Positions 1 to 64,000 of a DNA stretch of 64,000 nucleotides are shown here, piece after piece; positions within the stretch are counted from its first letter, which is position 1; every line of letters begins with the position of its first letter. This DNA comes from Actinomyces polynesiensis (lineage in GTDB: Bacteria > Actinomycetota > Actinomycetes > Actinomycetales > Actinomycetaceae). The stretch covers positions 1 to 64,000 of the forward strand of contig NZ_CCXH01000111.1 of the NCBI RefSeq assembly GCF_000820725.1, given 5' to 3'. A program made the translations under genes and the position numbers. The notes beneath the pieces are model-generated. The model was not told where the DNA came from. It worked only from the letters and a program-made list of their open reading frames with translations, and did not search any database.

Positions 1-2
1 GC

Positions 3-257
3 TCCAACATCGCCTTCACCTACTACCCGGCCGGGCACATGGTCTACACGAGCCCGGGCTGCCTGGAGAAGCTGGTGGAGGACCTGCGGGTCTTCTACGC
101 GGCCGGTGTGGAGGCAGGGGTTACTGGGAGTGTGGCGGGTGCAGCGGGCACGACCGGGGCAGCGAGTGCGCGGGGTGCAGCACGCGTGTCGGCCGCCCTC
201 GTGGACCTCTCCGACCTCGACGAACGCCCGGACCTGCCGCCGCTGGGTCTCAGCTGA
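3..257 (+). CDS. Serine carboxypeptidase (S10 family), C-terminal end
   Basis: This is the last 84 codons of a gene that begins outside the window. The reading frame opens with SNIAFTYYPAGHMVY, which matches the region around the catalytic His in S10 carboxypeptidases (the AGHMVP-type motif near the C terminus). After an Ala/Gly/Thr-rich stretch (roughly 110-200) the protein ends VDLSDLDERPDLPPLGLS. The family hydrolyses C-terminal residues of peptides and is often secreted or wall-associated in actinobacteria. The catalytic Ser and Asp lie outside the window, so activity cannot be judged. The last 57 bases (201-257) are repeated almost exactly at 616-672, which suggests a past tandem duplication or a recombination at the 3' end. 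Confidence 0.75.
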   Translation, partial: SNIAFTYYPAGHMVYTSPGCLEKLVEDLRVFYAAGVEAGVTGSVAGAAGTTGAASARGAARVSAALVDLSDLDERPDLPPLGLS

Positions 258-279
258 AGGCTCTGTCGGGGCCGCTCCT

Positions 280-435
280 TCACTCGATCTGTCGGTCGAT
301 GAAGCCGGCCATGCCAGGGACGGTGAAGGCAACAATGCCGTGGTCCGGGGCGTAGATCAGTCCTTTGTGGATCAGTCGTGCGCGGAAGAGCCTCTTGTCG
401 GACTGACCCTGCTCCTGGACGAGATCTGCTGGCAT
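280..435 (-). pseudogene. Fragment of an ATP-binding (archaeal-ATPase-like) protein, C-terminus only
   Basis: On the minus strand an open frame reads QSDKRLFRARLIHKGLIYAP, continues with DHGIVAFTVPGMAGFIDRQ and stops at 280-282. This matches the winged-helix C-terminal end of a family of AAA/archaeal-type ATPases common in actinobacteria. No Walker A or B region and no start codon lie upstream, so only the last 50 or so codons remain. The fragment sits between the two copies of the carboxypeptidase 3' end and looks like debris from an insertion or deletion event. Family recognition is from memory of the motif, not a search. Confidence 0.5.
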
Positions 436-483
436 CGGTGGGGGTGATCCCAGAAGAGCTTGTCCATGACGATGTGTAGCGAC

Positions 484-522
484 GTGTAACAGGTCGTTAC
501 ACTCTTTTATGTTTCGTTACAC
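484..522. promoter_or_regulatory. GTGTAAC/GTTACAC palindrome plus a third half-site
   Basis: A perfect inverted repeat GTGTAAC-aggtc-GTTACAC (484-502) is followed by another TCGTTACAC copy (514-522) exactly 20 bp, two helical turns, after the first. This spacing is typical of operators bound by a dimeric regulator. No intact gene starts nearby: the next start is 721. The site may be a relic of the promoter of the decayed ATPase gene or of a lost regulator. Function is inference. Confidence 0.35.
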
Positions 523-615
523 CAACCGCGCGTCGACACTGCGTCCAGCCACGCCGCTGTCGAGCGAGCTCCAGGCAGTGTCGGCAGTCGGGGGAAGAAG
601 AGGACTGTGGCATCC

Positions 616-672
616 GTGGACCTCTCCGACCTCGACGAGCGCCCGGACCTGCCGCCGCTGGGCCTGGTCTGA
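616..672 (+). repeat. Second copy of the S10 carboxypeptidase 3' end (57 bp)
   Basis: These 57 bases match 201-257 in all but a few positions, in the same orientation. They encode VDLSDLDERPDLPPLGLV and a stop, against ...LGLS and a stop in the first copy. The bases upstream of 616 do not resemble those upstream of 201, so only the gene tail is duplicated. It is not a gene on its own. Confidence 0.7.
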
Positions 673-720
673 CGTCGCGGGGGCGCCGCAGGGCACCGGA
701 CGCCCCGCTATCGTCGGACC

Positions 721-1728
721 ATGACGGATCGGCTCTCACGCGAGGACTTCTCCCGCAAGCTCGCCCCGCTCGACGAGGACGCGCTGCGGAAGGCCCTGTG
801 GACGCTCTACTGGCGGGGAAGTGCCCAGATGCGGGAACGCATCCTGGACACACTGGATCCCGTGCGGGCCAAGGTCAGACGGGCGGCCGCCAACGCGCCA
901 GCCGACGGCGCACTCACCCTGACCCGCATCAAGACCTTCGCAGCGCTCGCCCGAGCAGGCGCCTATCTCGCAGGCGACCGCCGGGTCTCCCCCTCCCAGC
1001 GCACCAAGTGGCGCACCGAGTTCAAGGGGCTCGCCACCGATGCCGTCTCCGCACTGCGCGGTGAGGAGTCCGAGAAGGCGTCCCGCGCGCTCGCGATCCT
1101 CATCGACCTGGCCTGCGAGGTGGGTTCCTACGACTACTTCCGCTCCGAGGACGCGGTGGCCGCCGCCAGGTTCGTGGTCTCCGACGCTGCGGAGGCGATC
1201 TGGACGGTGGCACGCGCCCAGCACGGCATCACCGGGATGGCTGACCTGGTCGCCCCACAACTCATCCGCTGGGAGAGGCGCTACGGCTGGACGCGGTACG
1301 GGGAGGGCTGGGTCGCGGAGCATGAGCGCAGCCTGGCCGAGGTCCTCGCGCCGATGCTGACGAACACGGATGCCTGGGGCGCATTCGCCGCTGCCCATGT
1401 CCGTGCGCTCGACGGCCTCACCACCACTCGGCGACATCGGTACGACGATCCGGCGCACGACCGGGCCGCCAACCTGGCCCAGTGGAACGCCATGCTGCTG
1501 GACCGCCTCGTCGACACGGAGTACGAGCCGCTCCTCGACACCTTGGTGAAGCACCCCGCACTGGTCGGCTCGGAGCGCACGTTCCTCGCCTCCCGCCTGG
1601 CCCACCTGCGCGGGGATGACGAGTCGGCGCGGCGGCTGATCGCCCGGTGCCTGAAGGATGTGCCCGGACACAGTGAGTACCGGGAGTTCGCCCTCGTCCT
1701 GGGGTCCTCACCCGAGCAGCCGTCGTGA
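721..1728 (+). CDS. Hypothetical protein, 335 aa
   Basis: A soluble, mostly helical protein (MTDRLSREDFSRKLAPLDED...) rich in Ala, Arg and Glu, without a signal peptide, membrane segment or catalytic motif I recognise. The start is supported by a -10-like TATCGT at 709-714 that ends six bases before the ATG, the leaderless arrangement seen repeatedly in this window; no Shine-Dalgarno sequence is present. It converges with the pRiA4b-like gene at 1844-3325. The pattern of repeated helical pairs would fit a HEAT- or TPR-like scaffold, but that is a guess. Function unknown. Confidence 0.75.
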   Translation: MTDRLSREDFSRKLAPLDEDALRKALWTLYWRGSAQMRERILDTLDPVRAKVRRAAANAPADGALTLTRIKTFAALARAGAYLAGDRRVSPSQRTKWRTEFKGLATDAVSALRGEESEKASRALAILIDLACEVGSYDYFRSEDAVAAARFVVSDAAEAIWTVARAQHGITGMADLVAPQLIRWERRYGWTRYGEGWVAEHERSLAEVLAPMLTNTDAWGAFAAAHVRALDGLTTTRRHRYDDPAHDRAANLAQWNAMLLDRLVDTEYEPLLDTLVKHPALVGSERTFLASRLAHLRGDDESARRLIARCLKDVPGHSEYREFALVLGSSPEQPS

Positions 1729-1750
1729 GCGGTCGGCCTCCCGCCGAGGG

Positions 1751-1820
1751 GTGGACGTCCCACCCAACGGCGGGGCTGGAGCGCCACCTCTCGGTGGGAA
1801 CCCCTCCTCTCGGGATGCCC
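1751..1820. repeat. 70-bp dispersed repeat, copy A
   Basis: This 70-bp block aligns without gaps to 3441-3510. Shared anchors are GTGGAC at the left, CACC and CGG inside, TCGGTG-GAA near the right, and CTCTCGGGATGCCC at the end. Here the palindrome is degenerate. The two copies bracket the pRiA4b-like gene in the same orientation. Confidence 0.6.
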
Positions 1821-1843
1821 GTCCCCGGACCTGTCCGACCGGA

Positions 1844-3325
1844 TCACGGCGTCCGCGTGGCGGCACGGGCCGCGGCCGCGACGTCCGCATCGACGCCGCG
1901 CGGGGGTCGACCAGTGCGCAGGGTCCCTGCCAGCAGTCCGAGGACGTCGAGCGTCGGGCTGCCAGCCGGGGGCGCCGCGAAGCTGTCCCTGGAGTCGTGC
2001 CAGCCGAGGTCGAACATCATCTCGCTGATGCTCCGGTCCCACAGTTCCGCAGGGGTCTCGCTCCCGGCGACGGCGAGGGCCGCCCAGCCGAACTGGCGCT
2101 CGGCGGTGGACTTCCCGAGCGGGAGCCGGCCCGTGATGTGGCGCAGGAGGGCCTCCGGGTCCTCACCACAGCGCCTGGCGGCCAGCGTCGGTGTGATGCG
2201 CCCCTTGCGCACGGAGACGAGCCCGAGGGCCTGAGCCGTGTCGCGCACCTGTGCGACGGGTGGGGTGAGGTCCTCGCGGTTGACCTTCCCGATCCACCAC
2301 TCGGCGATGCCGGTGCGCCGCGCGACCTGCTCGACGTCGGCCGGCTTCAGGTACCCCGCAGCGGTGAGCCCGACGCCCTCGCCGATGACGTCGAGCAGGA
2401 CCCGCAGGGGTTCCGTGAGCCGGGCAGCGGCATCGGCACTGACCTCGATGGGGCCGAAGGATGCGGGATCGGCGAGGGCGTCGCGCAGGAGGCGCGAGCC
2501 CCGGTTCCTCGACACCTCGAGCAGTGACGCGAGTTCCACGGTGACCGGCGCGGGCTCTACCGAGAGCATCGTGATCATCGCGTTCGTCCCCTCGAGGTCG
2601 AAGGCATCGGGATGCCACCCCTCGGGCAGCCAGGCGCGCCCGTCCTCGGCACTGTCGAAGACCTCCGGGCGCAGTGCATCATCGAAGCCGCTGCGCACCC
2701 ACTCGGCGATCTCGCTGTAGCCCCACGCACCGCCGCAGTCCTCCGGTGGGCAGGCGAGCCTGCCCCGGAGGCACCGGGGGGCGGTCGGCGGGTCATCGAG
2801 CACCTTCTCCACGCGCAGCACGTGCTCCCACCCGTCGCCGAAGTCGTACTCGTACCAGAGACGGTCGCCCTCGGCGGCGACGACCTGGTCCAGGCGGACT
2901 CCGTCCTCGAGCAGGCCCTCGTCACCCTCGTCGAGGTCGAAGGAAGTGAGGAACTCCGGAGCGTTGCGGCCGTTGCCCGTGCGGAAGCGGTGCAGGTGGC
3001 TGTCCGTCCACCCCATGGCGGCCTGGAGCACGTCGTGGAGGCGGGGGAGAGTGATGTCCCCGGGGACCTCGATGCGCCGCCAGACGGGCGGTTTGGTGCG
3101 CAGGAGGTCGACCCGGATGCGGAAGCCCCTCGTGGTCGTGGGGACGGGGTGGAGTCGGGGCCGAGGGTGATGCCAGGTGTCAGGCAGTCCGGGCCCGCCG
3201 CCGGGGAGTGCACCGGGGAAGCCGCCGGAGAGCAGTGCTCCGATCTGTTCCGGGGTGGCATCGCTCAGGAGTTCCTGGATGAACCTCCGGAGGTCCGGCG
3301 ACTCGAACTCGTTGTCGGATGTCAT
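1844..3325 (-). CDS. Plasmid pRiA4b ORF-3-like family protein
   Basis: The 493-aa product has the pRiA4b ORF-3-like fold at about residues 65-200: GFRIRVDLL, KPPVWRRIEVPGDITLPRLH, AMGWTDSHLHRF and YEYDFGDGWEHVLRVE are the hallmark segments. A second, less conserved half (about 230-493) is found in longer actinobacterial members. The biochemical role of the family is unknown. The frame is open far upstream (to 3961), but the ATG at 3325 is preferred: it follows a purine-rich GGGGGAACCAG, and the upstream extension runs through repeat DNA encoding a His/Asp tract. The gene is flanked on both sides by copies of a 70-bp repeat, which raises the possibility that it moved as a cassette. Confidence 0.8.
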   Translation of the reverse strand: MTSDNEFESPDLRRFIQELLSDATPEQIGALLSGGFPGALPGGGPGLPDTWHHPRPRLHPVPTTTRGFRIRVDLLRTKPPVWRRIEVPGDITLPRLHDVLQAAMGWTDSHLHRFRTGNGRNAPEFLTSFDLDEGDEGLLEDGVRLDQVVAAEGDRLWYEYDFGDGWEHVLRVEKVLDDPPTAPRCLRGRLACPPEDCGGAWGYSEIAEWVRSGFDDALRPEVFDSAEDGRAWLPEGWHPDAFDLEGTNAMITMLSVEPAPVTVELASLLEVSRNRGSRLLRDALADPASFGPIEVSADAAARLTEPLRVLLDVIGEGVGLTAAGYLKPADVEQVARRTGIAEWWIGKVNREDLTPPVAQVRDTAQALGLVSVRKGRITPTLAARRCGEDPEALLRHITGRLPLGKSTAERQFGWAALAVAGSETPAELWDRSISEMMFDLGWHDSRDSFAAPPAGSPTLDVLGLLAGTLRTGRPPRGVDADVAAAARAATRTP

Positions 3326-3381
3326 CTGGTTCCCCCTGGTTCCCCTGGTTCCGCAGAACGCACTGAACAGACAGGGTAGCC

Positions 3382-3417
3382 GGTCGTGGTGGTCGTGGTG
3401 GTCGTGGTGGTCGTGGC
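3382..3417. repeat. 9-bp tandem repeat (GGTCGTGGT x4)
   Basis: Three exact copies of GGTCGTGGT and a fourth with one change (GGTCGTGGC) lie 57 bases upstream of the pRiA4b-like start. Copy number could vary by slippage. Confidence 0.7.
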
Positions 3418-3440
3418 GGTCGCTACAGGAGCGCCGAACG

Positions 3441-3510
3441 GTGGACTTCTCACCGAGCGGAAGCGCTATACCCCTACCGTTCGGTGAGAAGTCCACCTCT
3501 CGGGATGCCC
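3441..3510. repeat. 70-bp dispersed repeat, copy B, with strong hairpin
   Basis: The block contains a long inverted repeat: GGTGGACTTCTCACCGA (3440-3456) pairs with TCGGTGAGAAGTCCACC downstream (about 3481-3497), separated by about 24 bases. The block ends in CTCTCGGGATGCCC, as copy A does. It is followed by a 14-bp direct repeat, CACCCGTTGATGCC twice (3510-3537). Confidence 0.65.
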
Positions 3511-3616
3511 ACCCGTTGATGCCCACCCGTTGATGCCTACCGCTGATGCGCCCTCCTGACGGCGCACCCAACGGGGAGCGGATTCCACACCGAGTCGTGC
3601 AGCACGGGTTCCGCGC

Positions 3617-3622
3617 TACACT
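3617..3622 (+). promoter_or_regulatory. -10 element of the vapBC operon (leaderless)
   Basis: TACACT ends six bases before the antitoxin ATG at 3629. No ribosome-binding site precedes that ATG, so transcription probably begins at or next to the start codon. Confidence 0.5.
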
Positions 3623-3628
3623 GGTCCC

Positions 3629-3889
3629 ATGGCCAATCTGACGATCACGGTGGACGAGGAGACGCTCAAGCGCGCCAGGATCCGGGCCATTGAGCGCGGG
3701 GAGTCCGTCAACCAGTACCTCGCCCGACGCCTCGAGGAATACGCGCGCGGCGACGAGCTCCGGGAGCGCAGGGACCGTGCGGCGCACGCCTTCGTCGAGC
3801 TGTCGCGACGGATCAGCGGCAGCAGTGACGGTGCAGGCTGGACCCGCGAGGAGCTCTACGAGGATGACACCCGTGGTGGCCTGCGATGA
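3629..3889 (+). CDS. VapB-type antitoxin, ribbon-helix-helix
   Basis: The 86-aa product begins MANLTITVDEETLKRARIRA, a short beta strand followed by two helices (to about residue 42), as in ribbon-helix-helix antitoxins. The charged C-terminal half would bind the toxin. The last codons overlap the PIN-domain gene by ATGA, the usual coupling for VapBC pairs. As a family these antitoxins dimerise on their own promoter and repress it with help from the toxin. No obvious palindrome was picked out at the -10 region. The leaderless -10 at 3617-3622 supports this start. Confidence 0.8.
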   Translation: MANLTITVDEETLKRARIRAIERGESVNQYLARRLEEYARGDELRERRDRAAHAFVELSRRISGSSDGAGWTREELYEDDTRGGLR

Positions 3890-4293
3890 GGGTCTTCTTC
3901 GACACGAACGTGCTGGCCTACCAGTTCGACGACAGTCGTCCTGACAAGCAGGCTCGTGCACGGGAGGTGTTCGCGGATGCCGCCGCCGATGCGGTCATCT
4001 CCACCCAGGTCCTCATCGAGCTCCACTCCGTGCTGACCCGGAAGCTCGGACGCACACGCACAGAGGCGTTCGAGGCTCTCTCGGCCCTGGACCTGGAGAC
4101 CGTGGCTGCTGATGGTCCTCTGGTGATGGCGGCAGCGGAGACGTCCGCCGTCCACGGTCTCTCGATCTTCGACGCGATGGTCCTGGAAGCTGCCGCCAGG
4201 GCCGGGTGTCGGGAGTTGTGGACGGAAGACCTCGCCCAGGGGAGCAGGCTGCGTGGTGTGCTGATCGTCAACCCCTTTGCCGATGGGGCCTGA
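3886..4293 (+). CDS. VapC-type PIN-domain ribonuclease toxin
   Basis: A 135-aa PIN-domain protein, of normal length for VapC. Conserved acidic residues are visible: Asp6 (MRVFFDTNVL), Glu45 (VLIELHSV), Asp96 (SIFDAMVLEAA) and Asp115 (LWTEDL). These bind the metal ions for single-strand RNA cleavage. VapC enzymes typically cut tRNA or rRNA when the antitoxin is degraded; the target here cannot be deduced. The start overlaps the antitoxin stop. The pair looks intact. Confidence 0.85.
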   Translation: MRVFFDTNVLAYQFDDSRPDKQARAREVFADAAADAVISTQVLIELHSVLTRKLGRTRTEAFEALSALDLETVAADGPLVMAAAETSAVHGLSIFDAMVLEAAARAGCRELWTEDLAQGSRLRGVLIVNPFADGA

Positions 4294-4498
4294 ACTCGGT
4301 GCCCGCCCCCGGAAACTCCGCAGTGCCCAGCGAGATCACACGACGAAGGAGGCAGCTGTCCTCGTGGCACCGCGCATTCGCTGAGGCATGGGGTCCTCCG
4401 GATGACCGTGAGTCCGCGCCCGGACCCAGATGTGCCGCCGACCTGTGCGGCCGACGGCACACCCTGCGGAACGGGGAGGCGGCCCCGCCCGCAGCTCC

Positions 4499-5971
4499 TC
4501 AGTCGCCGAAGACCCGGGCGATGTCCGGGTTCTCCGCGATGTAGCCGTCCAGGACGCGCTGGGCCACGCGGATGGAGTCCACCAGGGGGTGGGAGGCCAG
4601 CGCACGCCAGGCCAGGACCTTGTCGCCGTGGAACGCGGCGTCGATGACGAGTTCCTCGCAGCCCTTGACCGAGGTGACCAGACCCAGCTCCGGCCCGGAC
4701 AGCGCGCCGACCCGCAAGGGGTGGACGCCCTGGGCGTCCACGACGCAGGGGACCTCGACGACGGCGTCCTCGCGCAGCTGGGGGACCAGCAGACCCGAGG
4801 GGTGCGCCTCCGCGCCCGACCCGGTCGCGCCCGACCCGGTCGCGCCCGGCCCGGTCGCGCCCGCCCACGGCGTGTCCGAGTTCGCCACGTCCAGGATCAT
4901 CCGTGCCGGCGCACCCGTGGAGACGGCCGTCATGAGGTCCAGTGCCACCTGCTGGTATCCGCCCCCGGCGATGTCCTCCTCGCGGCGCCCGTCGCGCTCG
5001 GACTCGTCGCGGGCCTCGGCCATGTAGGTGGCCTCACGTTCGTCGTGGGTCTGGGTCCACAGCTTGCCGGCCAGGTACTCGTGCTCGGCGGCCGCCCGGT
5101 AGAACTCACCCTGCTGGCGGTCCAGGAACTGCCCGCGGGTCTCCTCCTCCTCACGGATCCGCGTCACGGACTCCCGGTTGAGGTAGTAGTAGAAGAGGTA
5201 CTCATTGGGCAGCATGCCCAGGGCGCGCACCCAGTCGGGGCCGATGACGCGCGCCTCCTCGATGTGGTCCAGCAGCGCGTCATCACCCAGGAGTCCCGGC
5301 AGGCGGTCCTCCCCGCCGACCTCCAGCGAGCGCAGCCAGCCGAGGTGGTTCAACCCCACGTAGTCGAAGGACACCGCGGAGGCGCCCTCGTCGACGCCGG
5401 AGACGGCACCCGCCCCGAGTCCCAACGCGGCCGTGGCGCGCCGGACCAGGCCGATGGGCGTGTCGCAGATGCCGACCACCCGGTTCCCCAGCACGGTGCG
5501 CATGGCCTGGGTGATGATGCCCGCGGGGTTGGTGAAGTTGATGACCCAGGCCTCCGGCGCGAGGTCGCGCACCGTGCGCGCCAGCTCCATGGCCACCGGG
5601 ATCGTGCGGAAGGCGTAGGCGTACCCGCCCGCCCCGACCGTCTCCTGGCCGAGGACGCCCTGCTCGAGTGCGATGCGCTCGTCGAGGACACGCCCGCAGG
5701 TGCCCCCGACCCGGATGGCGGAGAACACGAAGTCAGCGCCGCGCACCGCCTCGCGCAGGTCGGTGGTGGTCGTGACCCGCGGCGCGCGGGGGAAGTCGAG
5801 GTCGCGCAGCACCGCGGCCATGACGCCCAGGCGGGAGGTGGAGATGTCGTAGAGGCAGACCTCGTCGACGACGAGACCCGGGTGCGTGCCCTTCCCCTCG
5901 CGGGCGGCCGCCAGGACCTCCACGATCTGGGGGACGCGGAACCCGCCCCCGCCTGCGATGACCAGCTTCAT
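4499..5971 (-). CDS. Glycoside hydrolase family 4, probable 6-phospho-beta-glucosidase
   Basis: This 490-aa protein has the GH4 features: an N-terminal NAD-binding loop ([11 protein letters not shown]), NFTNPAG at about 145-151, the metal-ligand Cys169 in GICDTPIG and His209 in GLNHLGW. GH4 enzymes cleave phosphorylated glycosides by an NAD- and Mn-dependent redox-elimination mechanism in the cytoplasm. An unusual Gly/Ala/Thr/Pro insert of four pentapeptide repeats ([10 protein letters not shown] type), encoded by 15-bp tandem repeats at 4811-4870, interrupts the C-terminal half. The start overlaps the DeoR-family stop by ATGA, so regulator and enzyme form an operon. The divergent sugar kinase and ABC importer fit the same pathway: import, phosphorylation, cleavage. 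The exact sugar is not evident. Confidence 0.85.
4811..4870. repeat. 15-bp tandem repeat inside the GH4 gene
   Basis: Four copies of a CGCGCCCGACCCGGT-type unit; the last two differ slightly. In the GH4 frame it encodes repeated Gly-Ala-Thr-Gly-Ser/Pro pentapeptides, so copy-number change would keep the frame. Confidence 0.85.
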
Positions 5972-6717
5972 GCGAAGAGCACCTCCGTGTCCGTGCTCCC
6001 CAACAGGGGAAGGGGGGCGGTTGTGGGGTCAGTGGTCGTGATGACCGTGTCGAGGTCGCCGGCCGTGCACACCGGCAGCAGCCCAGACCCGGGGAACTTG
6101 TCGGAGGTCGCCAGCAGGCAGGTCCGCTCCGAGCTCGAGATGATGGCGTGCTTGATGGGGACCTCCGTGCCGGTCGAGTCCAGCACCGTCCCGTCGGGTC
6201 GCACGCCGGAGGTCCCGATGAAGGCGATGTCCGCGCTCAGCTGGGACAGGGCGTGCTGGGTGAGGGAGCCGACCATCGACAGGTAGGAGGGACGCAACAG
6301 TCCCCCCAGGACGATCAGCTCGGTGGTGTGGTCGTCACGCAGCTCGTCGATGACCGCCAGGGAGGCGGTGACGACGGTGACGTCACGGCCGCGCAGGTGG
6401 CGGGCGACCCGGGCGCAGGTGGTGCCGATGTCGATGAGGACCACGTCGCGGTCCTCCACGAGGGCGGCCGCCGCCTTCCCGACACGGTCCTTCTCGTCGG
6501 CGGCGCGGGTGGCGACGTGGGCGAAGGGCTGGTCGTCCTCGTCAGGGGTCCCCCCGCCGCGCACGCGTTGCAGCTTCCCCTGGCGGTCGAGGTCGTTGAG
6601 GTCGCGCCGGATCGTCGACTCGGACACGTCGAGCTGGGCCGCGAGGTCGCCGACGGATGCCCCGCCCTTCTCCCGGACGAGGGTGAGGATCGCGGAACGC
6701 CGCTGCTGGGGCAACAT
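5968..6717 (-). CDS. DeoR/GlpR-family transcriptional regulator of the sugar locus
   Basis: The N terminus is a DeoR helix-turn-helix (QQRRSAILTLVREKGGASVG, then DLAAQLDVSESTIRRDLNDL). The C-terminal DeoRC sensor domain includes the usual DIGTTCARVA and FIGTSGVRPDG segments. These sensors bind phosphorylated sugars and release DNA. The ATG at 6717 is chosen over 6735 because MLPQQRR is the family's usual N terminus and a TACGAT -10 ends six bases upstream. It is the first gene of a two-gene unit with the GH4 enzyme and lies back-to-back with the kinase/importer operon at 6831, so it probably controls both from the shared intergenic region. Confidence 0.85.
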   Translation of the reverse strand: MLPQQRRSAILTLVREKGGASVGDLAAQLDVSESTIRRDLNDLDRQGKLQRVRGGGTPDEDDQPFAHVATRAADEKDRVGKAAAALVEDRDVVLIDIGTTCARVARHLRGRDVTVVTASLAVIDELRDDHTTELIVLGGLLRPSYLSMVGSLTQHALSQLSADIAFIGTSGVRPDGTVLDSTGTEVPIKHAIISSSERTCLLATSDKFPGSGLLPVCTAGDLDTVITTTDPTTAPLPLLGSTDTEVLFA

Positions 6718-6723
6718 GACTGA

Positions 6724-6729
6724 ATCGTA
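6724..6729 (-). promoter_or_regulatory. -10 element for deoR-GH4 (leaderless)
   Basis: On the minus strand TACGAT ends six bases before the DeoR ATG. The 6730-6830 interval must also hold the divergent kinase/importer promoter; a TAAAGT at 6783-6788 is a candidate -10 for it. No clear regulator palindrome was identified. Confidence 0.45.
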
Positions 6730-6830
6730 ACCCAATTGCCATCAATTTCGAGCAGATATGAGCACAAGCGGTCACACATCAGGTAAAGTGACGGTCAACA
6801 ACGCGGTCCCGTCACAGGGAGGAGTTCGCA

Positions 6831-7955
6831 ATGGGCAATGCCGTCCCCGCTCGTCAGGGCGTCCGTGGGGAGTCGTCCCCGGACGCCGGGGCCCGTGCGG
6901 CCGTGGCTCGTGGTGGTGCGGCCCCTCCCGCTGGGCCCGGCGCCGGTGCGGCGCCTGCGGGCGGGCGCAGTGCCGGTGTGTCGCCCGACGGCGGCACGGA
7001 CGGGCAGGTCTGCGTGGCGGGGCCGGTGTTCCTCGACGTCGTCATGGGCGGACTGCAGCACGCCCCCCGCCCCGGCGAGGAGCAGTGGGTGTCCGACTGT
7101 GCGGTCATGCCCGGGGGAGCCGCCAACCAGGCGGTCGCGCTGGCCCGCCTGGGGGCACCCACCTCCCTGGTGACCCACCTCGGCGAGGACGACGCGGGTC
7201 GACTGGTGCAGACCATGCTCGAGCGCGACGGCATCGACCTCTCGGGGGCGGTGCGCCTGCCCCGCCAGTCCGTCACCACTTCCTTGGCCTTCGACGGCGA
7301 CCGGGCGATGACCACCTTCGGCACCGACGCCACCCCACCCCTGGCCACTCTCGCGACCGCGCCCGCCTGTCTCGTCTGTGACCTGCGCGCGATCCGCGAC
7401 AACCGGGAGACGCTCATGCGCTGGCGGGAGGAGGGCGCCGCTCCCTGGGTCCTCGCGGACGTGGGCTGGGACCCGACGGGTCGCTGGGACCCCCACGACC
7501 TGGACGTGCTCGACCTCGTGGACGTCTTCACCCCCAACGAGGCCGAGGCCCTGCACTACACGCGGACCGCGGACGCCGCCTCCGCGGCGCGTGCCCTGTC
7601 CGAGCGGGTCGGCACCGTCCTCCTCACGCGTGGCGCCCGAGGGGTGCTGGCGAGCTCCACCACCCAGGAGGTCGAACTCCCCGTCGTCCCCGTGCCCGCC
7701 GTGGACACCACCGGGGCGGGGGACACCTTCTCCGCGGGTTTCGTGTGGGCGCACCTGCACGGGCTGCCCCTGCGGGCAGCACTGACCACGGCCGCGCTCG
7801 CGGCCTCCTACACCGTGGGTCGTCCGGGGGGATCAGCCTCCTCACCGACCCTCGCAGAACTCGCGTGCTGGACACGCGCGCAGGACCTCCCCCAGGAGTA
7901 CGACACGGAGTTCCTGGATCTGATCGACGACGTGGGCGAAGGCCCACGCGGATGA
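6831..7955 (+). CDS. PfkB-family carbohydrate kinase
   Basis: The kinase body starts near residue 60 (QVCVAGPVFLDVVMGGLQ) and has the PfkB signature late in the protein (DTTGAGDTFSAGF, with the catalytic Asp). Intermediate motifs MPGGAANQAVALARLG and DVFTPNEAEA also fit. The family phosphorylates sugars or nucleosides with ATP. The first 55 residues are an Ala/Gly/Pro-rich extension absent from most relatives. The start is nevertheless well supported by GGGAGGAG eight bases upstream of the ATG. The gene heads an operon with a sugar-binding protein and two permeases, so the substrate is probably the imported sugar. Confidence 0.85.
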   Translation: MGNAVPARQGVRGESSPDAGARAAVARGGAAPPAGPGAGAAPAGGRSAGVSPDGGTDGQVCVAGPVFLDVVMGGLQHAPRPGEEQWVSDCAVMPGGAANQAVALARLGAPTSLVTHLGEDDAGRLVQTMLERDGIDLSGAVRLPRQSVTTSLAFDGDRAMTTFGTDATPPLATLATAPACLVCDLRAIRDNRETLMRWREEGAAPWVLADVGWDPTGRWDPHDLDVLDLVDVFTPNEAEALHYTRTADAASAARALSERVGTVLLTRGARGVLASSTTQEVELPVVPVPAVDTTGAGDTFSAGFVWAHLHGLPLRAALTTAALAASYTVGRPGGSASSPTLAELACWTRAQDLPQEYDTEFLDLIDDVGEGPRG

Positions 7956-7973
7956 CACGAGAGGACGAGCCCC

Positions 7974-9353
7974 ATGAAGAACCGCACGTTCCGGTCGATG
8001 GCGGCAGTTGCCGCAGTATCCGGAGTCGCACTGCTCGGCGCCTGCGCCCCGACCGCCGGAGGTGACTCCGACTCCGCGTCGGGGGAGTCCGGCGAGTCCG
8101 GGTCCGTGGAGGTGTCCACCGACATCTCCTCCGCTCCCGCCCAGACCCTGACCGTGTGGGACCAGGAGGTCCGCGGCGGTCAGAACGAACAGATGGAACG
8201 CCTCAACAAGGAGTTCATGGAGAAGTACCCCAACATCACCATCAACCGGGTCTCCCAGTCCTTCGACGACCTGCAGACCACTCTCCGTCTGGCCCTCACC
8301 GGCTCCGATGCGCCCGACGTCGTCGAGGCGAACAACGGTCGCAACACCATGGGCCAGTTCGTGGCCGCCGGCCAGCTGACCTGCCTGGACCCCTGGGTGA
8401 GTGCCTACGGCTGGGACCAGGAGTACTCCCAGTCGATCCTCCAGTACTCCTCCTACTCCTCCGACGGCACCACCTTCGGGGAGGGATGCGTCTACGGCCT
8501 GCCCCAGGTCGGTGAGGTCGTCGGCATCTACTACTCCAAGTCGAAGCTGGAGAAGCTCGGGCTGGAGGTGCCCACCTCCTGGGAGGACTTCTCCGCCCAG
8601 CTCGCCACCATCAAGGCCGACGGGGAGACCCCGCTGATGCTCGGCAACGTCGAGAAGTGGCCGGCCCTCCACGTCTTCGGCCCGGTCCAGGGCGCCCACG
8701 TGGACGCCGACACCGTCCGCACCCTCGCCTTCGGCAACGCGGGCGCCTCCTGGGACACCCCGGAGAACATCGCGGCAGCCACCGAACTGCAGGACTGGGC
8801 GAAGGCAGGCTACTTCAACGACGGGTTCAACGGCGTCGACTACGACACCGTGTGGCAGGAGTTCGCCAAGGGGACCGGCGCCTACCTGATCGCCGGGTCC
8901 TGGCTCGCCCCCGACCTCGAGTCCGCCATGGGTGACGATGTCGCCTTCATCGCGCCCCCCAAGGCCGACGCCATGGACAAGGTCCAGACCACCGGCGGCA
9001 CCGGGCTGCCCTTCGCCATGACGTCCGCCGCGAAGGACCCCAACGTCGCCGCCGCCTACATCGACTTCATCACCAACGCCGACGCCATGAAGGTCCTGGC
9101 GGAGACCGGCAACGTGCCCGTCAACGACACGGCCTCCTTTGCCGCCGATGAGACCGGTGTCGTCGCCGACGTGATGAACGCCTTCGACGAGGTGACCACG
9201 CAGGGCAACGTCCTGCCCTACCTCGACTACGCGACCCCGACCTTCGACCAGGTCCTCGGGGACGCCCTGCAGGGCCTGCTCGACTCCAAGTCGACCCCGC
9301 AGGAGTTCATCGACACACTGGAGACCGCTTACACGGACTTCACCGGCAAGTGA
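7974..9353 (+). CDS. Sugar-binding lipoprotein of an ABC importer (family 1)
   Basis: The 459-aa product starts with a lipoprotein signal (MKNRTFRSMAAVAAVSGVAL, then LGAC with the lipidated Cys at about residue 24) and a Ser/Gly/Asp-rich linker. The mature part has the fold seen in bacterial family-1 solute-binding proteins (LTVWDQEVRGGQNEQMERLN at the start). It would be anchored outside the membrane and pass a sugar to the two permeases downstream. A strong hairpin at 9364-9403 between this gene and the permeases probably lowers read-through, giving more binding protein than permease. Confidence 0.88.
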   Translation: MKNRTFRSMAAVAAVSGVALLGACAPTAGGDSDSASGESGESGSVEVSTDISSAPAQTLTVWDQEVRGGQNEQMERLNKEFMEKYPNITINRVSQSFDDLQTTLRLALTGSDAPDVVEANNGRNTMGQFVAAGQLTCLDPWVSAYGWDQEYSQSILQYSSYSSDGTTFGEGCVYGLPQVGEVVGIYYSKSKLEKLGLEVPTSWEDFSAQLATIKADGETPLMLGNVEKWPALHVFGPVQGAHVDADTVRTLAFGNAGASWDTPENIAAATELQDWAKAGYFNDGFNGVDYDTVWQEFAKGTGAYLIAGSWLAPDLESAMGDDVAFIAPPKADAMDKVQTTGGTGLPFAMTSAAKDPNVAAAYIDFITNADAMKVLAETGNVPVNDTASFAADETGVVADVMNAFDEVTTQGNVLPYLDYATPTFDQVLGDALQGLLDSKSTPQEFIDTLETAYTDFTGK

Positions 9354-9363
9354 GACCCGTCCG

Positions 9364-9403
9364 CCCCGCCCTCGTCCCCGGACCACCGCCGACGAGGGCG
9401 GGG
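9364..9403 (+). terminator. Hairpin between binding-protein and permease genes
   Basis: CCCCGCCCTCGTC (9364-9376) and GACGAGGGCGGGG (9391-9403) form a perfect 13-bp stem with a 14-base loop. No T-run follows. It is likely a partial terminator or mRNA-stabilising structure inside the operon. Confidence 0.65.
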
Positions 9404-9431
9404 CGCCACGCGGCCCGGAACGGAGGACCCC

Positions 9432-10403
9432 ATGAGCACCGCTGATCCCGGCACCACCCCGCCGGCGACCGGGCGCACCCCCGTGCGCGGCGGCCCCGCC
9501 CGGAGTGGGCGGGCGCCCTCGTCGCGCCAGCTCTCCAAGACACGCGGACGGACCGTGGCCTCCATCGGCCTCATGGCCCTGCCGCTGCTGGTCTACGGAC
9601 TGTTCATGCTCTACCCGCTGGGGCGGGTGGTGCTCCTGTCCCTGTACCGGTGGGACGGGCTGGGGACCGGGGTGTGGGTCGGGTGGGACAACTACCGCAC
9701 CACCTTCACCGACCCCCGCCTGGTGGGGGCCTTCGCCCACGCCATGGTCCTCATCATCTTCTACGCCGTGATCCCCCTGGTCATCGGGCTGGTGCTGGCG
9801 TCCCTGCTCGCGCGCTCGCAGGCGCGGGGCATCGGCTTCTTCCGCACCGTCGTCTTCCTGCCCCAGGTCATCGCGATGGTCGTCCTGGCCATCGCGTGGA
9901 GGCAGATCTACGCCCCCAACGGCCTGCTCAACACGACGCTGAGGGCGGTGGGGCTGGACTCCCTGACGCGGGCGTGGCTCGGCGACTACGACACCGCCCT
10001 CGTGGCCGTGGGCCTGATCGGGACCTGGGTGAGCACCGGGCTGGTGACGGTGCTGCTGATGTCCGGCATCGCGGGCATCCCCAAGGACTACTACGAGGCC
10101 GCGACCCTGGACGGGGCCGGGTGGTTCCGGCGCTTCTGGCACATCACGATCCCCGGTGTGCGCGCCGAGATCCTCGTGTCACTCACCCTGACCGTCATCG
10201 CGGCCCTGAAGACCTTCGACCTCATCTACATGACCACCTCGGGTGGGCCCGGCACGTCCACCACCGTGCCCTCCTACGAGGTCTACAACCAGGCCTTCCG
10301 GCTGGGGCAGGTCGGGACCGCGTCCTCGTTGGCGGTGGTGCTGACGCTGGTCATCTTCGTCATCAACCTGGTCATCAACCTGCTGGGGGAGAGGGAACGA
10401 TGA
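9432..10403 (+). CDS. ABC sugar transporter permease (MalF/UgpA type)
   Basis: A 323-aa membrane protein with about six transmembrane segments and the ABC permease EAA loop (YYEAATLDGAGWFRRFWHIT, near residue 220), where the ATPase docks. The N-terminal 40 residues are a Gly/Pro/Arg-rich cytoplasmic tail. It precedes its partner permease by a four-base overlap. No ATP-binding subunit is encoded nearby, so the importer probably uses a shared MsiK-like ATPase elsewhere on the chromosome. Confidence 0.88.
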   Translation: MSTADPGTTPPATGRTPVRGGPARSGRAPSSRQLSKTRGRTVASIGLMALPLLVYGLFMLYPLGRVVLLSLYRWDGLGTGVWVGWDNYRTTFTDPRLVGAFAHAMVLIIFYAVIPLVIGLVLASLLARSQARGIGFFRTVVFLPQVIAMVVLAIAWRQIYAPNGLLNTTLRAVGLDSLTRAWLGDYDTALVAVGLIGTWVSTGLVTVLLMSGIAGIPKDYYEAATLDGAGWFRRFWHITIPGVRAEILVSLTLTVIAALKTFDLIYMTTSGGPGTSTTVPSYEVYNQAFRLGQVGTASSLAVVLTLVIFVINLVINLLGERER

Positions 10404-11209
10404 GGGCCTCCCGCACGGAACGCGTGCTCAACTACGTCATCCTGACGCTCTTCGCCGTCCAGGCCCTCGTCCCCATCCTCTACGTCCTGGCCATGGCCCT
10501 GGGGTCCCAGACCATCGGGGACTCCTCCTGGGGGCACCTGGGCAACTTCGCAGCCGCCTGGCAGCAGGGGCACTTCTCCCAGTACATGCGCAACTCCGTG
10601 GTGATCGCCGTCATCGTGGTGTCGGTGGCGCTGCTGCTGTCCCTGATGAGTGGCTACGTGCTGGGGATCCTGCGACCCCGCGGGTCGAGCATCCTCTTCT
10701 ACGTCTTCCTGCTCGGCATCATGGTGCCGTCTGAGGCCATCGTCCTGCCGCTCTTCTTCGACCTGCGCACCCTGGGCCTCACCGACACGGTGTGGGCGAT
10801 CGCCCTGCCCCAGATCGCCCAGTCCCTCGCCTTCGGCACCTTCTGGATGCGGGCCTACTTCCGCGGCGTCGACCCGGCGATCCTGGAGGCCGCCCGACTC
10901 GACGGTGCCGGGGACGTGCGGATCCTGCGCTCGATCCTGCTGCCCATCGGACGGCCCGCGATCGTCACCCAGATCGTGCTGACCTTCATGTGGACCTGGA
11001 ACGACTTCCTCATTCCCTTGGTGATGTCGCCCTCCGGGAAGCTGCGCACCGCGCCACTGGGCCTGGCCTTCTTCCAGGGGCAGTACACGCAGGGATCGAC
11101 CCTGCTGGCCGCGGGTGCGGTGCTGGTGGCCCTGCCGATGGTGGTGCTGTACCTGGTCCTGCAGAAGCAGTTCATCTCCGGCATGACCGACGGGGCCGTC
11201 AAGGGCTGA
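10400..11209 (+). CDS. ABC sugar transporter permease (MalG/UgpE type)
   Basis: 269 aa, six predicted membrane segments, EAA loop at ILEAARLDGAGDVRILRSIL. The ATG overlaps the previous stop (ATGA), which indicates translational coupling. With the preceding genes it makes the complete membrane part of one sugar importer: binding protein plus two permeases. Confidence 0.88.
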   Translation: MRASRTERVLNYVILTLFAVQALVPILYVLAMALGSQTIGDSSWGHLGNFAAAWQQGHFSQYMRNSVVIAVIVVSVALLLSLMSGYVLGILRPRGSSILFYVFLLGIMVPSEAIVLPLFFDLRTLGLTDTVWAIALPQIAQSLAFGTFWMRAYFRGVDPAILEAARLDGAGDVRILRSILLPIGRPAIVTQIVLTFMWTWNDFLIPLVMSPSGKLRTAPLGLAFFQGQYTQGSTLLAAGAVLVALPMVVLYLVLQKQFISGMTDGAVKG

Positions 11210-11270
11210 CACCCCTCACGACCGGCGAGGCGTGCCTCGGGGTGGGGGGAGGGTGGGTGGCCTCCGGACC

Positions 11271-13559
11271 TCATCGATCCAGGACGACGTCCACACTGTG
11301 CTCCGGGCTGAGGTCCAGGCGGCGCAGCAGTTGGGCGTTGAGTGCGACGACCACCGTGGAGGCCGACATCAGCAGGGCGCCGATGCTCATCGGCATGACG
11401 AAGCCGATGGGCGCCAGGACGCCTGCGGCCAGCGGCACCGAGACCAGGTTGTACCCGGCGGCCCACCACAGGTTCTGCTGCATCTTGCGGTAGCTGGCCC
11501 GCGACAACTCGATGACGGAGAGCACGGAGCGTGGGTCCGAGCTGGCCAGGATCACGCCCGCGGAGCTGATGGCGACATCGGTGCCCGCACCGATCGCGAT
11601 GCCGACATCGGCCCTGGCCAGGGCGGGGGCATCATTGACGCCGTCACCCACCATCGCGACCTTGTGACCCTCCGACTGCAACTGCTCCACACGCTGGGCC
11701 TTGTCCTCGGGACGCACCCCGGCGAAGACCCGGTCGATGCCGAGGTCCCCGGCGACGGAGTCCGCCACTGCCTGGGCGTCCCCCGTGATCATCACGACCC
11801 GGACGCCGAGTGCGTGCAGGGCGTCCACGGCCTGGTGGGACTCGGGGCGGACCTCGTCGGCCAGGCGCAGGGCGCCGGCCACCTCCCCGTCGACGAGGAC
11901 GTGGAGGATGATCGCCCCCTGCTCACGCCAGGAACCGGAGACCGGGAGCTCGGCGACGTGGCGTTCCTCCAGGAGGCGGGGACCCCCGACCTCCACCACT
12001 GAACCCTCCACCTCGGCCCGCACGCCCACGGCAGGGGAGGAGGAGAAGTCGGAGGCGGTGGGGACGTCCAGGCCACGGGAGTGGGCCTCCGCCGTGATGG
12101 CACGCGCCAGCGGGTGTTCGGAGTCGGTCTCCGCCGCGGCGGCCAGGGCCAGAACACGGTCCTCGCCCGTGCCAGTGGTTGCCTCCACGGCGGTGAGTGC
12201 CGGCTCGCCCCTGGTCAGGGTGCCGGTCTTGTCGAAGAGGACGGTGTCGACGGTGCGCATGGACTCCAGGGCGAGCCGGTCCTTGACCAGGACGCCCCCG
12301 CGGGCCGCGCGTTCGGTGGCGATGGAGACCACCAGGGGGATGGCGAGGCCCAGGGCATGGGGGCAGGCGATGACGAGGACGGTGATGGTGCGCACCACTG
12401 CGTCGCTGGGCTGGCCGAGCAGGGTCCACACGAGGGCGGTCACCGCTGCTGCACCCAGGGCGAACCAGAACAGCCATCCGGCGGCCCGGTCGGCGAGGCG
12501 CTGGGCGCGGGAGAAGGAACCCTGCGCATCCGCGACCAGCTTGCGGATGCCGGCCAGGGCGGTGTCGTCACCGACCGCGCTCACCTCCACCCGCAGTCCG
12601 GAGTCCGTGGCGACGGTGCCGGCGACCACCTGGTCCCCGGTGCCGCGGTGGACGGGTCGGGACTCACCGGTGACCATGGACTCGTCCATGGCGGCGGCAC
12701 CCTCCACGATGCGACCGTCCGCGGGCACCGCGGCCCCCGGGCGCACCACCACGACGTCACCGACGAGGAGGTCGGCGGGGGCGACCGTGACGGTCCCGGA
12801 GCCGGAGACCTTCTCGGCCTCATCGGGCAGGAGCGCGGCCAGGGAGTCCAGGGCTGTGGAGGTCTGGGCCAGGGAGCGCATCTCGACCCAGTGGCCCAAC
12901 AGCATGATGACCACCAGCAGGGCCAGCTCCCACCAGAACTCCAGGGTGTGGTCCAGCAGGTGCAGACTCGCCCCCCACGAGGCAAGGAAGGCGACGGTGA
13001 TGGCCAGGCCGATGAGCAGCATCATGCCCGGCTTGCGTGAGCGGATCTCGGAGACGGCACCCGTCAGGAAGGGCCAGCCGCCCCAGACGTAGACGACGGT
13101 GCCCAGCAGGGGGGAGACCCACTGCGCCCACGCACCGGCAGGCAGGTCGTAGCCGACGAGGTGGGCGAACATCGGGCTGAAGGCGACCACGGGGACCGAG
13201 ACCGCGAGCATCGTCCAGAAGAGGCGCCGGAAGCGGGCGACGTGGCCGGTGTGCCCGCCGTGGCCCATGTGCGACATGTCGTGGTCCATGCCGGGCATGG
13301 AACCCATACCCGGCATCGAGTCCATGGCACCCATGCCTGCCCCGGACATGTCGTGGTCCGTGTGGCCCGAGCCGTGGTGGCCCGCGTGGCTGTCGTGGTC
13401 CGCAGGGATGTGGTGGCCGGCGTGGTGGTCATGGCCGGTGTGCCCGTCGTGACCACCGTGTCCCGTGTCGTGGCCGGAACGACCCGTCCGGTGGGCGTGG
13501 TCGTCCTGGGGCCCGGGTGCGCTGTCGTGGCTGTGCTCATGCTCGTCTCTGGCGCTCAT
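11271..13559 (-). CDS. copB: Copper-exporting P1B-type ATPase, CopB-like
   Basis: 762 aa. The first 110 residues are a His/Gly/Asp/Met-rich metal-binding tail with many HxxH and MxGM elements. Then come a CPH membrane motif (CPHALGLAIP), the phosphorylation site DKTGTLT, TGES, SEHPLA and the hinge GDGVNDAP. CPH rather than CPC and the His-rich tail, in place of CxxC domains, mark the CopB subgroup, which exports Cu (possibly Cu2+ or Ag+). A 17-bp CsoR-like operator overlaps the -10 (TATAAC), eight bases before the ATG, so copper-responsive derepression of a leaderless mRNA is likely. Confidence 0.9.
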   Translation of the reverse strand: MSARDEHEHSHDSAPGPQDDHAHRTGRSGHDTGHGGHDGHTGHDHHAGHHIPADHDSHAGHHGSGHTDHDMSGAGMGAMDSMPGMGSMPGMDHDMSHMGHGGHTGHVARFRRLFWTMLAVSVPVVAFSPMFAHLVGYDLPAGAWAQWVSPLLGTVVYVWGGWPFLTGAVSEIRSRKPGMMLLIGLAITVAFLASWGASLHLLDHTLEFWWELALLVVIMLLGHWVEMRSLAQTSTALDSLAALLPDEAEKVSGSGTVTVAPADLLVGDVVVVRPGAAVPADGRIVEGAAAMDESMVTGESRPVHRGTGDQVVAGTVATDSGLRVEVSAVGDDTALAGIRKLVADAQGSFSRAQRLADRAAGWLFWFALGAAAVTALVWTLLGQPSDAVVRTITVLVIACPHALGLAIPLVVSIATERAARGGVLVKDRLALESMRTVDTVLFDKTGTLTRGEPALTAVEATTGTGEDRVLALAAAAETDSEHPLARAITAEAHSRGLDVPTASDFSSSPAVGVRAEVEGSVVEVGGPRLLEERHVAELPVSGSWREQGAIILHVLVDGEVAGALRLADEVRPESHQAVDALHALGVRVVMITGDAQAVADSVAGDLGIDRVFAGVRPEDKAQRVEQLQSEGHKVAMVGDGVNDAPALARADVGIAIGAGTDVAISSAGVILASSDPRSVLSVIELSRASYRKMQQNLWWAAGYNLVSVPLAAGVLAPIGFVMPMSIGALLMSASTVVVALNAQLLRRLDLSPEHSVDVVLDR

Positions 13560-13567
13560 GCTCCCAT

Positions 13568-13587
13568 GTTATACCCCATGGGGGTAT
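13568..13587 (-). promoter_or_regulatory. CsoR-like operator overlapping the copB -10
   Basis: ATACCCC-atg-GGGGTAT (13571-13587) is a perfect inverted repeat of the type bound by CsoR-family copper sensors. It overlaps TATAAC on the minus strand (13568-13573), so bound repressor would block RNA polymerase. No csoR gene is in the window. Confidence 0.7.
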
Positions 13588-13783
13588 CTGTCGCGGGAAG
13601 GGGACAACTGCTGCGCACCGGCACCCGCAGGACCCCGCCACCGACACGTGGTCCCGACGGCGGAGAGGTCCCACCGGGGGTCCCGGGCCGACGGGACGAC
13701 GCGTCGGTGCTGTCGCCCACTGTCGCTCACCGTCCCTCCCGTCATCCGACCCTGCCCGGGGCGGGGCACGGGCCGGGGAAGCC

Positions 13784-14620
13784 TCAGCGCGTCAGCAGTC
13801 CGGCGTCGACGGGGACCTGGGACCCGGTGATGTAGCGCGCCCGGTCCGAGGCGAGAAAGAGGACGAGCTCCGCCACGTCGTCGACCTCCACCCATGGGAC
13901 CGGCAGCAGGTTGCCGGCGGAGCGTTCGGCGATCTCCCGGGGCGTGGACCCCTCCTGTTCGGCCAGTCCGTCGTTGAACGCGGAGTTGACGCCGGTGGGG
14001 TGGATGGACACGACGCGCACGCCGTGCGGGGCCAGCTCGATCGCCCAGGACTTCGTCAGACCCACCAGGCCCCACTTGCTGGCCACGTAGTGCGACAGGT
14101 TCGCGAACCCACGCAGCCCGGCGACGGAGGAGTTGTTGATGATGACTCCCGACCTCTGTGCGACGAAGGTCGGGATGACGGCACGCGCGGTCAGCCAGGC
14201 ACCCTTGAGGTTGATGTCGAGGACGGCGTCCCACTGGTCCTCGGTCATCTCCACGGCCCGGGCGTAGGACCCGACCCCGGCATTGTTGAAGAGCACGTCG
14301 ATGCGTCCGAAGCGTGCCAGGGCCGCCGAGACCGCGGCCTCCAGGTCGGCGGCCTCGCGCACGTCGCCGGTGGCGGCGAGGAACTGGCCGCCGTTGGCCT
14401 CGATCTCCTCGCCCAGGGACTCCAGGGCTGCGGACTCGTCGGCCACGTAGGCGGGGTAGGAGAGGGGTCGGTCCAGGTCGAAACCCACCACGGCGGCGTT
14501 GTTGCGGGCGAAGGCGAGGGCCGCGGCGCGCCCCTGGCCGGAACCGGCACCGGTGATGAAGACGACCTTGCCGGTGAAGTCCTCGGTGGTGGGGGTGGGG
14601 GAGATGACGGGTTCTGGCAT
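13784..14620 (-). CDS. Short-chain dehydrogenase/reductase
   Basis: The 278-aa protein has a classical SDR layout: TGAGSGQG nucleotide loop near residue 22, NNAG near 105, the catalytic Ser in INNSSVAG and YxxxK (YVASK). SDRs oxidise or reduce alcohol/ketone groups with NAD(P). The start at 14620 is set by GGAGGACCTC directly upstream; longer frames upstream are low complexity. Substrate unknown; no pathway partner lies next to it. Confidence 0.85.
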   Translation of the reverse strand: MPEPVISPTPTTEDFTGKVVFITGAGSGQGRAAALAFARNNAAVVGFDLDRPLSYPAYVADESAALESLGEEIEANGGQFLAATGDVREAADLEAAVSAALARFGRIDVLFNNAGVGSYARAVEMTEDQWDAVLDINLKGAWLTARAVIPTFVAQRSGVIINNSSVAGLRGFANLSHYVASKWGLVGLTKSWAIELAPHGVRVVSIHPTGVNSAFNDGLAEQEGSTPREIAERSAGNLLPVPWVEVDDVAELVLFLASDRARYITGSQVPVDAGLLTR

Positions 14621-14926
14621 GAGGTCCTCCGGGTGGGTCGGGTCGCCGGCCGGTGGTCGGTGCGAGGCCCGGTGCGGCGCGGGTTGTCGGTGGTGGGGCC
14701 CGGCGGTGTCCGCTGCGTCGCGCGGGCGCCGGGCGTGTCCGGACCCGACGAGGGCGCCCCCGCACCGGGTCCCGTGGTGGGACACGGCCCCTCCGCAGGC
14801 GTGCCCGTGATGAGGAGGATGCCCCCTGCGGGGCACTGTCTCGGTCGTCGAACCGCCATCCGGGACCTCGTGAACGGGTCCTCGGACCCCGGTGGCACCG
14901 ACCGCACCGGCGTCGCGTGCGGCGCG

Positions 14927-15065
14927 GCGGGTGCGCGGTGCCCGGTGCGTGGAGGGGACCCGTGGGTGGAGTGCCCGGCGGGTGCGCGGTGCCCGGTGCG
15001 TGGAGGGGACCCGTGGGTGGAGTGCCCGGCGGGTGGAGTGGCCGGTGGGTGGAGGGGACCGGTGT
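14927..15065. repeat. 51-bp tandem repeat between SDR and App1 genes
   Basis: Two exact 51-bp units (14927-14977, 14978-15028) and a shortened third (15029-15065) that abuts the App1-like stop codon. The unit contains GTGCGTGGAGGGGACCCGTG. The remaining intergenic DNA (14621-14926) holds no gene or structure I can identify, beyond presumably the SDR promoter. Confidence 0.85.
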
Positions 15066-15067
15066 GG

Positions 15068-16438
15068 TCAGGACTCCCGGTCGGGTGTCGGGCCCGCCAG
15101 CTCGCCGGGGGTGGCGTCCTCGCCCTCGTCCCGCGCACCCGGGTCGGTCATCCGCGCCAGGCGACGGTCGATGCCGCCCCGGCGCATGCTGTCCAGCAGT
15201 TCCGTGCCGTCGCTCCCGTACCAGACCGGGATGTCCTCGGGCACGGACCAGAGGGCGTCGGGGACCAGGGGCACGGGCGTGCCGTGGGCCAGGACCTGCT
15301 CGAGCTCGGACAGGGAGCGGATGGCGATACCCGCCACCCGGTCGGGGTGCTCGCGGGAGAACTCCGCGTAGATCATCGGGTCGCGCTGCCCGTCATCGCC
15401 CACCAGGATCCAGCTCACCTGTGGCAGGTCGGAGGCCAGGCGGCGCAGCTCGCGACGCTTGTGCGCGGGCCCGGAGCGGAACCAGCCGCTGTTGGAGGGG
15501 CCGAAGTCCGTCATGAGGAACGCCCCGCGGGGATAGTGCAGGCGCGCCAGGAAGTCACGCACCGTGGGCACCACGTTCCACGCACCCGTCGACAGGTAGA
15601 CGACCGGGGCGGGCAGCAGGCCCTGGGGCAGGGTGGTGGGATCGGTCTCCTTCCGGTGCTGGCGTCTGCCGGCCACCAGTGCCACCCGGTTGAGCATCTC
15701 CGCCATGCCGGGCACGGCCTCCCGGGAGGAGACCCAATCCAGGAAGGCGTGCTTCACCGCGACCAGGAGGCGCGGCACCATCGAGACCATCACCGTGTCG
15801 TCGATGTCGGAGACCAGACCCAGGTGCTCCCCGTCACCGACCACGCGCAGGGCGAGGTGGGTGGGGGCACCGGCGCGCAGGCGCGCACCCGGTGAGCGGC
15901 CTGGGTCCGTGCCCGTGCCCGGTGCCGTGCCCGTCCCCGCGCTCGCGTCGCCCTCGTCGCCCCGGCTCCCGAGGGGCCGCAGCCTCCCCGCCACGAGCTC
16001 CACCCGCAGGGGGGTGTCGCCCTCGTCGATGCCGGCCGCCTCGACGTCACCCGCGTGGAGGACCTGCAGGGTGGCCTGGTGCCAGCCGGGGGTGAGGCCG
16101 TGGTCCAACAGCGTGAGGTCGACGTACCCGCCGGCGTCGGCGAAGGTGATGGTGCGGGCACGCCCGCAGGTCACCAGGACGGGTTGGCGGGGGATCTGCG
16201 CGTCCATGAACTGTCGCCACCCGCGACGTTGCCCCAACCAGTCGCGCTGGTCGCCGGTGCGCGTCATCAGCGCGCGTCCCAGCACCCGCGCCGTGGACTG
16301 TGAGCCGTAGCCCCCGAAGGCGATGATGCCGGGGTAGCACCCGGTCCACCCCAGGTAGCGCGCCAGCAGCGTGCTGGTCCGCTCGTCGAGGGCGGCGACG
16401 GCCGAGAGCAGGGGGGAGGGGGACTCGTCGTCGATCAT
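15068..16438 (-). CDS. App1-family (DUF2183) phosphatase-like protein
   Basis: The 456-aa protein contains the DUF2183/App1 catalytic motif SDIDDTVM (HAD-type DxDxT) at about residue 215, then STGAWN and [10 protein letters not shown] further on, as in App1-family phosphatidate phosphatases. The N-terminal half (about 40-150) matches the accessory region of bacterial members. A Gly/Thr/Ala/Asp-rich low-complexity insert sits just before the catalytic domain. The yeast protein dephosphorylates phosphatidate; the bacterial substrate is not established. Confidence 0.82.
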
Positions 16439-16690
16439 CGGGTGGGTTCCTGGAGGACGGGGGGACGGCCGGGCATGGTCCCATCATCGCGCAGTGGGAC
16501 GTGGAGGGGCGGATCTGGCCCCTGCGGGTGTCGAGGAGCGGCCGCGCCCCTGTCGTCAGGGGGTGTGGACGGGGCCCACCACCGCCCCCGCATCCCCGCC
16601 GGGTCCGGGAACTCCCAGGGTTCTCCCCGATGCGCGCGTGCCCCGGCACTGGGATGATCAGGGGTGAACCTATCTGGAGGGACCACAGCC

Positions 16691-17074
16691 ATGGCTGAAC
16701 AGAATGACGACAAGGCACGCACCTTCACCGAGCGCATCGAGGTGGCGGGCAGCGAAGCGGTGGCCACCATCAAGAAGCTCGTCGCCGACGGCGACGTGCG
16801 GCGCATCATCATCCGCGACCAGCAGGGCAAGCAGCTGCTCGCCGTGCCCATGAACGCCGGTGTCGCCGCAGGTGGCATCGCGGTCCTCGCCTCCCCGACC
16901 GTCGCGGCCATCACCGCGCTGGTGGCCGTCCTGGCCAAGGTGCGCCTGGAGGTCGAGCGCACGGACGTCAACCCCAGGGGCCCCGTGGTCGACGTGGAGG
17001 TCCACGACATCCAGGTCCACGAGCCCACGGCCTCGGGGACCGACACGCACGAGGACGGTCCCACCCAGTCCTGA
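16691..17074 (+). CDS. DUF4342 domain protein
   Basis: A 127-aa protein with the DUF4342 pattern: FTERIEVAGSEAVATIKKLV, then RRIIIRDQQGKQLLAVPMNA, a hydrophobic segment (about 55-80) and an acidic tail. The domain is widespread in actinobacteria and Firmicutes and its role is unknown. The start is MAEQND at 16691, with GGAGG ten bases upstream. It converges with the MFS gene. Confidence 0.8.
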   Translation: MAEQNDDKARTFTERIEVAGSEAVATIKKLVADGDVRRIIIRDQQGKQLLAVPMNAGVAAGGIAVLASPTVAAITALVAVLAKVRLEVERTDVNPRGPVVDVEVHDIQVHEPTASGTDTHEDGPTQS

Positions 17075-17086
17075 GGTCGGCCTCCC

Positions 17087-18346
17087 TCAGACGGTGGGCG
17101 CCTCGCGGGGGGCGTCCCGCCCGAGGGTGTCCAGCAGTTCCCGGTCCGCCCTCGTCGTGTCCCGCCGCAGGCGCGGCAGACCGATGACCATGAGCGCCAC
17201 CATCGCCCAGGCGCAGGCGATGACCACCAGGAAGCCGCCGTGCGCCCCCGCGGCGTCCACCCGGCGCCCACCCATGGCCGCACCGATGGAGGTCCCGATG
17301 TTCATGGCGGTGGACATCCAGGTGAGTCCCTCGGTCAGCTGGGTCGGTGGCACGACCTTCGTGATGATCGTGTTGACGTTGGTCATCGTCGGCGCGATCG
17401 TCAGGCCGGTGACCCACATGACCAGCGCGAGCACCACCAGGTTGCGCGCGAGCAGGAAGGTGGAGGCGCCCAGGGCCAGTGCCACGATGCCCACCCCGTA
17501 GAGCTTCCACAGGGGGCTGTGCCAGGTCCGCGCCCCGTAGACCAGGGCCGCGGTGAAGGACCCGAGCGCGAAGAAGGCCAGGAGCGGGCCCGCCAGGGCC
17601 GTTGCACCGTGCTCGTCGGTGAAGGCCACCACGGAGACGTCGTTCGCGCCGAACATGGCACCCGCCCCGATGTAGGTCATGGCCAGGCCGATCACGACGG
17701 GGTTCGCCAGGACGGTGGGGTGGCGTTCACCCACCTCGCGGCGGATGACCGGGGGCTCGGTGGCGCCCTGGCCGAGGAAGGCGATGCCGCCCACCGTCAG
17801 GAAGCCCACTGCCAGGACCAGCCCGGTCGCGGGGTGGACCAGGGTGCCCAGCAGGGTGGCCATGACGGGACCGACGATGAAGACGAACTCGTCGATCGCG
17901 GCTTCCATGGCATACGCCGTGGTCAGCTGCTTCTGGTTGGTGACCACCGTGGACCAGCGCGCCCGCACCAGCGCCCCCGGGGATCCCCAGGACGCACCCG
18001 AGAGGGCGGCCAGGGCGAACAGCGCCCACTCGGGAGCGTGGGCTAGGGCAGCGGCGACGAGGGCGACCATCGACAGGGCGGAGACGACCAGCGAGGGCGC
18101 CATCACGCAGCGCTGACCGCGGGTGTCCACCAGTCGCGCCAGCAGGGGGGCTCCGATGGAGAGCCCGATGATGTTGGCGGCGCTCACCGCGCCGGCCAGG
18201 GTGTAGTTCCCGTAGGTGGCCTTGATGAGCAGGATCGTGGAGATCCCCACCAGTGACATCGGCATGCGCAGGACGAACCCGGCCAGCGAGAATCGCCAGG
18301 CCCCGGGCAGTCGCAGCACGTCGGCGTAGGTGGAGAGCACGATCAC
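17087..18346 (-). CDS. Major facilitator superfamily transporter
   Basis: About 419 aa with twelve predicted membrane helices. Segments such as LVDTRGQRCVMAP (loop 2-3 type) and the Gly-rich helix GASWGSPGALVRARW are typical of MFS drug- or metabolite-exporters. The start is uncertain: GTG at 18346 gives the family-like N terminus VIVLSTYADVLRLPGAWRFS; a second GTG lies two codons in. The frame continues upstream but runs into the riboswitch region on the other strand. The substrate cannot be deduced. Confidence 0.82.
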   Translation of the reverse strand: MIVLSTYADVLRLPGAWRFSLAGFVLRMPMSLVGISTILLIKATYGNYTLAGAVSAANIIGLSIGAPLLARLVDTRGQRCVMAPSLVVSALSMVALVAAALAHAPEWALFALAALSGASWGSPGALVRARWSTVVTNQKQLTTAYAMEAAIDEFVFIVGPVMATLLGTLVHPATGLVLAVGFLTVGGIAFLGQGATEPPVIRREVGERHPTVLANPVVIGLAMTYIGAGAMFGANDVSVVAFTDEHGATALAGPLLAFFALGSFTAALVYGARTWHSPLWKLYGVGIVALALGASTFLLARNLVVLALVMWVTGLTIAPTMTNVNTIITKVVPPTQLTEGLTWMSTAMNIGTSIGAAMGGRRVDAAGAHGGFLVVIACAWAMVALMVIGLPRLRRDTTRADRELLDTLGRDAPREAPTV

Positions 18347-18474
18347 CGAGTCTATTCGGGGCCCGTCGGCGCGGGAAGTGCCCCCGGGGTGCGGATGGTC
18401 ACCCGGAGTGGGGCCCGAGGGTCCCGGGTCCGGTTGCCGCTCGGACGATAGGATCGCGCCGATTGCACACACCA

Positions 18475-18618
18475 CGTGCTTCGGGGTCGGTGAAAGTCCG
18501 AACCGGCGGTGACAGTCCGCGACCCGTCCACGTTGCCTGCCGATCCGGCCGGTGACACGGATGGTTGACCCGGTGGGACTCCGGGACCGACGGTGAGAGT
18601 CCGGATGGGAGAGGCACA
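18475..18618 (+). ncRNA. FMN riboswitch (RFN element)
   Basis: The conserved RFN core is clear: TTCGGGGTCGGTGAAAGTCC at the 5' side, then AACCGGCGGTGACAGTCCGC, a variable arm, GTGGGACTCCGGGACCGACG and GTGAGAGTCCGGATGGGAGA at the 3' side. The class binds FMN and shuts down riboflavin synthesis or uptake genes. It is followed 115 bases later by the riboflavin synthase start. A TAGGAT at 18449-18454 is a weak candidate -10 upstream. The GC-rich DNA at 18619-18733 presumably holds the expression platform. Confidence 0.95.
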
Positions 18619-18733
18619 CGTGGCGCCGGGACGACCGGCGGGCTGCTCGCGGCCTGCCCGGGCTGCACCCGGTGACGCGTCCGCGCCCGTCGCGCACACC
18701 CCGGAGCCTGAGCACAGAGGGTACGCGGACACC

Positions 18734-19377
18734 ATGTTCACCGGAATCGTCGAAGAGGTCGGCACCATCGTCTCGACCGGTCCCGAGCCGGGAGGCGGCG
18801 CGGCCCTGAGGATCCGAGGTCCCCTGGCAGCCTGGGGCGCCAGGCAGGGCGACTCGATCGCGGTGGCGGGAGCGTGCCTGACGGTCGTGGACCAACCCAC
18901 CGCCGAGGAGTTCGTCGTCGACGTCATGCCCGAGACACTGCGGCGCACCTCGCTCGGCTCCCTGCAAGCGGGATCGCCGGTGAACCTCGAACGCTCACTG
19001 CGTGCCGACGCCCGCCTGCACGGCACATCGTCCAGGGCCACGTCGACGGTGTGGGTCACCTCCTGCGGCGCAGCGAGGAAGGTGGCTGGGTCGAGCTGGA
19101 GGTCTCCGTGCCCGCACCCCTGGTCGGCCTGGTCGCCGAGAAGGGTGCCGTCGCACTGAACGGGATGTCCCTGACGATCACGCACGTCGGTGGCGGGGAC
19201 GGGGACGCGCGGGAGCCGGGAGAGAAGGGCGCCGGCGAGGGCGGGCGGGAGACAGACGGGGGTGGGTGGCAGGCGGACGAGGGTGAGACCGTCGAGGGCG
19301 GTCGCGGCGTGGACGAGGGCGGTGCCACGGACGGTTCACTCGGTGTCGCCCTGATTCCCGAGATGGATACCCCATAA
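18734..19377 (+). pseudogene. ribE: Riboflavin synthase alpha chain, frameshifted and truncated
   Basis: The 5' part encodes the riboflavin synthase signature MFTGIVEEVGTIV and the first lumazine-binding domain through SLGSLQAGSPVNLERSLRAD. At about 19023 one base is missing: the expected HGHIVQGHVDG is split between two frames. In the new frame HIVQGHVDGVGHLL and GAVALNGMSLTITHV follow. A Gly/Glu/Asp-rich insert of about 45 residues then replaces a short loop. The frame ends in LGVALIPEMDTP, so the final 50-60 residues of the second domain are lost. No ribBA or ribH follows. The enzyme dismutates lumazine to riboflavin. This copy should be inactive unless the frameshift is a sequencing error, and the truncation would remain. 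Confidence 0.85.
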
Positions 19378-19728
19378 ACGGATTCCTCCGATCTGCGCGC
19401 GAGGTCCTGACCTCGTCCCCGGTCCTGACCCCTGCGCCGACACTGCCGCGGGCACAGGCACAGTCGCAGCCACAGCTGTCTCCCCGTTCCCAGCCACAGC
19501 CCCCGTCCCGTTCCTGGTCCTGGCCCTCATGCTGCTGGATGACCGCAGCCGCGCACCGGCCCAGGCTCCACGGCCTCGGCACCGCGATCCCCGACCGATC
19601 TCCCCGACAGGGGTTCCGACCCACTCCGGTCCCACCGGGTCGAGTGGTCGCTTGGTCATGGTCCTGCTCCGGGTGCCCGGATACTCGGCCCGGGCCTCGT
19701 CCACGGGGCGAGTGCGGGCCCGCGTCCG
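19378..19728. other. Intergenic DNA between ribE remnant and nirK
   Basis: No gene, RNA or convincing hairpin is visible in these 351 bases. The reading frames on both strands are low-complexity and lack start signals. It is where the 3' end of ribE and the rest of a rib operon would be expected. Confidence 0.4.
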
Positions 19729-21438
19729 CTACTGCGTGACCTCGAAGAACCCGTGCGCGCCCTTCTCCGCCAGGCTCATGGCGTGGTTGACGAAGGCGTA
19801 GCGGCCCGGCTCGTGCGCGGTGAACTCGACGAAGCCACCCTGGGCGGGCAGTAGCGGCAGCACCTGGGCGCCAGTCGTGCCCCGGGTGACGCCGTCGGTG
19901 GAGGTACCACCGGAGACGGAGGCGTGGCCCTCGCTCCACACCGTGTCGAACTGTGCGCCGACCACGTGGAAGGCCAGGGGCTGGTTCGGCCCCGCGTCGA
20001 GCACCCACACCCGCACCTTCTCCCCGACCCGGGCGGGCAGTGGATGCGCGTCGTACTGGAAGGCGCGCCCGTTGAAGGTCATGATGTCGGGCACGAGGCC
20101 CGAGATCTTCGTGGCGTCGGCGACCTCACCCTCGGCCCCCAGGTACTGCTCGCCCTGGACGAGGACGTACTCCCTGTCCGCGGGCGCCAGGTCGTCGGGC
20201 TCGATGACCACGGCGCCGTACATGCCATTGACGATGTGCATGGACATCGGTGCCGTCGAGCAGTGGTACATCCACACCCCCGAGCGCTTCGCCGTGAACG
20301 TGTACTCCAGGCTCTGCCCCGGGTCGATGGTGCGCATGGGCTCGTCGGGTGCGACGTCCCCGGCGTGGAAGTCGATGGAGTGGCCCATCGACCCATCGTT
20401 GACCAGGGTGATGTGGAAGGTGTCCCCGACCTTCCCGCGCAGCACCGGGCCGGGCGCGCTCCCGTTGTAGGTCCACACCGTGTGCGTGACGCCGGGTGCC
20501 AGGGTGTCCTGCTGCTCGGTGACGCGGAAGGTGTGGTGGTGCTCGGTGGAGTCCTCCGCAGCGGGCAGCTCGGCGGGGTGGGGGTCGCTGGTCCGTGCCT
20601 GCTCCAGCAGCTGGGTCGCGCTGGGCACCTGCGCGCTCGCGGAGGAGGTGCCGTCATGGGCGTGGTCGCCCGACTGGGTGGCGTCCGTCCCCGTCATCGA
20701 CGAGGGCGACCCGGAGCCTCCCACGGCCCGGATCTCCAGCGTCATCCCCATCTGGCGATGACCGGGCAGCGAGCACCAGCCCTGGGTGTCGGCACCGATG
20801 ACGCCGGCGTCCAGGGTGGCCGCAGCACCCGGGGCGATCGAACCGGTCTCCGCCCCGGAGGCCAGGACGAGGTCGTGGTACTGGTCGCCGGTGTTCTCGA
20901 AGGTGATGACCAGCTGGTTCCCCGCAGGCACCTCGATCGACGAGGGCGTGAACGCCATCCCCTCGACCCGGACGGTGACCTCGGTGGTCTCACCGGTGGG
21001 GGTGACGCTGCCAGAGGTGCTACCTGCGGACTGGGAGTCGTCGGTGGACCCGGGTGAGGAGGTGTCCGGGCGCAGCGCACCTGTCGGGTCCGCCAGCCAC
21101 ACGGCCAGGGTCGTGGAGACGACCAGCAGGACGCCCATGACGGCCATTGCTGCACGTGAGAGCCCATCGCCGCCACCGGCCGGTGGGCGCGGGCCCCGGC
21201 GTGCGGGTCCCGCGCCGGACCCCGTGCCTGACCTGGATCCTGCCCCTGACCCTGCCCCTGCCCCTGCCCCTGGCCCCGTGCCTGACCCGGAGCCTGGTCC
21301 TGACCCGGGTCCCGCGCCGGATCCCGTGCCCGCGCCCGAATCGGTGCTCGGTCCGGGACTCACGGGCGTTTCCGAGCCGGCGTCGCGTGCACGCCCATCA
21401 GGTGACGTGGGGGAGGAGGGGGTGGTGGGCTCATGCAT
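19729..21438 (-). CDS. nirK: Copper-containing nitrite reductase (NirK-like) with N-terminal cupredoxin
   Basis: 569 aa in order: a Gly/Ser/Thr-rich cytoplasmic tail (to about 90), one membrane segment (about 93-115), a plastocyanin-like domain with copper ligands (YHDLV and the CSLPGH loop), then two multicopper-oxidase domains. The NirK type 1 site is visible as His392-Cys393, His401 and Met406 in YHCSTAPMSMHIVNGM. Candidate type 2 ligands are DFHAGD, His392 and AFHVVG. NirK reduces nitrite to NO outside the membrane. It is the last gene of an operon with two polytopic membrane proteins; its ATG overlaps the preceding stop by eight bases. The fused cupredoxin could be the built-in electron donor. 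A generic multicopper oxidase is the alternative. Confidence 0.82.
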   Translation of the reverse strand: MHEPTTPSSPTSPDGRARDAGSETPVSPGPSTDSGAGTGSGAGPGSGPGSGSGTGPGAGAGAGSGAGSRSGTGSGAGPARRGPRPPAGGGDGLSRAAMAVMGVLLVVSTTLAVWLADPTGALRPDTSSPGSTDDSQSAGSTSGSVTPTGETTEVTVRVEGMAFTPSSIEVPAGNQLVITFENTGDQYHDLVLASGAETGSIAPGAAATLDAGVIGADTQGWCSLPGHRQMGMTLEIRAVGGSGSPSSMTGTDATQSGDHAHDGTSSASAQVPSATQLLEQARTSDPHPAELPAAEDSTEHHHTFRVTEQQDTLAPGVTHTVWTYNGSAPGPVLRGKVGDTFHITLVNDGSMGHSIDFHAGDVAPDEPMRTIDPGQSLEYTFTAKRSGVWMYHCSTAPMSMHIVNGMYGAVVIEPDDLAPADREYVLVQGEQYLGAEGEVADATKISGLVPDIMTFNGRAFQYDAHPLPARVGEKVRVWVLDAGPNQPLAFHVVGAQFDTVWSEGHASVSGGTSTDGVTRGTTGAQVLPLLPAQGGFVEFTAHEPGRYAFVNHAMSLAEKGAHGFFEVTQ

Positions 21439-22858
21439 CGGGGTCTCCGGGGTGCGGGTGCGGATCAGCCGGCTGGGACGGGGTCGGTGTGGTCGACGGT
21501 ATCAACGGGACACCCCGGGGCCGTGGGATCCCCGGGGGCGCACCGAGGGTTGCACGGGCGGCGCGGGCCTGGATCACGCCCGCACGCGCGAAGAGCACGA
21601 TGTCGGCCACGAAGGTCACGAGCACCAGCACCCACCACAGGGTGCGAGCCGCCGCGGGTGCGCCCTCGGTCGCTCCTGCGGGTGTGGAGGAGGCAGTCAC
21701 GGTGGGGGAGGAGAGAGCAGTGGCCGCCGTCGTGGCCGCCAACATGACCAGGGCGGTGTTGCGCACGACCAGACGCGCGACCGAACCTCGTTCCAACTCG
21801 GCGATCCCGGTGCGCACCACCGACGGACCTCCCCCGATGACCACCGGCATCAGGTAGGACAGTGCGCCGACCAGCACCTGCAGCAGGCCGCCCGCCCCCA
21901 CCACCGGCAGCCACGACAGGTTCGCATCTCGCAGGGCGGTGGCATCGGGTGCACGGAGGGCATTGACGCCCACGGCGACCGCTCCCATGAGGAGCCAGAC
22001 AACCCCCGCGGCGGTGGACCAGGAGGGATGGGCCGCAGGGGCCTTGGCAGCGGCGGCTCGGACCAGGGGCACCAGCACCCCACCCCCTGCGGCCACGACC
22101 GCCAGGAGCACGCCGATGCCCACTCCCGGCATCCACTCGATCACCGCGCAGGTCGCGGCCCCCAGGATGCCCACCACCATCATCGGCAGCGCCCTCAGGG
22201 AGAGGCGCACCGCTGCGGGATCCATGCGGGTGCGCAGCATGGTCGGGCCCAGGGTGACCAGCGTGCCCGCCATGGTCAGTCCGATCCAGCCACCCACCCC
22301 CACCAGCGCATGGGCCACCGTCAGTCCGTCACGGGAGTCCAGGAGCCACCTCGGTGCCTCCTGCGCGAACATGGCCACGGTGATGAGTCCGGCCAGGGTG
22401 GCGCCGATGACCAGATGGGCGGCGGCCGCGACGTAGTAGCGGATCACCACCGCGAAACGACTGGCCAGGCGGGTCCGTGCGGCCAGCACCAGGGCGGTCC
22501 CGTGCCAGGCGATGACCAGCCCGACCAGCGTCGCGCCCACCACCGTGGCGACCACGGTGGCACTCCACATCCCCGCCACCAGCACGAGGAGCGCGGCGTT
22601 GAACACGAGGATGCGCACGGTATTGTCCCGGCCCGAGCGTCGGTCCCCGGGGGGCAGGTGGAGCAGGGCGCGGGCGAAGTACCAGGACCACTGGAGGATG
22701 GCATTGCTGAGCACACCCAGGGTGACGACGTGGACCATGGTCCACAGGGGCTGGGGGAGCGCGCCGCGCAGACCGAGCCCCACGGCCATCACGACCACGG
22801 CCACCAGCATCCACGCGGTGGTCAGGCGGTCGGTGCGCGCGACACGGGAGGTGCTCAT
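21431..22858 (-). CDS. Polytopic membrane protein of the nirK operon
   Basis: 475 aa, about eleven to twelve membrane segments, with His residues in or near helices (HVVTLGVLSN, WHGTALVLAA, AHLVIGATLAG, AHALVGVGG). Such a pattern recalls heme-copper-oxidase subunit I or NnrS-like proteins, but no family can be assigned with certainty. The ATG overlaps the upstream gene stop (ATGA) and the 3' end overlaps nirK, so the three are co-translated. A role in delivering electrons or metal cofactor to NirK, or in handling NO, is inference from context. Confidence 0.7.
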   Translation of the reverse strand: MSTSRVARTDRLTTAWMLVAVVVMAVGLGLRGALPQPLWTMVHVVTLGVLSNAILQWSWYFARALLHLPPGDRRSGRDNTVRILVFNAALLVLVAGMWSATVVATVVGATLVGLVIAWHGTALVLAARTRLASRFAVVIRYYVAAAAHLVIGATLAGLITVAMFAQEAPRWLLDSRDGLTVAHALVGVGGWIGLTMAGTLVTLGPTMLRTRMDPAAVRLSLRALPMMVVGILGAATCAVIEWMPGVGIGVLLAVVAAGGGVLVPLVRAAAAKAPAAHPSWSTAAGVVWLLMGAVAVGVNALRAPDATALRDANLSWLPVVGAGGLLQVLVGALSYLMPVVIGGGPSVVRTGIAELERGSVARLVVRNTALVMLAATTAATALSSPTVTASSTPAGATEGAPAAARTLWWVLVLVTFVADIVLFARAGVIQARAARATLGAPPGIPRPRGVPLIPSTTPTPSQPADPHPHPGDPDA

Positions 22859-24540
22859 GACGTCGCTCCCGACCGGTCGCTGCCGGTGGTGCCGGCGGTG
22901 GTTCCGGTTCCGGTGGCGGTTCCGGTGGTGGCGCATTCGTCTCCGTCGGCGACGCACCCGGAGACGCGGCGGGAGGCACGCACGATCAGGGCGACGGTCG
23001 TGACCACGAAGGTGAGCATCGCGACCACCCCGAGCGCGCCTCCCAGGCGCCAGGCTCCTTCGGCGGCGCGCACCCCGGAGACCACGCGGACAAGCAGGCC
23101 GATCTCCAGCAGTGCCCACACTGCCCACATCACCGGGTGGTAGGGCAGCTGGCGGCGCGCAATGGCAGGCACGATGATCGGTGCGTGGGCCAGCACCATC
23201 GACATGGTGAACCCGATGGTCAGTGAGTGCACCGCGATGTCGTAGGGATGTCCGGAGAGGGCGGGGCCGGCGACGAGCCACATGAGCGCCGGGACCAGCG
23301 CCCACGCGTAGCCGGTGAGCATGCTGGCGCCCGCCAGGCGGGGCAGGCCCGTCAGGCGCACGGTGCGCCGGGCGACGTCGTGCCAACCGACATCGACCAC
23401 CAGCGCCGCCAGGGCCGCGCCGAGCAGCGTGTACCCCCATCCCGGGGCGGCCAGGGTCAGCGGCAGGGCCAGCACCAGGACGAGGGCCTCGGCCAGCACG
23501 CGGGGCTCCGTCCCCGGGGAGAGGAACGCGATGCGCGCCAGCTCCAGGCGCTCGCCGACGATGGTGAGCACCAGGAAGCCCAGCCACCACACCACCACGA
23601 GGGCGACGGGCAGGCCGCGCGTCCACAGTGCGATGCCGCCCAGACCGCACACGGCCCCCAGGAGCTGCACGAGCAGGGCGATGGAGCGCTGTCGGCGGAA
23701 CCAGACGATCAGGTAGATGGCGCAGAGCGCCGCCATGGCCAGGCACCAGGCCAGTCCGGGCAGCAGGCGGGGGATCGCAGGGGAGGAGGCGCCCAGCAGG
23801 GAGGCGAGGGTGGTGGCGACCGGGGAGTCCGGGTCCGTGAGGAGGGAGGACGCCGCCACCTGGGCCAGTACGAGGGCGCCGCCCAACCCGCTGGCCAGGG
23901 GTGCCACATATGCCCACAGCGGTGCGTGGACCGATCGTTGACGCGGACCTGCTCCGGGAGAGGCCGACACCGCGGTGCCCGCCGCGGAGGCGCTGGACGT
24001 GGAGCTGTCGGCACCGGAGAGGTCGGGGGGTTTGGTGGGTGCGCCGGACTGGAGGGCGACGGCGCGCTCGAGGCAGACCGCGGTGCCCAGGAAGCCGAAG
24101 ATCATGAGGACCCCGTGCACGTCGGCCAGTGGCGCCGAGATGACTGGCGCCAGGGCCCCCAGGCGCAGCAGCGCGGCGTTGAGGCCGGCCAGCAGGGAGA
24201 CCATGGCCAGGAGCAGCAGGGCGAGGCGTCCCACGGGGAGGCGGGGGGCCGCCCGGGGCGGAGATGTGCGGAGTGGAGATGTGCGGAGTGGAGATGTGCG
24301 GAGCGGAGCGAGACCGGGCGAGGGCGCGTGCAGCGTCGTCGCCTGCGGTGGGTCCGAGCCGGGTGGGTCCGAGCCGGGTGGGTTCGAGTCGGTTGGGTTC
24401 GAGTCGGTTGGGTTCGAGCTGGGCGGATCCGTTCGCGGGGTGGTCACGAGCGGTGCGGTGGTGCCCGGAGCCGTCGACGGGCCCGGAGACTGCTCGCCAT
24501 CCGCAGCCCCGTCCGGTCCCTGTCCTCGCCTCGCATCCAC
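22855..24540 (-). CDS. Polytopic membrane protein, NnrS-like, first gene of nirK operon
   Basis: About 561 aa from a GTG start (24540) preceded by GGAGAG. The first 95 residues are a repetitive Pro/Ser/Asp/Thr tail encoded by two sets of 15-bp tandem repeats. The rest has about twelve membrane helices, including HGVLMIFGFLGTAVCLERAV and HAPIIVPAIARRQLPYHPVM, motifs I associate with NnrS-type and related membrane proteins found beside nitrite or NO metabolism genes. Family-level assignment is tentative. A later start after the repeats is possible, but the frame and codon usage are continuous. Confidence 0.65.
   Translation of the reverse strand: MDARRGQGPDGAADGEQSPGPSTAPGTTAPLVTTPRTDPPSSNPTDSNPTDSNPPGSDPPGSDPPQATTLHAPSPGLAPLRTSPLRTSPLRTSPPRAAPRLPVGRLALLLLAMVSLLAGLNAALLRLGALAPVISAPLADVHGVLMIFGFLGTAVCLERAVALQSGAPTKPPDLSGADSSTSSASAAGTAVSASPGAGPRQRSVHAPLWAYVAPLASGLGGALVLAQVAASSLLTDPDSPVATTLASLLGASSPAIPRLLPGLAWCLAMAALCAIYLIVWFRRQRSIALLVQLLGAVCGLGGIALWTRGLPVALVVVWWLGFLVLTIVGERLELARIAFLSPGTEPRVLAEALVLVLALPLTLAAPGWGYTLLGAALAALVVDVGWHDVARRTVRLTGLPRLAGASMLTGYAWALVPALMWLVAGPALSGHPYDIAVHSLTIGFTMSMVLAHAPIIVPAIARRQLPYHPVMWAVWALLEIGLLVRVVSGVRAAEGAWRLGGALGVVAMLTFVVTTVALIVRASRRVSGCVADGDECATTGTATGTGTTAGTTGSDRSGATS
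24261..24305. repeat. 15-bp tandem repeat (three copies)
   Basis: GAGATGTGCGGAGTG repeated three times, the last with one change. It encodes Leu-Arg-Thr-Ser-Pro pentapeptides in the N-terminal tail of the membrane protein. Confidence 0.85.
24347..24421. repeat. 15-bp tandem repeat (five copies)
   Basis: Five copies of a GGTGGGTCCGAGCCG-type unit with drift between copies. In frame it encodes the Asp-Ser-Asn-Pro-Thr / Ser-Asp-Pro-Pro-Gly repeats of the same tail. Confidence 0.85.
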
Positions 24541-24549
24541 CTCTCCAGC

Positions 24550-24999
24550 CTATGGGTGCAGGTTGCATCGGCGGGAGCGGGACTTCTCACGTTCCTGGTG
24601 GTGGTCAGCGCATGGGACTGGCGGCGCACGGCTGGGCCGGTGAGGGGGTCCCCAACCACGTGCAGCGGTGATGTCCAGCAGTGTCGGCGTCTGACCGTCG
24701 ATCGGGGTCTCGGTGCGTGCATCGGTGCAGGCGCGTTCCCACCCGCCCATCGGGCGCAGCGGGAGAGTCGGCCGGGCCTGCTGTCGTCGCCAGTCGAAGG
24801 TGCGCACACAGAGGTGGAGCAGGCTCGGCAGATCGGCACCAGCGTCCCGGAGCAGGTGCAGGTGCAGGTTGACCAGATCGTGCGTTCGCGCGTTGGCAGG
24901 AACGGCGACGGCGTGGAGTTTCTGCACGACCTGGTACTACGGGTCGACCAGTTCGGCGGGAGTGCAGTTCAGCGAGGGCGGAGCGGGCGCCGAACTGTG
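24550..24999 (-). pseudogene. Remnant of an AbiEii-like nucleotidyltransferase toxin gene
   Basis: The minus strand reads YQVVQKLHAVAVPANARTHD, then LVNLHLHLLRDAG, LCVRTFDWRRQQ and MGGWERACTDAR. This order resembles the C-terminal half of AbiEii/AbiGii-type nucleotidyltransferase toxins (YQVAQKLHA..., DLVDLQLL..., CERTF..., W...Y). The catalytic N-terminal half is missing. A TAG (24937-24939) interrupts the frame just before YQVVQ, and the 3' end wanders into the neighbouring promoter region. Recognition is by motif only. It suggests this spot once held a defence or toxin-antitoxin gene. Confidence 0.45.
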
Positions 25000-25025
25000 T
25001 GAATGGAGAAACTCCTCAGTCTCTG

Positions 25026-25063
25026 GTGGAGAAGTCCATCAGGATGTAGTGGAGAAATCCACT
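25026..25063. promoter_or_regulatory. Two GTGGA-N4-TCCAC boxes
   Basis: GTGGAgaagTCCAT (25026-25039) and GTGGAgaaaTCCAC (25049-25062) are paired palindromic boxes 23 bp apart, just upstream of the broken ATPase gene. The second extends to AGTGGA/TCCACT. They could be an operator. The core resembles the arms of the 70-bp repeat at 3441-3510. Confidence 0.35.
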
Positions 25064-25084
25064 GGGTTCGCACGGGCTCGGTAT

Positions 25085-26335
25085 GTGGAGAACTATCGAC
25101 CCCGCGTCGTGGATGCCGAGTTGGCGGAGACCCTGAGTTCAGCCGGAGCACTGCTCGTCCAGGGGGCACGGGCGACAGGGAAGACGGAGTCGGCTCGACG
25201 CCTGGCCGCATCGGAGCTGAGGCTGGACTCCGCGGAGCCGCGTGCGCTGTTGGCGCGCGAGCAGCCAGCAACCGCGCTGCCCGGGGATGCCCCGCGCCTG
25301 CTGGACGAGTGGCAGCCCGTCCCGGGCCTCTGGAACGAGGCGCGCCATGCCGTGGACGATCGGAACCTGCCCGGGCAGTTCATCCTCGCCGGTTCTGCCA
25401 GCCCGGACCGCGATCCGCTCCGACATTCCGGTGCTGGCCGCTTCCGGCACATCCTGATGCGGACTATGACATTCGCCGAAACCGGGCATGCGACCGGAGC
25501 GGTTTCATTGAGGGGACTCTTCGACGGACCCCCGCAGGACCTCCCGGAGTCCCGGATCGACTTCCCGGCGGTGGTCAACAGGCTGGTCGTCGGCGGATGG
25601 CCGGGATGGTCAGCCCGGGGCGAGGAGGCGGCTCGGGCACAGACGCGGTCATACGTGGAGGACATCGCGGAGTACGACTTCCCGATCGTGGGCGGCACCC
25701 GACGTGATCCCCGTCGCTTCAGCACCTTCCTGCGCGCGCTCGCCGGGCTCAGCACCCGACCCGCGACCTTCGCGACGATCACGCGTCGGATGCAGGAGTA
25801 CGCCACTGATCGCGTGGGCTCCGCCGCCGCACCTGAGCTCCATGAGCTGGCCCAACGCCTCTACCTCGTCGAGGACCAGCCGGCATGATCACCGAGACTG
25901 CGTTCGCGCACAGCACTGCTGCAGACTCCCACCACGCACCTGGTGGATCCGTCGCTCGCTGCGGCGCTCCTGGGGGCGGGGAGCGATCGTCTGCTGGTCG
26001 AGCGGGAGACCCTGGGTTTCCTGTTCGAGTCGCAGGTGGTCCACGACCTGCGGGTGTTCGCCCAGGCGATGGGTGCCCGCGTGGTGTTCCACTACCGGGA
26101 CGCGAAGGGGCGCGACGAGATCGATGCTGTCGTCGAGGCGCAGGACGGGGCCTGGCTGGCCATCGAGGTGAAGCTGGGTGAGGGCGCGGTCGATGCGGCA
26201 GCGCGCAACCTGCGTCGTGTCACGGCGAAGATCGAGCGCCCGCCGCTCGAATGTGTGGTCATGACGCCGACGGGAGCCGCCCACCGGCGTGACGACGGCG
26301 TCCTGGTGGTCCCGCTGACGGTGCTGGGTCCCTGA
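25085..26335 (+). pseudogene. DUF4143-type AAA ATPase interrupted by an in-frame stop
   Basis: The first part (from GTG 25085: VENYRPRVVDAELAETLSSA) has a Walker A loop GARATGKT, the LLDEWQ Walker B region, and SASP and VVGGWPGW segments of the ATP-binding/DUF4143 family. It ends at TGA 25886-25888 after LVEDQPA. The same frame continues without any shift through SPRLRSRTALLQ, LVDPSLAAALLG and the nuclease-like C-terminal domain (DEIDAVVEA, WLAIEVKLG) to 26335. Relatives have Trp where the TGA stands, so a single TGG-to-TGA change explains the break. Function of the family is uncertain (often called AAA ATPase of mobile or defence origin). This copy is probably inactive. Confidence 0.8.
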
Positions 26336-26344
26336 GGGACTGGA

Positions 26345-26373
26345 GCCGCCCTCGTCACTTGTACGAGGGCGGC
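26345..26373 (+). terminator. Hairpin between convergent genes
   Basis: GCCGCCCTCGT and ACGAGGGCGGC form a perfect 11-bp stem with the loop CACTTGT. It could end transcription from both the broken ATPase gene and pgm. No T-run. Confidence 0.65.
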
Positions 26374-26480
26374 CCCAGCGCCAGCCCCAGCGCCAGCCCC
26401 AGCGCCAGCCCCAGCGCCAGCCCCAGCGCCAGCCCCAGCGCCAGCCCCAGCGCCAGCCCCAGAGCCAGCCCCAGCGCGGG
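26374..26480. repeat. 12-bp tandem repeat (about eight copies)
   Basis: CAGCGCCAGCCC repeated about eight times, drifting at the right end. It is in the short gap between convergent gene ends and is not translated in any supported gene. There are no spacers, so it is not a CRISPR array. Confidence 0.85.
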
Positions 26481-26504
26481 AGCCAGCACACGACGCGGCA
26501 GGGC

Positions 26505-28175
26505 TCAGCCCAGGGCCGCGTCCACGACCGTCTTGGCCTCGGCCTGGACCTCGTGCAGGTGGTCCTCACCCTTGAAGGACTCGGCGTAGATCTTGTAGAC
26601 GTCCTCCGTGCCCGAGGGGCGTGCGGCGAACCAGGCGTCCTCGGTGACGACCTTGAGGCCGCCGATGGGGGCGTCGTTGCCGGGCGCGCGCACCAGTTTG
26701 GCGAGGATCGGCTCCCCGGCGAGCTCGGTGGCCGTGACGTCCTCGGGGGAGAGCTGGGCGAGACGCGCCTTCTGGTCCTTGGTGGCGGGGGCGTCGATGC
26801 GGGCGTAGGCGGAGGCGCCGAAGCGCTCCACCTGCGAGCGGTGCAGCTGCGAGGGCGAGGAGCCGGTCACCGCCAGGATCTCACTGGCCAGCAGCGCCAG
26901 GATGATCCCGTCCTTGTCCGTCGTCCACACGGTGCCGTCCTTGCGCAGGAAGGAGGCGCCCGCGGACTCCTCGCCGCCGAAGCCGACCTCACCGGTCAGC
27001 AGGCCCGGGACGAAGTACTTGAAGCCGACGGGTACCTCCACCAGGCGGCGCCCGATGGAGGCCACCACGCGGTCGATCAGCGAGGAGGACACCAACGTCT
27101 TGCCGACGCCCGCATCCGCGCTCCACCCGGGGCGGTGGGTGAACAAGTACTCGATGGCCACCGCCAGGTAGTGGTTCGGGTTCATGAGGCCGTCGGGCGT
27201 GACGATCCCGTGGCGGTCGGAGTCCGCGTCGTTCCCGGTGGCGATGTCGTAGGGGGTCTCGCCGTCGGCATCCGGGGTCATGACGGCGCGGAGGGAGGCC
27301 ATCGCGTAGGGAGAGGAGCAGTCCATGCGGATCTTGCCGTCCCAGTCCAGGGTCATGAACCGCCAGGTCGGGTCGACGTTCGGGTTGACGACGGTGAGGT
27401 CGAGGTCGTAGCGCTCGGCGATGGCGGCCCAGTAGTCGACGCTCGCACCGCCCAGGGGGTCTGCGCCGATCCGGATGTTCGCGTCGCGGATCGCGTCGAT
27501 GTCGATGATCGTGCCGAGCTGGCCGACGTAGTTGGCCAGGAAGTCGAACTTGTGGACCTTGGGGTGGTCCAGCAGGGAGGAGCCGATGGTGCGCGGGACG
27601 TCACGCCAGCCATTGGCGAGGATCTCGTTGGCCCGGTTCGCGATCCACCCGGTGGCATCGGAGTCGGCTGGGCCGCCGTGGGGAGGGTTGTACTTGAAGC
27701 CGCCGTCGCGGGGCGGGTTGTGGGAGGGGGTGACGACGATGCCGTCGGCCAGGCCCGGGCCGCTCGTGCGCAGCTCGCCGGGGGCGCCGTTGGCGTTGAG
27801 GATGGCCAGGGACACCGCGGGGGTCGGGGTGTAGGACTCGCGCGAGTCGATCTCCACGTCGACGCCCGCGGCGGTGAGGACCTCCACCGCGGTCTGCCAG
27901 GCGGGCTGGGACAGGACGTGGGTGTCGCGACCGATGTAGAGGGGGCCGTCGTAGCCCTGTGCGGTGCGGTACTCGACGATGGCCTGGGTGATGGCCACGA
28001 TGTGGGCCTCGTTGAAGGCGGCGTCCAGTGAGGAGCCCCGGTGGCCCGACGTCCCGAAGACGACCTTCTGGTCCGGGTTCGTGACATCCGGTTCGAGGTC
28101 GTAGTAGGCGGCGACGACGGCCTGGGGGTCGATGAGGTCTGACGGTTGGGCGACGGTGCCGGCTCTCTCGTGCAT
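26505..28175 (-). CDS. pgm: Phosphoglucomutase (alpha-D-glucose specific)
   Basis: 556 aa, full length for the bacterial Pgm of this class. Visible landmarks: GTSGHRG near 41-47, the phosphoserine loop TPSHNPP with Ser151, the Mg loop [12 protein letters not shown] and the sugar-specificity region [10 protein letters not shown]. It interconverts glucose 1-phosphate and glucose 6-phosphate, linking glycogen and wall-sugar synthesis to glycolysis. The ATG at 28175 follows AACACT by six bases (leaderless). It is transcribed alone, divergent from the AGE-family gene. Confidence 0.93.
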
Positions 28176-28427
28176 GCCCCCAGTGTTCCACTCGGACGGC
28201 GACCGCGGGGAGGATCCTTCCGTTGGGTGGACACCGGGTGGGCCCGACAGGGCGCGTGGCGCCGGTCCGTCGTGCGCGGACGGCGCGGGTCCGGAGCGGG
28301 GCCCCGCGACGGTATCCTTGGGGCGGCGCCGACGATGCCCGCGAGGTCGGGTCCGGCGCTCCCCGCGTGACGACGCCGTCCGCGAGGGCCGATCCGATCG
28401 ACGATGACGTCATTCAGGGGGTACGCG

Positions 28428-29774
28428 GTGGGCTGGTTCGACTCCGTGGAGCACAACAGGTGGTTGTCCGGCCAGATGCGTGACCTCCTCGACGTGGCCA
28501 GGGGGGCGACCGTCCCGACGGGCTTCGCGCACCTGGCCGCCGACGGTTCCGCCGATGCCGGTCGTCCGGTCGACCTGGCCATCACGGCCCGCATGACCTA
28601 CGTCTTCTCCCTGGGGACCCTCATGGGGATCCCCGGTTGCCGACGCCATGCCGACCACGGGGTGCGTGCCCTCACCCGCAGCTTCGTCGACCCCGTCAAC
28701 GGGGGCTGGATGACCCTCATCGGTCCCGAACCGGACGCGGAGGGGCACGGCGTCGCCTGGGAGGGCCCCGACCAGCCGAAGTCGCAGTTCCACCACGCCT
28801 TCGTGATCCTCGGGGCGGCCGCGGCCACCGTCGCGAGCCGCCCCGGAGCCCTCGAGCTGCTCATGGCCGCCCTCCATGACCAGGAGCGCCACTGGCTGCG
28901 TCCCGACGGGCTGGTCGCCGACACCCTGACCGCGGACCACCGGCCGGTGGACGCCCCCGCCACGCTGGGCGCCCTCGTCCACACGGTGGAGGCCTACCTC
29001 GCCGCCGCGGAGGCGACCACGGACCCCGTGTGGGTGGAGCGCGCGGAGGTCATCACCCGTTTTGTCCACGACCGTGCCGAGCAGGCCGGGTGGAGGCTCG
29101 GGGAGTACTTCGACGGGGACTGGGACCCCCTCCCCCTGGGCACGGGTTCACCGGACACCCCCGACGTGTCCTGGCCCGACGTGCGCCGCGCCTACCGCGG
29201 CAGCGTCATCGGGCACTCCATGCAGTGGGCGCGGCTGGCACTGCAGGTGCGTGCGGCGCTGCGCTCGATGGGTCGGCCCCAGCCCGACTTCCTCCTCGTC
29301 ATGGCCCAGGAGCTCTTCGAGCGTGCGCGGGTGGACGGGTGGAGGCGCAACGGCGAGCACGGCTTCACGCTCACCGTCGACGGGGGTGGGCGGCCCGTCG
29401 AGACCGAGCACCTCCAGTGGGTCACCTGCGAGGGGGTGTGCGCCACCGTCGCCATGCGGCGCGCACTGTTGGACGACGGGGCCGGGGAGGGCGAGGTCGA
29501 GCACTACGCCCACTGCTACCGCTCGTGGCTCGACTACCTCGACGAGTACGTCATCGTCGCACCCGGTGTGTGGGTGGGGGCGTCGGACGAGCACAACGAG
29601 CCACTGGCCGGGTCGGGACCCTCCCGTTCCGACGTCTACCACGCCATCCAGACCCTGCTCATGCCGCGGGTCCCGCTGTGGCCGCCCTTCGCCTCCGCGA
29701 TCTCGCGCGGGCTCCTGGACAAGCCCGCCCAACCTCCCGCGGACAGGCGCTCCTGGAACGTGTTCCGGCGCTGA
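28428..29774 (+). CDS. AGE-family sugar epimerase/isomerase
   Basis: About 448 aa in an (alpha/alpha)6 barrel family: motifs ARMTYVFSLG, GGWMTLI, KSQFHHAFVILG, GHSMQWARL and RSDVYHAIQTLLMP match the N-acylglucosamine 2-epimerase superfamily, including YihS-type aldose-ketose isomerases. His residues in the FHHAF, GHSMQWA and YHAIQ segments are the likely active-site bases. GTG 28428 is chosen because AGGGGG lies seven bases upstream; an in-frame ATG at 28404 has no such site and would add eight residues. The substrate is probably mannose, glucose or a derivative; it cannot be fixed from sequence. Confidence 0.82.
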   Translation: MGWFDSVEHNRWLSGQMRDLLDVARGATVPTGFAHLAADGSADAGRPVDLAITARMTYVFSLGTLMGIPGCRRHADHGVRALTRSFVDPVNGGWMTLIGPEPDAEGHGVAWEGPDQPKSQFHHAFVILGAAAATVASRPGALELLMAALHDQERHWLRPDGLVADTLTADHRPVDAPATLGALVHTVEAYLAAAEATTDPVWVERAEVITRFVHDRAEQAGWRLGEYFDGDWDPLPLGTGSPDTPDVSWPDVRRAYRGSVIGHSMQWARLALQVRAALRSMGRPQPDFLLVMAQELFERARVDGWRRNGEHGFTLTVDGGGRPVETEHLQWVTCEGVCATVAMRRALLDDGAGEGEVEHYAHCYRSWLDYLDEYVIVAPGVWVGASDEHNEPLAGSGPSRSDVYHAIQTLLMPRVPLWPPFASAISRGLLDKPAQPPADRRSWNVFRR

Positions 29775-29934
29775 GGGCCGCCCCCCGGTGGTGGCTCACC
29801 GCCGGTGGCAGTGGCGCTGGCAGGTGCGGCGGGGGTGAGGTGTCGGGGACACCCGGCGGTCGGGGAGTGTCACGGAGGACCGACCGGTGGGACACCGGTC
29901 GCGGACCTGTGGCGGGTGATGCCACTGTGGTCGC

Positions 29935-30678
29935 ATGAGCACCCCGCCCACCGGCCGCCCACGACTGTTCGTCTCGAACGTCGTGGGCTCCCGCGTGGGC
30001 GCACCCGATTTCCACCACCTGGTCACCCTGCTCTCCTCGCGCCTCGTCGAGGTCGCCTCGCGCGACTGGGAGGTCACCTGGGCCTTCGCCCAGGACGAGG
30101 GCGTGCGCGCCACCGTCGGCCGCGCCCGCCAGGCCGACGCGGTGGTCCTCATGGGGGGCGAGGACGTCTCGCCCGAGCTCTACGGCGCTGCGGCCGGCTA
30201 CCCCCGCGAGTCCCGACACCACCACGGCGCCGACCTCGCACAGGTCGAGCTGGTGCGCGACGCGGTGCGCCGGGGCGCGCCCCTGCTGGGCATCTGCCGA
30301 GGGGCGCAGGTCGTCAACGTCGCCCTGGGCGGCACCCTGGTCCAGGACCTCGAGCTACCCGGTCACCGGACCGACACCCTGCTCCAGGACCTGAGTTTTG
30401 CCCGTCACGGGCTGGTCGTTGACCACACGCGGAGGCTGTCGCGTGCCATCCTTGACCCAGAAGTGCGCTCCGCACACCACCAGGCCATCGACCGTCTCGG
30501 CGAGTCGCTCCTGTTGACGGCGAGCGCGCCGGACGGCACCGTGGAGGCGGTGGAACACACCTCGGCCCCCGTCTTCGGTGTCCAGTGGCACCCCGAGGAC
30601 CCCTCCTCGGACCCCGGCCCCCTCGGGGCCCTCCTCGACCACCTGCGCACCGCCGCCCTCGACAGGGTCGCCGCGTAG
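29935..30678 (+). CDS. Gamma-glutamyl-gamma-aminobutyrate hydrolase-like (peptidase C26)
   Basis: 247 aa with the class I glutamine-amidotransferase-like core: VLMGGEDVSPELYG, the nucleophile Cys in LLGICRGAQVVN, and the catalytic His/Glu in VQWHPED. Members hydrolyse gamma-glutamyl amide bonds, for example in putrescine breakdown. No puu genes accompany it. It lies 54 bases before a polar amino-acid importer, which might bring in or recover related compounds. Confidence 0.82.
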   Translation: MSTPPTGRPRLFVSNVVGSRVGAPDFHHLVTLLSSRLVEVASRDWEVTWAFAQDEGVRATVGRARQADAVVLMGGEDVSPELYGAAAGYPRESRHHHGADLAQVELVRDAVRRGAPLLGICRGAQVVNVALGGTLVQDLELPGHRTDTLLQDLSFARHGLVVDHTRRLSRAILDPEVRSAHHQAIDRLGESLLLTASAPDGTVEAVEHTSAPVFGVQWHPEDPSSDPGPLGALLDHLRTAALDRVAA

Positions 30679-30732
30679 GGCAACATCCCATCCGCGGCGC
30701 CGTCCGGCGTCGCACCGACACAAGGAGAACCG

Positions 30733-31713
30733 ATGAGTAGCACCCGGCACCACCTGCGAACGCGTCCCCTGGCCGCACTGGCCCTCGGAACCGCCGCGAT
30801 GCTGGCCCTGTCCGCCTGCGGCGGCAGCTCCCAGTCCGGCGAGTCCGGCGAGTCCGGTGCGGCAGCCGGCGGCGGCTTCGAGTCCTCCGACGCCGCCTAC
30901 GACGCCATCGTCAACGGCGGGCCCGTGGCCGACGACTCGGTCATCGAGGCGAACGAATGGGCCAAGGCCATCAAGGACGCCGGCACCCTGCGCGTCGGCG
31001 GCACCGAGACCGCGACCCTCTTCTCCAACCTCGACCCCACCACGGGCGTCGTCACCGGCTTCGACGCCGGTCTGACCCAGCTGCTGGCCCGCTACATCCT
31101 CGGTGACGCGTCGAAGACCTCCCTGACGCAGGTCTCCGTGGACACCCGCGAGGAGCTCCTGGTCAACAAGCAGGTCGACATCGTCGCCGCCACGTACTCC
31201 ATCACCCCGGAGCGCCTGGAGCGCATCGACTTCGCCGGCCCGTACTACTCCTCCCAGGCGGGGATCCTCGTCAAGGCGGACAACACGGACATCACGGGCA
31301 TCGACGACCTCGCCGGGAAGACGGTGGCCACCCAGGCCGGGTCCACGGGTGAGACGGTGCTGGCCAAGTACGCCCCTGACGCCCAGGTCCTCGCCCTTCC
31401 CGACAATGCCCAGGCCATCCAGTCCGTGGAGCAGGGACGCGCGGACGCCTACGTCATCGACCAGACGCTGCTGCTCAACAACGTGGTCGCCTCTCCCGGC
31501 ACTTTCAGGGTGGTCGGTGACCCCTTCGGTGACGCCGACCTGTACGGTCTGGGTGTGCCGAAGGGATCCGACGCCACGGAGTTCGTCAACGACTTCCTCA
31601 AGAAGATCGAGGACGACGGCACCTGGCTGAACCTGTGGAAGCAGACGATCCAGGCGAAGACGGAGATCAAGACCGAACCCACGCCTCCCGCCATCGGTGA
31701 GGGCATCAACTGA
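30733..31713 (+). CDS. Amino-acid-binding lipoprotein (glutamate-type ABC importer)
   Basis: 326 aa with a lipoprotein signal (ALGTAAMLALSAC, lipidated Cys near residue 32) and a family-3 solute-binding domain (TLRVGGTETATLFSNLDPTT, GFDAGLTQLLARYI, DIVAATYSITPERLERIDFA). This family carries polar amino acids such as glutamate or glutamine. AAGGAGAAC stands just before the ATG. It is followed by two permeases; the ATPase subunit is missing from the locus. Confidence 0.88.
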   Translation: MSSTRHHLRTRPLAALALGTAAMLALSACGGSSQSGESGESGAAAGGGFESSDAAYDAIVNGGPVADDSVIEANEWAKAIKDAGTLRVGGTETATLFSNLDPTTGVVTGFDAGLTQLLARYILGDASKTSLTQVSVDTREELLVNKQVDIVAATYSITPERLERIDFAGPYYSSQAGILVKADNTDITGIDDLAGKTVATQAGSTGETVLAKYAPDAQVLALPDNAQAIQSVEQGRADAYVIDQTLLLNNVVASPGTFRVVGDPFGDADLYGLGVPKGSDATEFVNDFLKKIEDDGTWLNLWKQTIQAKTEIKTEPTPPAIGEGIN

Positions 31714-31733
31714 CACGGGAAGGCGACTGAGAC

Positions 31734-32375
31734 ATGGTCCTGTGGGGGTACCGCTGGGACTTCCTGGCCGGACTGGGAGTCACCCTGCAACTGACGGTGC
31801 TGGCATTCCTCGGCGCCGCGGTCCTCGGCACCCTCATGGCGGCGTTCCGCATCAGCCCGATCGCGCCCCTGCGCGCGGTCGGGCTGGTGTTCGTCGAGAT
31901 CTTCCGCAACGTGCCGCTGATGAGCCTCATGATCGTGGTGGTCTACGCGCTGCCGGAGATCGGAATCACCATGTCCTTCAAGACCTGCGTGATCGTGTCG
32001 ATGACCTGCGTGGGCGGGGCGTTCCTGTGCGAGGCCGTGCGCGGGGGCATCAACGCCGTGCCCGCTGGGCAGATCGAGGCGGCCAGGTCCCTGGGGTTCA
32101 CCTTCTCCGGGGTGGTGGGCCAGGTGGTCCTCCCCCAGGCCGTGCGCTCCATGGTGCAGCCGCTCGTGACGGTGTTCATCGGCGTCCTCATCAGCTCCTC
32201 CCTGGCCGGCGTGGTGGGGGTGCGCGACCTGACGGCCACCGTCTCCTGGATCAACAACCAGGAGGCCCGCGGGCTCGCGACCTTCATGGTCGCCGCGGTC
32301 ATGTACCTGGTGATCGCCCTCCTGGCCGGTGCGGTCGGTGACCGCCTCGAGAGGAAGCTGAGGGTCCTGCGATGA
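31734..32375 (+). CDS. Polar amino-acid ABC permease 1
   Basis: 213 aa, about five membrane helices, with the HisM/GluC-type N-terminal start (WDFLAGLGVTLQLTVLAFLG) and EAA loop (IEAARSLGFTFSGVVGQVVL). It pairs with the next gene, with which it overlaps by ATGA. Confidence 0.88.
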   Translation: MVLWGYRWDFLAGLGVTLQLTVLAFLGAAVLGTLMAAFRISPIAPLRAVGLVFVEIFRNVPLMSLMIVVVYALPEIGITMSFKTCVIVSMTCVGGAFLCEAVRGGINAVPAGQIEAARSLGFTFSGVVGQVVLPQAVRSMVQPLVTVFIGVLISSSLAGVVGVRDLTATVSWINNQEARGLATFMVAAVMYLVIALLAGAVGDRLERKLRVLR

Positions 32376-33253
32376 GTGCTGCGACCGCCGCCCCCACCCG
32401 TGGGACCACCAACACGGGACCCACCGCCCTCTTCGACGCCCCCGGTCCGCGCGCCGTCGCCCGCATCCGGTGGATCACTGCCGCCTCCCTGGTGCTGGTG
32501 GTCGCCGGGATCGTGTACGCGGTGTACCTCTTCGGGGTCAACGGCCAGCTGGCGCCCGCGAAGTGGTCCGCGTTCCTGCAGTGGCCCATCCAGCGCTACC
32601 TGCTCAAGGGACTGGGCAACACCCTCCTGGGCGCCCTCGGGGCGGCCGCCATCGCCCTCCCGCTCGGCGTGGTCCTCGCCCTGGGACGGCTGAGCAGGAG
32701 GGGCCCCGTGAGGTGGGTGTCGACCGGGCTCATCGAGTTCTTCCGGGCGATGCCGCTGCTGCTCCTCATCTACATCTTCTTCATGGCACTGCCCCGCTAC
32801 GGCATCAACCCGGAGCTCTACTGGAAGCTGGTCATCCCCATCGGGCTGTGCTCGGGCGCCACCATCGCCGAGGTCTTCCGTGCGGGCATCCTCGCGCTGC
32901 CGACCGGCCAGTCCGAGGCCGCCGCTGCGGTGGGCATGACCGAGGGACAGGCCATGCGCTACGTGGTCTTCCCGCAGGCGGTGCGCCTGGTGATGCCCGG
33001 ACTCCTCGCCCAGGTCGTGGTGCTCCTCAAGGACACGACACTGGGCTACGCGGTGTCCTACTCCGAGCTGCAGTACTCCGCGAAGGTCCTGGTGTCCTCC
33101 ACCGGGAACCTCATCCAGACCTACCTGCTCGTCACGGTCGTCTACATCCTCATCAACGTGGCCATCTCGAAGACGGCCGAGGCCTGGGGCAGGCGCAGCC
33201 AGCGCCGCTACGCCCGCGCCGGGGCCACCCAGGTGGCCACCCGCATGCGCTGA
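32372..33253 (+). CDS. Polar amino-acid ABC permease 2
   Basis: 293 aa with a longer cytoplasmic N terminus, then a GluD-type permease domain (YLLKGLGNTLLGALGAAAIA) with the EAA-type loop SEAAAAVGMTEGQAMRYVVF. Binding protein and both permeases are present. No ATP-binding gene follows; a perfect 28-bp palindrome at 33282-33309 closes the operon. Confidence 0.88.
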   Translation: MSAATAAPTRGTTNTGPTALFDAPGPRAVARIRWITAASLVLVVAGIVYAVYLFGVNGQLAPAKWSAFLQWPIQRYLLKGLGNTLLGALGAAAIALPLGVVLALGRLSRRGPVRWVSTGLIEFFRAMPLLLLIYIFFMALPRYGINPELYWKLVIPIGLCSGATIAEVFRAGILALPTGQSEAAAAVGMTEGQAMRYVVFPQAVRLVMPGLLAQVVVLLKDTTLGYAVSYSELQYSAKVLVSSTGNLIQTYLLVTVVYILINVAISKTAEAWGRRSQRRYARAGATQVATRMR

Positions 33254-33281
33254 GCGCGCAGCCGCCCGGGGGTGCCCACCC

Positions 33282-33309
33282 ACCGACGAGGGCGGCGCCG
33301 CCCTCGTCG
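33282..33309. terminator. Bidirectional terminator palindrome
   Basis: CCGACGAGGGCGGC is followed directly by its complement GCCGCCCTCGTCGG, a perfect 28-bp palindrome between the convergent importer operon and oxidoreductase gene. Confidence 0.7.
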
Positions 33310-33344
33310 GCCTGCAGTGCCCCGCGCGGGTGGTGGTCCGGACC

Positions 33345-34457
33345 TCAGGGCAGCAGGACGCGTGCCCCGATCCTCCCACCGGTCCTCATCGAGGTGTGCA
33401 CCCGGACCGCGTCCTCGAGTGGTGCGACCTCAGCCAGCACCGGTCGCACGAGTCCCCGCCGCACCAGCGGCCACACCCAGGTCTCGAGGGCATCGCACAC
33501 CTCGCCGCGCCGCGCGCGGGACTGGGACCGCAGGGTGGTTCCACGCACCGTCAGGTTGCGTCTGAGCAGGCGGCCCATGTCGAGCGCTCCGACGGATCCA
33601 CCCAGCAGGCCGATGACCAGGAGTGTGCCACCGGGCCCGAGCGCGTCGAGGTTGGGGCCCAGGGACTCTGCACCGGAGACGTCCAGGACGAGGTCCACGC
33701 CCCGCCCCTCCGTCTGGGTGGCGATGAAGGGGGCGAGTTCGTCGTGGCGGTCCACGGCGGCGTCGGCGCCCAGGGACACGCAGGCGACAGCCCTCTCCGG
33801 TGAGCCCGCGGTGGCGAGGACCCGGCAACCCAGGGACCGGGCGATCTGGATGGCGATGGTGCCCACCGAGCCGGTGCCGCCCTGGACCAGGACGGTCCGC
33901 CCGGCGTTCTCCTCGGGGTCACGTGAGAGACCGCCGACCTCCACGAGGTTGAGCCAGGAGGTGGCGGCGGCCTCGACCAGGGTGGCGGCCAGGACGTGGG
34001 GGGCGGTGTCGCGGTCGAGGCGTGTCTCCAGGACCTCCTCGTCGGAGAGCGGGGAGAAGCCGGGTGTGAAACGCGGATCGGCGGCAGGGTCGAGTGAGGT
34101 CAGCGGGAGGGGGAGGACGTGGACGTCCTCGGCGAGGCACAGGTCCGCGCAGCCGCCGCCGCTGACCAGCGCGCACACCGCGTCGCCCACCTGCCAGCGG
34201 GTGACGCCGGGCCCCACGGCGGACACGGTGCCCGAGCACTCGAGGCCGAGGGACACCGGGGCCCCGGCGGGAGGGGCGTACCGGCCACGGGCCTGGGCGA
34301 CATCGGCCCGGTTGACCCCTGAGGCGGTGACGCGGATGAGGACCTGTCCCTCACCCGGGACGGGATCGGGGGAGTTGAGCAGTGTGAGCCGGGAGTCGAG
34401 TCGCCGGACCGCCGGGTCGCCGGGCGTGGTCTCGGACAGAGGTGTGAGGCAGCGCAT
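33345..34457 (-). CDS. NAD(P)H:quinone oxidoreductase-like (zinc-independent MDR)
   Basis: 370 aa in the medium-chain dehydrogenase superfamily. It has the quinone-reductase pattern: VTASGVNRADVAQARGRY, LGLECSGTVSAVG, and the nucleotide loop LVQGGTGSVGTIAIQIAR. The structural-zinc Cys cluster of alcohol dehydrogenases is absent. Expected activity is NADPH-dependent reduction of quinones or enones. GACAAT ends six bases before the ATG, a leaderless start. Confidence 0.82.
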   Translation of the reverse strand: MRCLTPLSETTPGDPAVRRLDSRLTLLNSPDPVPGEGQVLIRVTASGVNRADVAQARGRYAPPAGAPVSLGLECSGTVSAVGPGVTRWQVGDAVCALVSGGGCADLCLAEDVHVLPLPLTSLDPAADPRFTPGFSPLSDEEVLETRLDRDTAPHVLAATLVEAAATSWLNLVEVGGLSRDPEENAGRTVLVQGGTGSVGTIAIQIARSLGCRVLATAGSPERAVACVSLGADAAVDRHDELAPFIATQTEGRGVDLVLDVSGAESLGPNLDALGPGGTLLVIGLLGGSVGALDMGRLLRRNLTVRGTTLRSQSRARRGEVCDALETWVWPLVRRGLVRPVLAEVAPLEDAVRVHTSMRTGGRIGARVLLP

Positions 34458-34575
34458 GTGTCCATTGTCTCCCGTCGGTGGTCATCCGGTCGGGGTGGTC
34501 CCACGGGCCGGGTGGTTTCGGTGTGGGGTCCGCGGTTTCTGTCAGGGCGCGGGAGCGGTTAGGATCAGACGGCTT

Positions 34576-34662
34576 GGAGAGCTGACCGAGCGGCCGAAGG
34601 TGACGGTCTTGAAAACCGTTGTGCCAGCAATGGCACCAAGGGTTCGAATCCCTTGCTCTCCG
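34576..34662 (+). tRNA. tRNA-Ser (anticodon UGA)
   Basis: Acceptor GGAGAGC/GCTCTCC, anticodon loop CTTGAAA with TGA, a long variable arm, and the T loop GGTTCGAATCC. The CCA end is encoded (34663-34665). Confidence 0.92.
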
Positions 34663-34718
34663 CCACCGGACCGGTGATTGGCGGGGTGACTCGCCAGTTC
34701 GCTAGTCTGGGACGTACT

Positions 34719-34807
34719 GGAGACGTCGCATAGCCAGGTCGAGTGCGCCTCCCTGCTAAGGAGGTAGGGGTTCACGCCCCTCGAGGGTTCAAATCCCTCC
34801 GTCTCCG
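34719..34807 (+). tRNA. tRNA-Ser (anticodon GCU)
   Basis: Acceptor GGAGACG/CGTCTCC, anticodon stem CTCC/GGAG around loop CTGCTAA (GCT), long variable arm, T loop GGTTCAAATCC. CCA is not encoded. It follows tRNA-Ser(UGA) by 56 bases. Confidence 0.9.
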
Positions 34808-34815
34808 CTGGAAAT

Positions 34816-34846
34816 GGGCCCCGGGATCCTCGTGATCCCGGGGCCC
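34816..34846 (+). terminator. Terminator after the tRNA-Ser pair
   Basis: GGGCCCCGGGATC and GATCCCGGGGCCC form a perfect 13-bp stem with the loop CTCGT, followed by TTGCC. Confidence 0.8.
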
Positions 34847-34877
34847 TTGCCATGGGCGTGGATGCCGTCCGCGCTCG

Positions 34878-34906
34878 TTGACTCCCGTGTGGGACGGACG
34901 TACGAT
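34878..34906 (+). promoter_or_regulatory. Promoter of the discoidin-domain wall protein
   Basis: TTGACT (34878-34883), a 17-bp spacer and TACGAT (34901-34906). It predicts a leader of about 165 bases before the ATG at 35078, one of the few long leaders in the window. Confidence 0.65.
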
Positions 34907-35077
34907 GCTCGTCGAGCTCACGGCCGAAACGCTTCGGTGCGACCGGGGCACGTTTCAACGGCGAGGCAGTGAACCGGATGGCACCGGCCGCGTTCGTCGG
35001 CACGTGCGTCGGCCGTCCGTGGCAGGACCCGGGTCTCAGGACAGCCCATTCCATCCACATCGCTTCTAGGAGCACCC

Positions 35078-38000
35078 ATGGCGCGTCGTCTCCGAACGAT
35101 GGTCGTCGCCGGCTTCCTGGCTCCCTGCATGGTTGCAGGGATCGCGGGAACCGCGTTGGCCGACCCCCAACAACAGGTCAGCAACAGCACGGTGTCGGGC
35201 TTCCCGACCTCCCCACAACCCTCGACGGGTTCCTTCGACTGGGCCCAGAGGGCCAAGGACTACGACGCTTTCGTCTACGACTGGCAGGACCGTGGCTCCT
35301 ACACGACCATCCAGACGGACACCTCCGCGCTGAACATGCCGGCGGGCTCGACCACCTTCAAGATGCCCGCCTACTACGGTGACACGCGCGTCCAGGGTGA
35401 TGCGGGCAACGGCAACCAGGAGGCGGTCACCCAGATCGCCTCGGTCGTCGGGGCAACCCTGGTCGGCGTCGACAAGTCCGACCAGGACGGCAAGGACTAC
35501 GTCGACATGCTCCGCACCTTCTACCACCCGGATCTCGGCGTGGCGAAGGACACCCCCTCCTCGTCCTCGAGCGCCCCGGGTTCGCAGTCGATCTGGTACA
35601 CGACGGTCTCCAACGTCCTGTACTACATGCTCGGCGACCAGTACCCCGACGCCACGGACATGACGCCGATGCTGCGGTCGATCGCGGACCAGTACTACGC
35701 GATGCTCAAGTCCGTGGGCGGTGCGAACGCGGACATCACGATGCAGGACTTCGACTTCGCCACGGGCACGGCGGTCAAGGGTCGCAACGAGGGCGGTGAG
35801 GCCGCCGCCGGCGCCGCAGCCATCCTCCTGTGGGCCCACGCCAAGTTCGGTGACTCCAAGTACCTCGAGGGCGCCGAGTGGGCGATGGACGCGCTGCAGC
35901 GCTCCAACCAGAACCTCTACTACGAGGTCATCCCAATCCTCGCCCCCTACATCGCCGCGCGCATGAACGCCGAGGACGGCACCGACTACGACGTCTCGAA
36001 GTACATCGGTTGGCTGATGGCGGGCTCCAACACGCGTCGCGGTTGGGGGACCATCACGGGGACCTGGGGTGGCGTCGACGTCTCCGGGCTCTCCGGGTCC
36101 AAGACGGACTGCGGACCCAAGGGCTGCACGAACGGGAACACGGGCTACGCGTTCGCCATGAACTCCTTCGCCACCCCGCTCCTCGCGGCGACCGCCAAGT
36201 ACGATGCGCGCTACGCGGACACCATCGGGCGTTGGATGCTCAACGTCGACCACGCGGCCCGCTACTTCTACGCCGACCAACTGACCGCCGACCAGCAGTA
36301 CTGGGGCAGCCGGTTCATCGACGACCCGGCCCACGTCATCGCGTACGAGGGGCTGACGACCTCCGGGAGTGCCGGGATCATGGCGCTCGGTGACGTGCCG
36401 GACCGTTCGGCGAACTGGGGCGTCGGGAAGGACGCCACCAGCCTCGGGCTCTACGGATCCAGCTGGGTCGGCTTCATGGGTGCCTCGCTGTCGGCGACCA
36501 ACGTCGCGAACGTGGTCCGGACCGACCTCAACGCCCTCGACTTCTTCGGGACCAACGCATATCCGACCTACCTGTACTACAACCCGAACACCACCGATGC
36601 GAAGGTGTCCGTGGCCCTGGAGTCGGGCAGCAAGGACCTCTACGACTCGGTGTCGGACTCGATGCTGGCGACCGGGGTCTCCGGGACGACCACGATCACC
36701 GTCCCCGCCGGGCACTCCGTGGTCCTCGTCGAGGTCCCCGCGGGCGCGACGAGGGCGACGCAGGGATCGGCCACGACCTTCGACGGCACCGCCGTGGCGT
36801 GGAACCGCAACACCGACAGGGACCTGGTCGTGGAGTCCGCCGGCGTCACCGCGTCGTCGAGTGCCGAGGGCTCCGACCCCTCGGCCGTGGCGGACGGGGA
36901 CACGTCGACCCTCTGGACGTCCGGGGCGGGCGGCGAGCAGTCGCTCACGGTGGACCTCGGGGCGGCGAAGACGGTCTCGCGTGCCTCCGTGGTGTGGGGC
37001 CCCGAAGCGGCCAGGGCATTCCGGCTCGAGACCTCTGAGGACGGCGTGAACTGGAGTGTGCAGACCGCTGCGTCCGACGGCTCCGGGGGCAGCAGCCAGC
37101 TCGGGTTCCCGCCGGTGCGGGCGCGGTACGTCCGCCTGGTGCTGACCGAACCCGTCATCGAGGGCGCAGCCGCCTACTCGGTCCGCACCCTGGAGGTCAA
37201 CGGGTCCTCCGCGAGCGATGACCTGGCGCTCAACCAGCCGACGACTGCCTCGAGCATCCAGAACACCACGAACAAGGTCGAGAACGCCACCGATGGGGAC
37301 GCCTCGACGAGATGGGAGTCGAAGACCGCAGATCCCCAGTGGCTGCAGGTGGACCTCGGGAAGACCCAGGACGTGGGGCGCGTGGTGATCGCCTGGGAGA
37401 CGGCCGCCGCGAAGGACTACACCATCGACGTGAGCGATGACGGCAACACGTGGACGACCGCCGCCACGGTCCAGAACACCACCTCACCGGTGACCACCGT
37501 GACGGACCTGCCGGCCGGCACGACTGCGCGGTACATCCGCATGAACGGGACCAGCCGGCTGACGAAGTACGCGTACAGCCTGTACTCCCTGAGCGTCTAC
37601 GCGCCCGCGGGCTCGACGACGCTGAACCCCGACGGGAGCGCGACCTCGCGTCCCGCCGAGGTCCTCGGTGTGGAGAGCGCGGAGGGGGCGTCCGGGTTCG
37701 TCGCGGGCGCCGAGGGTGCCTCCGTCTCCCTGGCGTCCTTCACGCCCGACGCCGAGGTGACGGTCACCTGGACGCCGACGGGGACGGCCGACTCCCCCGC
37801 ATCCGGGGACGGGTCGGCCACCACGTGGACGGGGCGCACGGGGTCCGACGGGACGGCCGAGGTCACGGGCACGCTGCCCGCGGCCGGGACGTACACGGTG
37901 AGGGCCACGGACGCGTTCGGTGTCACCGCCCTGGCGGAGGACTCCGTGGAGGTCGGGGCCGCCCCGGAGCCCGAGCCGAGCGAGTCCACCGAACCGTCGG

Positions 38001-38275
38001 AGCCGTCGGAGCCGAGTGAGTCGGGTGAACCCACGGAGCCGAGTGAGTCGGCCCAGCCGTCCGAGCCCGCTGAGTCCGGGTCCCCGACGACGCCGGGGAC
38101 CGGCTCACCCTCCGCCACCGGCACGGCGACCGGGTCCTCCTCGCCGACTGCGACGGAGGATGCCACGGACCTCGCCCACACGGGCGCGACCGCCGGGTCG
38201 CTGGGGGCACTCGCCCTCCTCCTGATGACGACCGGGGCCGGGACCCTCGTCGTGCGCAGGAGGAGGATCGGCTGA
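35078..38275 (+). CDS. Secreted wall-anchored protein with helical barrel and two discoidin domains
   Basis: 1065 aa. Order: signal peptide (about 1-28, cleaved after TALA), a helix-rich domain (about 45-560) with repeated Trp/Tyr/Gly motifs that suggests an (alpha/alpha) toroid glycoside-active enzyme, two F5/8 type C (CBM32-like) domains at about 590-712 and 715-846, an Ig-like stretch (about 860-960), a Glu/Pro/Ser repeat linker, then a sorting signal: LAHTG at 1032, a hydrophobic span and RRRRIG. LAxTG is typical of class E sortase substrates in high-GC actinobacteria. It probably binds and cleaves a host or bacterial glycan at the cell surface. The catalytic family could not be named. 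Confidence 0.8.
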   Translation: MARRLRTMVVAGFLAPCMVAGIAGTALADPQQQVSNSTVSGFPTSPQPSTGSFDWAQRAKDYDAFVYDWQDRGSYTTIQTDTSALNMPAGSTTFKMPAYYGDTRVQGDAGNGNQEAVTQIASVVGATLVGVDKSDQDGKDYVDMLRTFYHPDLGVAKDTPSSSSSAPGSQSIWYTTVSNVLYYMLGDQYPDATDMTPMLRSIADQYYAMLKSVGGANADITMQDFDFATGTAVKGRNEGGEAAAGAAAILLWAHAKFGDSKYLEGAEWAMDALQRSNQNLYYEVIPILAPYIAARMNAEDGTDYDVSKYIGWLMAGSNTRRGWGTITGTWGGVDVSGLSGSKTDCGPKGCTNGNTGYAFAMNSFATPLLAATAKYDARYADTIGRWMLNVDHAARYFYADQLTADQQYWGSRFIDDPAHVIAYEGLTTSGSAGIMALGDVPDRSANWGVGKDATSLGLYGSSWVGFMGASLSATNVANVVRTDLNALDFFGTNAYPTYLYYNPNTTDAKVSVALESGSKDLYDSVSDSMLATGVSGTTTITVPAGHSVVLVEVPAGATRATQGSATTFDGTAVAWNRNTDRDLVVESAGVTASSSAEGSDPSAVADGDTSTLWTSGAGGEQSLTVDLGAAKTVSRASVVWGPEAARAFRLETSEDGVNWSVQTAASDGSGGSSQLGFPPVRARYVRLVLTEPVIEGAAAYSVRTLEVNGSSASDDLALNQPTTASSIQNTTNKVENATDGDASTRWESKTADPQWLQVDLGKTQDVGRVVIAWETAAAKDYTIDVSDDGNTWTTAATVQNTTSPVTTVTDLPAGTTARYIRMNGTSRLTKYAYSLYSLSVYAPAGSTTLNPDGSATSRPAEVLGVESAEGASGFVAGAEGASVSLASFTPDAEVTVTWTPTGTADSPASGDGSATTWTGRTGSDGTAEVTGTLPAAGTYTVRATDAFGVTALAEDSVEVGAAPEPEPSESTEPSEPSEPSESGEPTEPSESAQPSEPAESGSPTTPGTGSPSATGTATGSSSPTATEDATDLAHTGATAGSLGALALLLMTTGAGTLVVRRRRIG

Positions 38276-38407
38276 CGGATCCGGACCCGGATCCGTGGCG
38301 GGTGGCGTGTCGCGATGGGCGCCACCCGCCACGGCCGGTGGGCGGCGGAAGGCGTGCCACGGCCACCTCCCCGCCACCGGTGCGTTTGACCACTGCTTGA
38401 TCCTCGA

Positions 38408-38436
38408 TTGACACCCTTCTTGCCGATTTCTAGGGT
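38408..38436 (+). promoter_or_regulatory. Promoter of the MFS exporter gene
   Basis: TTGACA (38408-38413), 17-bp spacer, TAGGGT (38431-38436), then six bases to the ATG at 38443. A near-consensus leaderless promoter. Confidence 0.75.
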
Positions 38437-38442
38437 CATCGC

Positions 38443-40134
38443 ATGATGCGAATCCGCGGGCGGGCGGCAGGTCCCGCACTGCCCGGGACGGGCTCTCCTG
38501 CAGGGTCCGCGACTGCCGCCCCCGGAGCTGCCCCCTCCCGCCCCGTCGACGCGTCAGGCGGGGAGGCCACGCCCGGTGGGTCCCCGGTCGTCGGCATCGC
38601 CGCGGCGGGCATGACCTCACTGGTCGGCTGGTTGGTGGTCGTGGAGTTCGTGTCCGGGATCATCCAGGGCTACTACACCCCCCTGTACACCGACATCGCC
38701 CGCCACCTCGCCATCCACGACGCCGACGTCAACATCTTCGAGGCCGCCCAGCTCATGGTCTCCGCCGTGTGCGTGCCGATCTTCGCCAAGCTCGGGGACA
38801 CACTCGGGTACCGCAGGATGCTCCTGTGGTCCTCCGTGGTCACCGCCGTGGGCAGCTGGGGCATCGTGGTCATGCCCAACTACCTCACCTTCACCATCGC
38901 CTGGGCCGTCCAGGGGGCCTACGTGGCCTGGCTGCCCCTGGACGTGGCGCTGATCAGTGCGCGGGCCAGGCAGTTCCCCGACGCCCACCGGCTGACCACG
39001 AAGGGAGCGGGCGTGATCGTCGCGGCCCTCCAGGCCGGCGCCATCACGGGAGCCGTCCTCGGTGGCCAACTGGGTGTCTTCGCCCCGACGCACATGCCTC
39101 TCGTCCTGGGCGTGCCGGCGGTCTTGGTCACCGTGGTCGTCCTCGTCGTCGCCACCCGCGTGCCCGAGGCGCCGGAGATTCCCGGGGGCCGTCTGGACCT
39201 GCGCGGTGCGGTGCTGGTGAGCCTGTCTCTGCTGGCGGTCGGCACGGGACTGACGCTCGTGCGCCTCCAGGGCCTCACCTCGCCATGGGCGTGGGGACTC
39301 GTGGTGGTCGGGTTGGTCCTCCTGTGGGCCTTCGTGCGTGCGGAGCTCCAGGTCGAGGACCCCCTCATCGACGTGCGCGTCGTCCGCGGCACCCAGTTGT
39401 GGCCCGTGGTCGTCACCTCGGGCCTCTTCGGCGTCTCCGTGCTGGGGGCGCAGGGCTCGCTGTCGACCTTCGCGCGCACCGACCCGGAGGTCTACGGCTA
39501 CGGACTGGGCCTGAGCAGCATCGGGGTGTCGGTACTGATCCTCGGGTACGTACTCGCCACCTTCACCGGTGCCCTCCTGCACTCCCGCATCGCCCTCGTG
39601 CTCGGGGGTCGGCGGAGCCTCGTGCTGGCGAGCCTGCTCGTGGCCACTGGCTACCTCTCGCTGCTCGTGCTGCACACGCGTGAGCTGACGATGCTCGCGG
39701 GGATGGTGGTCGCCGGGCTCGGCTCGGGCGCCCTCGTCGCCGCGCTGCCGGCCGCTGCTGCCTCCGCGGCCCCCCATGACCGCACGGGCGTCGCCACGGG
39801 GCTCACCAACACGACGAAGACCGTGGGCGGGATGGTCGCCTCCGCGGCGTTCGCGGTGGCACTCCTGTCCGGCAACCACGACACGCTGGCGGGTGAGGCC
39901 GGGACGGCGGGTTCCTTCGGCGGGTACATGACGGTGTGGATCGTGTGCGGGGTGACGGCGCTCGTCTCCGTCGGCTTCCTGCTCATGGCCCCCGCAGGCT
40001 CCTTCGAGGGCGCTCCCGATGCGGTCGGCGCGGCGGAACCCACCGGTGACACGAACGGGGGTGACGACCCCGACGAGGGTGCCGCGCCCGAAGCGGCCCC
40101 GGTGGGGGAGACTGATCTGGGCGCACCCGCGTGA
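38443..40134 (+). CDS. MFS exporter (DHA2-like, 14 helices)
   Basis: 563 aa. After a 50-residue Ala/Gly/Pro-rich cytoplasmic tail there are about fourteen membrane segments. The helix 2-3 loop motif KLGDTLGYRRMLL and the general length fit the EmrB/QacA group of proton-driven multidrug exporters. An acidic tail (GDTNGGDDPDEGAAPE) follows the last helix. The promoter with its leaderless start decides the ATG at 38443. The M20 peptidase gene begins 29 bases after the stop, so the two are likely co-transcribed. Confidence 0.82.
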   Translation: MMRIRGRAAGPALPGTGSPAGSATAAPGAAPSRPVDASGGEATPGGSPVVGIAAAGMTSLVGWLVVVEFVSGIIQGYYTPLYTDIARHLAIHDADVNIFEAAQLMVSAVCVPIFAKLGDTLGYRRMLLWSSVVTAVGSWGIVVMPNYLTFTIAWAVQGAYVAWLPLDVALISARARQFPDAHRLTTKGAGVIVAALQAGAITGAVLGGQLGVFAPTHMPLVLGVPAVLVTVVVLVVATRVPEAPEIPGGRLDLRGAVLVSLSLLAVGTGLTLVRLQGLTSPWAWGLVVVGLVLLWAFVRAELQVEDPLIDVRVVRGTQLWPVVVTSGLFGVSVLGAQGSLSTFARTDPEVYGYGLGLSSIGVSVLILGYVLATFTGALLHSRIALVLGGRRSLVLASLLVATGYLSLLVLHTRELTMLAGMVVAGLGSGALVAALPAAAASAAPHDRTGVATGLTNTTKTVGGMVASAAFAVALLSGNHDTLAGEAGTAGSFGGYMTVWIVCGVTALVSVGFLLMAPAGSFEGAPDAVGAAEPTGDTNGGDDPDEGAAPEAAPVGETDLGAPA

Positions 40135-40163
40135 AGGCACGCGGGCCAGGACGAGGAGGACAC

Positions 40164-41549
40164 ATGTCCGTCGATGACGGGGCAGGGGGAGCCACATCCA
40201 CGGTGGCGGAGAAGCTCGGGAGGGCCATCAGGGTCCTCACCGTGTCGGTGAGGGGACAGGAGCCCGGCAGTGCCCCGGCCTTCGCCGCCCTGCGCGAGCT
40301 GGTCGCCACCCAGTGGCCCCACGCCCGTGAGGTCCTCGACGTCGAGGTCGTGTCAGGCGCGCTGCTCATGACGTGGAGCGGGTCGGACCGCTCCCTCGCC
40401 GACCACCCCGCGATGTTCATGGCCCACCAGGACGTCGTGGGCATCACGGGGATCGATCCCGCCACCGTGACGCCGCAGACCCCGGCACCCGGGTGGAGCG
40501 TTCCGCCCTTCTCCGGGGAGGTCCTCGACGGTGCCGTGCGGGGCCGTGGGGCGCTCGACGACAAGGGATCGCTCTGCGCGCTCATGGAGGCGCTCGACTC
40601 GCTCGCCGCCGCCGGGCACCGACCCGTGCGCGACATCGTCGTGAGCCTGGGCTGCGACGAGGAACAGGACGGGAGCTCGGCGCGCGCGGTCGCGGAGGTC
40701 CTGCGCGGGCGCGGGATCCACCCCTGGTTCGTCCTCGACGAGGGCGGCGCCGTTGTCGAGGGAGCCCTGCCCGGTGTCGCGGGCCGGATCGCCGTGGTCG
40801 GTGTCTCCGAGAAGGGGGTCGTCGACCTGCGTCTGACCGCCAGCGATGCCGGCGGCCACGCCTCCACCCCACCGCGCCGTGGGGCGACCTTCCGCCTGGC
40901 GCGGGCCATCACGCGCATTGAGCACCGCCCCTTCCCGGTGCGCCTCTCGGAGCCGGTCGCCGCCATGCTCGAACTGGCCGCACCACACACGGAGGGCCCA
41001 CTCGCCAGGGTCTACGCCAGGGCGCGCACCCTCGCGCCCGCCATCGCCCGGGTCCTGGCCGCCAGCGGTGCCGAGACCGCCGCCCTGGTGCGCACGACGG
41101 TCGCCGTCACCCAACTGTCCGGGTCGGCAGGTCTCAACGTCCTGGCCACCTCGGCCAGCGCAGGCCTGAACGTCCGCATCGCGGTGGGGGAGACCCTCAA
41201 GGGCACGCTGGCCCGGATCCGCCGCGTCGTGCACGACCCGGCGGTGACCGTCGAGGTCGTGTCCGCGAGCGAGCCGTCCCCGGTCTCGCCCTCGCAGGGC
41301 GCCCAGTGGGAGGCACTGGGACGGGCCCTGGCCACGTCCCACCCCGACGCCGTGCTGCTCCCCTACGTCCAGATGAGCGCCTCGGACTCCCGGCACTTCA
41401 CGTCCCTCAGCGACCACGTCTACCGGTTCACGCCCTTCGAGATGTCCGCCGCCGAGCGCGCGACGATCCACGGCCCCGACGAGCGGATCCGGGTCAAGGC
41501 GCTGGAGGACGGGGTGGTCTTCTACCAGGAGCTCGTGCGCGGTCTGTGA
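40164..41549 (+). CDS. M20-family metallopeptidase
   Basis: 461 aa with the M20 metal-site pattern: first His in MAHQDVVG, bridging Asp in GRGALDDKGS, Glu pair in CDEEQDG, Asp in VLDEGGA and the late His in RHFTSLSDHVY. The family removes terminal residues from peptides or N-acyl groups (carboxypeptidase PM20D1-like layout). GAGGAGGACAC immediately before the ATG at 40164 sets the start; the frame opens 11 codons earlier without such a site. Confidence 0.85.
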   Translation: MSVDDGAGGATSTVAEKLGRAIRVLTVSVRGQEPGSAPAFAALRELVATQWPHAREVLDVEVVSGALLMTWSGSDRSLADHPAMFMAHQDVVGITGIDPATVTPQTPAPGWSVPPFSGEVLDGAVRGRGALDDKGSLCALMEALDSLAAAGHRPVRDIVVSLGCDEEQDGSSARAVAEVLRGRGIHPWFVLDEGGAVVEGALPGVAGRIAVVGVSEKGVVDLRLTASDAGGHASTPPRRGATFRLARAITRIEHRPFPVRLSEPVAAMLELAAPHTEGPLARVYARARTLAPAIARVLAASGAETAALVRTTVAVTQLSGSAGLNVLATSASAGLNVRIAVGETLKGTLARIRRVVHDPAVTVEVVSASEPSPVSPSQGAQWEALGRALATSHPDAVLLPYVQMSASDSRHFTSLSDHVYRFTPFEMSAAERATIHGPDERIRVKALEDGVVFYQELVRGL

Positions 41550-41684
41550 GCACACCGCGTCGCTCCCGCAGGACACCCGTGCGCAGGCCGTGCGGAGCCC
41601 CCGTCGACCAGCACCCCGCGGCCCCCGCCTGGAGGACGTGGACGCGGGCGTGACGCGGCACGGAGCGGATCTACCATGCCGCAC

Positions 41685-43457
41685 ATGGCCGACCTGCTGA
41701 TCCGGGACGTCCGGATCGTCCCCTTCCGCGACCGTGCGACCCTGTCGCGTACCTACGCCACCCACCTGCCCGACCACGGGACCTCCGCCGTGCCGACCGT
41801 GGGCGACCCCGGTCGTGCCGCGGACGCGGCACTGGAGCGCGCCGCCCACCTGCGCGCCGCGGACGCCGCACGCGGGGTCGACGCGGGCGAGCCGGTCGAC
41901 GTGCTCATCCGCGACGGCCGGGTGGCGGAGGTCGGACCGCACCTGCACCGCGGCGGGGTCGACGAGCTCGACGGTGGCGGCGCCTTCGCCGTCCCCGGCC
42001 TGTGGGACGCGCACGCCCACCTCGACCTCGAGGCCGCACGGGCGGGACGCCTGGACCTGCGCACCACACGCACGCCGGAGGACGTCCTTTCCCTGGTGCG
42101 GGAGGCGGTCGATGCACTGTCCGCCGCCGACCGCGCCCGTGGGGTCAGCGTGCAGGGGTTCGGTTTCAGGCTGTCGGGCTGGGCGCGAACCCCCGACGTG
42201 GCCGAACTCGATGCCGTGTCGGGGGACGTCCCCGTCGCCCTCGTCTCGGGCGACGTCCACTCGGGGTGGCTGAACTCCGCGGCCCTGCGCGCGCTCGGCG
42301 TGGCCGACCCCGGTGGCCCACTGCGGGAGGACCCCTGGTTCGGGGTGATGAACCGCCTCGACGAACTGCCCGGCTCGCGCGAGCTGCGTGAGCGCGGGTA
42401 CCGCGCCGTCCTGGCGGACATGCTGGACCGCGGGGTCACGGGCGTGGTGGACATGGCGCAGCCGGCCTCTCCCGACGAGTGGCCCCGGCGGGTCGCGGCG
42501 TGGGAGGGCGCCGGCGGTGTCCCCCTGCCACGCATCCGCGCCGCGATCTACCGTGAGCAGCTCGGGGAGTGGACCCGGCTCGGGTTGCGCAGTGGGGACC
42601 CGCTCCCCGCCTCCCCCGTGGACGAGGGCGGCCACGCGCTGTTCACCCAGGGTCCCCTCAAGGTCATCGCGGACGGGTCCATGGGGACCTGCACCGCCTT
42701 CACCCATGCCAGCTACCCGCCTGCCCTCGGACTGGCACACACCCACGGCGTGGAGAACATGTCACGGGCGGAGCTCGAGGACCTCATGGCGCGGGCCACC
42801 TCCGCGGGGTTCACCATGGCGGTCCACGCCATCGGCGACGCCTGTCTGGAGGACGTCGCCTCCGCATTCCTCGCCACCGGGGCCCGGGGTCGGGTCGAGC
42901 ACGCCCAGCTGCTGGGCGACCCGGCCGGTGGGGGAGTCGACGCGCCCGCGATCCTCGCACGCCTGGGTGTCGAGGTCTCCGTCCAGCCCGCTCACCTCCT
43001 CGACGACTGGTCGGCGGTGTCACGGGTGTGGCCGGGGCTTGAGTCGCGCTGCTACGCCTTCGCCGACCTCGTCGGTGCAGGGGTCCGACTGCACCTCGGG
43101 TCAGATGCGCCGGTCGCCCCTCTGGACCCCTGGCTCGCCATGTCGGTGGCGGTGGGACGCCTCGTGGACGGGGGTGCGGTGTGGGGCCCCGAGCAGAGGC
43201 TCACCCCTGAGGAGGCGCTGGCCGCCTCGGTGGACGGGTGCGGACCCGTGGCCGTGGGCTCGCGCGGGGACGTGGTCCTGTGCGGGGAGAACCCGTTGGC
43301 GCCGGTGGTCGACGTCGGGGAGTCCGCGCAGCGTCTGCGCGCGCCGGGGCAGCTCACCACGGTGGTGGGCGGTCGGGTGGCCCGGTCCTGGGGCCCGTCC
43401 CGGCTGACGTGCGCGGGTCCGTGCGGGAGCGTCGTGGGGCCGCGAGGTCGAGGGTGA
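41685..43457 (+). CDS. Amidohydrolase family 3 (YtcJ-like)
   Basis: 590 aa metal-dependent hydrolase: HAHLDL after the first strand, HAIGD in the middle, HLGSDAPVAPLDPW near the end. The family hydrolyses amide or related bonds in small molecules; the substrate is unknown. Two ATGs are possible (41676, 41685). The second is preferred because TACCAT ends seven bases upstream and MADLLIRDVRI is the typical N terminus. It lies between an M20 peptidase and a PfkB kinase on the same strand, perhaps a scavenging cluster. Confidence 0.83.
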   Translation: MADLLIRDVRIVPFRDRATLSRTYATHLPDHGTSAVPTVGDPGRAADAALERAAHLRAADAARGVDAGEPVDVLIRDGRVAEVGPHLHRGGVDELDGGGAFAVPGLWDAHAHLDLEAARAGRLDLRTTRTPEDVLSLVREAVDALSAADRARGVSVQGFGFRLSGWARTPDVAELDAVSGDVPVALVSGDVHSGWLNSAALRALGVADPGGPLREDPWFGVMNRLDELPGSRELRERGYRAVLADMLDRGVTGVVDMAQPASPDEWPRRVAAWEGAGGVPLPRIRAAIYREQLGEWTRLGLRSGDPLPASPVDEGGHALFTQGPLKVIADGSMGTCTAFTHASYPPALGLAHTHGVENMSRAELEDLMARATSAGFTMAVHAIGDACLEDVASAFLATGARGRVEHAQLLGDPAGGGVDAPAILARLGVEVSVQPAHLLDDWSAVSRVWPGLESRCYAFADLVGAGVRLHLGSDAPVAPLDPWLAMSVAVGRLVDGGAVWGPEQRLTPEEALAASVDGCGPVAVGSRGDVVLCGENPLAPVVDVGESAQRLRAPGQLTTVVGGRVARSWGPSRLTCAGPCGSVVGPRGRG

Positions 43458-43529
43458 GGTGTGCCACACTGGTGCCGTGACGCGGTCGAGGACGCCCGCA
43501 CACGCAGGTTCGAGGATCGGGGTGCGCAC

Positions 43530-44522
43530 ATGGAGAACGGCAACGGGGGCAGGGTGGTCCACACCGGGCAGGTCGTCATCGACCTGACCATGAAGGTCGA
43601 CCACGTCCCCTCCCCCGGCACCGAGGTGTTCGCGGACTCCTTCGCCCTCGAGGTCGGTGGTGGCTTCAACGTCCTGCGGGCCGTCCGCCGGATGGGGGTG
43701 ACCGCTGAGTACGTGGGCGGCATCGGTGTCGGTCCCCTGGCGGAGGTCGCGCGCGGCACGCTCATCCGTGAGGGCGTCAACCTCACCGGGTACAGGGAGA
43801 AGGAACTGGACACGGGGTTCTGCGTGGCCCTGACGGACGCCGACTCGGAACGGACCTTCCTGTCCACCCGGGGCGCTGAGCTGGCCACCCCCCTGGAGGC
43901 CTACGACCACGTCCACCTGGGAGCCGGGGACGTCGTCTACATGACCGGATACTCCCTGGCCGATCCCGAGCCGCGTGACGCGCTGCTGCGGCTGGTCTCC
44001 CGCCTGGCCCTCGAGGGCAGGCCGGGAAGCGCCGCGGCTCCTGGCGCCCCGGCGGTCGTGTTCGATCCCTCCACCATCGTCGACCAGACGGATCCCGACG
44101 CCCTGCGCCGGGTCGCCTCGCTGCATCCCGTGTGGACCATGAACCTCAGGGAGGCGGGCATCCTCGCCGGCCTGTTCGGGTTCGACGCGGGCGAGGACGG
44201 CGCCGCCCTCGCCACCGCCCTGTCCCAGGGGCTCGATGCCTGCGTGGTCGTGCGCGCGGGCGCCAGGGGTGCCTGGCTCGCCCACTCCGGTGCCGCAGAA
44301 CTGGTGCCGGCGCCGAGCGTGCGGGCAGTGGACACCAATGGCGCGGGCGACACGCATGCCGGGGTCCTGTGTGCCGCGCTCGCGGTCGGACGCTCGCTGG
44401 AGGACTCCATCCGTCTGGCCACCGTGGCCGCCGCCCTGTCCGTCACACGGGAGGGACCTGCCACCGCGCCCACCGTCGAGGAGCTCGAGCTGGCGATCTC
44501 CGGGCAGCTCGGGGGTCTGTGA
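43530..44522 (+). CDS. PfkB-family carbohydrate kinase
   Basis: 330 aa, with GGGFNVLRAVRRMG near residue 40 and the catalytic signature DTNGAGDTHAGVL near 270. The substrate is probably a sugar or nucleoside. MENGNGG at 43530 is the best start; the frame is open from 43461 but a CACACT promoter element (43463-43468) lies inside that extension. It ends 72 bases before tRNA-Arg. Confidence 0.83.
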   Translation: MENGNGGRVVHTGQVVIDLTMKVDHVPSPGTEVFADSFALEVGGGFNVLRAVRRMGVTAEYVGGIGVGPLAEVARGTLIREGVNLTGYREKELDTGFCVALTDADSERTFLSTRGAELATPLEAYDHVHLGAGDVVYMTGYSLADPEPRDALLRLVSRLALEGRPGSAAAPGAPAVVFDPSTIVDQTDPDALRRVASLHPVWTMNLREAGILAGLFGFDAGEDGAALATALSQGLDACVVVRAGARGAWLAHSGAAELVPAPSVRAVDTNGAGDTHAGVLCAALAVGRSLEDSIRLATVAAALSVTREGPATAPTVEELELAISGQLGGL

Positions 44523-44543
44523 CCCATCGCCCAGGGAGCCGGT

Positions 44544-44573
44544 TTGTCCTCCACGCCGCGCGACGCGTACAGT
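44544..44573 (+). promoter_or_regulatory. Promoter of tRNA-Arg
   Basis: TTGTCC (44544-44549), 18-bp spacer, TACAGT (44568-44573), 21 bases before the tRNA. Confidence 0.6.
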
Positions 44574-44594
44574 GGTTCCCAGCCAAACGGCGAT

Positions 44595-44667
44595 GCGCCC
44601 GTAGCTCAATGGATAGAGCATCTGACTACGGATCAGAAGGTTGGGGGTTCGAGTCCCTTCGGGCGCG
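44595..44667 (+). tRNA. tRNA-Arg (anticodon ACG), prophage integration target
   Basis: Acceptor GCGCCCG/CGGGCGC, anticodon stem TCTGA/TCAGA around CTACGGA (ACG), T loop GGTTCGAGTCC. Its 3' half from the anticodon stem on lies in the 80-bp att core, so the prophage restores a complete tRNA after integration. Confidence 0.93.
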
Positions 44668-44949
44668 CGGCAACCCCCCTCGGTGCGATCCACCGGTGGG
44701 GGTTCTGCTTTCCATGAAGTCGGTCACCAAGTCCTGGACAGAGACGCCGAGGATGGCGGCCACCATGTCAAGTTCATCCAAGGCCCACGGTGTCGTCCCG
44801 TGCCAACGCTTGTGCGCCTGGAATTGTGACATCCCAACCTCGCGAGCCAGCGCCGACTGAGAGAGCCCTGCGCGCGCCGCGAGTGCGCGAACGTTCCCCG
44901 CTACGACTTCAGAGAGTTGTGGCTCTCGGGCCACGGTCTGTGTACTCAT
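44626..44949 (-). CDS. Prophage repressor, truncated by integration
   Basis: 107 aa: a helix-turn-helix of the Cro/CI type (about 18-75, VRALAARAGLSQSALAREVG) and a tail whose residues 81-106 are encoded in the att core. Pro107 and the TAG stop (44626-44628) come from host tRNA DNA. In the excised phage the same frame would continue for 22 codons (starting WYPVAPV, ending YRLRRAS) and stop at 59909-59911, giving 128 aa, overlapping the 61-aa gene by ATGA. A TAGACT -10 (44956-44961) with TTCACA 18 bases upstream ends seven bases or fewer before the ATG. It is divergent from the Cro-like gene. Confidence 0.85.
   Translation of the reverse strand: MSTQTVAREPQLSEVVAGNVRALAARAGLSQSALAREVGMSQFQAHKRWHGTTPWALDELDMVAAILGVSVQDLVTDFMESRTPTGGSHRGGLPRARRDSNPQPSDP
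44632..44711. other. attL (80-bp core)
   Basis: Perfect 80-base direct repeat of 59978-60057. It starts in the tRNA anticodon stem (ATCAGAAGG), includes the tRNA 3' end and the tRNA terminator hairpin (AACCCCC 44672-44678 with GGGGGTT 44698-44704, nested CGGTG/CACCG) and ends in TTCTGCTTT. The core also encodes residues 81-106 of the phage repressor on the minus strand. Confidence 0.95.
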
Positions 44950-45022
44950 GACCTGAGTCTATAGCGTGAAGCAATAAAATGTGAAGTGGAATCGGTGCGA
45001 CACGCCGACGAAACGGCGATGA

Positions 45023-45043
45023 ACTATGGCATAACCCCATAGT
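45023..45043. promoter_or_regulatory. Phage operator overlapping the Cro-like promoter
   Basis: ACTATGG-cataacc-CCATAGT is a perfect 7-bp-arm palindrome. It overlaps TAGTCT (45040-45045), the likely -10 of the rightward gene, seven bases before its ATG. It is the best candidate for repressor or Cro binding. A second copy was not found near the repressor promoter. Confidence 0.55.
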
Positions 45044-45052
45044 CTGTTGGAC

Positions 45053-45286
45053 ATGGCTACGACACAGACCGCGATCAGTCGCGAGGTCCGCCGGTGGATG
45101 CAGGCGGAGCACTACACGCAATTGGATGTTGCCCGCCGTCTTGGCATCAGCCAGCCACAGGTCTCGGGACGCTTGAAGGGATCGGTCAAATGGTCCCTGG
45201 ACGATCTCGACAAGCTGTGGGACCTCGGCGTCCCCATCGACCTGCCCGCCTACGGCGAGGCCGTCATGGCAGGCGCCAAACGATGA
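45053..45286 (+). CDS. Cro-like phage regulator
   Basis: 77 aa with a helix-turn-helix (YTQLDVARRLGISQPQVSGR), first gene rightward and divergent from the repressor. It could be Cro or an excise/activator. ATG 45053 is chosen over TTG 45047 because of the leaderless TAGTCT and the family-like N terminus MATTQTAI. Confidence 0.78.
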   Translation: MATTQTAISREVRRWMQAEHYTQLDVARRLGISQPQVSGRLKGSVKWSLDDLDKLWDLGVPIDLPAYGEAVMAGAKR

Positions 45287-45291
45287 CCACG

Positions 45292-45669
45292 CTACGCAAA
45301 GACGACGACACTCCAGCGGCTTCCGCTGTATCGGTAGACCCGTGCAGGGGCCGCCGCGATCTTCGCCACGTGGCGCAGGCGCTCCGCAACTCGGCCCGCT
45401 TGGTCCTCTGGTACATCACCGAGAATCTCACTCCCCATGGTCACCGTGACCCGCTGGGGGCTGACCCTCTGGAGGACCACAAGGGTGTCGTCCTCGGGTG
45501 TGTGCTGCCCCGATTCAACCTCGATCCTCAGCTCCTGGAGAGCGCGTTCCAGGGCCTCATCGTCGAGGTTGACCAACTTGAAGCTCTCGCCGCGCCGAGG
45601 CTCCGGCAGGACCGGAACCTCCATCTTCAAAATCTCGGTCGCGGCCTTGCGTCTCCTGAACAGTCCCAT
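45292..45669 (-). CDS. Hypothetical phage protein, 125 aa
   Basis: The minus-strand frame MGLFRRRKAATEILKMEVPV has balanced composition and an orderly amphipathic pattern ending in VYRYSGSRWSVVVFA. It is preferred over the overlapping plus-strand frame, which lacks a domain and reads as a shadow. It is the only gene on this strand between the repressor and the integrase. Such single leftward genes in prophages are sometimes expressed from lysogens (morons, superinfection exclusion). Function unknown. Confidence 0.6.
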   Translation of the reverse strand: MGLFRRRKAATEILKMEVPVLPEPRRGESFKLVNLDDEALERALQELRIEVESGQHTPEDDTLVVLQRVSPQRVTVTMGSEILGDVPEDQAGRVAERLRHVAKIAAAPARVYRYSGSRWSVVVFA

Positions 45670-45698
45670 GATGCCGAGCCTACCGAGGCGGTGGCCCG

Positions 45699-45881
45699 AT
45701 GAAGCCCCGCGTGGATTGGCTGGTCCTGTTCTCTGCCCTCTCCGTCTTGGTCGCCTTCGGCGTCGGGATCACGGTCCTGGACGAGGCCCGGACCTCCTGG
45801 GCCGTCGCTGGCCCATGGCTGGGATGGATCATCACCGCCCTCGTGGCGTGGGGCATCGCCCAAGGCAGGTGGTCCGAGTGA
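45699..45881 (+). CDS. Small phage membrane protein, 60 aa
   Basis: Two predicted membrane segments (WLVLFSALSVLVAFGVGITV and VAGPWLGWIITALVAWGIA). It overlaps the next gene by GTGA. Role unknown; position in the early region argues against holin. Confidence 0.65.
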   Translation: MKPRVDWLVLFSALSVLVAFGVGITVLDEARTSWAVAGPWLGWIITALVAWGIAQGRWSE

Positions 45882-46105
45882 CCGTGGACGTGTTGCACCC
45901 GTGCGAGTGGCTGGACTCCGTGGCCGCCGTCGCGCCGTTCCAGCCCTCCAAGCCGTCGCATCTCCTGGACTTGCCCGGCTACGTCGCCCTGCTCTGCGAC
46001 GGGGACAACCTCACCAAAATCGACAGCTACGCCAAGCTCGTGCCGGGGATGGTCCTGGAGTTCGAGCGCGCCCGGCTCTCCAACAGGCTGGTGACCCGAC
46101 GATGA
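45878..46105 (+). CDS. Hypothetical phage protein, 75 aa
   Basis: Starts at GTG 45878 inside the previous stop and ends in an ATGA overlap with the next gene, so it sits in a tightly coupled chain. The sequence (VDVLHPCEWLDSVAAVAPFQ...) has no recognised domain. Confidence 0.65.
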   Translation: MTVDVLHPCEWLDSVAAVAPFQPSKPSHLLDLPGYVALLCDGDNLTKIDSYAKLVPGMVLEFERARLSNRLVTRR

Positions 46106-46875
46106 CCACCACGACCATGCGTCTCACGGCTGGCGCTCCCCTGCCCACCATCCTCAGCGCCCTGGGCCGCTCCGGGTGGGGTCCCCTGGACGGTCGGGAG
46201 TGGCAGGGCGTCCGCAGCGTCCTGCGCGCCCTGGGCGACACCCTCCACCCCCGCTACGGGCAAGGCGACACCACAGCGTGGCAGGTCAGCAAGGGAGCTG
46301 GCCTCTCCGAACGCTGGACCCGCGTGTGCTTGGGATGGCTGGAGGACGCGGGACTCATCGAGTGGCAACGCGGTGGCGTCCTCGACGGCAGGCCACTCGC
46401 CGGGACGATCCGTGTCGTCAAGTCCGCCCTGATCGACGTCCTGCGCGCCGCCCGCCCCGCCCACGACCAGGCCAGCCGCGACCGTTCCGCCAGGACCCGC
46501 CTCCGCCTCGCCCGCGCAGGCATCGTCACAATCCGTCGCCAGCATCGCCGCAGGTCAGACCATGCGGAACCAGGTGCAAGCCTTCCCCCCTCCAAGAGGG
46601 GGAGGGAGGGCCATCGGCCCATCCCATCCACCCCAACACCGATCACAGACAAGGAGAACACCGTGAACACCACGACGAAGGGCATGCCAGAGTCCGTGCG
46701 ACTGACCCGTCTGAGAGACCAGTACATGCGGACCCAGGGAATCACCAGCCCCGAAGATGTGGCCTACGCGCACCGACACATGGCCACCGTCCAGGACTGG
46801 GACCGCAAGATCGCAGCAGCCCGCAAGGCCGAACGACGCCCCGAGGAGGACCTGACCGATGCCCAACTCTGGTAA
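46102..46875 (+). CDS. Phage protein with N-terminal winged-helix-like domain, possible replication/regulatory protein
   Basis: 257 aa from ATG 46102 (ATGA overlap). The first 130 residues (WQVSKGAGLSERWTRVCLGW, LEDAGLIEWQRGGVLDGRP) look like a replication-initiator or helix-turn-helix domain; the middle is basic and low complexity. GAAGGAG-like AAGGAGAACACC precedes an in-frame GTG at 46664, which could give a separate 70-aa product (VNTTTKGMPESVRL...). Either a two-part protein or an internal start is possible. Confidence 0.6.
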   Translation: MTTTTMRLTAGAPLPTILSALGRSGWGPLDGREWQGVRSVLRALGDTLHPRYGQGDTTAWQVSKGAGLSERWTRVCLGWLEDAGLIEWQRGGVLDGRPLAGTIRVVKSALIDVLRAARPAHDQASRDRSARTRLRLARAGIVTIRRQHRRRSDHAEPGASLPPSKRGREGHRPIPSTPTPITDKENTVNTTTKGMPESVRLTRLRDQYMRTQGITSPEDVAYAHRHMATVQDWDRKIAAARKAERRPEEDLTDAQLW

Positions 46876-47065
46876 CCCCAGCAAGGACGACGACACCCGC
46901 CGTCGCCTCCTCGACCTGGCCGTGGGCATGCGGGACCTGGCCGATGACATGGTAGACCTCCTGCCCGACTCGCCCTACTCCATGAGCCGCGAGCAGCTCT
47001 ACTTGTCCAGGACTCTGGAAAGCATGCGCTCCACCACCAGCGCACTCATGGCGGTCCTGTCATGA
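46859..47065 (+). CDS. Small phage protein, 68 aa
   Basis: Overlaps the previous gene by 17 bases and the HNH gene by four (ATGA). Acidic and helical (DLAVGMRDLADDMVDLLPDS). No domain recognised. Confidence 0.6.
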   Translation: MPNSGNPSKDDDTRRRLLDLAVGMRDLADDMVDLLPDSPYSMSREQLYLSRTLESMRSTTSALMAVLS

Positions 47066-47415
47066 CCAGGACCTGGGGAGGCAGGCGCGCCCAGGGGCTC
47101 CTGCTCCTGGTGCTCCGCACCTACGGGCACACCTGCCACCTGTGCCACCAGCCCATCGACGTGAGCCTGATCGGCACGCGCGATCCCATGCGGCCCAGCG
47201 CTGACCACATCGTGCCCCGCTCGCGTGGTGGGAGCGACGCCATCGGGAACCTCCGGCCTGCTCACGTCCGCTGCAACAGCTCACGCCAAGCCAAGAGCAT
47301 GGCGAGCCTCCGAACGGCGACAGACGAGCGCCGTTTCTTTGAAAGCGGGGCCACGGGACACCCCGCGCCGCCCTGTCCTTTCCCTCCCGAAACCTCAGAA
47401 AAAACGGCGGAATAG
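47062..47415 (+). CDS. HNH endonuclease
   Basis: 117 aa with paired Cys (CHLCHQP) and the HNH core ADHIVPRSRGGSDAIGNLRP, then HVRCN. Phage HNH proteins beside terminase genes often assist genome packaging. The position immediately before the terminase pair fits that role. Confidence 0.88.
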   Translation: MTRTWGGRRAQGLLLLVLRTYGHTCHLCHQPIDVSLIGTRDPMRPSADHIVPRSRGGSDAIGNLRPAHVRCNSSRQAKSMASLRTATDERRFFESGATGHPAPPCPFPPETSEKTAE

Positions 47416-47424
47416 AGCCAGAAA

Positions 47425-47730
47425 ATGACGACCCAGGCCCAGACATTGCCCGGGATGGAGCACACCCCCTCCCAGATGGAGAAGGCAGTGGAGGCGACCA
47501 TCCAGGCCCTCCGAGACCAGGACCTCCTGCGCCCCGAGCACGAGGCCCTGGTGCAGCTCGCCCGAGAGCTGGCAAAGACCATCGCCGCAGGGAGCGCGTT
47601 CGCCAAGACGAGCGTGCCCCAAGCCGCCCAGCAGCTCATCTCCACCCTGGACGCCCTGCCCAAGCCGGTCGAGGCGCCCGTGACCGACCCCCTGGCAGAA
47701 GCCATGCGGGACGACGAGGCCGACCAGTGA
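47425..47730 (+). CDS. Terminase small subunit (P27-like)
   Basis: 101 aa, helical, directly before the large subunit with an ATGA-type overlap. Composition and size fit small terminases that recognise packaging sites; the assignment rests mainly on position. Confidence 0.65.
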   Translation: MTTQAQTLPGMEHTPSQMEKAVEATIQALRDQDLLRPEHEALVQLARELAKTIAAGSAFAKTSVPQAAQQLISTLDALPKPVEAPVTDPLAEAMRDDEADQ

Positions 47731-49130
47731 GCGCCCCCGCCCGCTACTCCACCGCCCCGACCCCCGGCGCGCGCAACGAGCAGAGGCACGTGGAACTCAT
47801 GGCCAGGCTCCTGGGGACACCCCTCATGCCGTGGCAGTCCCAGGTGGCCCGCGTCGCCACCGAGCGCCGAGCAGACGGCCGCGGCTGGCGCTACCCGACC
47901 GTTGTCCTCAGCGTGCCCCGCCAGTCCGGGAAAACCACCCTCATGCGCGCCGTCATGGCGCAGCGGACCCTGCGCTACCCCCGCACCCAGGCGTTCTACA
48001 CCGCCCAGACCGGCAAGGACGCCAGGGAGCGGTGGAAGGACCTGGTGGACATCGCAGAGATCAAGTTCCCCAACCTAGTGAGCATCAAGCGGGGCGCGGG
48101 CGCCGAGTGCATGGAGTGGCGCAACGGGCGCGGCCAGGTGCGCACCTTCGCTCCCACCAGGACCGCCCTGCACGGCTACACCCCCGAGCTGGTCATGCTC
48201 GACGAGGTATTCGCCTACGACGAGGACCTGGGGTCCGCCCTCATGGCCGCCATCGTCCCCGCCCAATCCACACTCGAGGACCGCCAGCTGTGGATCGTGT
48301 CCACCGCAGGTGACTCGCACTCCACCTGGTTGAAGGCCTGGGTGGACCGAGGCCGCGAGGCGACCAGCGACCCCATGAGCGCCATCGCCTACTTCGAGTG
48401 GTCAGCGCCCGAGGACCTCGACCTGTCCGACCCCCGCAACTTCGAGGTGTTCCACCCCGCAGTCGGACACACCCAGACCATCGCCACCCTGGCCGAAGCC
48501 GCCGACGCCATGACACCCGGCGAGTACCAGCGCGCATTCGGGAACCGGTGGACCACCACCAAGTCCAGCGTGATCCCCGCCGACGTGGTGGAGCGCTCCA
48601 CCAACCCCGAACAGATCCCACCCGAGGCCCTGGCCGACGCGGTGGCCGCCTACGACGTGGCCCCAGACCGGTCCTGGGCCACCCTGTGGCTCGCCTGGAG
48701 CGACCACCAAGGCCACCACCTGCGCCCCTGGCTCTCCCAACCCGGCACCTGGTGGCTCCCCAGCGAGGTGGACGCCCTGCGCGCCCAGGGCGTCTCCCGC
48801 ATCGGCGCCGACGATGGCGGGCCAGCCCGCAGCGTCACCGCCGCCCTCCGCCTGCGCGGCGTCGAGGTCGAGACCCTGGGCGCCCGAGACTTCGCATCCG
48901 GCACCGGAGACCTCATCGAGGCACTCACCATCGGCACCGCCGACCACTCCGGGGACCAGGGCCTGGTGGACGGCCTCGACGGCGCCGTCCTGCGCCGCAT
49001 GGGCGAGGCCGACGCCTGGTCCCGCCGAGACTCCACCGGCCCCATCTGGGAGGTCATCGCCGCCACCGTCGCCCTACGCCTCCTGACCTACGTCGAGGCC
49101 GCCCCCGCACCCATGGTGGTGTCCCTATGA
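47727..49130 (+). CDS. Terminase large subunit
   Basis: 467 aa packaging motor: Walker A SVPRQSGKTTL near residue 63, Walker B VMLDEVFAYDED near 155, the coupling STAGD, and a C-terminal nuclease with GADDGGPAR. It cuts and drives DNA into the prohead with the portal. Confidence 0.92.
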   Translation: MSAPARYSTAPTPGARNEQRHVELMARLLGTPLMPWQSQVARVATERRADGRGWRYPTVVLSVPRQSGKTTLMRAVMAQRTLRYPRTQAFYTAQTGKDARERWKDLVDIAEIKFPNLVSIKRGAGAECMEWRNGRGQVRTFAPTRTALHGYTPELVMLDEVFAYDEDLGSALMAAIVPAQSTLEDRQLWIVSTAGDSHSTWLKAWVDRGREATSDPMSAIAYFEWSAPEDLDLSDPRNFEVFHPAVGHTQTIATLAEAADAMTPGEYQRAFGNRWTTTKSSVIPADVVERSTNPEQIPPEALADAVAAYDVAPDRSWATLWLAWSDHQGHHLRPWLSQPGTWWLPSEVDALRAQGVSRIGADDGGPARSVTAALRLRGVEVETLGARDFASGTGDLIEALTIGTADHSGDQGLVDGLDGAVLRRMGEADAWSRRDSTGPIWEVIAATVALRLLTYVEAAPAPMVVSL

Positions 49131-49324
49131 GAGCGGAACACGTCCGCATCGACGCCAGCCCCGCAAGCGCCGTCGTCATCTGCACGTGCGGATGGCGCGA
49201 CGTGGCCACATCACCGCAGGTCGCAGCCCGTATGGGCGTCGAACACGAGGCACGATGCCACCCCGACCAACGACAGGCATACGACCTCGCCCGCGCCGCG
49301 ACACGCCGAGCCGACCGCCGATAG
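49127..49324 (+). CDS. Small phage protein, 65 aa
   Basis: Starts in an ATGA overlap with the terminase gene. It has a CxC...HxxxC arrangement (CTCGW, HEARCH) that suggests a small zinc-binding fold. Function unknown. Confidence 0.6.
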   Translation: MRAEHVRIDASPASAVVICTCGWRDVATSPQVAARMGVEHEARCHPDQRQAYDLARAATRRADRR

Positions 49325-49350
49325 TCCAACACCGGCGATCCCATAGGCCC

Positions 49351-50445
49351 ATGGCCAATGTGCTCGCCCGACTCTTCGGCATCGACTCCCGATCCCGCCA
49401 GGTCGCATCCCCCTGGGCCGACCGGGAGACCCTGGAGGCCGCCGCCTGGGCGAACCTGCTCGACCTCCCCGACGACGCCCTCCCCATCACCCGCACCCAA
49501 GCCATGAGCGTGGCCGCCATCGCCCGAGGCCGCCAGCTCATCACCGGCAGCATCGCCCGCCTGCCCCTCATCGGCATGCGCGGCACCGACCCCATGGAAA
49601 CCCAGCCCCCCGTCCTCGACCAGCCCGAGTCCGGGCGTCCCCGCTTCCAGACCCTCACCTGGGCAGTGGACGCCATGCTGTTCTACGGGCGCGCCTGGCT
49701 GACTGTCCAGACCCGCTCCGAGGACCGCCCCACCAAGGTCTGGTGGGTCCCAGAATGGGAAACCACACTCGATGACCTGGGCAACCTCACACACGCCTTC
49801 GGACGCCCCGTCCAGGCCGCTGACGTGATCCGCATTGACGGCCCCACAGAAGGCCTCCTGAACTTCGCCGCGCCCCGCATCCACGCCGCCCGCCGCCTCG
49901 ACGCCGCCGCCCTGCGCGCCGCCTCCAACCCCGTCCCCGCCGTCGAGCTCCACCAGTCCAGCGGCACCCCCCTCACCCCCGACGAAGCCAAGAAGCTGGT
50001 GGCCGACTACCTGGCCGCCCGCCACGGGTCCGACGTGTCCTACACCAACTCCACGATCGAGACCAAGACCCACGGTGCCAACCCTGAGCAGCTCCTCATC
50101 GACGGGCGCAAGGCCGCAGCCCTCGACCTTGCCCGCGCCATGGGACTGCCTGCCTGGGCCGTGGACGCCCCCGTCGAGGGCTCCAGCATGACCTACACGA
50201 ACGTCCCCAGCCGGTCCCGAGAGCTCCTGGACTACGCGCTGGCCCCCTACATGGAAGCCATCACCGCTCGCCTGTCCATGGACGACGTGCTGCCTCGCGG
50301 GCAGTGGTGCCGCTTCGACACCGACGCCTTGCTTCGCGATGACTTCAAGACCCGCATGGAGTCCTACAAGACCGCCCTGGAAACCAAGATCTACGACCTC
50401 GACCAGCTCCGCGCCCGTGAGCGTGGCATCCCCCTGGAGAAATGA
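49351..50445 (+). CDS. Portal protein
   Basis: 364 aa HK97-type portal: N-terminal MSVAAIARGRQLITGSIARL, central PLIGMRG, and C-terminal helices. Short for the family (usually 400-500), in keeping with the compact genome. It overlaps the capsid gene by four bases. Confidence 0.85.
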   Translation: MANVLARLFGIDSRSRQVASPWADRETLEAAAWANLLDLPDDALPITRTQAMSVAAIARGRQLITGSIARLPLIGMRGTDPMETQPPVLDQPESGRPRFQTLTWAVDAMLFYGRAWLTVQTRSEDRPTKVWWVPEWETTLDDLGNLTHAFGRPVQAADVIRIDGPTEGLLNFAAPRIHAARRLDAAALRAASNPVPAVELHQSSGTPLTPDEAKKLVADYLAARHGSDVSYTNSTIETKTHGANPEQLLIDGRKAAALDLARAMGLPAWAVDAPVEGSSMTYTNVPSRSRELLDYALAPYMEAITARLSMDDVLPRGQWCRFDTDALLRDDFKTRMESYKTALETKIYDLDQLRARERGIPLEK

Positions 50446-51995
50446 CCATGACAACCCCCATCCTCTGCGCCACGCCCGCCCCCGGCCTCATCCGGGCCGC
50501 CCTCGTCACCGCCAGCGTGGACACCGAACACCGCACCATCGAAGGGATCGCCACATTCTTCGGGCAGGCCGCCAACGCCTCCACCGGGCGCGTCCAGTTC
50601 GAGACCGGCAGCCTCCACCTGCCCGAGGACCTGCGCCGCGTCAAGCTCTGCGTTGACCATGACCACACCCGCGCCGTCGGCTACTGCATCGACGCCAGCA
50701 TTCAGGGCGACCAGCTCCGGACCAAGTTCCAGGTCCCCGAGACGCCCGAAGGAGACGAAGCCCTCGCCAGCGCTGCCAACGGCCTGCGCGACGGCCTCAG
50801 CGTCGGCGCATTCCCCGAACCTGGCGGCGCGAAGTACCTCCACGGTTCCCAGACCCTCGTCATCACCAACGCCGTCGTCCGGGAGGTCTCCCTGACCGCT
50901 CTCCCCGCCTTCGACGCCGCCCGCGTGGCCGCCGTCAAGGCCACCACCCCCGACCCGTCCACCCCCACCACCCAGGAAGGCACCACCCACATGGACCCCG
51001 AAGAGACCACCACCGAGACCACCCAGACCCCCACCGTCGAGGCCACGGCCACGGCCACCCAGGCACCGCCCGTCGTCCCCACCCGCCGCGCCCCCGCCAC
51101 CGTCGAGGCCGCCGCCCAGACCGTCGTGCGCATGCTCCAGGATGGAGCCACCCCCGGCGCCGTGCAGGCGGCCCTCCAGGACGTCGTGCCCGCCGACGAC
51201 GCCGGAAAGGGATTCATCGGCAGGGACACCTGGCTGGGACAGCTCTGGCAGGCCCGCCGCGTCGCCCGCCCCCTGATTGACTCCATCACCACCAAGCCCC
51301 TGGGCCGCACCACCAAGGTCAAGGGCTGGCAGTGGGAGACCCGCCCCACCGTGGACGCCTACACGGGCAACAAGACCGCCATCGCCTCCAACAAGGTCAA
51401 GACCAAGGCCATCGAGGCCAGCGTGGAGCGCACCGCAGGCGGCTGGGACGTGGACCGCATCTATGTGGACCTGGGCGACCCCGACATGCTCCAGGCCCTG
51501 TGGGAGGGCGCCCTGGAGGACTACCTCCTCAAGACTGAAGCCAAGGCCGCCACCGGCATGCTCGCCGCCGCGACCGCCGTCACCGCCACCAGCACCGACC
51601 TGCCCGCCGCACTCGTCCAGTTGGGACTGGCCGCAGCCAGCCAGGCCAGCGCTCTCAACTTCGTGGCCTTCGGCGCTGACGTGTGGGCCGCGTTCACCGC
51701 CCTCACCAAGGACGAGATCCCCTGGTGGATCACCAGCGGGGACGCCCTCAACCTCTCCACCACCAGCGGCCAGGTCAACGGCCTGCGCCTGTTCGTGGAC
51801 CCCACCATCGCGGGTACCACGATCCTGGCCGGAGACAAGCGCGCCGCCGAGTGGCACGAAGCCAACCCGCCGGTTCGCGTCAACGCCGTGAACCTCCCCA
51901 ACGGCGGCGTGGACCTCGGCCTGTTCGGCTACCATGCCCTCCTGGTCAACGACCCCGCGAGCCTGTTCAAGATCGAGCAGGGCGGCGGCTCCTGA
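50442..51995 (+). CDS. Fused prohead protease and major capsid protein
   Basis: 517 aa. Residues 1-165 resemble the HK97-type maturation protease, with VDHDHTRAVGY and the SVGAF region for the catalytic His and Ser. A Thr/Pro/Glu-rich linker (about 170-220) follows, then an HK97-fold capsid domain (TWLGQLWQARRVARPLID to the end). A protease and scaffold-like linker joined to the capsid protein is known in some small actinophages. Cleavage probably releases the capsid subunit. Confidence 0.85.
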   Translation: MTMTTPILCATPAPGLIRAALVTASVDTEHRTIEGIATFFGQAANASTGRVQFETGSLHLPEDLRRVKLCVDHDHTRAVGYCIDASIQGDQLRTKFQVPETPEGDEALASAANGLRDGLSVGAFPEPGGAKYLHGSQTLVITNAVVREVSLTALPAFDAARVAAVKATTPDPSTPTTQEGTTHMDPEETTTETTQTPTVEATATATQAPPVVPTRRAPATVEAAAQTVVRMLQDGATPGAVQAALQDVVPADDAGKGFIGRDTWLGQLWQARRVARPLIDSITTKPLGRTTKVKGWQWETRPTVDAYTGNKTAIASNKVKTKAIEASVERTAGGWDVDRIYVDLGDPDMLQALWEGALEDYLLKTEAKAATGMLAAATAVTATSTDLPAALVQLGLAAASQASALNFVAFGADVWAAFTALTKDEIPWWITSGDALNLSTTSGQVNGLRLFVDPTIAGTTILAGDKRAAEWHEANPPVRVNAVNLPNGGVDLGLFGYHALLVNDPASLFKIEQGGGS

Positions 51996-51997
51996 CC

Positions 51998-52336
51998 ATG
52001 GCCGACGACACCCCGACCCCCGTCACCGCCGAGGCCCTCGCCACCAAGGCCGCATCGTGGGTCAAGCTGGCAGGCGGCCCAGACGAGGCCATGCGGGACT
52101 GCGCCAGCGCCGTCCTCGCCCTCGTCTCCCGCCTGCCAGTGGGTGCCACCACGCCCTGGGGTGAGGACACCATCTTGGGTGCCGTCATGCTGACCGCCCG
52201 ACTCCACCGCCGCCGCAACTCCGCCGCAGGAATCGAAGCCATGACCGAGCTGGGCGCCACCTACGTGTCCCGCTACGACAACGACATCGCGCGCCTCCTG
52301 CGCATCGACACGTTCCAGACCCCGGTGGCGATATGA
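51998..52336 (+). CDS. Head-tail connector protein
   Basis: 112 aa, helical, after the capsid gene with three bases between. The size and position match Gp6/Gp15-type adaptors (residues such as MTELGATYVSRYDNDIARLL in the C-terminal part). It overlaps the next gene by ATGA. Confidence 0.6.
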   Translation: MADDTPTPVTAEALATKAASWVKLAGGPDEAMRDCASAVLALVSRLPVGATTPWGEDTILGAVMLTARLHRRRNSAAGIEAMTELGATYVSRYDNDIARLLRIDTFQTPVAI

Positions 52337-52680
52337 GCACCCTCAGCCAAGCCGCCGCCGAGACTTCCGCCATGCTCACCGACTGGGGTGTCCACACCGT
52401 CACCGACCCCAGGGACCTCAACCTGCCCGGCGCCTGGCTCGCCCCCTCACAAATCGACCACGAAACCCTCACCACCGGCCCCCTACGCGTGGCGTGGGAC
52501 CTCTACCTGCTCGCCCCCGACAACGGCGCACCCCTCGACGCCCTCGGCGCCATGCTCGACCAGCTCACACCCCACATGGTCCTGGGCACCATCGACGCCC
52601 TGAGCCTCACCGTCGCCAACCAATCCCCGGACCCCCTCCCCGCCCTCCATCTCACCTTCGAAACGGAGCACACACCATGA
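52333..52680 (+). CDS. Tail terminator/minor head-tail protein
   Basis: 115 aa in the position of the tail-terminator or second connector between capsid and tail-tube genes. Mixed alpha/beta pattern. No sequence signature is decisive. Confidence 0.5.
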   Translation: MSTLSQAAAETSAMLTDWGVHTVTDPRDLNLPGAWLAPSQIDHETLTTGPLRVAWDLYLLAPDNGAPLDALGAMLDQLTPHMVLGTIDALSLTVANQSPDPLPALHLTFETEHTP

Positions 52681-53093
52681 CCGTCAACATCACCCGCCTG
52701 GGACCCGGCGTCCTCACCTTCGGAGAGACCGGAACCCTGTCCACCTGGTCCAGCCAGGTCACCAAGTGCAGCGTGGTCCCCGAGGTCAAGACCGACGACC
52801 CCGTGCCCGTCCTCTCCGGTGAAAGCGCCCCAGGCGACCGCACCGAAGCGTTCTCCCTCAAGGGGACCATCCTCCAAGACCTCGGCGCCACGGCCTCCAT
52901 CTCGGAGTGGACATGGGACCACCGAGGCGAAACCCTGCCCTTCAAGTTCGTCCCCAACAACGCCAAGGGCAAGGCCGTCCTGGGCGAGTGCACCATCGAG
53001 GCAACCGAAATCGGCGGCGAAGTCTCCGCCAACGCCACAGCCGACTTCGAGTTCTCGTGCACGTCCGCCCCCTCCATCGAGGACGCCATCTGA
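52677..53093 (+). CDS. Major tail tube protein
   Basis: 138 aa, beta-rich (ITRLGPGVLTFGETGTLSTW, CTIEATEIGGEVSANATADF), start in an ATGA overlap. Position before the tail-completion and chaperone genes and the beta pattern fit the tail tube of small siphophages. Confidence 0.7.
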   Translation: MTVNITRLGPGVLTFGETGTLSTWSSQVTKCSVVPEVKTDDPVPVLSGESAPGDRTEAFSLKGTILQDLGATASISEWTWDHRGETLPFKFVPNNAKGKAVLGECTIEATEIGGEVSANATADFEFSCTSAPSIEDAI

Positions 53094-53096
53094 CCA

Positions 53097-53492
53097 ATGG
53101 CCACCGACTACACCGGCGTCAAGCTCGACGGCGCACGTCGCCTACGCTCCACCCTCCGCAAGGCAGGGGTGGACATGACCAAACTGCGCGACACCAACCG
53201 CGAGGTCGCCGGAGTAGTCGTCACAGCGGCAGGCGCCCGAGTCCCCACCAGGACCGGGCGCCTGGCCGCCACCCTCCGCACCGGCGCCACCCGGACAGCA
53301 GCCATCGCCCGCGCAGGCAACAACCGAAGCGGTGGCGTCCCCTACGGCAACCCCATCCACTGGGGCTGGTTCCGCCGACACATCAAGCCCAACCCGTTCC
53401 TGAGCCTCGCCGCCCAATCAACAGAACCCACCTGGTTCGGAATCTACTCCGAACGCATCGGGCAAATCCTCGACACCGTAAAGGGAAAATGA
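53097..53492 (+). CDS. HK97 gp10-like tail component
   Basis: 131 aa with the PTRTGRLAATLRTGA segment and a late GWFRRHIKPNPFL, characteristic of HK97 gp10-type proteins at the head-tail joint. Confidence 0.75.
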   Translation: MATDYTGVKLDGARRLRSTLRKAGVDMTKLRDTNREVAGVVVTAAGARVPTRTGRLAATLRTGATRTAAIARAGNNRSGGVPYGNPIHWGWFRRHIKPNPFLSLAAQSTEPTWFGIYSERIGQILDTVKGK

Positions 53493-53493
53493 A

Positions 53494-53796
53494 ATGCAGA
53501 ACCTCCAGGTGCAAATCGTCACCACCGCACTCTCCGACGACGCCGCCCCCCGCGTGGTCACCGTCCAGACCGACAACAGGGACCAAGTTCGGTGGGAGCT
53601 GGCACGCGCCCGCGAAGGATGGCCCGCCCAGACCGAGGCCCCAGCCCTCTTCACCGCTTACGTGGCATGGTCTGCGCTCGCCCGTGGAGGCGACCTCCAG
53701 GGAATGAAGTTCGCCGACTTCCAGCAGACCGTCATCGCGTCCACCGCGTCCCTGGTGGACGTGGACCCTACCCGAGCGGCTCCCGCCGCCGACTGA
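53494..53796 (+). CDS. Tail assembly chaperone (G protein)
   Basis: 100 aa immediately before the tape measure gene. A second frame (-1 relative to this one) overlaps and continues through IVELALATRIPMSEWETRP to 53897, which resembles the T part of a G-T fusion. The two are probably joined by programmed frameshift. No classic XXXYYYZ slippery heptamer is visible near the stop. Confidence 0.72.
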   Translation: MQNLQVQIVTTALSDDAAPRVVTVQTDNRDQVRWELARAREGWPAQTEAPALFTAYVAWSALARGGDLQGMKFADFQQTVIASTASLVDVDPTRAAPAAD

Positions 53797-53897
53797 TCGT
53801 CGAACTCGCCCTGGCGACGCGCATTCCCATGAGCGAATGGGAAACGCGCCCCACCGAGGACATCGCAACCGCCATAGAGCTACTGGAAATCAGGTGA
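53797..53897 (+). CDS. Tail assembly chaperone T extension (frameshift product)
   Basis: Open in the -1 frame after the chaperone stop: it reads LIVELALATRIP, MSEWETRPTED and IATAIELLEIR. No good independent start exists except ATG 53830, so it is most likely made only as a G-T fusion. The tape measure begins eight bases after its stop. Confidence 0.55.
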
Positions 53898-53904
53898 TCC
53901 GCTA

Positions 53905-55380
53905 ATGGCTTCCAAGACCGCCATTCTCTCCGTCCGAGTCGTCTCCGACACAAAAGACGCGAAGAAGGGAATGGACGACGTGGCCACCGGCGTGGACAAG
54001 CTGGAGCAGGGCCTCAACAAGGCCACCGTGCCCGCAGGTCTCGCCCTGGGAGCCATCACAGCCCTCGGGAAAGGCGCCTACGATGCAGCCTCCGACCTCC
54101 AGCAGTCAGCCGGTGCCGTCGAATCAGTGTTCAAGGACCAGGCGGACACCATCATCGGCGCCTCCAAGACCGCAGCCGACGCAGTAGGCCTCTCCACGTC
54201 CAGCTACCAGAACCTTGCCACCGTTCTAGGCGCCCAGCTGAAGAACATGGGCATGCCCATGGACGAAGTGGCAGGAAAGACCACAGACCTGATCGGCCTC
54301 GGGTCCGACCTCGCCGCCACCTTCGGCGGGACGACATCCGACGCCGTGTCCGCCGTGTCCGCCCTCCTGCGAGGCGAACGCGATCCCATCGAACGCTACG
54401 GCGTTTCCATCAAGCAGGCCGACATCAACGCCCGCATGGCAGCCGACGGCCTCACGGGCCTGTCCGGGGACGCAGCCAAAGCCGCGGAGACCCAGACCGT
54501 TCTGGCCATGCTCGCCGAGCAGACCAGCGGTGCCATGGGCCAGTTCGCCCGCGAGACCGACAGCGCGGCAGGCGCCCAGCAGATAGCAACCGCCCAGTGG
54601 GAGAACGCCCGCGCCGAGCTGGGAGAGCGACTCCTCCCCATCGGCACCCAAGTCTCCCAGTGGCTCGCCCAGGGCGCCCAACTGGTCATGCAGCATTCCG
54701 GGGCCGTCACCATCCTGGTCGGCGTCGTCGCCGCCCTCTCCGCAGCGGTCCTCATCGCCAACGGCGCACTGAAGGCCTACAAGGCAGCCCAGACCGCCGT
54801 GAAGGTCGCCACCACCGTCTGGACCGCTGCACAGTGGGCCATCAACGCCGCACTGACAGCCAACCCCATCGGGCTCGTGGTCGTCGCCATTGCCGCCCTG
54901 GCAGCCGGAGTGATCTACGCCTACAAGAACAGCGAGACGTTCAGGAACGGCGTCAACGCAGCGTGGGACGCTGTGAAGTCCGGCGCCTCCATCGTCTGGA
55001 ACACCCTGGAGCCCATCCGAAATGCATTCAGTGGAATAACTGACGCGGTGAAATCTGCCTACAACTGGGTCAGCAACCTGTTTAGCAGCTTCACCCCACC
55101 ATCCTGGCTCCAAACAGTCGCCGGATTCGTCGGCCTCACCGCCGACACCACCCAGTCCGTCGAGCTGGCGGCAGGCACTGGCATGTCCGCTGCACCCAGC
55201 CTCGCGCGACTGGTCACGCTCTCCGGGTCCCGCAACTCCGCGCCCGCCACCGTCGTCCACAACACCATCACCATCAACGGCGCCCTGGACCCCGTGGAGG
55301 TGTCCCGTCAGCTCCGTCGCATCCTCGACGACCACGATGTGCGCGTCACCTCCAGCCGAACCGTAGGAGCCTCCCTGTGA
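53905..55380 (+). CDS. Tape measure protein
   Basis: 491 aa: long helical N-terminal part (VATGVDKLEQGLNKATVPAG), Gly/Ala hydrophobic stretches in the middle (about 265-340) and a short C-terminal domain. At about 0.15 nm per residue the tail would be roughly 70-75 nm, short for a siphophage. Overlaps the next gene by four bases. Confidence 0.88.
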   Translation: MASKTAILSVRVVSDTKDAKKGMDDVATGVDKLEQGLNKATVPAGLALGAITALGKGAYDAASDLQQSAGAVESVFKDQADTIIGASKTAADAVGLSTSSYQNLATVLGAQLKNMGMPMDEVAGKTTDLIGLGSDLAATFGGTTSDAVSAVSALLRGERDPIERYGVSIKQADINARMAADGLTGLSGDAAKAAETQTVLAMLAEQTSGAMGQFARETDSAAGAQQIATAQWENARAELGERLLPIGTQVSQWLAQGAQLVMQHSGAVTILVGVVAALSAAVLIANGALKAYKAAQTAVKVATTVWTAAQWAINAALTANPIGLVVVAIAALAAGVIYAYKNSETFRNGVNAAWDAVKSGASIVWNTLEPIRNAFSGITDAVKSAYNWVSNLFSSFTPPSWLQTVAGFVGLTADTTQSVELAAGTGMSAAPSLARLVTLSGSRNSAPATVVHNTITINGALDPVEVSRQLRRILDDHDVRVTSSRTVGASL

Positions 55381-57056
55381 CCATCACCCCCAGCCTCCGC
55401 ATGGGAGGCGGCACCGTGTCCATGACCGCTGACCAGTACCCCACCGACGACACCGCGCTGGACTCCCTGCGCATCATCTGGGGACGCGGGGACCCCTGGA
55501 GCCACCCAGACCCCGCCACACTCACCGCGCGGGTCGCCCTGGTCACCGGCGTGCCGGGCTGGCTCCACGTCGGCGCCACCATCGACGCCCACCTGGGTGG
55601 CACCATTGAGGACGACCGGCCCCTGCTGGACCTCCTGCCCTGGGTGGACGCGGCAGACCTCCCCGACCTCTGGAGCCCGCAGGTGTTCCCCCCTCAGCCA
55701 CGCGGCGACAGTGGGCTGCCCGAGATTGAGCGCAGTGGCGTCTCCGGCGGCTGGGTCGAGGTCTACCCCGGTCCTCGCGTCCCCACCGAGTTCCCCAGGG
55801 TCTGGGACAACCGGCGCCGCGCCTACCCCGGCGACACTCTCACCCTCACTCTCGACATGCCCGTCCACCGCGGCTACACCGTTGAGGTGGCCCCCATCCT
55901 GTTCCTGACTCCCTCCGCCACCTACCGCACTCTGCCCACCCAGGTCACCATCCTCCCCTCCGAGACCACCGGCCCCACCACCGCCACCATCACCATCCCC
56001 ACGGACCTCCCCAGCCCCGGCCCCTACTGGGTGGGCCTCCGCGTCTCATGGGAGGCCACCGAGGGATACAAGACGTGGGCAGACGACCCCGGCACCTGGG
56101 CATCCGCCACCGGCACCTGGGAGGACCACGCCGCCCGCCTCCACCTGACAGACATCGCCCTCACCGCCCCGCCCCGCGATACCTCTCTCGACACCACCTC
56201 GTTCTCCGGGAGCGTCACCGAGGTCGTGGCCGCCTGGGATGACAAGCTCCACCGGCCCGTCGCCACCATCACCGCCACCGACATCCTGGCCGACATCAAC
56301 GCCACCCGCGTGGGGGAGACCCCCTGGCCCGCGGAGCCCACCATCGACCGCCTGACCCGCATCCTCACCACCGCACTCGGCCAGACGCCCACCGTCCTCG
56401 ACGCTGGAGCCCTCCTGCCCTCACGCACCTGCCGCGCCAGGGACGTGGACTCCCGCAGCGCCGGGGACCTCGCCCGCCTCACCCTCAACACCAACCTGGC
56501 CACCCTCCACCCCACCTACCAGGAGGACACCCCGACCTTCCGCCTGGTCCCCATGGGTGCCCCCAGCGCCCAGGACGTGGCCGTGCGTATCCCCGCATCC
56601 AGCATCCCCCGCGACGGCCTGCGAGCCAGCAACTCCACCGGCACCGGCGCCACCGTCGTGGAGGTCACCTGGAGGGACGGCACGACAGACCGCACGTGGA
56701 CCGACGAGCTGCCCGACCTGGGCGACCTCGGCCCCCGCTCCATCAAGATCGAGACCGAGGCCGCCAGTGAGTCCCAGGCCCTTGATATCGGCTGGCAGGC
56801 ACTCCACCTCATGGACCCCAGGTCCTGGCAGATCACCGGCCTGACCCTCTCCACCGTCACCCAGCCCACCGTCTCCGACGCCACCCTGCTGGCACTCCTG
56901 GACCCCACCAGCCGCCCCGGCCAGCGCCTCACCATCACCGACTGCCCGCCCTGGGTGGGAGGCCCCACCCTCGACCTGCTGACCCTCGGAGCCTCCATGA
57001 CTGCCCACCAGGGCGGATGGACACTCGACCTCGACGTGCTCCGCATCACCCACTGA
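55377..57056 (+). CDS. Minor tail protein
   Basis: 559 aa, beta-rich, in the distal-tail/baseplate position between tape measure and the receptor-binding gene. DTALDSLRIIWGRGDPWSHP near the start and a repeated Thr/Pro pattern are seen in minor tail proteins of actinophages. No enzymatic motif recognised. Confidence 0.75.
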   Translation: MTITPSLRMGGGTVSMTADQYPTDDTALDSLRIIWGRGDPWSHPDPATLTARVALVTGVPGWLHVGATIDAHLGGTIEDDRPLLDLLPWVDAADLPDLWSPQVFPPQPRGDSGLPEIERSGVSGGWVEVYPGPRVPTEFPRVWDNRRRAYPGDTLTLTLDMPVHRGYTVEVAPILFLTPSATYRTLPTQVTILPSETTGPTTATITIPTDLPSPGPYWVGLRVSWEATEGYKTWADDPGTWASATGTWEDHAARLHLTDIALTAPPRDTSLDTTSFSGSVTEVVAAWDDKLHRPVATITATDILADINATRVGETPWPAEPTIDRLTRILTTALGQTPTVLDAGALLPSRTCRARDVDSRSAGDLARLTLNTNLATLHPTYQEDTPTFRLVPMGAPSAQDVAVRIPASSIPRDGLRASNSTGTGATVVEVTWRDGTTDRTWTDELPDLGDLGPRSIKIETEAASESQALDIGWQALHLMDPRSWQITGLTLSTVTQPTVSDATLLALLDPTSRPGQRLTITDCPPWVGGPTLDLLTLGASMTAHQGGWTLDLDVLRITH

Positions 57057-57070
57057 GAAAAGGACCGCTC

Positions 57071-57424
57071 ATGCCCTCCGCCACATCCAAGGGAGTGCCC
57101 TACCCTCTCCCCGCCGACAACCGCGGCGCCTACCCCACCGAGGTCGGAAAGCCCCTGGCCGAGTGGATCGACGCCAAGACCCCCCAGCGTGGCTCCGTTG
57201 CAGGCAGCAGCGCCATGGCCGCCGACGCAACCAACACCTTCACCGTGACCTTCCCCCGGCCCTTCGCCACCCCTCCCACCGTCATAGTGGGGTCTGACAA
57301 CAGTCGCGTGGCCACCGAGGCAAAGAACATCACCACCACCGGGTTCAATCTGGCCGCGCGCAACGTGTCCGCCGGTCCGACGAGCGGCCCCGTGACCTAT
57401 GCGTGGATCGCGCTCGCGTCATGA
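57071..57424 (+). CDS. Probable tail tip/receptor-binding protein with H-type-lectin-like domain
   Basis: 117 aa; the segment FTVTFPRPFATPPTVIVGSD, followed later by TGFNLAARNVS, resembles H-type-lectin-like beta domains found at phage tail tips. AAAAGGA upstream fits translation initiation. Overlaps the endolysin start by ATGA. Confidence 0.65.
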   Translation: MPSATSKGVPYPLPADNRGAYPTEVGKPLAEWIDAKTPQRGSVAGSSAMAADATNTFTVTFPRPFATPPTVIVGSDNSRVATEAKNITTTGFNLAARNVSAGPTSGPVTYAWIALAS

Positions 57425-58233
57425 CCGACTACCCCACCGCGAACTCCTACGCTTCCCGCCTGCGCCCTGTGCGTCTCATCGTCGTGCACACGATGGAGGT
57501 CCCCTGCACTGACCAGGCCACTCACGCCGTCATGCGCGCCTTCCAGGACACCAGCCGCCAAGCCTCCGCCCACTACGGGGTCGGGCCGGGCGTCACGCTC
57601 TCCGGCGTGCCCGAGACCGCCACCGCCTGGGCCACCCCCGGAGCCAACGCCGACGGCATCCAGATCGAACAGGCCGGATACTCCGGCAAGACCTCCGGCA
57701 CCCCAGCGGGCACGGACTGGACGAGTGGCCCCGGCGCAGCCGTCGTCGCCCGAACCGCCGCCCTGGTGCGCGACCTCTGCAACCGGTGGAACATCCCGCG
57801 CCGACACCTCACCGACGCCCAGCTCGCCGCAGGCGAGGCCGGGATCATCGGCCACGTCCAGGCCAGCCGCGTCTACGGCGGCACCCACTGGGACCCCGGC
57901 GAAACCTACCCCTGGGACGCCATCACCAGCACCCAGCAGACCACCGCCACGCCCACCACACCCACCACCACGCAGGAGGCACCCGAAATGGTCATCATCA
58001 AGAGCGCGAACCGGAAGGCCGCCCTCATCGGCCCCGCCAGCTTCCACCAGTTCCGCAACAGCGAGGAGCAGGCCACCGCCATCACCGTCCTCGCCCCCGC
58101 CATCAAGGACACGATCACCGATCGCCAGTACGACGTGATCCGCGCCGTCATCGCTGCCGGGGCCCTCGACGCCACCCAGACCCGGGCCGACCTCGCCACC
58201 CTCCTGGCCGACCTCGACAAGGAGACCGCCTGA
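57421..58233 (+). CDS. Endolysin, N-acetylmuramoyl-L-alanine amidase
   Basis: 270 aa. The amidase_2 domain (about 10-185) shows VRLIVVHTMEVP with the first zinc His, SAHYGVGP with the second region, and HVQASRVYGGTHWDPGETYP with the third His. After a Thr/Pro linker, residues 195-270 form a helical segment that may bind the wall or be made separately. It cleaves the stem peptide from glycan at lysis. Confidence 0.88.
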   Translation: MTDYPTANSYASRLRPVRLIVVHTMEVPCTDQATHAVMRAFQDTSRQASAHYGVGPGVTLSGVPETATAWATPGANADGIQIEQAGYSGKTSGTPAGTDWTSGPGAAVVARTAALVRDLCNRWNIPRRHLTDAQLAAGEAGIIGHVQASRVYGGTHWDPGETYPWDAITSTQQTTATPTTPTTTQEAPEMVIIKSANRKAALIGPASFHQFRNSEEQATAITVLAPAIKDTITDRQYDVIRAVIAAGALDATQTRADLATLLADLDKETA

Positions 58234-58234
58234 C

Positions 58235-58540
58235 ATGGAGGCCATCACCATCGCCGCCGTGGCTGGGGCCATCGCCCCCGCCCTGGTCGCCGTCATCACC
58301 CGTGCCTCCTGGCCCACCCGCACCAAACAGGTCATCGCGTACAGCGTGACCGCGGTGCTGGTGCTCCTGGGCCTCATCGCCACCTGGAGGCCCGAGACGT
58401 GGCAGCAGATCGCCGCCGCCATCATGGCCGCCATCGGCGTCTGCCAGGTCCTCTACACGGCCCTGCGCCCCGTGTGGGACGCCCTGCGCGCCCTCACCAC
58501 ACCCACCCAGGGCAGGCACGCCGCAGGAGCCGACCAGTGA
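58235..58540 (+). CDS. Holin-like membrane protein 1
   Basis: 101 aa, two to three membrane segments (IAAVAGAIAPALVAVIT, VIAYSVTAVLVLLGLIA, IAAAIMAAIGVCQVLYTAL), directly after the endolysin. Charged C terminus. Overlaps the next gene by GTGA. Confidence 0.75.
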   Translation: MEAITIAAVAGAIAPALVAVITRASWPTRTKQVIAYSVTAVLVLLGLIATWRPETWQQIAAAIMAAIGVCQVLYTALRPVWDALRALTTPTQGRHAAGADQ

Positions 58541-58884
58541 CCGGCCCCGAGGCCCTCGACGCCCTGGTGGCACTCGGGGGCCTCGGGGGCGTGGCCGCAA
58601 CCATCACCAGCCTGGCGACCCTGGTCAAGACCAGGCAGGTGCACGACGACACGTCCCAGGTGCGCGCCGACAGTGCCACCGCCGCAGCCCAGCTCCAGCC
58701 CGACCACGGGTCCAGCGTGGCCGACAAGATCGACGGCCTGGTCCGCGAGGTCCGCGGCCTCGGCCACCAGGTCGGGGAGCTCCGCGACTCTATGGTCCAG
58801 GAGCAGGAGGACCGCCGCCAGGGCGACGAGACCCTGCGCCACATGCTCGACGCACGCCCCATGGGATACCCCTGGGACAAGTGA
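58537..58884 (+). CDS. Holin-like membrane protein 2 (DUF2746-like)
   Basis: 115 aa from GTG 58537: one membrane segment (LVALGGLGGVAATITSLATL) and a coiled-coil acidic tail (DKIDGLVREVRGLGHQVGEL). This layout matches DUF2746 proteins found after endolysins in actinophages. Confidence 0.7.
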   Translation: MTGPEALDALVALGGLGGVAATITSLATLVKTRQVHDDTSQVRADSATAAAQLQPDHGSSVADKIDGLVREVRGLGHQVGELRDSMVQEQEDRRQGDETLRHMLDARPMGYPWDK

Positions 58885-58885
58885 G

Positions 58886-59716
58886 TCAGGACGCCGCTAT
58901 GGCGACCGCCTCCCGCAGTGCACCATCGGGGACGGCGACGTAGCGCTGTGTGGTGGCCACCGAGGCATGTCCCAGCAGCTCCTGCACGCACCGCAGGTCC
59001 GGCCTGCCCGCATAGACCCGCGTGGCGAACCTGTGCCGCAGCGTGTGCAGCGTCCACGGCTCCGGGATCACCTGCCGAGCGAGCTTGCCGACGTGCCTCG
59101 GCGTGAGATGCCCACCAGCGGGGGAGGGGAGCAACCACCGCCCCACCCCGATCACCGCCCGGACCTCCCGCGCCAGGGAGTCCGTGAGCGGCACCAGGCG
59201 GTCCCGTTCGCCCTTGCCGTGCACCAGGAGACTCCACCCGGTGAGGTCCTCCGTGAGGTCATCGCGCGACACCTGGGCGACCTCGGCCCGGCGCAGCCCG
59301 GCCTCACCGGCCAGGCGCAGCACGACATGCACGCGCGGGTCCGCAGCGGCCAACGCCTCACGGTAGGCGTCCTCGGGCGCGGGACGAGGCATGGCAGGCC
59401 CAGGGCGCACCGTGGGCAGGGAGTCGGTCGGGTCATCCTCGCACCGCCCGACCTCGACAGCCCACCGGTAGAAGCCCCTCAGCGACGCGTACGTGCTCCG
59501 GCGGGTTTCCCTGGCCCACTCCTGGGAGCCCGCCCACTCCACGAGGCGGCCCCTGGGGACCAGCGCCGGGCCGGGCGCGCCCGTCTGCCTGGCGAAGCGT
59601 CTCAGGTGCTCCGTGCGGGTCTCGATGGTCTGGGCCGTGCGCCCCGCAGCGCGCAAGGCGAGGGCCCAGGCGTCGATGCACTGGGCCCACTGATCTGGAA
59701 TCGGATATCTGTCCAT
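58886..59716 (-). CDS. int: Tyrosine integrase
   Basis: 276 aa with the full catalytic set: Arg142 (GLRRAEV), Lys168 (HGKGE), His224 and Arg227 (LHTLRHRF), His250 (LLGHASVATT) and Tyr259 (QRYV). The N-terminal part holds a SAM-like core-binding domain and is short, with little room for a separate arm-binding domain. It ends ...VAIAAS, a small hydrophobic Ala-rich tail that resembles SsrA-like degrons. It lies downstream of the 61-aa gene in the same direction as the repressor in the excised circle. Confidence 0.92.
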   Translation of the reverse strand: MDRYPIPDQWAQCIDAWALALRAAGRTAQTIETRTEHLRRFARQTGAPGPALVPRGRLVEWAGSQEWARETRRSTYASLRGFYRWAVEVGRCEDDPTDSLPTVRPGPAMPRPAPEDAYREALAAADPRVHVVLRLAGEAGLRRAEVAQVSRDDLTEDLTGWSLLVHGKGERDRLVPLTDSLAREVRAVIGVGRWLLPSPAGGHLTPRHVGKLARQVIPEPWTLHTLRHRFATRVYAGRPDLRCVQELLGHASVATTQRYVAVPDGALREAVAIAAS

Positions 59717-59726
59717 GCCGGGATTC

Positions 59727-59912
59727 TCAGCCGCGCACGTCGCCCAGGGCGCGCTGGAGCGTCAAGCGCAGGAGAGCGAGCGCTGCCAGCGTCTCAGCGT
59801 CCCGCCGCCCAGGGCGGGCATCAATGGCCCGCAGCTCCCGAAGCGCGCCCTCGGCCATGGAGCGCGTCATCTCCGGCACCGGCCCCGGAGTGACCCACTC
59901 GTCGTCGCTCAT
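59727..59912 (-). CDS. Small phage protein between attP and int, 61 aa
   Basis: MSDDEWVTPGPVPEMTRSMA... acidic N terminus and a helical C-terminal half. Its ATG overlaps the stop of the predicted long form of the repressor by ATGA. In the lysogen that upstream frame would instead derive from host DNA. It could be an excision factor or an integrase partner; no HTH is evident. Confidence 0.65.
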   Translation of the reverse strand: MSDDEWVTPGPVPEMTRSMAEGALRELRAIDARPGRRDAETLAALALLRLTLQRALGDVRG

Positions 59913-59977
59913 GATGCCCTCCGCAGCCGGTACTCACCGAGGTCCGTCACCGTGGCCACGGGGGCCACGGGATACCA

Positions 59978-60057
59978 ATCAGAAGGTTGGGGGTTCGAGT
60001 CCCTTCGGGCGCGCGGCAACCCCCCTCGGTGCGATCCACCGGTGGGGGTTCTGCTTT
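59978..60057. other. attR (80-bp core)
   Basis: Perfect copy of 44632-44711, here without the 5' half of the tRNA. It contains the tRNA 3' half and terminator hairpin as a relic. Confidence 0.95.
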
Positions 60058-60177
60058 TCCCGGCGACGCACGCCCCGGCAGCGGTGCCGGGCGTCCACCG
60101 GCCCCACTGCGACCGGCCCCGCGCACGCGGGAGCGCGGGCTGCCCGCCACAGCGATCGTCGCCACTACTCTGGCCGG

Positions 60178-61290
60178 ATGCACCCCTTCCCCGCCCTCGC
60201 CCCCTTCGCCTCCGGCCTCCTCGAGGTCGACGACGGTGCACAGGTGTACTGGGAGGCCAGCGGGAACCCCACGGGGATCCCCCTGCTCTACCTGCACGGC
60301 GGACCGGGAGGGGGACTGGGACGAGGGGGGTACCGCCGCCGTTTCGACCCCGCCTGCCACCTGATCATCGGGATCGACCAGCGCGGGTGCGGCTGCTCGC
60401 GGCCGCTCGCCTCGGAGGACCCCTCCTCCCTGGCCTCCAACACGACCGCACGGCTCCTCGCCGACATCGAGGCCGTGCGTGAGCACCTCGGCATCGGGGC
60501 CTGGATCCTCCACGGGGTCTCCTGGGGCTCCACCCTCGCCCTCGCCAGCGCCCTGGAGCACCCCGACCGCACCCTGGCGGTCGCACTCATGGCGGTGACC
60601 ACCACCTCCCGGCGCGAGGTCGACTGGATCACGCAGGGCGTGGGCCGCATCTTCCCCGAGGAGTGGCAGCGCTTCTCCGACGCCTCGGGACGCCGATCGG
60701 GCGAACGGGTCGTCGAGGCCTACGCCCGTCGGCTGGCCTCCACCGACCCCGCGGACCGGGAGGACCGGGTCGCGGCAGCGGACGCCTGGGACAGGTGGGA
60801 GTCGGTGCACGTGTCCCTGGACCCGTACCACGAGCCCGGGGCCCACACCGTGGACCCGGCGATGCGCCTGGGCTTCGCCACTCTCGTCACCCACTACTGG
60901 GCCAATGACGCCTTCATGCGGGGGAGCACCGACGAGGGCGCCCCGGACGCGACAGGCACCGGAGGGGCGGGGGAGGCCCGGGCCCCGGAGCCGGCGCCGG
61001 TCCTGGAACGTGCGGGGCAGCTCGAGGGGATCCCGGGGATCCTCGTCCACGGACGGTTCGACGTCTCCGGACCGGTCGAGACCCCCTGGCTCCTCCACCG
61101 TGCCTGGCCGGGCTCCGAACTGCACGTCGTGGAGGAGGAGGGGCACGGCGGTCCCCTCGAGGTCGACCTGGTGACCCGGCGCGTGGCCGCCCTCGTCGAC
61201 GGGTGGGAGGAGGACGGGCGCGCGGACTCCCTGCGACGGACGCCGGGCGCCGGCTCGCCCGGGGGATGGCCCACCCGGACCGTCGACTGA
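60178..61290 (+). CDS. Proline-iminopeptidase-like alpha/beta hydrolase
   Basis: 370 aa: oxyanion-hole HGGPGGG near residue 41, IGIDQRGCG, the nucleophile Ser in GVSWGST, and a late Asp/His pair (GRFDVSG, EEEGHGG). The family removes N-terminal proline from peptides. Relatives have GGSWGS; GVSWGS is a small variation. A Gly/Ala/Glu-rich insert (about 260-282) is another of the low-complexity insertions in this genome. TACTCT at 60166-60171 ends six bases before the ATG, a leaderless start. Confidence 0.83.
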   Translation: MHPFPALAPFASGLLEVDDGAQVYWEASGNPTGIPLLYLHGGPGGGLGRGGYRRRFDPACHLIIGIDQRGCGCSRPLASEDPSSLASNTTARLLADIEAVREHLGIGAWILHGVSWGSTLALASALEHPDRTLAVALMAVTTTSRREVDWITQGVGRIFPEEWQRFSDASGRRSGERVVEAYARRLASTDPADREDRVAAADAWDRWESVHVSLDPYHEPGAHTVDPAMRLGFATLVTHYWANDAFMRGSTDEGAPDATGTGGAGEARAPEPAPVLERAGQLEGIPGILVHGRFDVSGPVETPWLLHRAWPGSELHVVEEEGHGGPLEVDLVTRRVAALVDGWEEDGRADSLRRTPGAGSPGGWPTRTVD

Positions 61291-61480
61291 AGTGCCGGCG
61301 CGGACCGGGGCGGTCGGGGACCCCGGTCGTCCTGCCCATCGGCGCCGCGTCGGGGGACGGGGACCGACGGCGGGGCGACCCCCGGCTGGACCGGTCGAAC
61401 CGCACCCAATGGGGGAACCACGGGCCACCCGGCCCGCGCGCGCGTCCCGGGCACCGCACAATGGTGGCAGGAGGACTCCC

Positions 61481-62182
61481 ATGGACGTCGACTGGTCACT
61501 GTTCGGTCTGGAGGCACTGCGCACCCTGGCCGCCGCGACCCTGTGCGGCTTCATCGGTCTGGAACGCCAGTACCACCAGAAGAACGCCGGCGTGCGCACC
61601 CACGCCCTCGTCGGGATGGGCGCCTGCCTGTTCACCGTCGTCGGCATCCACCCCTGGCTGCTCGCCCAGACCCCGCAGTCCGGTGACGCCATGCGGGTGG
61701 CCGCGCAGGTGGTGAGCGGCATCGGCTTCCTCGGCGCGGGCGTGGTCTTCGTCAACCGCGACGCCGTCCGGGGGCTCACCACGGCGGCGGCGATCTGGCT
61801 CTCCGCCGCGGTGGGCATGGCCTGCGGCGCGGGGATGGTGCCACTGGCCACCACGACCACCGTCCTGTACCTGGTCGTCATCCTGGGGGTGAGTTCGCTG
61901 GTGAACAGGCTGCCCGTCCAGGACCGGCACATGCTGGTCCGCCTCGTCTACCAGGACCACACCGGGGCGCTGCGGCGGATCCTCACGGCGGCCTCCGACA
62001 TGGCCTTCGAGTCGTCGGTGCTCTCGAGTCACCAGGTCCCGCGCTCGGACCCTCCCGCCGTCGAGGTGACGGTGCGCTTCAGCGGGGGCCTGCCCCTGCG
62101 CGACCTGGTCGCCGAGCTCTCCGAGGTCGCGGGTGTCGTCTCGGTCGACATGTTCGAGGACTCCCGCTACATCGAGGACTGA
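61481..62182 (+). CDS. MgtC/SapB-family membrane protein
   Basis: 233 aa: MgtC-type N-terminal membrane domain (CGFIGLERQYHQKNAGVRTH, LVGMGACLFTVVG, VVSGIGFLGAGVVFVN) with four to five helices, followed by an ACT-like cytoplasmic domain (about 150-233). MgtC proteins modulate ATP synthase or magnesium homeostasis in pathogens; in actinobacteria the role is unclear. CAGGAGGACTCCC sets the ATG at 61481. Confidence 0.85.
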   Translation: MDVDWSLFGLEALRTLAAATLCGFIGLERQYHQKNAGVRTHALVGMGACLFTVVGIHPWLLAQTPQSGDAMRVAAQVVSGIGFLGAGVVFVNRDAVRGLTTAAAIWLSAAVGMACGAGMVPLATTTTVLYLVVILGVSSLVNRLPVQDRHMLVRLVYQDHTGALRRILTAASDMAFESSVLSSHQVPRSDPPAVEVTVRFSGGLPLRDLVAELSEVAGVVSVDMFEDSRYIED

Positions 62183-62232
62183 GCGCGCGCGGGGACGCGG
62201 CACCGCCGGATCAGGACCGTGGTGCCGCCCGC

Positions 62233-63207
62233 TCAGGGGTGCGGCGGTCCGACGGGGGGCTCCACCACCCACGGCCGCAGGGACATGGCGTGCAGGTCGA
62301 GGGCCTCCTCGATGTCGGAGGCGGTCCGCGCGCCGGGGATCCCCAGGGACTCGCCGATCCACCCGACGACATCGGCGGGGGACCAGCCGAGACCGCGCAG
62401 GTCCGCCAGGGTCACCGCCCCGTCCCGTTTGGCCAGCCGGGTGCCCCCGCGCGTCACGGCCAGGGGCACGTGCACGTAGTCCGGCACCGGGATGCCCAAC
62501 AGGGAGGCCAGGCACGCCTGGCCCGGTGCCTGCCCGAGGAGGTCGTCCCCGCGGGTCACCTGGTCCACGCCCTGGAAGCCGTCGTCCACGACCACCGCCA
62601 GGTTGTAGGCGGGCACCCCGTCGGAGCGCTGGACGACGAAGTGGTCGACGGGTCCGGTGAAGTCCCCGTGGAGCTCGTCATGGACGGTCCAGGTGGGCGC
62701 GGGGGCGCGCAGCCGCAGGGACGGTCGGCGTCCCTGCGCCGCCAGGCGCGCGCGGCGTTCCCGGCGCTGGTCCTCGGTGAGGTCCAGACAGGTGCCGGGG
62801 TAGTGGCCCGGGGGGACGTGCGGAGCGGAGGAAGCCTCCCGCACGTCCCGGCGGGAGCAGTAGCACTCGAAGACGTCCCCGGCCCGCACCAGGCGTTCGA
62901 GGGCGGCGCGGTGCGCCTGCGAGCGGGTCGACTGCACCAGCACCTCCCCGTCCCAGTCCAGCCCGATCGCCGCGAGGTCCTCCAGCTGGCGCTCCGCCGC
63001 ACCGGGGAGGACCCGGTCGATGTCCTCGATCCTCATGACGAAGCGACGTCCGGTGCGACGGGCCCAGGTCCAGGCCAGCACCGCGGTGCGCAGGTTGCCC
63101 ACGTGCAGGTCACCCGAGGGTGAGGGGGCGAAACGTCCGGCCCCGGGGGCCGGGACACGGCCGCGGCCGTGCAGGGGCCCGGAGGGTGAGGGCGCGGAGG
63201 GAGACAT
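62233..63207 (-). CDS. gluQ: Glutamyl-Q tRNA(Asp) synthetase
   Basis: 324 aa: truncated glutamyl-tRNA synthetase with GRFAPSPSGDLHVGNLRTAV (HIGH-type motif as HVGN) and the KLSKR-type loop seen as TRLAKRDGA, and CYCSRRD for zinc. No anticodon-binding domain. It glutamylates queuosine in tRNA(Asp). Start ATG 63207 follows TAGACT by seven bases; the frame continues upstream without start signals. Confidence 0.9.
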   Translation of the reverse strand: MSPSAPSPSGPLHGRGRVPAPGAGRFAPSPSGDLHVGNLRTAVLAWTWARRTGRRFVMRIEDIDRVLPGAAERQLEDLAAIGLDWDGEVLVQSTRSQAHRAALERLVRAGDVFECYCSRRDVREASSAPHVPPGHYPGTCLDLTEDQRRERRARLAAQGRRPSLRLRAPAPTWTVHDELHGDFTGPVDHFVVQRSDGVPAYNLAVVVDDGFQGVDQVTRGDDLLGQAPGQACLASLLGIPVPDYVHVPLAVTRGGTRLAKRDGAVTLADLRGLGWSPADVVGWIGESLGIPGARTASDIEEALDLHAMSLRPWVVEPPVGPPHP

Positions 63208-63479
63208 CTCCACGAGTCTAGGTCGGCTCCGGGGGAGTGGGCCCGGGCACCGGGGCCCGGACACTGGGTGCCTGGGACTGGGTGCCGGGTCCCGTCGCCT
63301 GTGGTCGGTGCGGGCCCGGGCTCCTCGGTTGACCGCCCTGACCTCGTCGTTCGCGGTCATCGAGTTCACAGGCGCGCGGCGGGCGACGCACAGGTGATCC
63401 ATGGTTTCGACCCCTAGCGTCGGGGGCGTTCGTCAGCGAGATGTCCGGTCTCCTGAGACACGATCGATGGAAGAGAGAC

Positions 63480-64000
63480 ATGTCCCTCCTGCGAAACCGC
63501 CGTCCCAACGTCTTCGCGATCCTGCTGTGGGTGGTGGCACTGGCACTCCTGGTCGCCGGGTTCATCGTCCGCCACCACGGGATCAGTGCCTACGCCTCCG
63601 CCTACGCCAACTCCTCGAGCGTCGCTGACGAGCTGACGTACTACACGTCCATCATCACTGCCCAGTACACGGCCGACCTGGGCAACCAGCTGATGGCAGC
63701 CGGTGCGCTCGCGGTGGTCATCGCTCTCCTGTACCAGGCGCTCTCGGCGGTGCTGCGCCGCGGTGCGGGGGTGGCGCAGCCCGGTGACGTGGCGGGTGCC
63801 GGGTCCGTGGTCGGCGAGGTCGACGAGCCCGTCTCGTCCGACACCGTGCCGGTGGAGGAGTCCGAGTCGCCGGTCGCAGCGGGGGTCGTCCTCGTCAGCG
63901 AGGAGATGGACGGGGCCGACGTGACCCCGGCGGAGCGCTCCCTGCGGGATGTCGTCGTGCCGGGCCCCGCCGTGCAGGACTCCGAGGCGCCGGGTGCTGC
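63480..64000 (+). CDS. Membrane protein, partial (runs off the window)
   Basis: The ATG at 63480 follows GGAAGAGAG. The product starts MSLLRNRRPNVFAILLWVVA with two predicted membrane segments (about 12-28 and 73-90) and a long Val/Ser/Glu/Asp/Pro-rich acidic tail that is still open at 64000. No family recognised. Confidence 0.72.
   Translation, partial: MSLLRNRRPNVFAILLWVVALALLVAGFIVRHHGISAYASAYANSSSVADELTYYTSIITAQYTADLGNQLMAAGALAVVIALLYQALSAVLRRGAGVAQPGDVAGAGSVVGEVDEPVSSDTVPVEESESPVAAGVVLVSEEMDGADVTPAERSLRDVVVPGPAVQDSEAPGA

Follow-up and report, generated by a model that had tools for sequence, protein, structure and literature searches.

The 64,000-nucleotide stretch of Actinomyces polynesiensis DNA analysed here (the window) contains a temperate siphophage of about 15.4 kb that very probably controls its lysogeny by a BPs-type integration-dependent immunity switch, in which the phage repressor gene is cut short by integration. 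Mycobacterial, Gordonia and bifidobacterial phages are known to carry such a switch; the prophage adds a convincing new case and extends this well-studied system to another actinobacterial family. A preliminary description of the locus had proposed the BPs-type layout and the continuity of the repressor frame, both of which stand together with the reading given to them. It had also presented the switch as new outside mycobacteriophages, which does not hold, since cases in Gordonia (PMC5559632) and Bifidobacterium (PMC6109161) have been published. No description of such a switch in Actinomyces was found among the matches listed, in a literature search that left subscription journals mostly outside its reach.

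The longest exact direct repeat in the window (80 bp) forms the att core, with one copy at each end of the prophage (Table 1). The left copy is made up of the 3' end of a host tRNA-Arg gene and a downstream inverted repeat, such that attB overlaps the tRNA gene. The prophage looks complete, because genes for terminase, portal, a capsid-protease fusion, tape measure and endolysin all lie between the cores. It also resembles the small-genome actinobacteriophages of the AN/CW type in its size, which falls in their 14-18 kb range, in consisting mostly of virion genes and in its terminase, which is 49% identical to those of AN phages. A viral contig of other source (L003) encodes an identical repressor and identical phage proteins (100%), likewise in the integrated form, and the closest named relative of the integrase in genome contigs is that of Buchananella hordeovulneris (54%, among the best 80 of 143). 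The 61-aa ORF upstream of the integrase is without a match in Pfam or PHROGs and by tblastn among the loci compared, and no recombination directionality factor was recognised in the prophage by Pfam and PHROG family searches.

Table 1. Features of the prophage and its attachment sites, in positions of the window.
Feature	Position	Strand	Basis or remark
Host tRNA-Arg(ACG), attachment site	44595..44668	+	ARAGORN; 3' half inside core
Integrated repressor, 107 aa, HTH_26 domain	44626..44949	-	ORF and domain match
attL copy of core	44632..44711		direct repeat
Divergent control region	44950..45052		
Promoter-like match (one)	44985-44956	-	pattern match only
Candidate operator, perfect inverted repeat ACTATGG-N7-CCATAGT	45023-45043		pattern match only
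Divergent Cro-like HTH protein, 77 aa	45053..45286	+	PHROG transcriptional repressor families
Small-siphophage body	45901..58884	+	family matches including Pfam, PHROGs
Terminase	47727-49130	+	in phage body
Portal	49186-50445	+	in phage body
Capsid-protease fusion	50442-51995	+	in phage body
Tape measure	53905-55380	+	in phage body
Endolysin	57403-58233	+	in phage body
Tyrosine integrase, 276 aa	58886..59716	-	PF00589; C-terminus VAIAAS
61-aa ORF	59727..59912	-	ATG overlaps viral-repressor TGA
Viral-form repressor tail, 22 codons and TGA	59909..59977	-	prophage ends joined in silico
attR copy of core	59978..60057		direct repeat

The repressor gene runs out of the prophage through attL. Residues 81-106 of the integrated protein are encoded wholly by the core and residue 80 partly so, while residue 107 and the TAG stop are host DNA inside the tRNA-Arg gene; repeat search, ORF analysis and ARAGORN all agree with the coordinates first given for the core, the integrated form and its host-supplied stop. 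When the prophage ends are joined in silico through the core, an unbroken 128-codon frame results (...DSNPQPSD followed by WYPVAPVATVTDLGEYRLRRAS), which places the core of attP within the repressor coding sequence and ends in RAS. The frame thus runs for 22 codons past the core to a TGA (59911-59909) that overlaps the ATG of the 61-aa ORF (ATGA), as had been read beforehand from attR, and the reassembled circle has the expected order of repressor (with attP in its 3' end), 61-aa ORF and integrase, all in one direction. In the lysogen the bacterial TAG ends the protein at attL, and the integrated form is shorter than the viral form (107 versus 128 residues). No sequence of the free phage came to light: in the assembly of this genome the attP junction is present only as its two halves, and a megablast search with the prophage over 50,697 phage records returned two short partial matches, both to Curtobacterium phages.

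An open frame alone proves little at this base composition, because 22735 of the 30400 frames surveyed in the prophage (75%, at 69% GC) are open for 22 codons, and 58% of shuffled flanks are too. Frame continuity as sole evidence was rejected on these grounds, and relatives were collected because the open frame was not significant by itself. An N-terminal repressor profile gave matches in 69 of 213 genomes of the family. A repressor search of 35 congeneric genomes, where many matches were to tRNA DNA alone, yielded ten matches to the N-terminal part, spread over nine genomes and counting the window. A tRNA gene lies at the 3' side of the match, as read here, in 21 of 30 loci among the matches listed, and phage-side sequence was taken for 27 loci plus the window, picked as tRNA-anchored or likely to be so. 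The repressor family ends in several tRNA genes (Arg-ACG, Arg-TCT, Asn and Lys), with different frames of the core in use.

Both cores and an integrase were found for 15 prophages, window included, although G034 has its two sites on separate contigs and just the beginning of an integrase, and the integrase of G164 is in pieces; the pair of cores in G108c3, which is without an integrase, was left out. In all 15, the reading frame of the repressor stays open beyond the core in the attP form, adding 8-45 residues, and Ala or Ser is the C-terminal residue in 12 of these viral forms (LAA in four, RAS in three, LVA in two, and GAA, KSA and TYS), the rest ending RAI, HEK and NST. The RAS ends belong to the window, L006/L012 and G034, three congeneric phages that read different frames of the core. 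At all nine GATTA-type cores a TAA or TAG stop is completed by host sequence, and the phage side encodes Tyr instead; the three TTCTG-type cores that are read in the GLEPPTF frame have TGA completed on the host side and Trp or Cys on the phage side. This contrast is partly forced, because a repeat ends where the bases differ.

A wider set was built from the integrase, whose profile matched 351 viral-contig and 143 genome-contig relatives, and among the best 80 of each (160 loci) an antisense tRNA 3'-half motif lies at most 1.5 kb upstream of the integrase in 88 and a sense motif in 7, with 4 of these loci having both. Fifteen integrase loci have a same-strand upstream repressor homologue, and in 13 the antisense motif falls inside the repressor frame; the other two, L170 and L232, are without an antisense motif despite the homologue.

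The 15 paired-core prophages, the 13 motif-in-frame loci, L008, L021 and phage Angel make up a set of 31 viral forms of known frame. Ala or Ser is the last residue in 26 of the 31, as against 11/59 off-frames and 79/269 other ORFs of the same contigs. Ends of the class AA, VA, AS, SA or TA account for 25/31, 10/59 and 33/269, respectively (Fisher, 6e-9 versus off-frames and 3e-15 versus other ORFs). This class was drawn up with the first tails already in view, and independence does not hold for every locus (G074 has the tail of G043, and L137 resembles L164); the other-ORF control is conservative because integrases and some repressor frames remain in it. A partly independent check used 40 attR loci, of which L097 is the L012 site, with the frame set from the core (GLEPPTF-type, then a non-stop codon), and found the class in 27/40 tails versus 7/73 off-frames. 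The six known-frame forms outside the class end RAI, HEK, NST, TYS and NRSE or are tailless. The NRSE form (L136) ends six residues past LGLAA. The tailless form is that of L102/L004 (about 3267-3288), where the repressor frame shifts inside the core and the literal viral form stops at the core; its flank ends YRAARAS in another frame, and over the shared part a single residue separates its repressor from that of G024. Given these relatives, a degradation tail is far more likely than it would from the sequence of the window alone.

The preliminary description had remarked that the tail end is not a canonical LAA, but this is no weakness. The host tmRNA tag AEQNRTDYVLAA ends YVLAA, and the RAS end of the repressor does differ from its LAA, but an Ala-Ser end has precedent, because the viral repressor of Angel ends STLDKAS, the same KAS end is specified by the primer published for BPs gp33-136, and the substitution A135E, beside that end, stabilises the BPs protein (PMC4557955). 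The integrase end VAIAAS falls in the same class, which occurs in 63/117 compact integrases of the set, within an Ala-rich tail. With tRNA genes and core frames that vary and Ala/Ser ends that recur, many phages could be used to test the degradation-tail idea, and the RAS and KAS ends could show whether Ser serves as well as Ala in the last position.

A second tail motif, [VI][IVT][DS]L..[YW]R, is present in the window (VTDLGEYR, in 59912-59977) and in L126 (ITDLGEYR), and also in L012, L071 (G016), L204 and L210. Its counts, made post hoc, are 6/29 known-frame and 4/40 attR tails versus 1/38 and 0/49 off-frames, respectively; in these, L097 and L012 are duplicates, L139 matches loosely and the sole off-frame match is the L004 flank.

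The recurrence of such a motif would fit a tail with a mainly non-proteolytic role, which might alter repressor activity, for instance by activating the repressor promoter, or might couple translation to the next gene, whose ATG overlaps the repressor TGA. Stabilised BPs gp33-136 also seems to raise Prep activity modestly, although DNA binding is alike in both forms of the protein (PMC4557955). We nevertheless consider such a role improbable, as it leaves the Ala/Ser ends, the strongest signal, unexplained, the second motif is absent from most tails, and degradation of the BPs repressor via its C-terminal end has been demonstrated by others (PMC4557955). Least probable of all is a tail that is open by chance, with no half-life difference between the two forms: about three quarters of 22-codon frames are expected to be open at this GC content, some relatives end without Ala or Ser and L102/L004 are tailless in the literal frame, but the in-frame ends are unlike those of off-frames and same-contig ORFs, the attR loci repeat the contrast, and the ...RAS ends are common to three congeneric phages that use different core frames.

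On the degradation-tail reading, the repressor, 61-aa ORF and integrase of the excised circle would be read together from the repressor promoter and the repressor would be short-lived, since the tail of the 128-aa form probably flags it for host proteolysis, leaving the lytic genes able to run. Recombination of attP with the tRNA-Arg gene by the integrase would then part the tail from the repressor and supply a stop from host DNA, so that integration would leave the repressor at attL, apart from the integrase at attR, in a 107-aa form expected to be stable and to repress the divergent Cro-like/early operon. The geometry, the frames, the homology of integrase and repressor and the recurring Ala/Ser tail ends are observed here; proteolysis, repression and joint repressor-integrase transcription are the steps that we infer. 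The locus has the divergent Cro-like gene and an intervening control region with a candidate operator, for which no second copy exists in the window at up to 3 mismatches, only the exact site itself. Of six relatives tried, four have inverted repeats that differ from it, and in G016 and G014 none of the set size was seen.

The defining features of integration-dependent immunity, including the host base that completes the BPs stop codon, have been set out before (PMC9262239, PMC9934374). The prophage shares with BPs and Angel (cluster G) an attP in the repressor 3' end, a tRNA-Arg core and a host-supplied stop, and its integrase is of the same family as that of the Angel group (48% identity). 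The viral repressor end of Angel is of the same class (KAS versus RAS), and its TGA overlaps the GTG of the integrase. Angel differs in reading the core in another frame (GFEPPTF), in its 41-kb genome and in having no ORF between repressor and integrase, where the window has the 61-aa ORF. Among Gordonia Int-Y phages with a recognised attP, about half have such systems, including the 17-kb cluster CW siphophages Jeanie and GMA5 (PMC5559632). These two read the core in the same frame as the window (RDSNPEPAD), with viral ends that we read as LVAA (Jeanie) and GAAA (GMA5), and GMA5 has an extra ORF between repressor and integrase (PMC5559632), in the same place as the 61-aa ORF. They differ in their tRNA-Lys site (PMC5559632) and in structural gene order, with, for example, the lysin before the capsid. 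The Bifidobacterium prophages Bb423phi2 and 689b-1, compared here by description, are likewise small and CW/AN-related and lose an ssrA-like tag on integration, but they use a tRNA-Met site and have an 18-residue tail (PMC6109161). The Arthrobacter cluster AN phages Taj14, Maggie and Decurro are close in genome size (15.5 kb) and in terminase, whereas Maggie is seemingly lytic and without an immunity system (PMC5559632). A related layout without a recognisable tag is described for Arthrobacter phage Galaxy (PMC5513430).

Integration makes the repressor self-contained, ending in a host tRNA gene, and a host could therefore be left with the immunity gene after the phage is gone. Our survey for solitary repressors covered 28 tRNA-anchored loci (window included), 22 of which have 20 kb or more of sequence on the phage side. 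Twelve of the 22 have paired cores together with an integrase (in G104, no other phage protein of the window was matched). In nine, the repressor is intact and neither an integrase nor any of the structural proteins used as probes was found nearby, a fraction that is not a family-wide rate, because the loci were chosen, and that may overlook unrelated phage genes, because the search used 12 window proteins and two profiles. These nine, examined over 40-80 kb, are L260 (G024), L257 (G005), L267 (G006), L262 (G010), L261 (G018), L266 and L296 (G108), L264 (G154) and L272 (G126). Each repressor frame runs intact as far as its host-side stop, and the neighbours, judged by eye, look like ordinary host genes and a few unknown ORFs, with a transposase-like ORF near G024. 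G126 retains a Cro-like match, a 30-bp repeat of the core lies 2 kb from G108c3, and in both G005 and G006 an integrase match on the opposite strand is about 75 kb distant. In G154 two repressors lie in tandem.

We suggest, tentatively, that solitary repressors, frequent in the family (9/22 examined loci), would act as retained anti-phage immunity genes; if they do protect the bacteria that carry them, immunity genes are a further legacy of the switch. No literature description of tRNA-anchored solitary repressors was found among the matches listed. The one orthologous pair compared, the repressors of G005 and G006, has a dN of 0.045 and a dS of 0.138 (ratio 0.33), and dN/dS values for three neighbours named by eye are 0.009/0.057 (orn), 0.002/0.029 (threonine dehydratase) and 0.011/0.024 (ssb), a comparison that gives no clear sign of strong constraint on solitary repressors. 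At the remaining one of the 22 loci, L309 (G164), only the repressor and a broken integrase, in several frames about 2 kb 5' of the repressor, are present, with paired cores about 2 kb apart.
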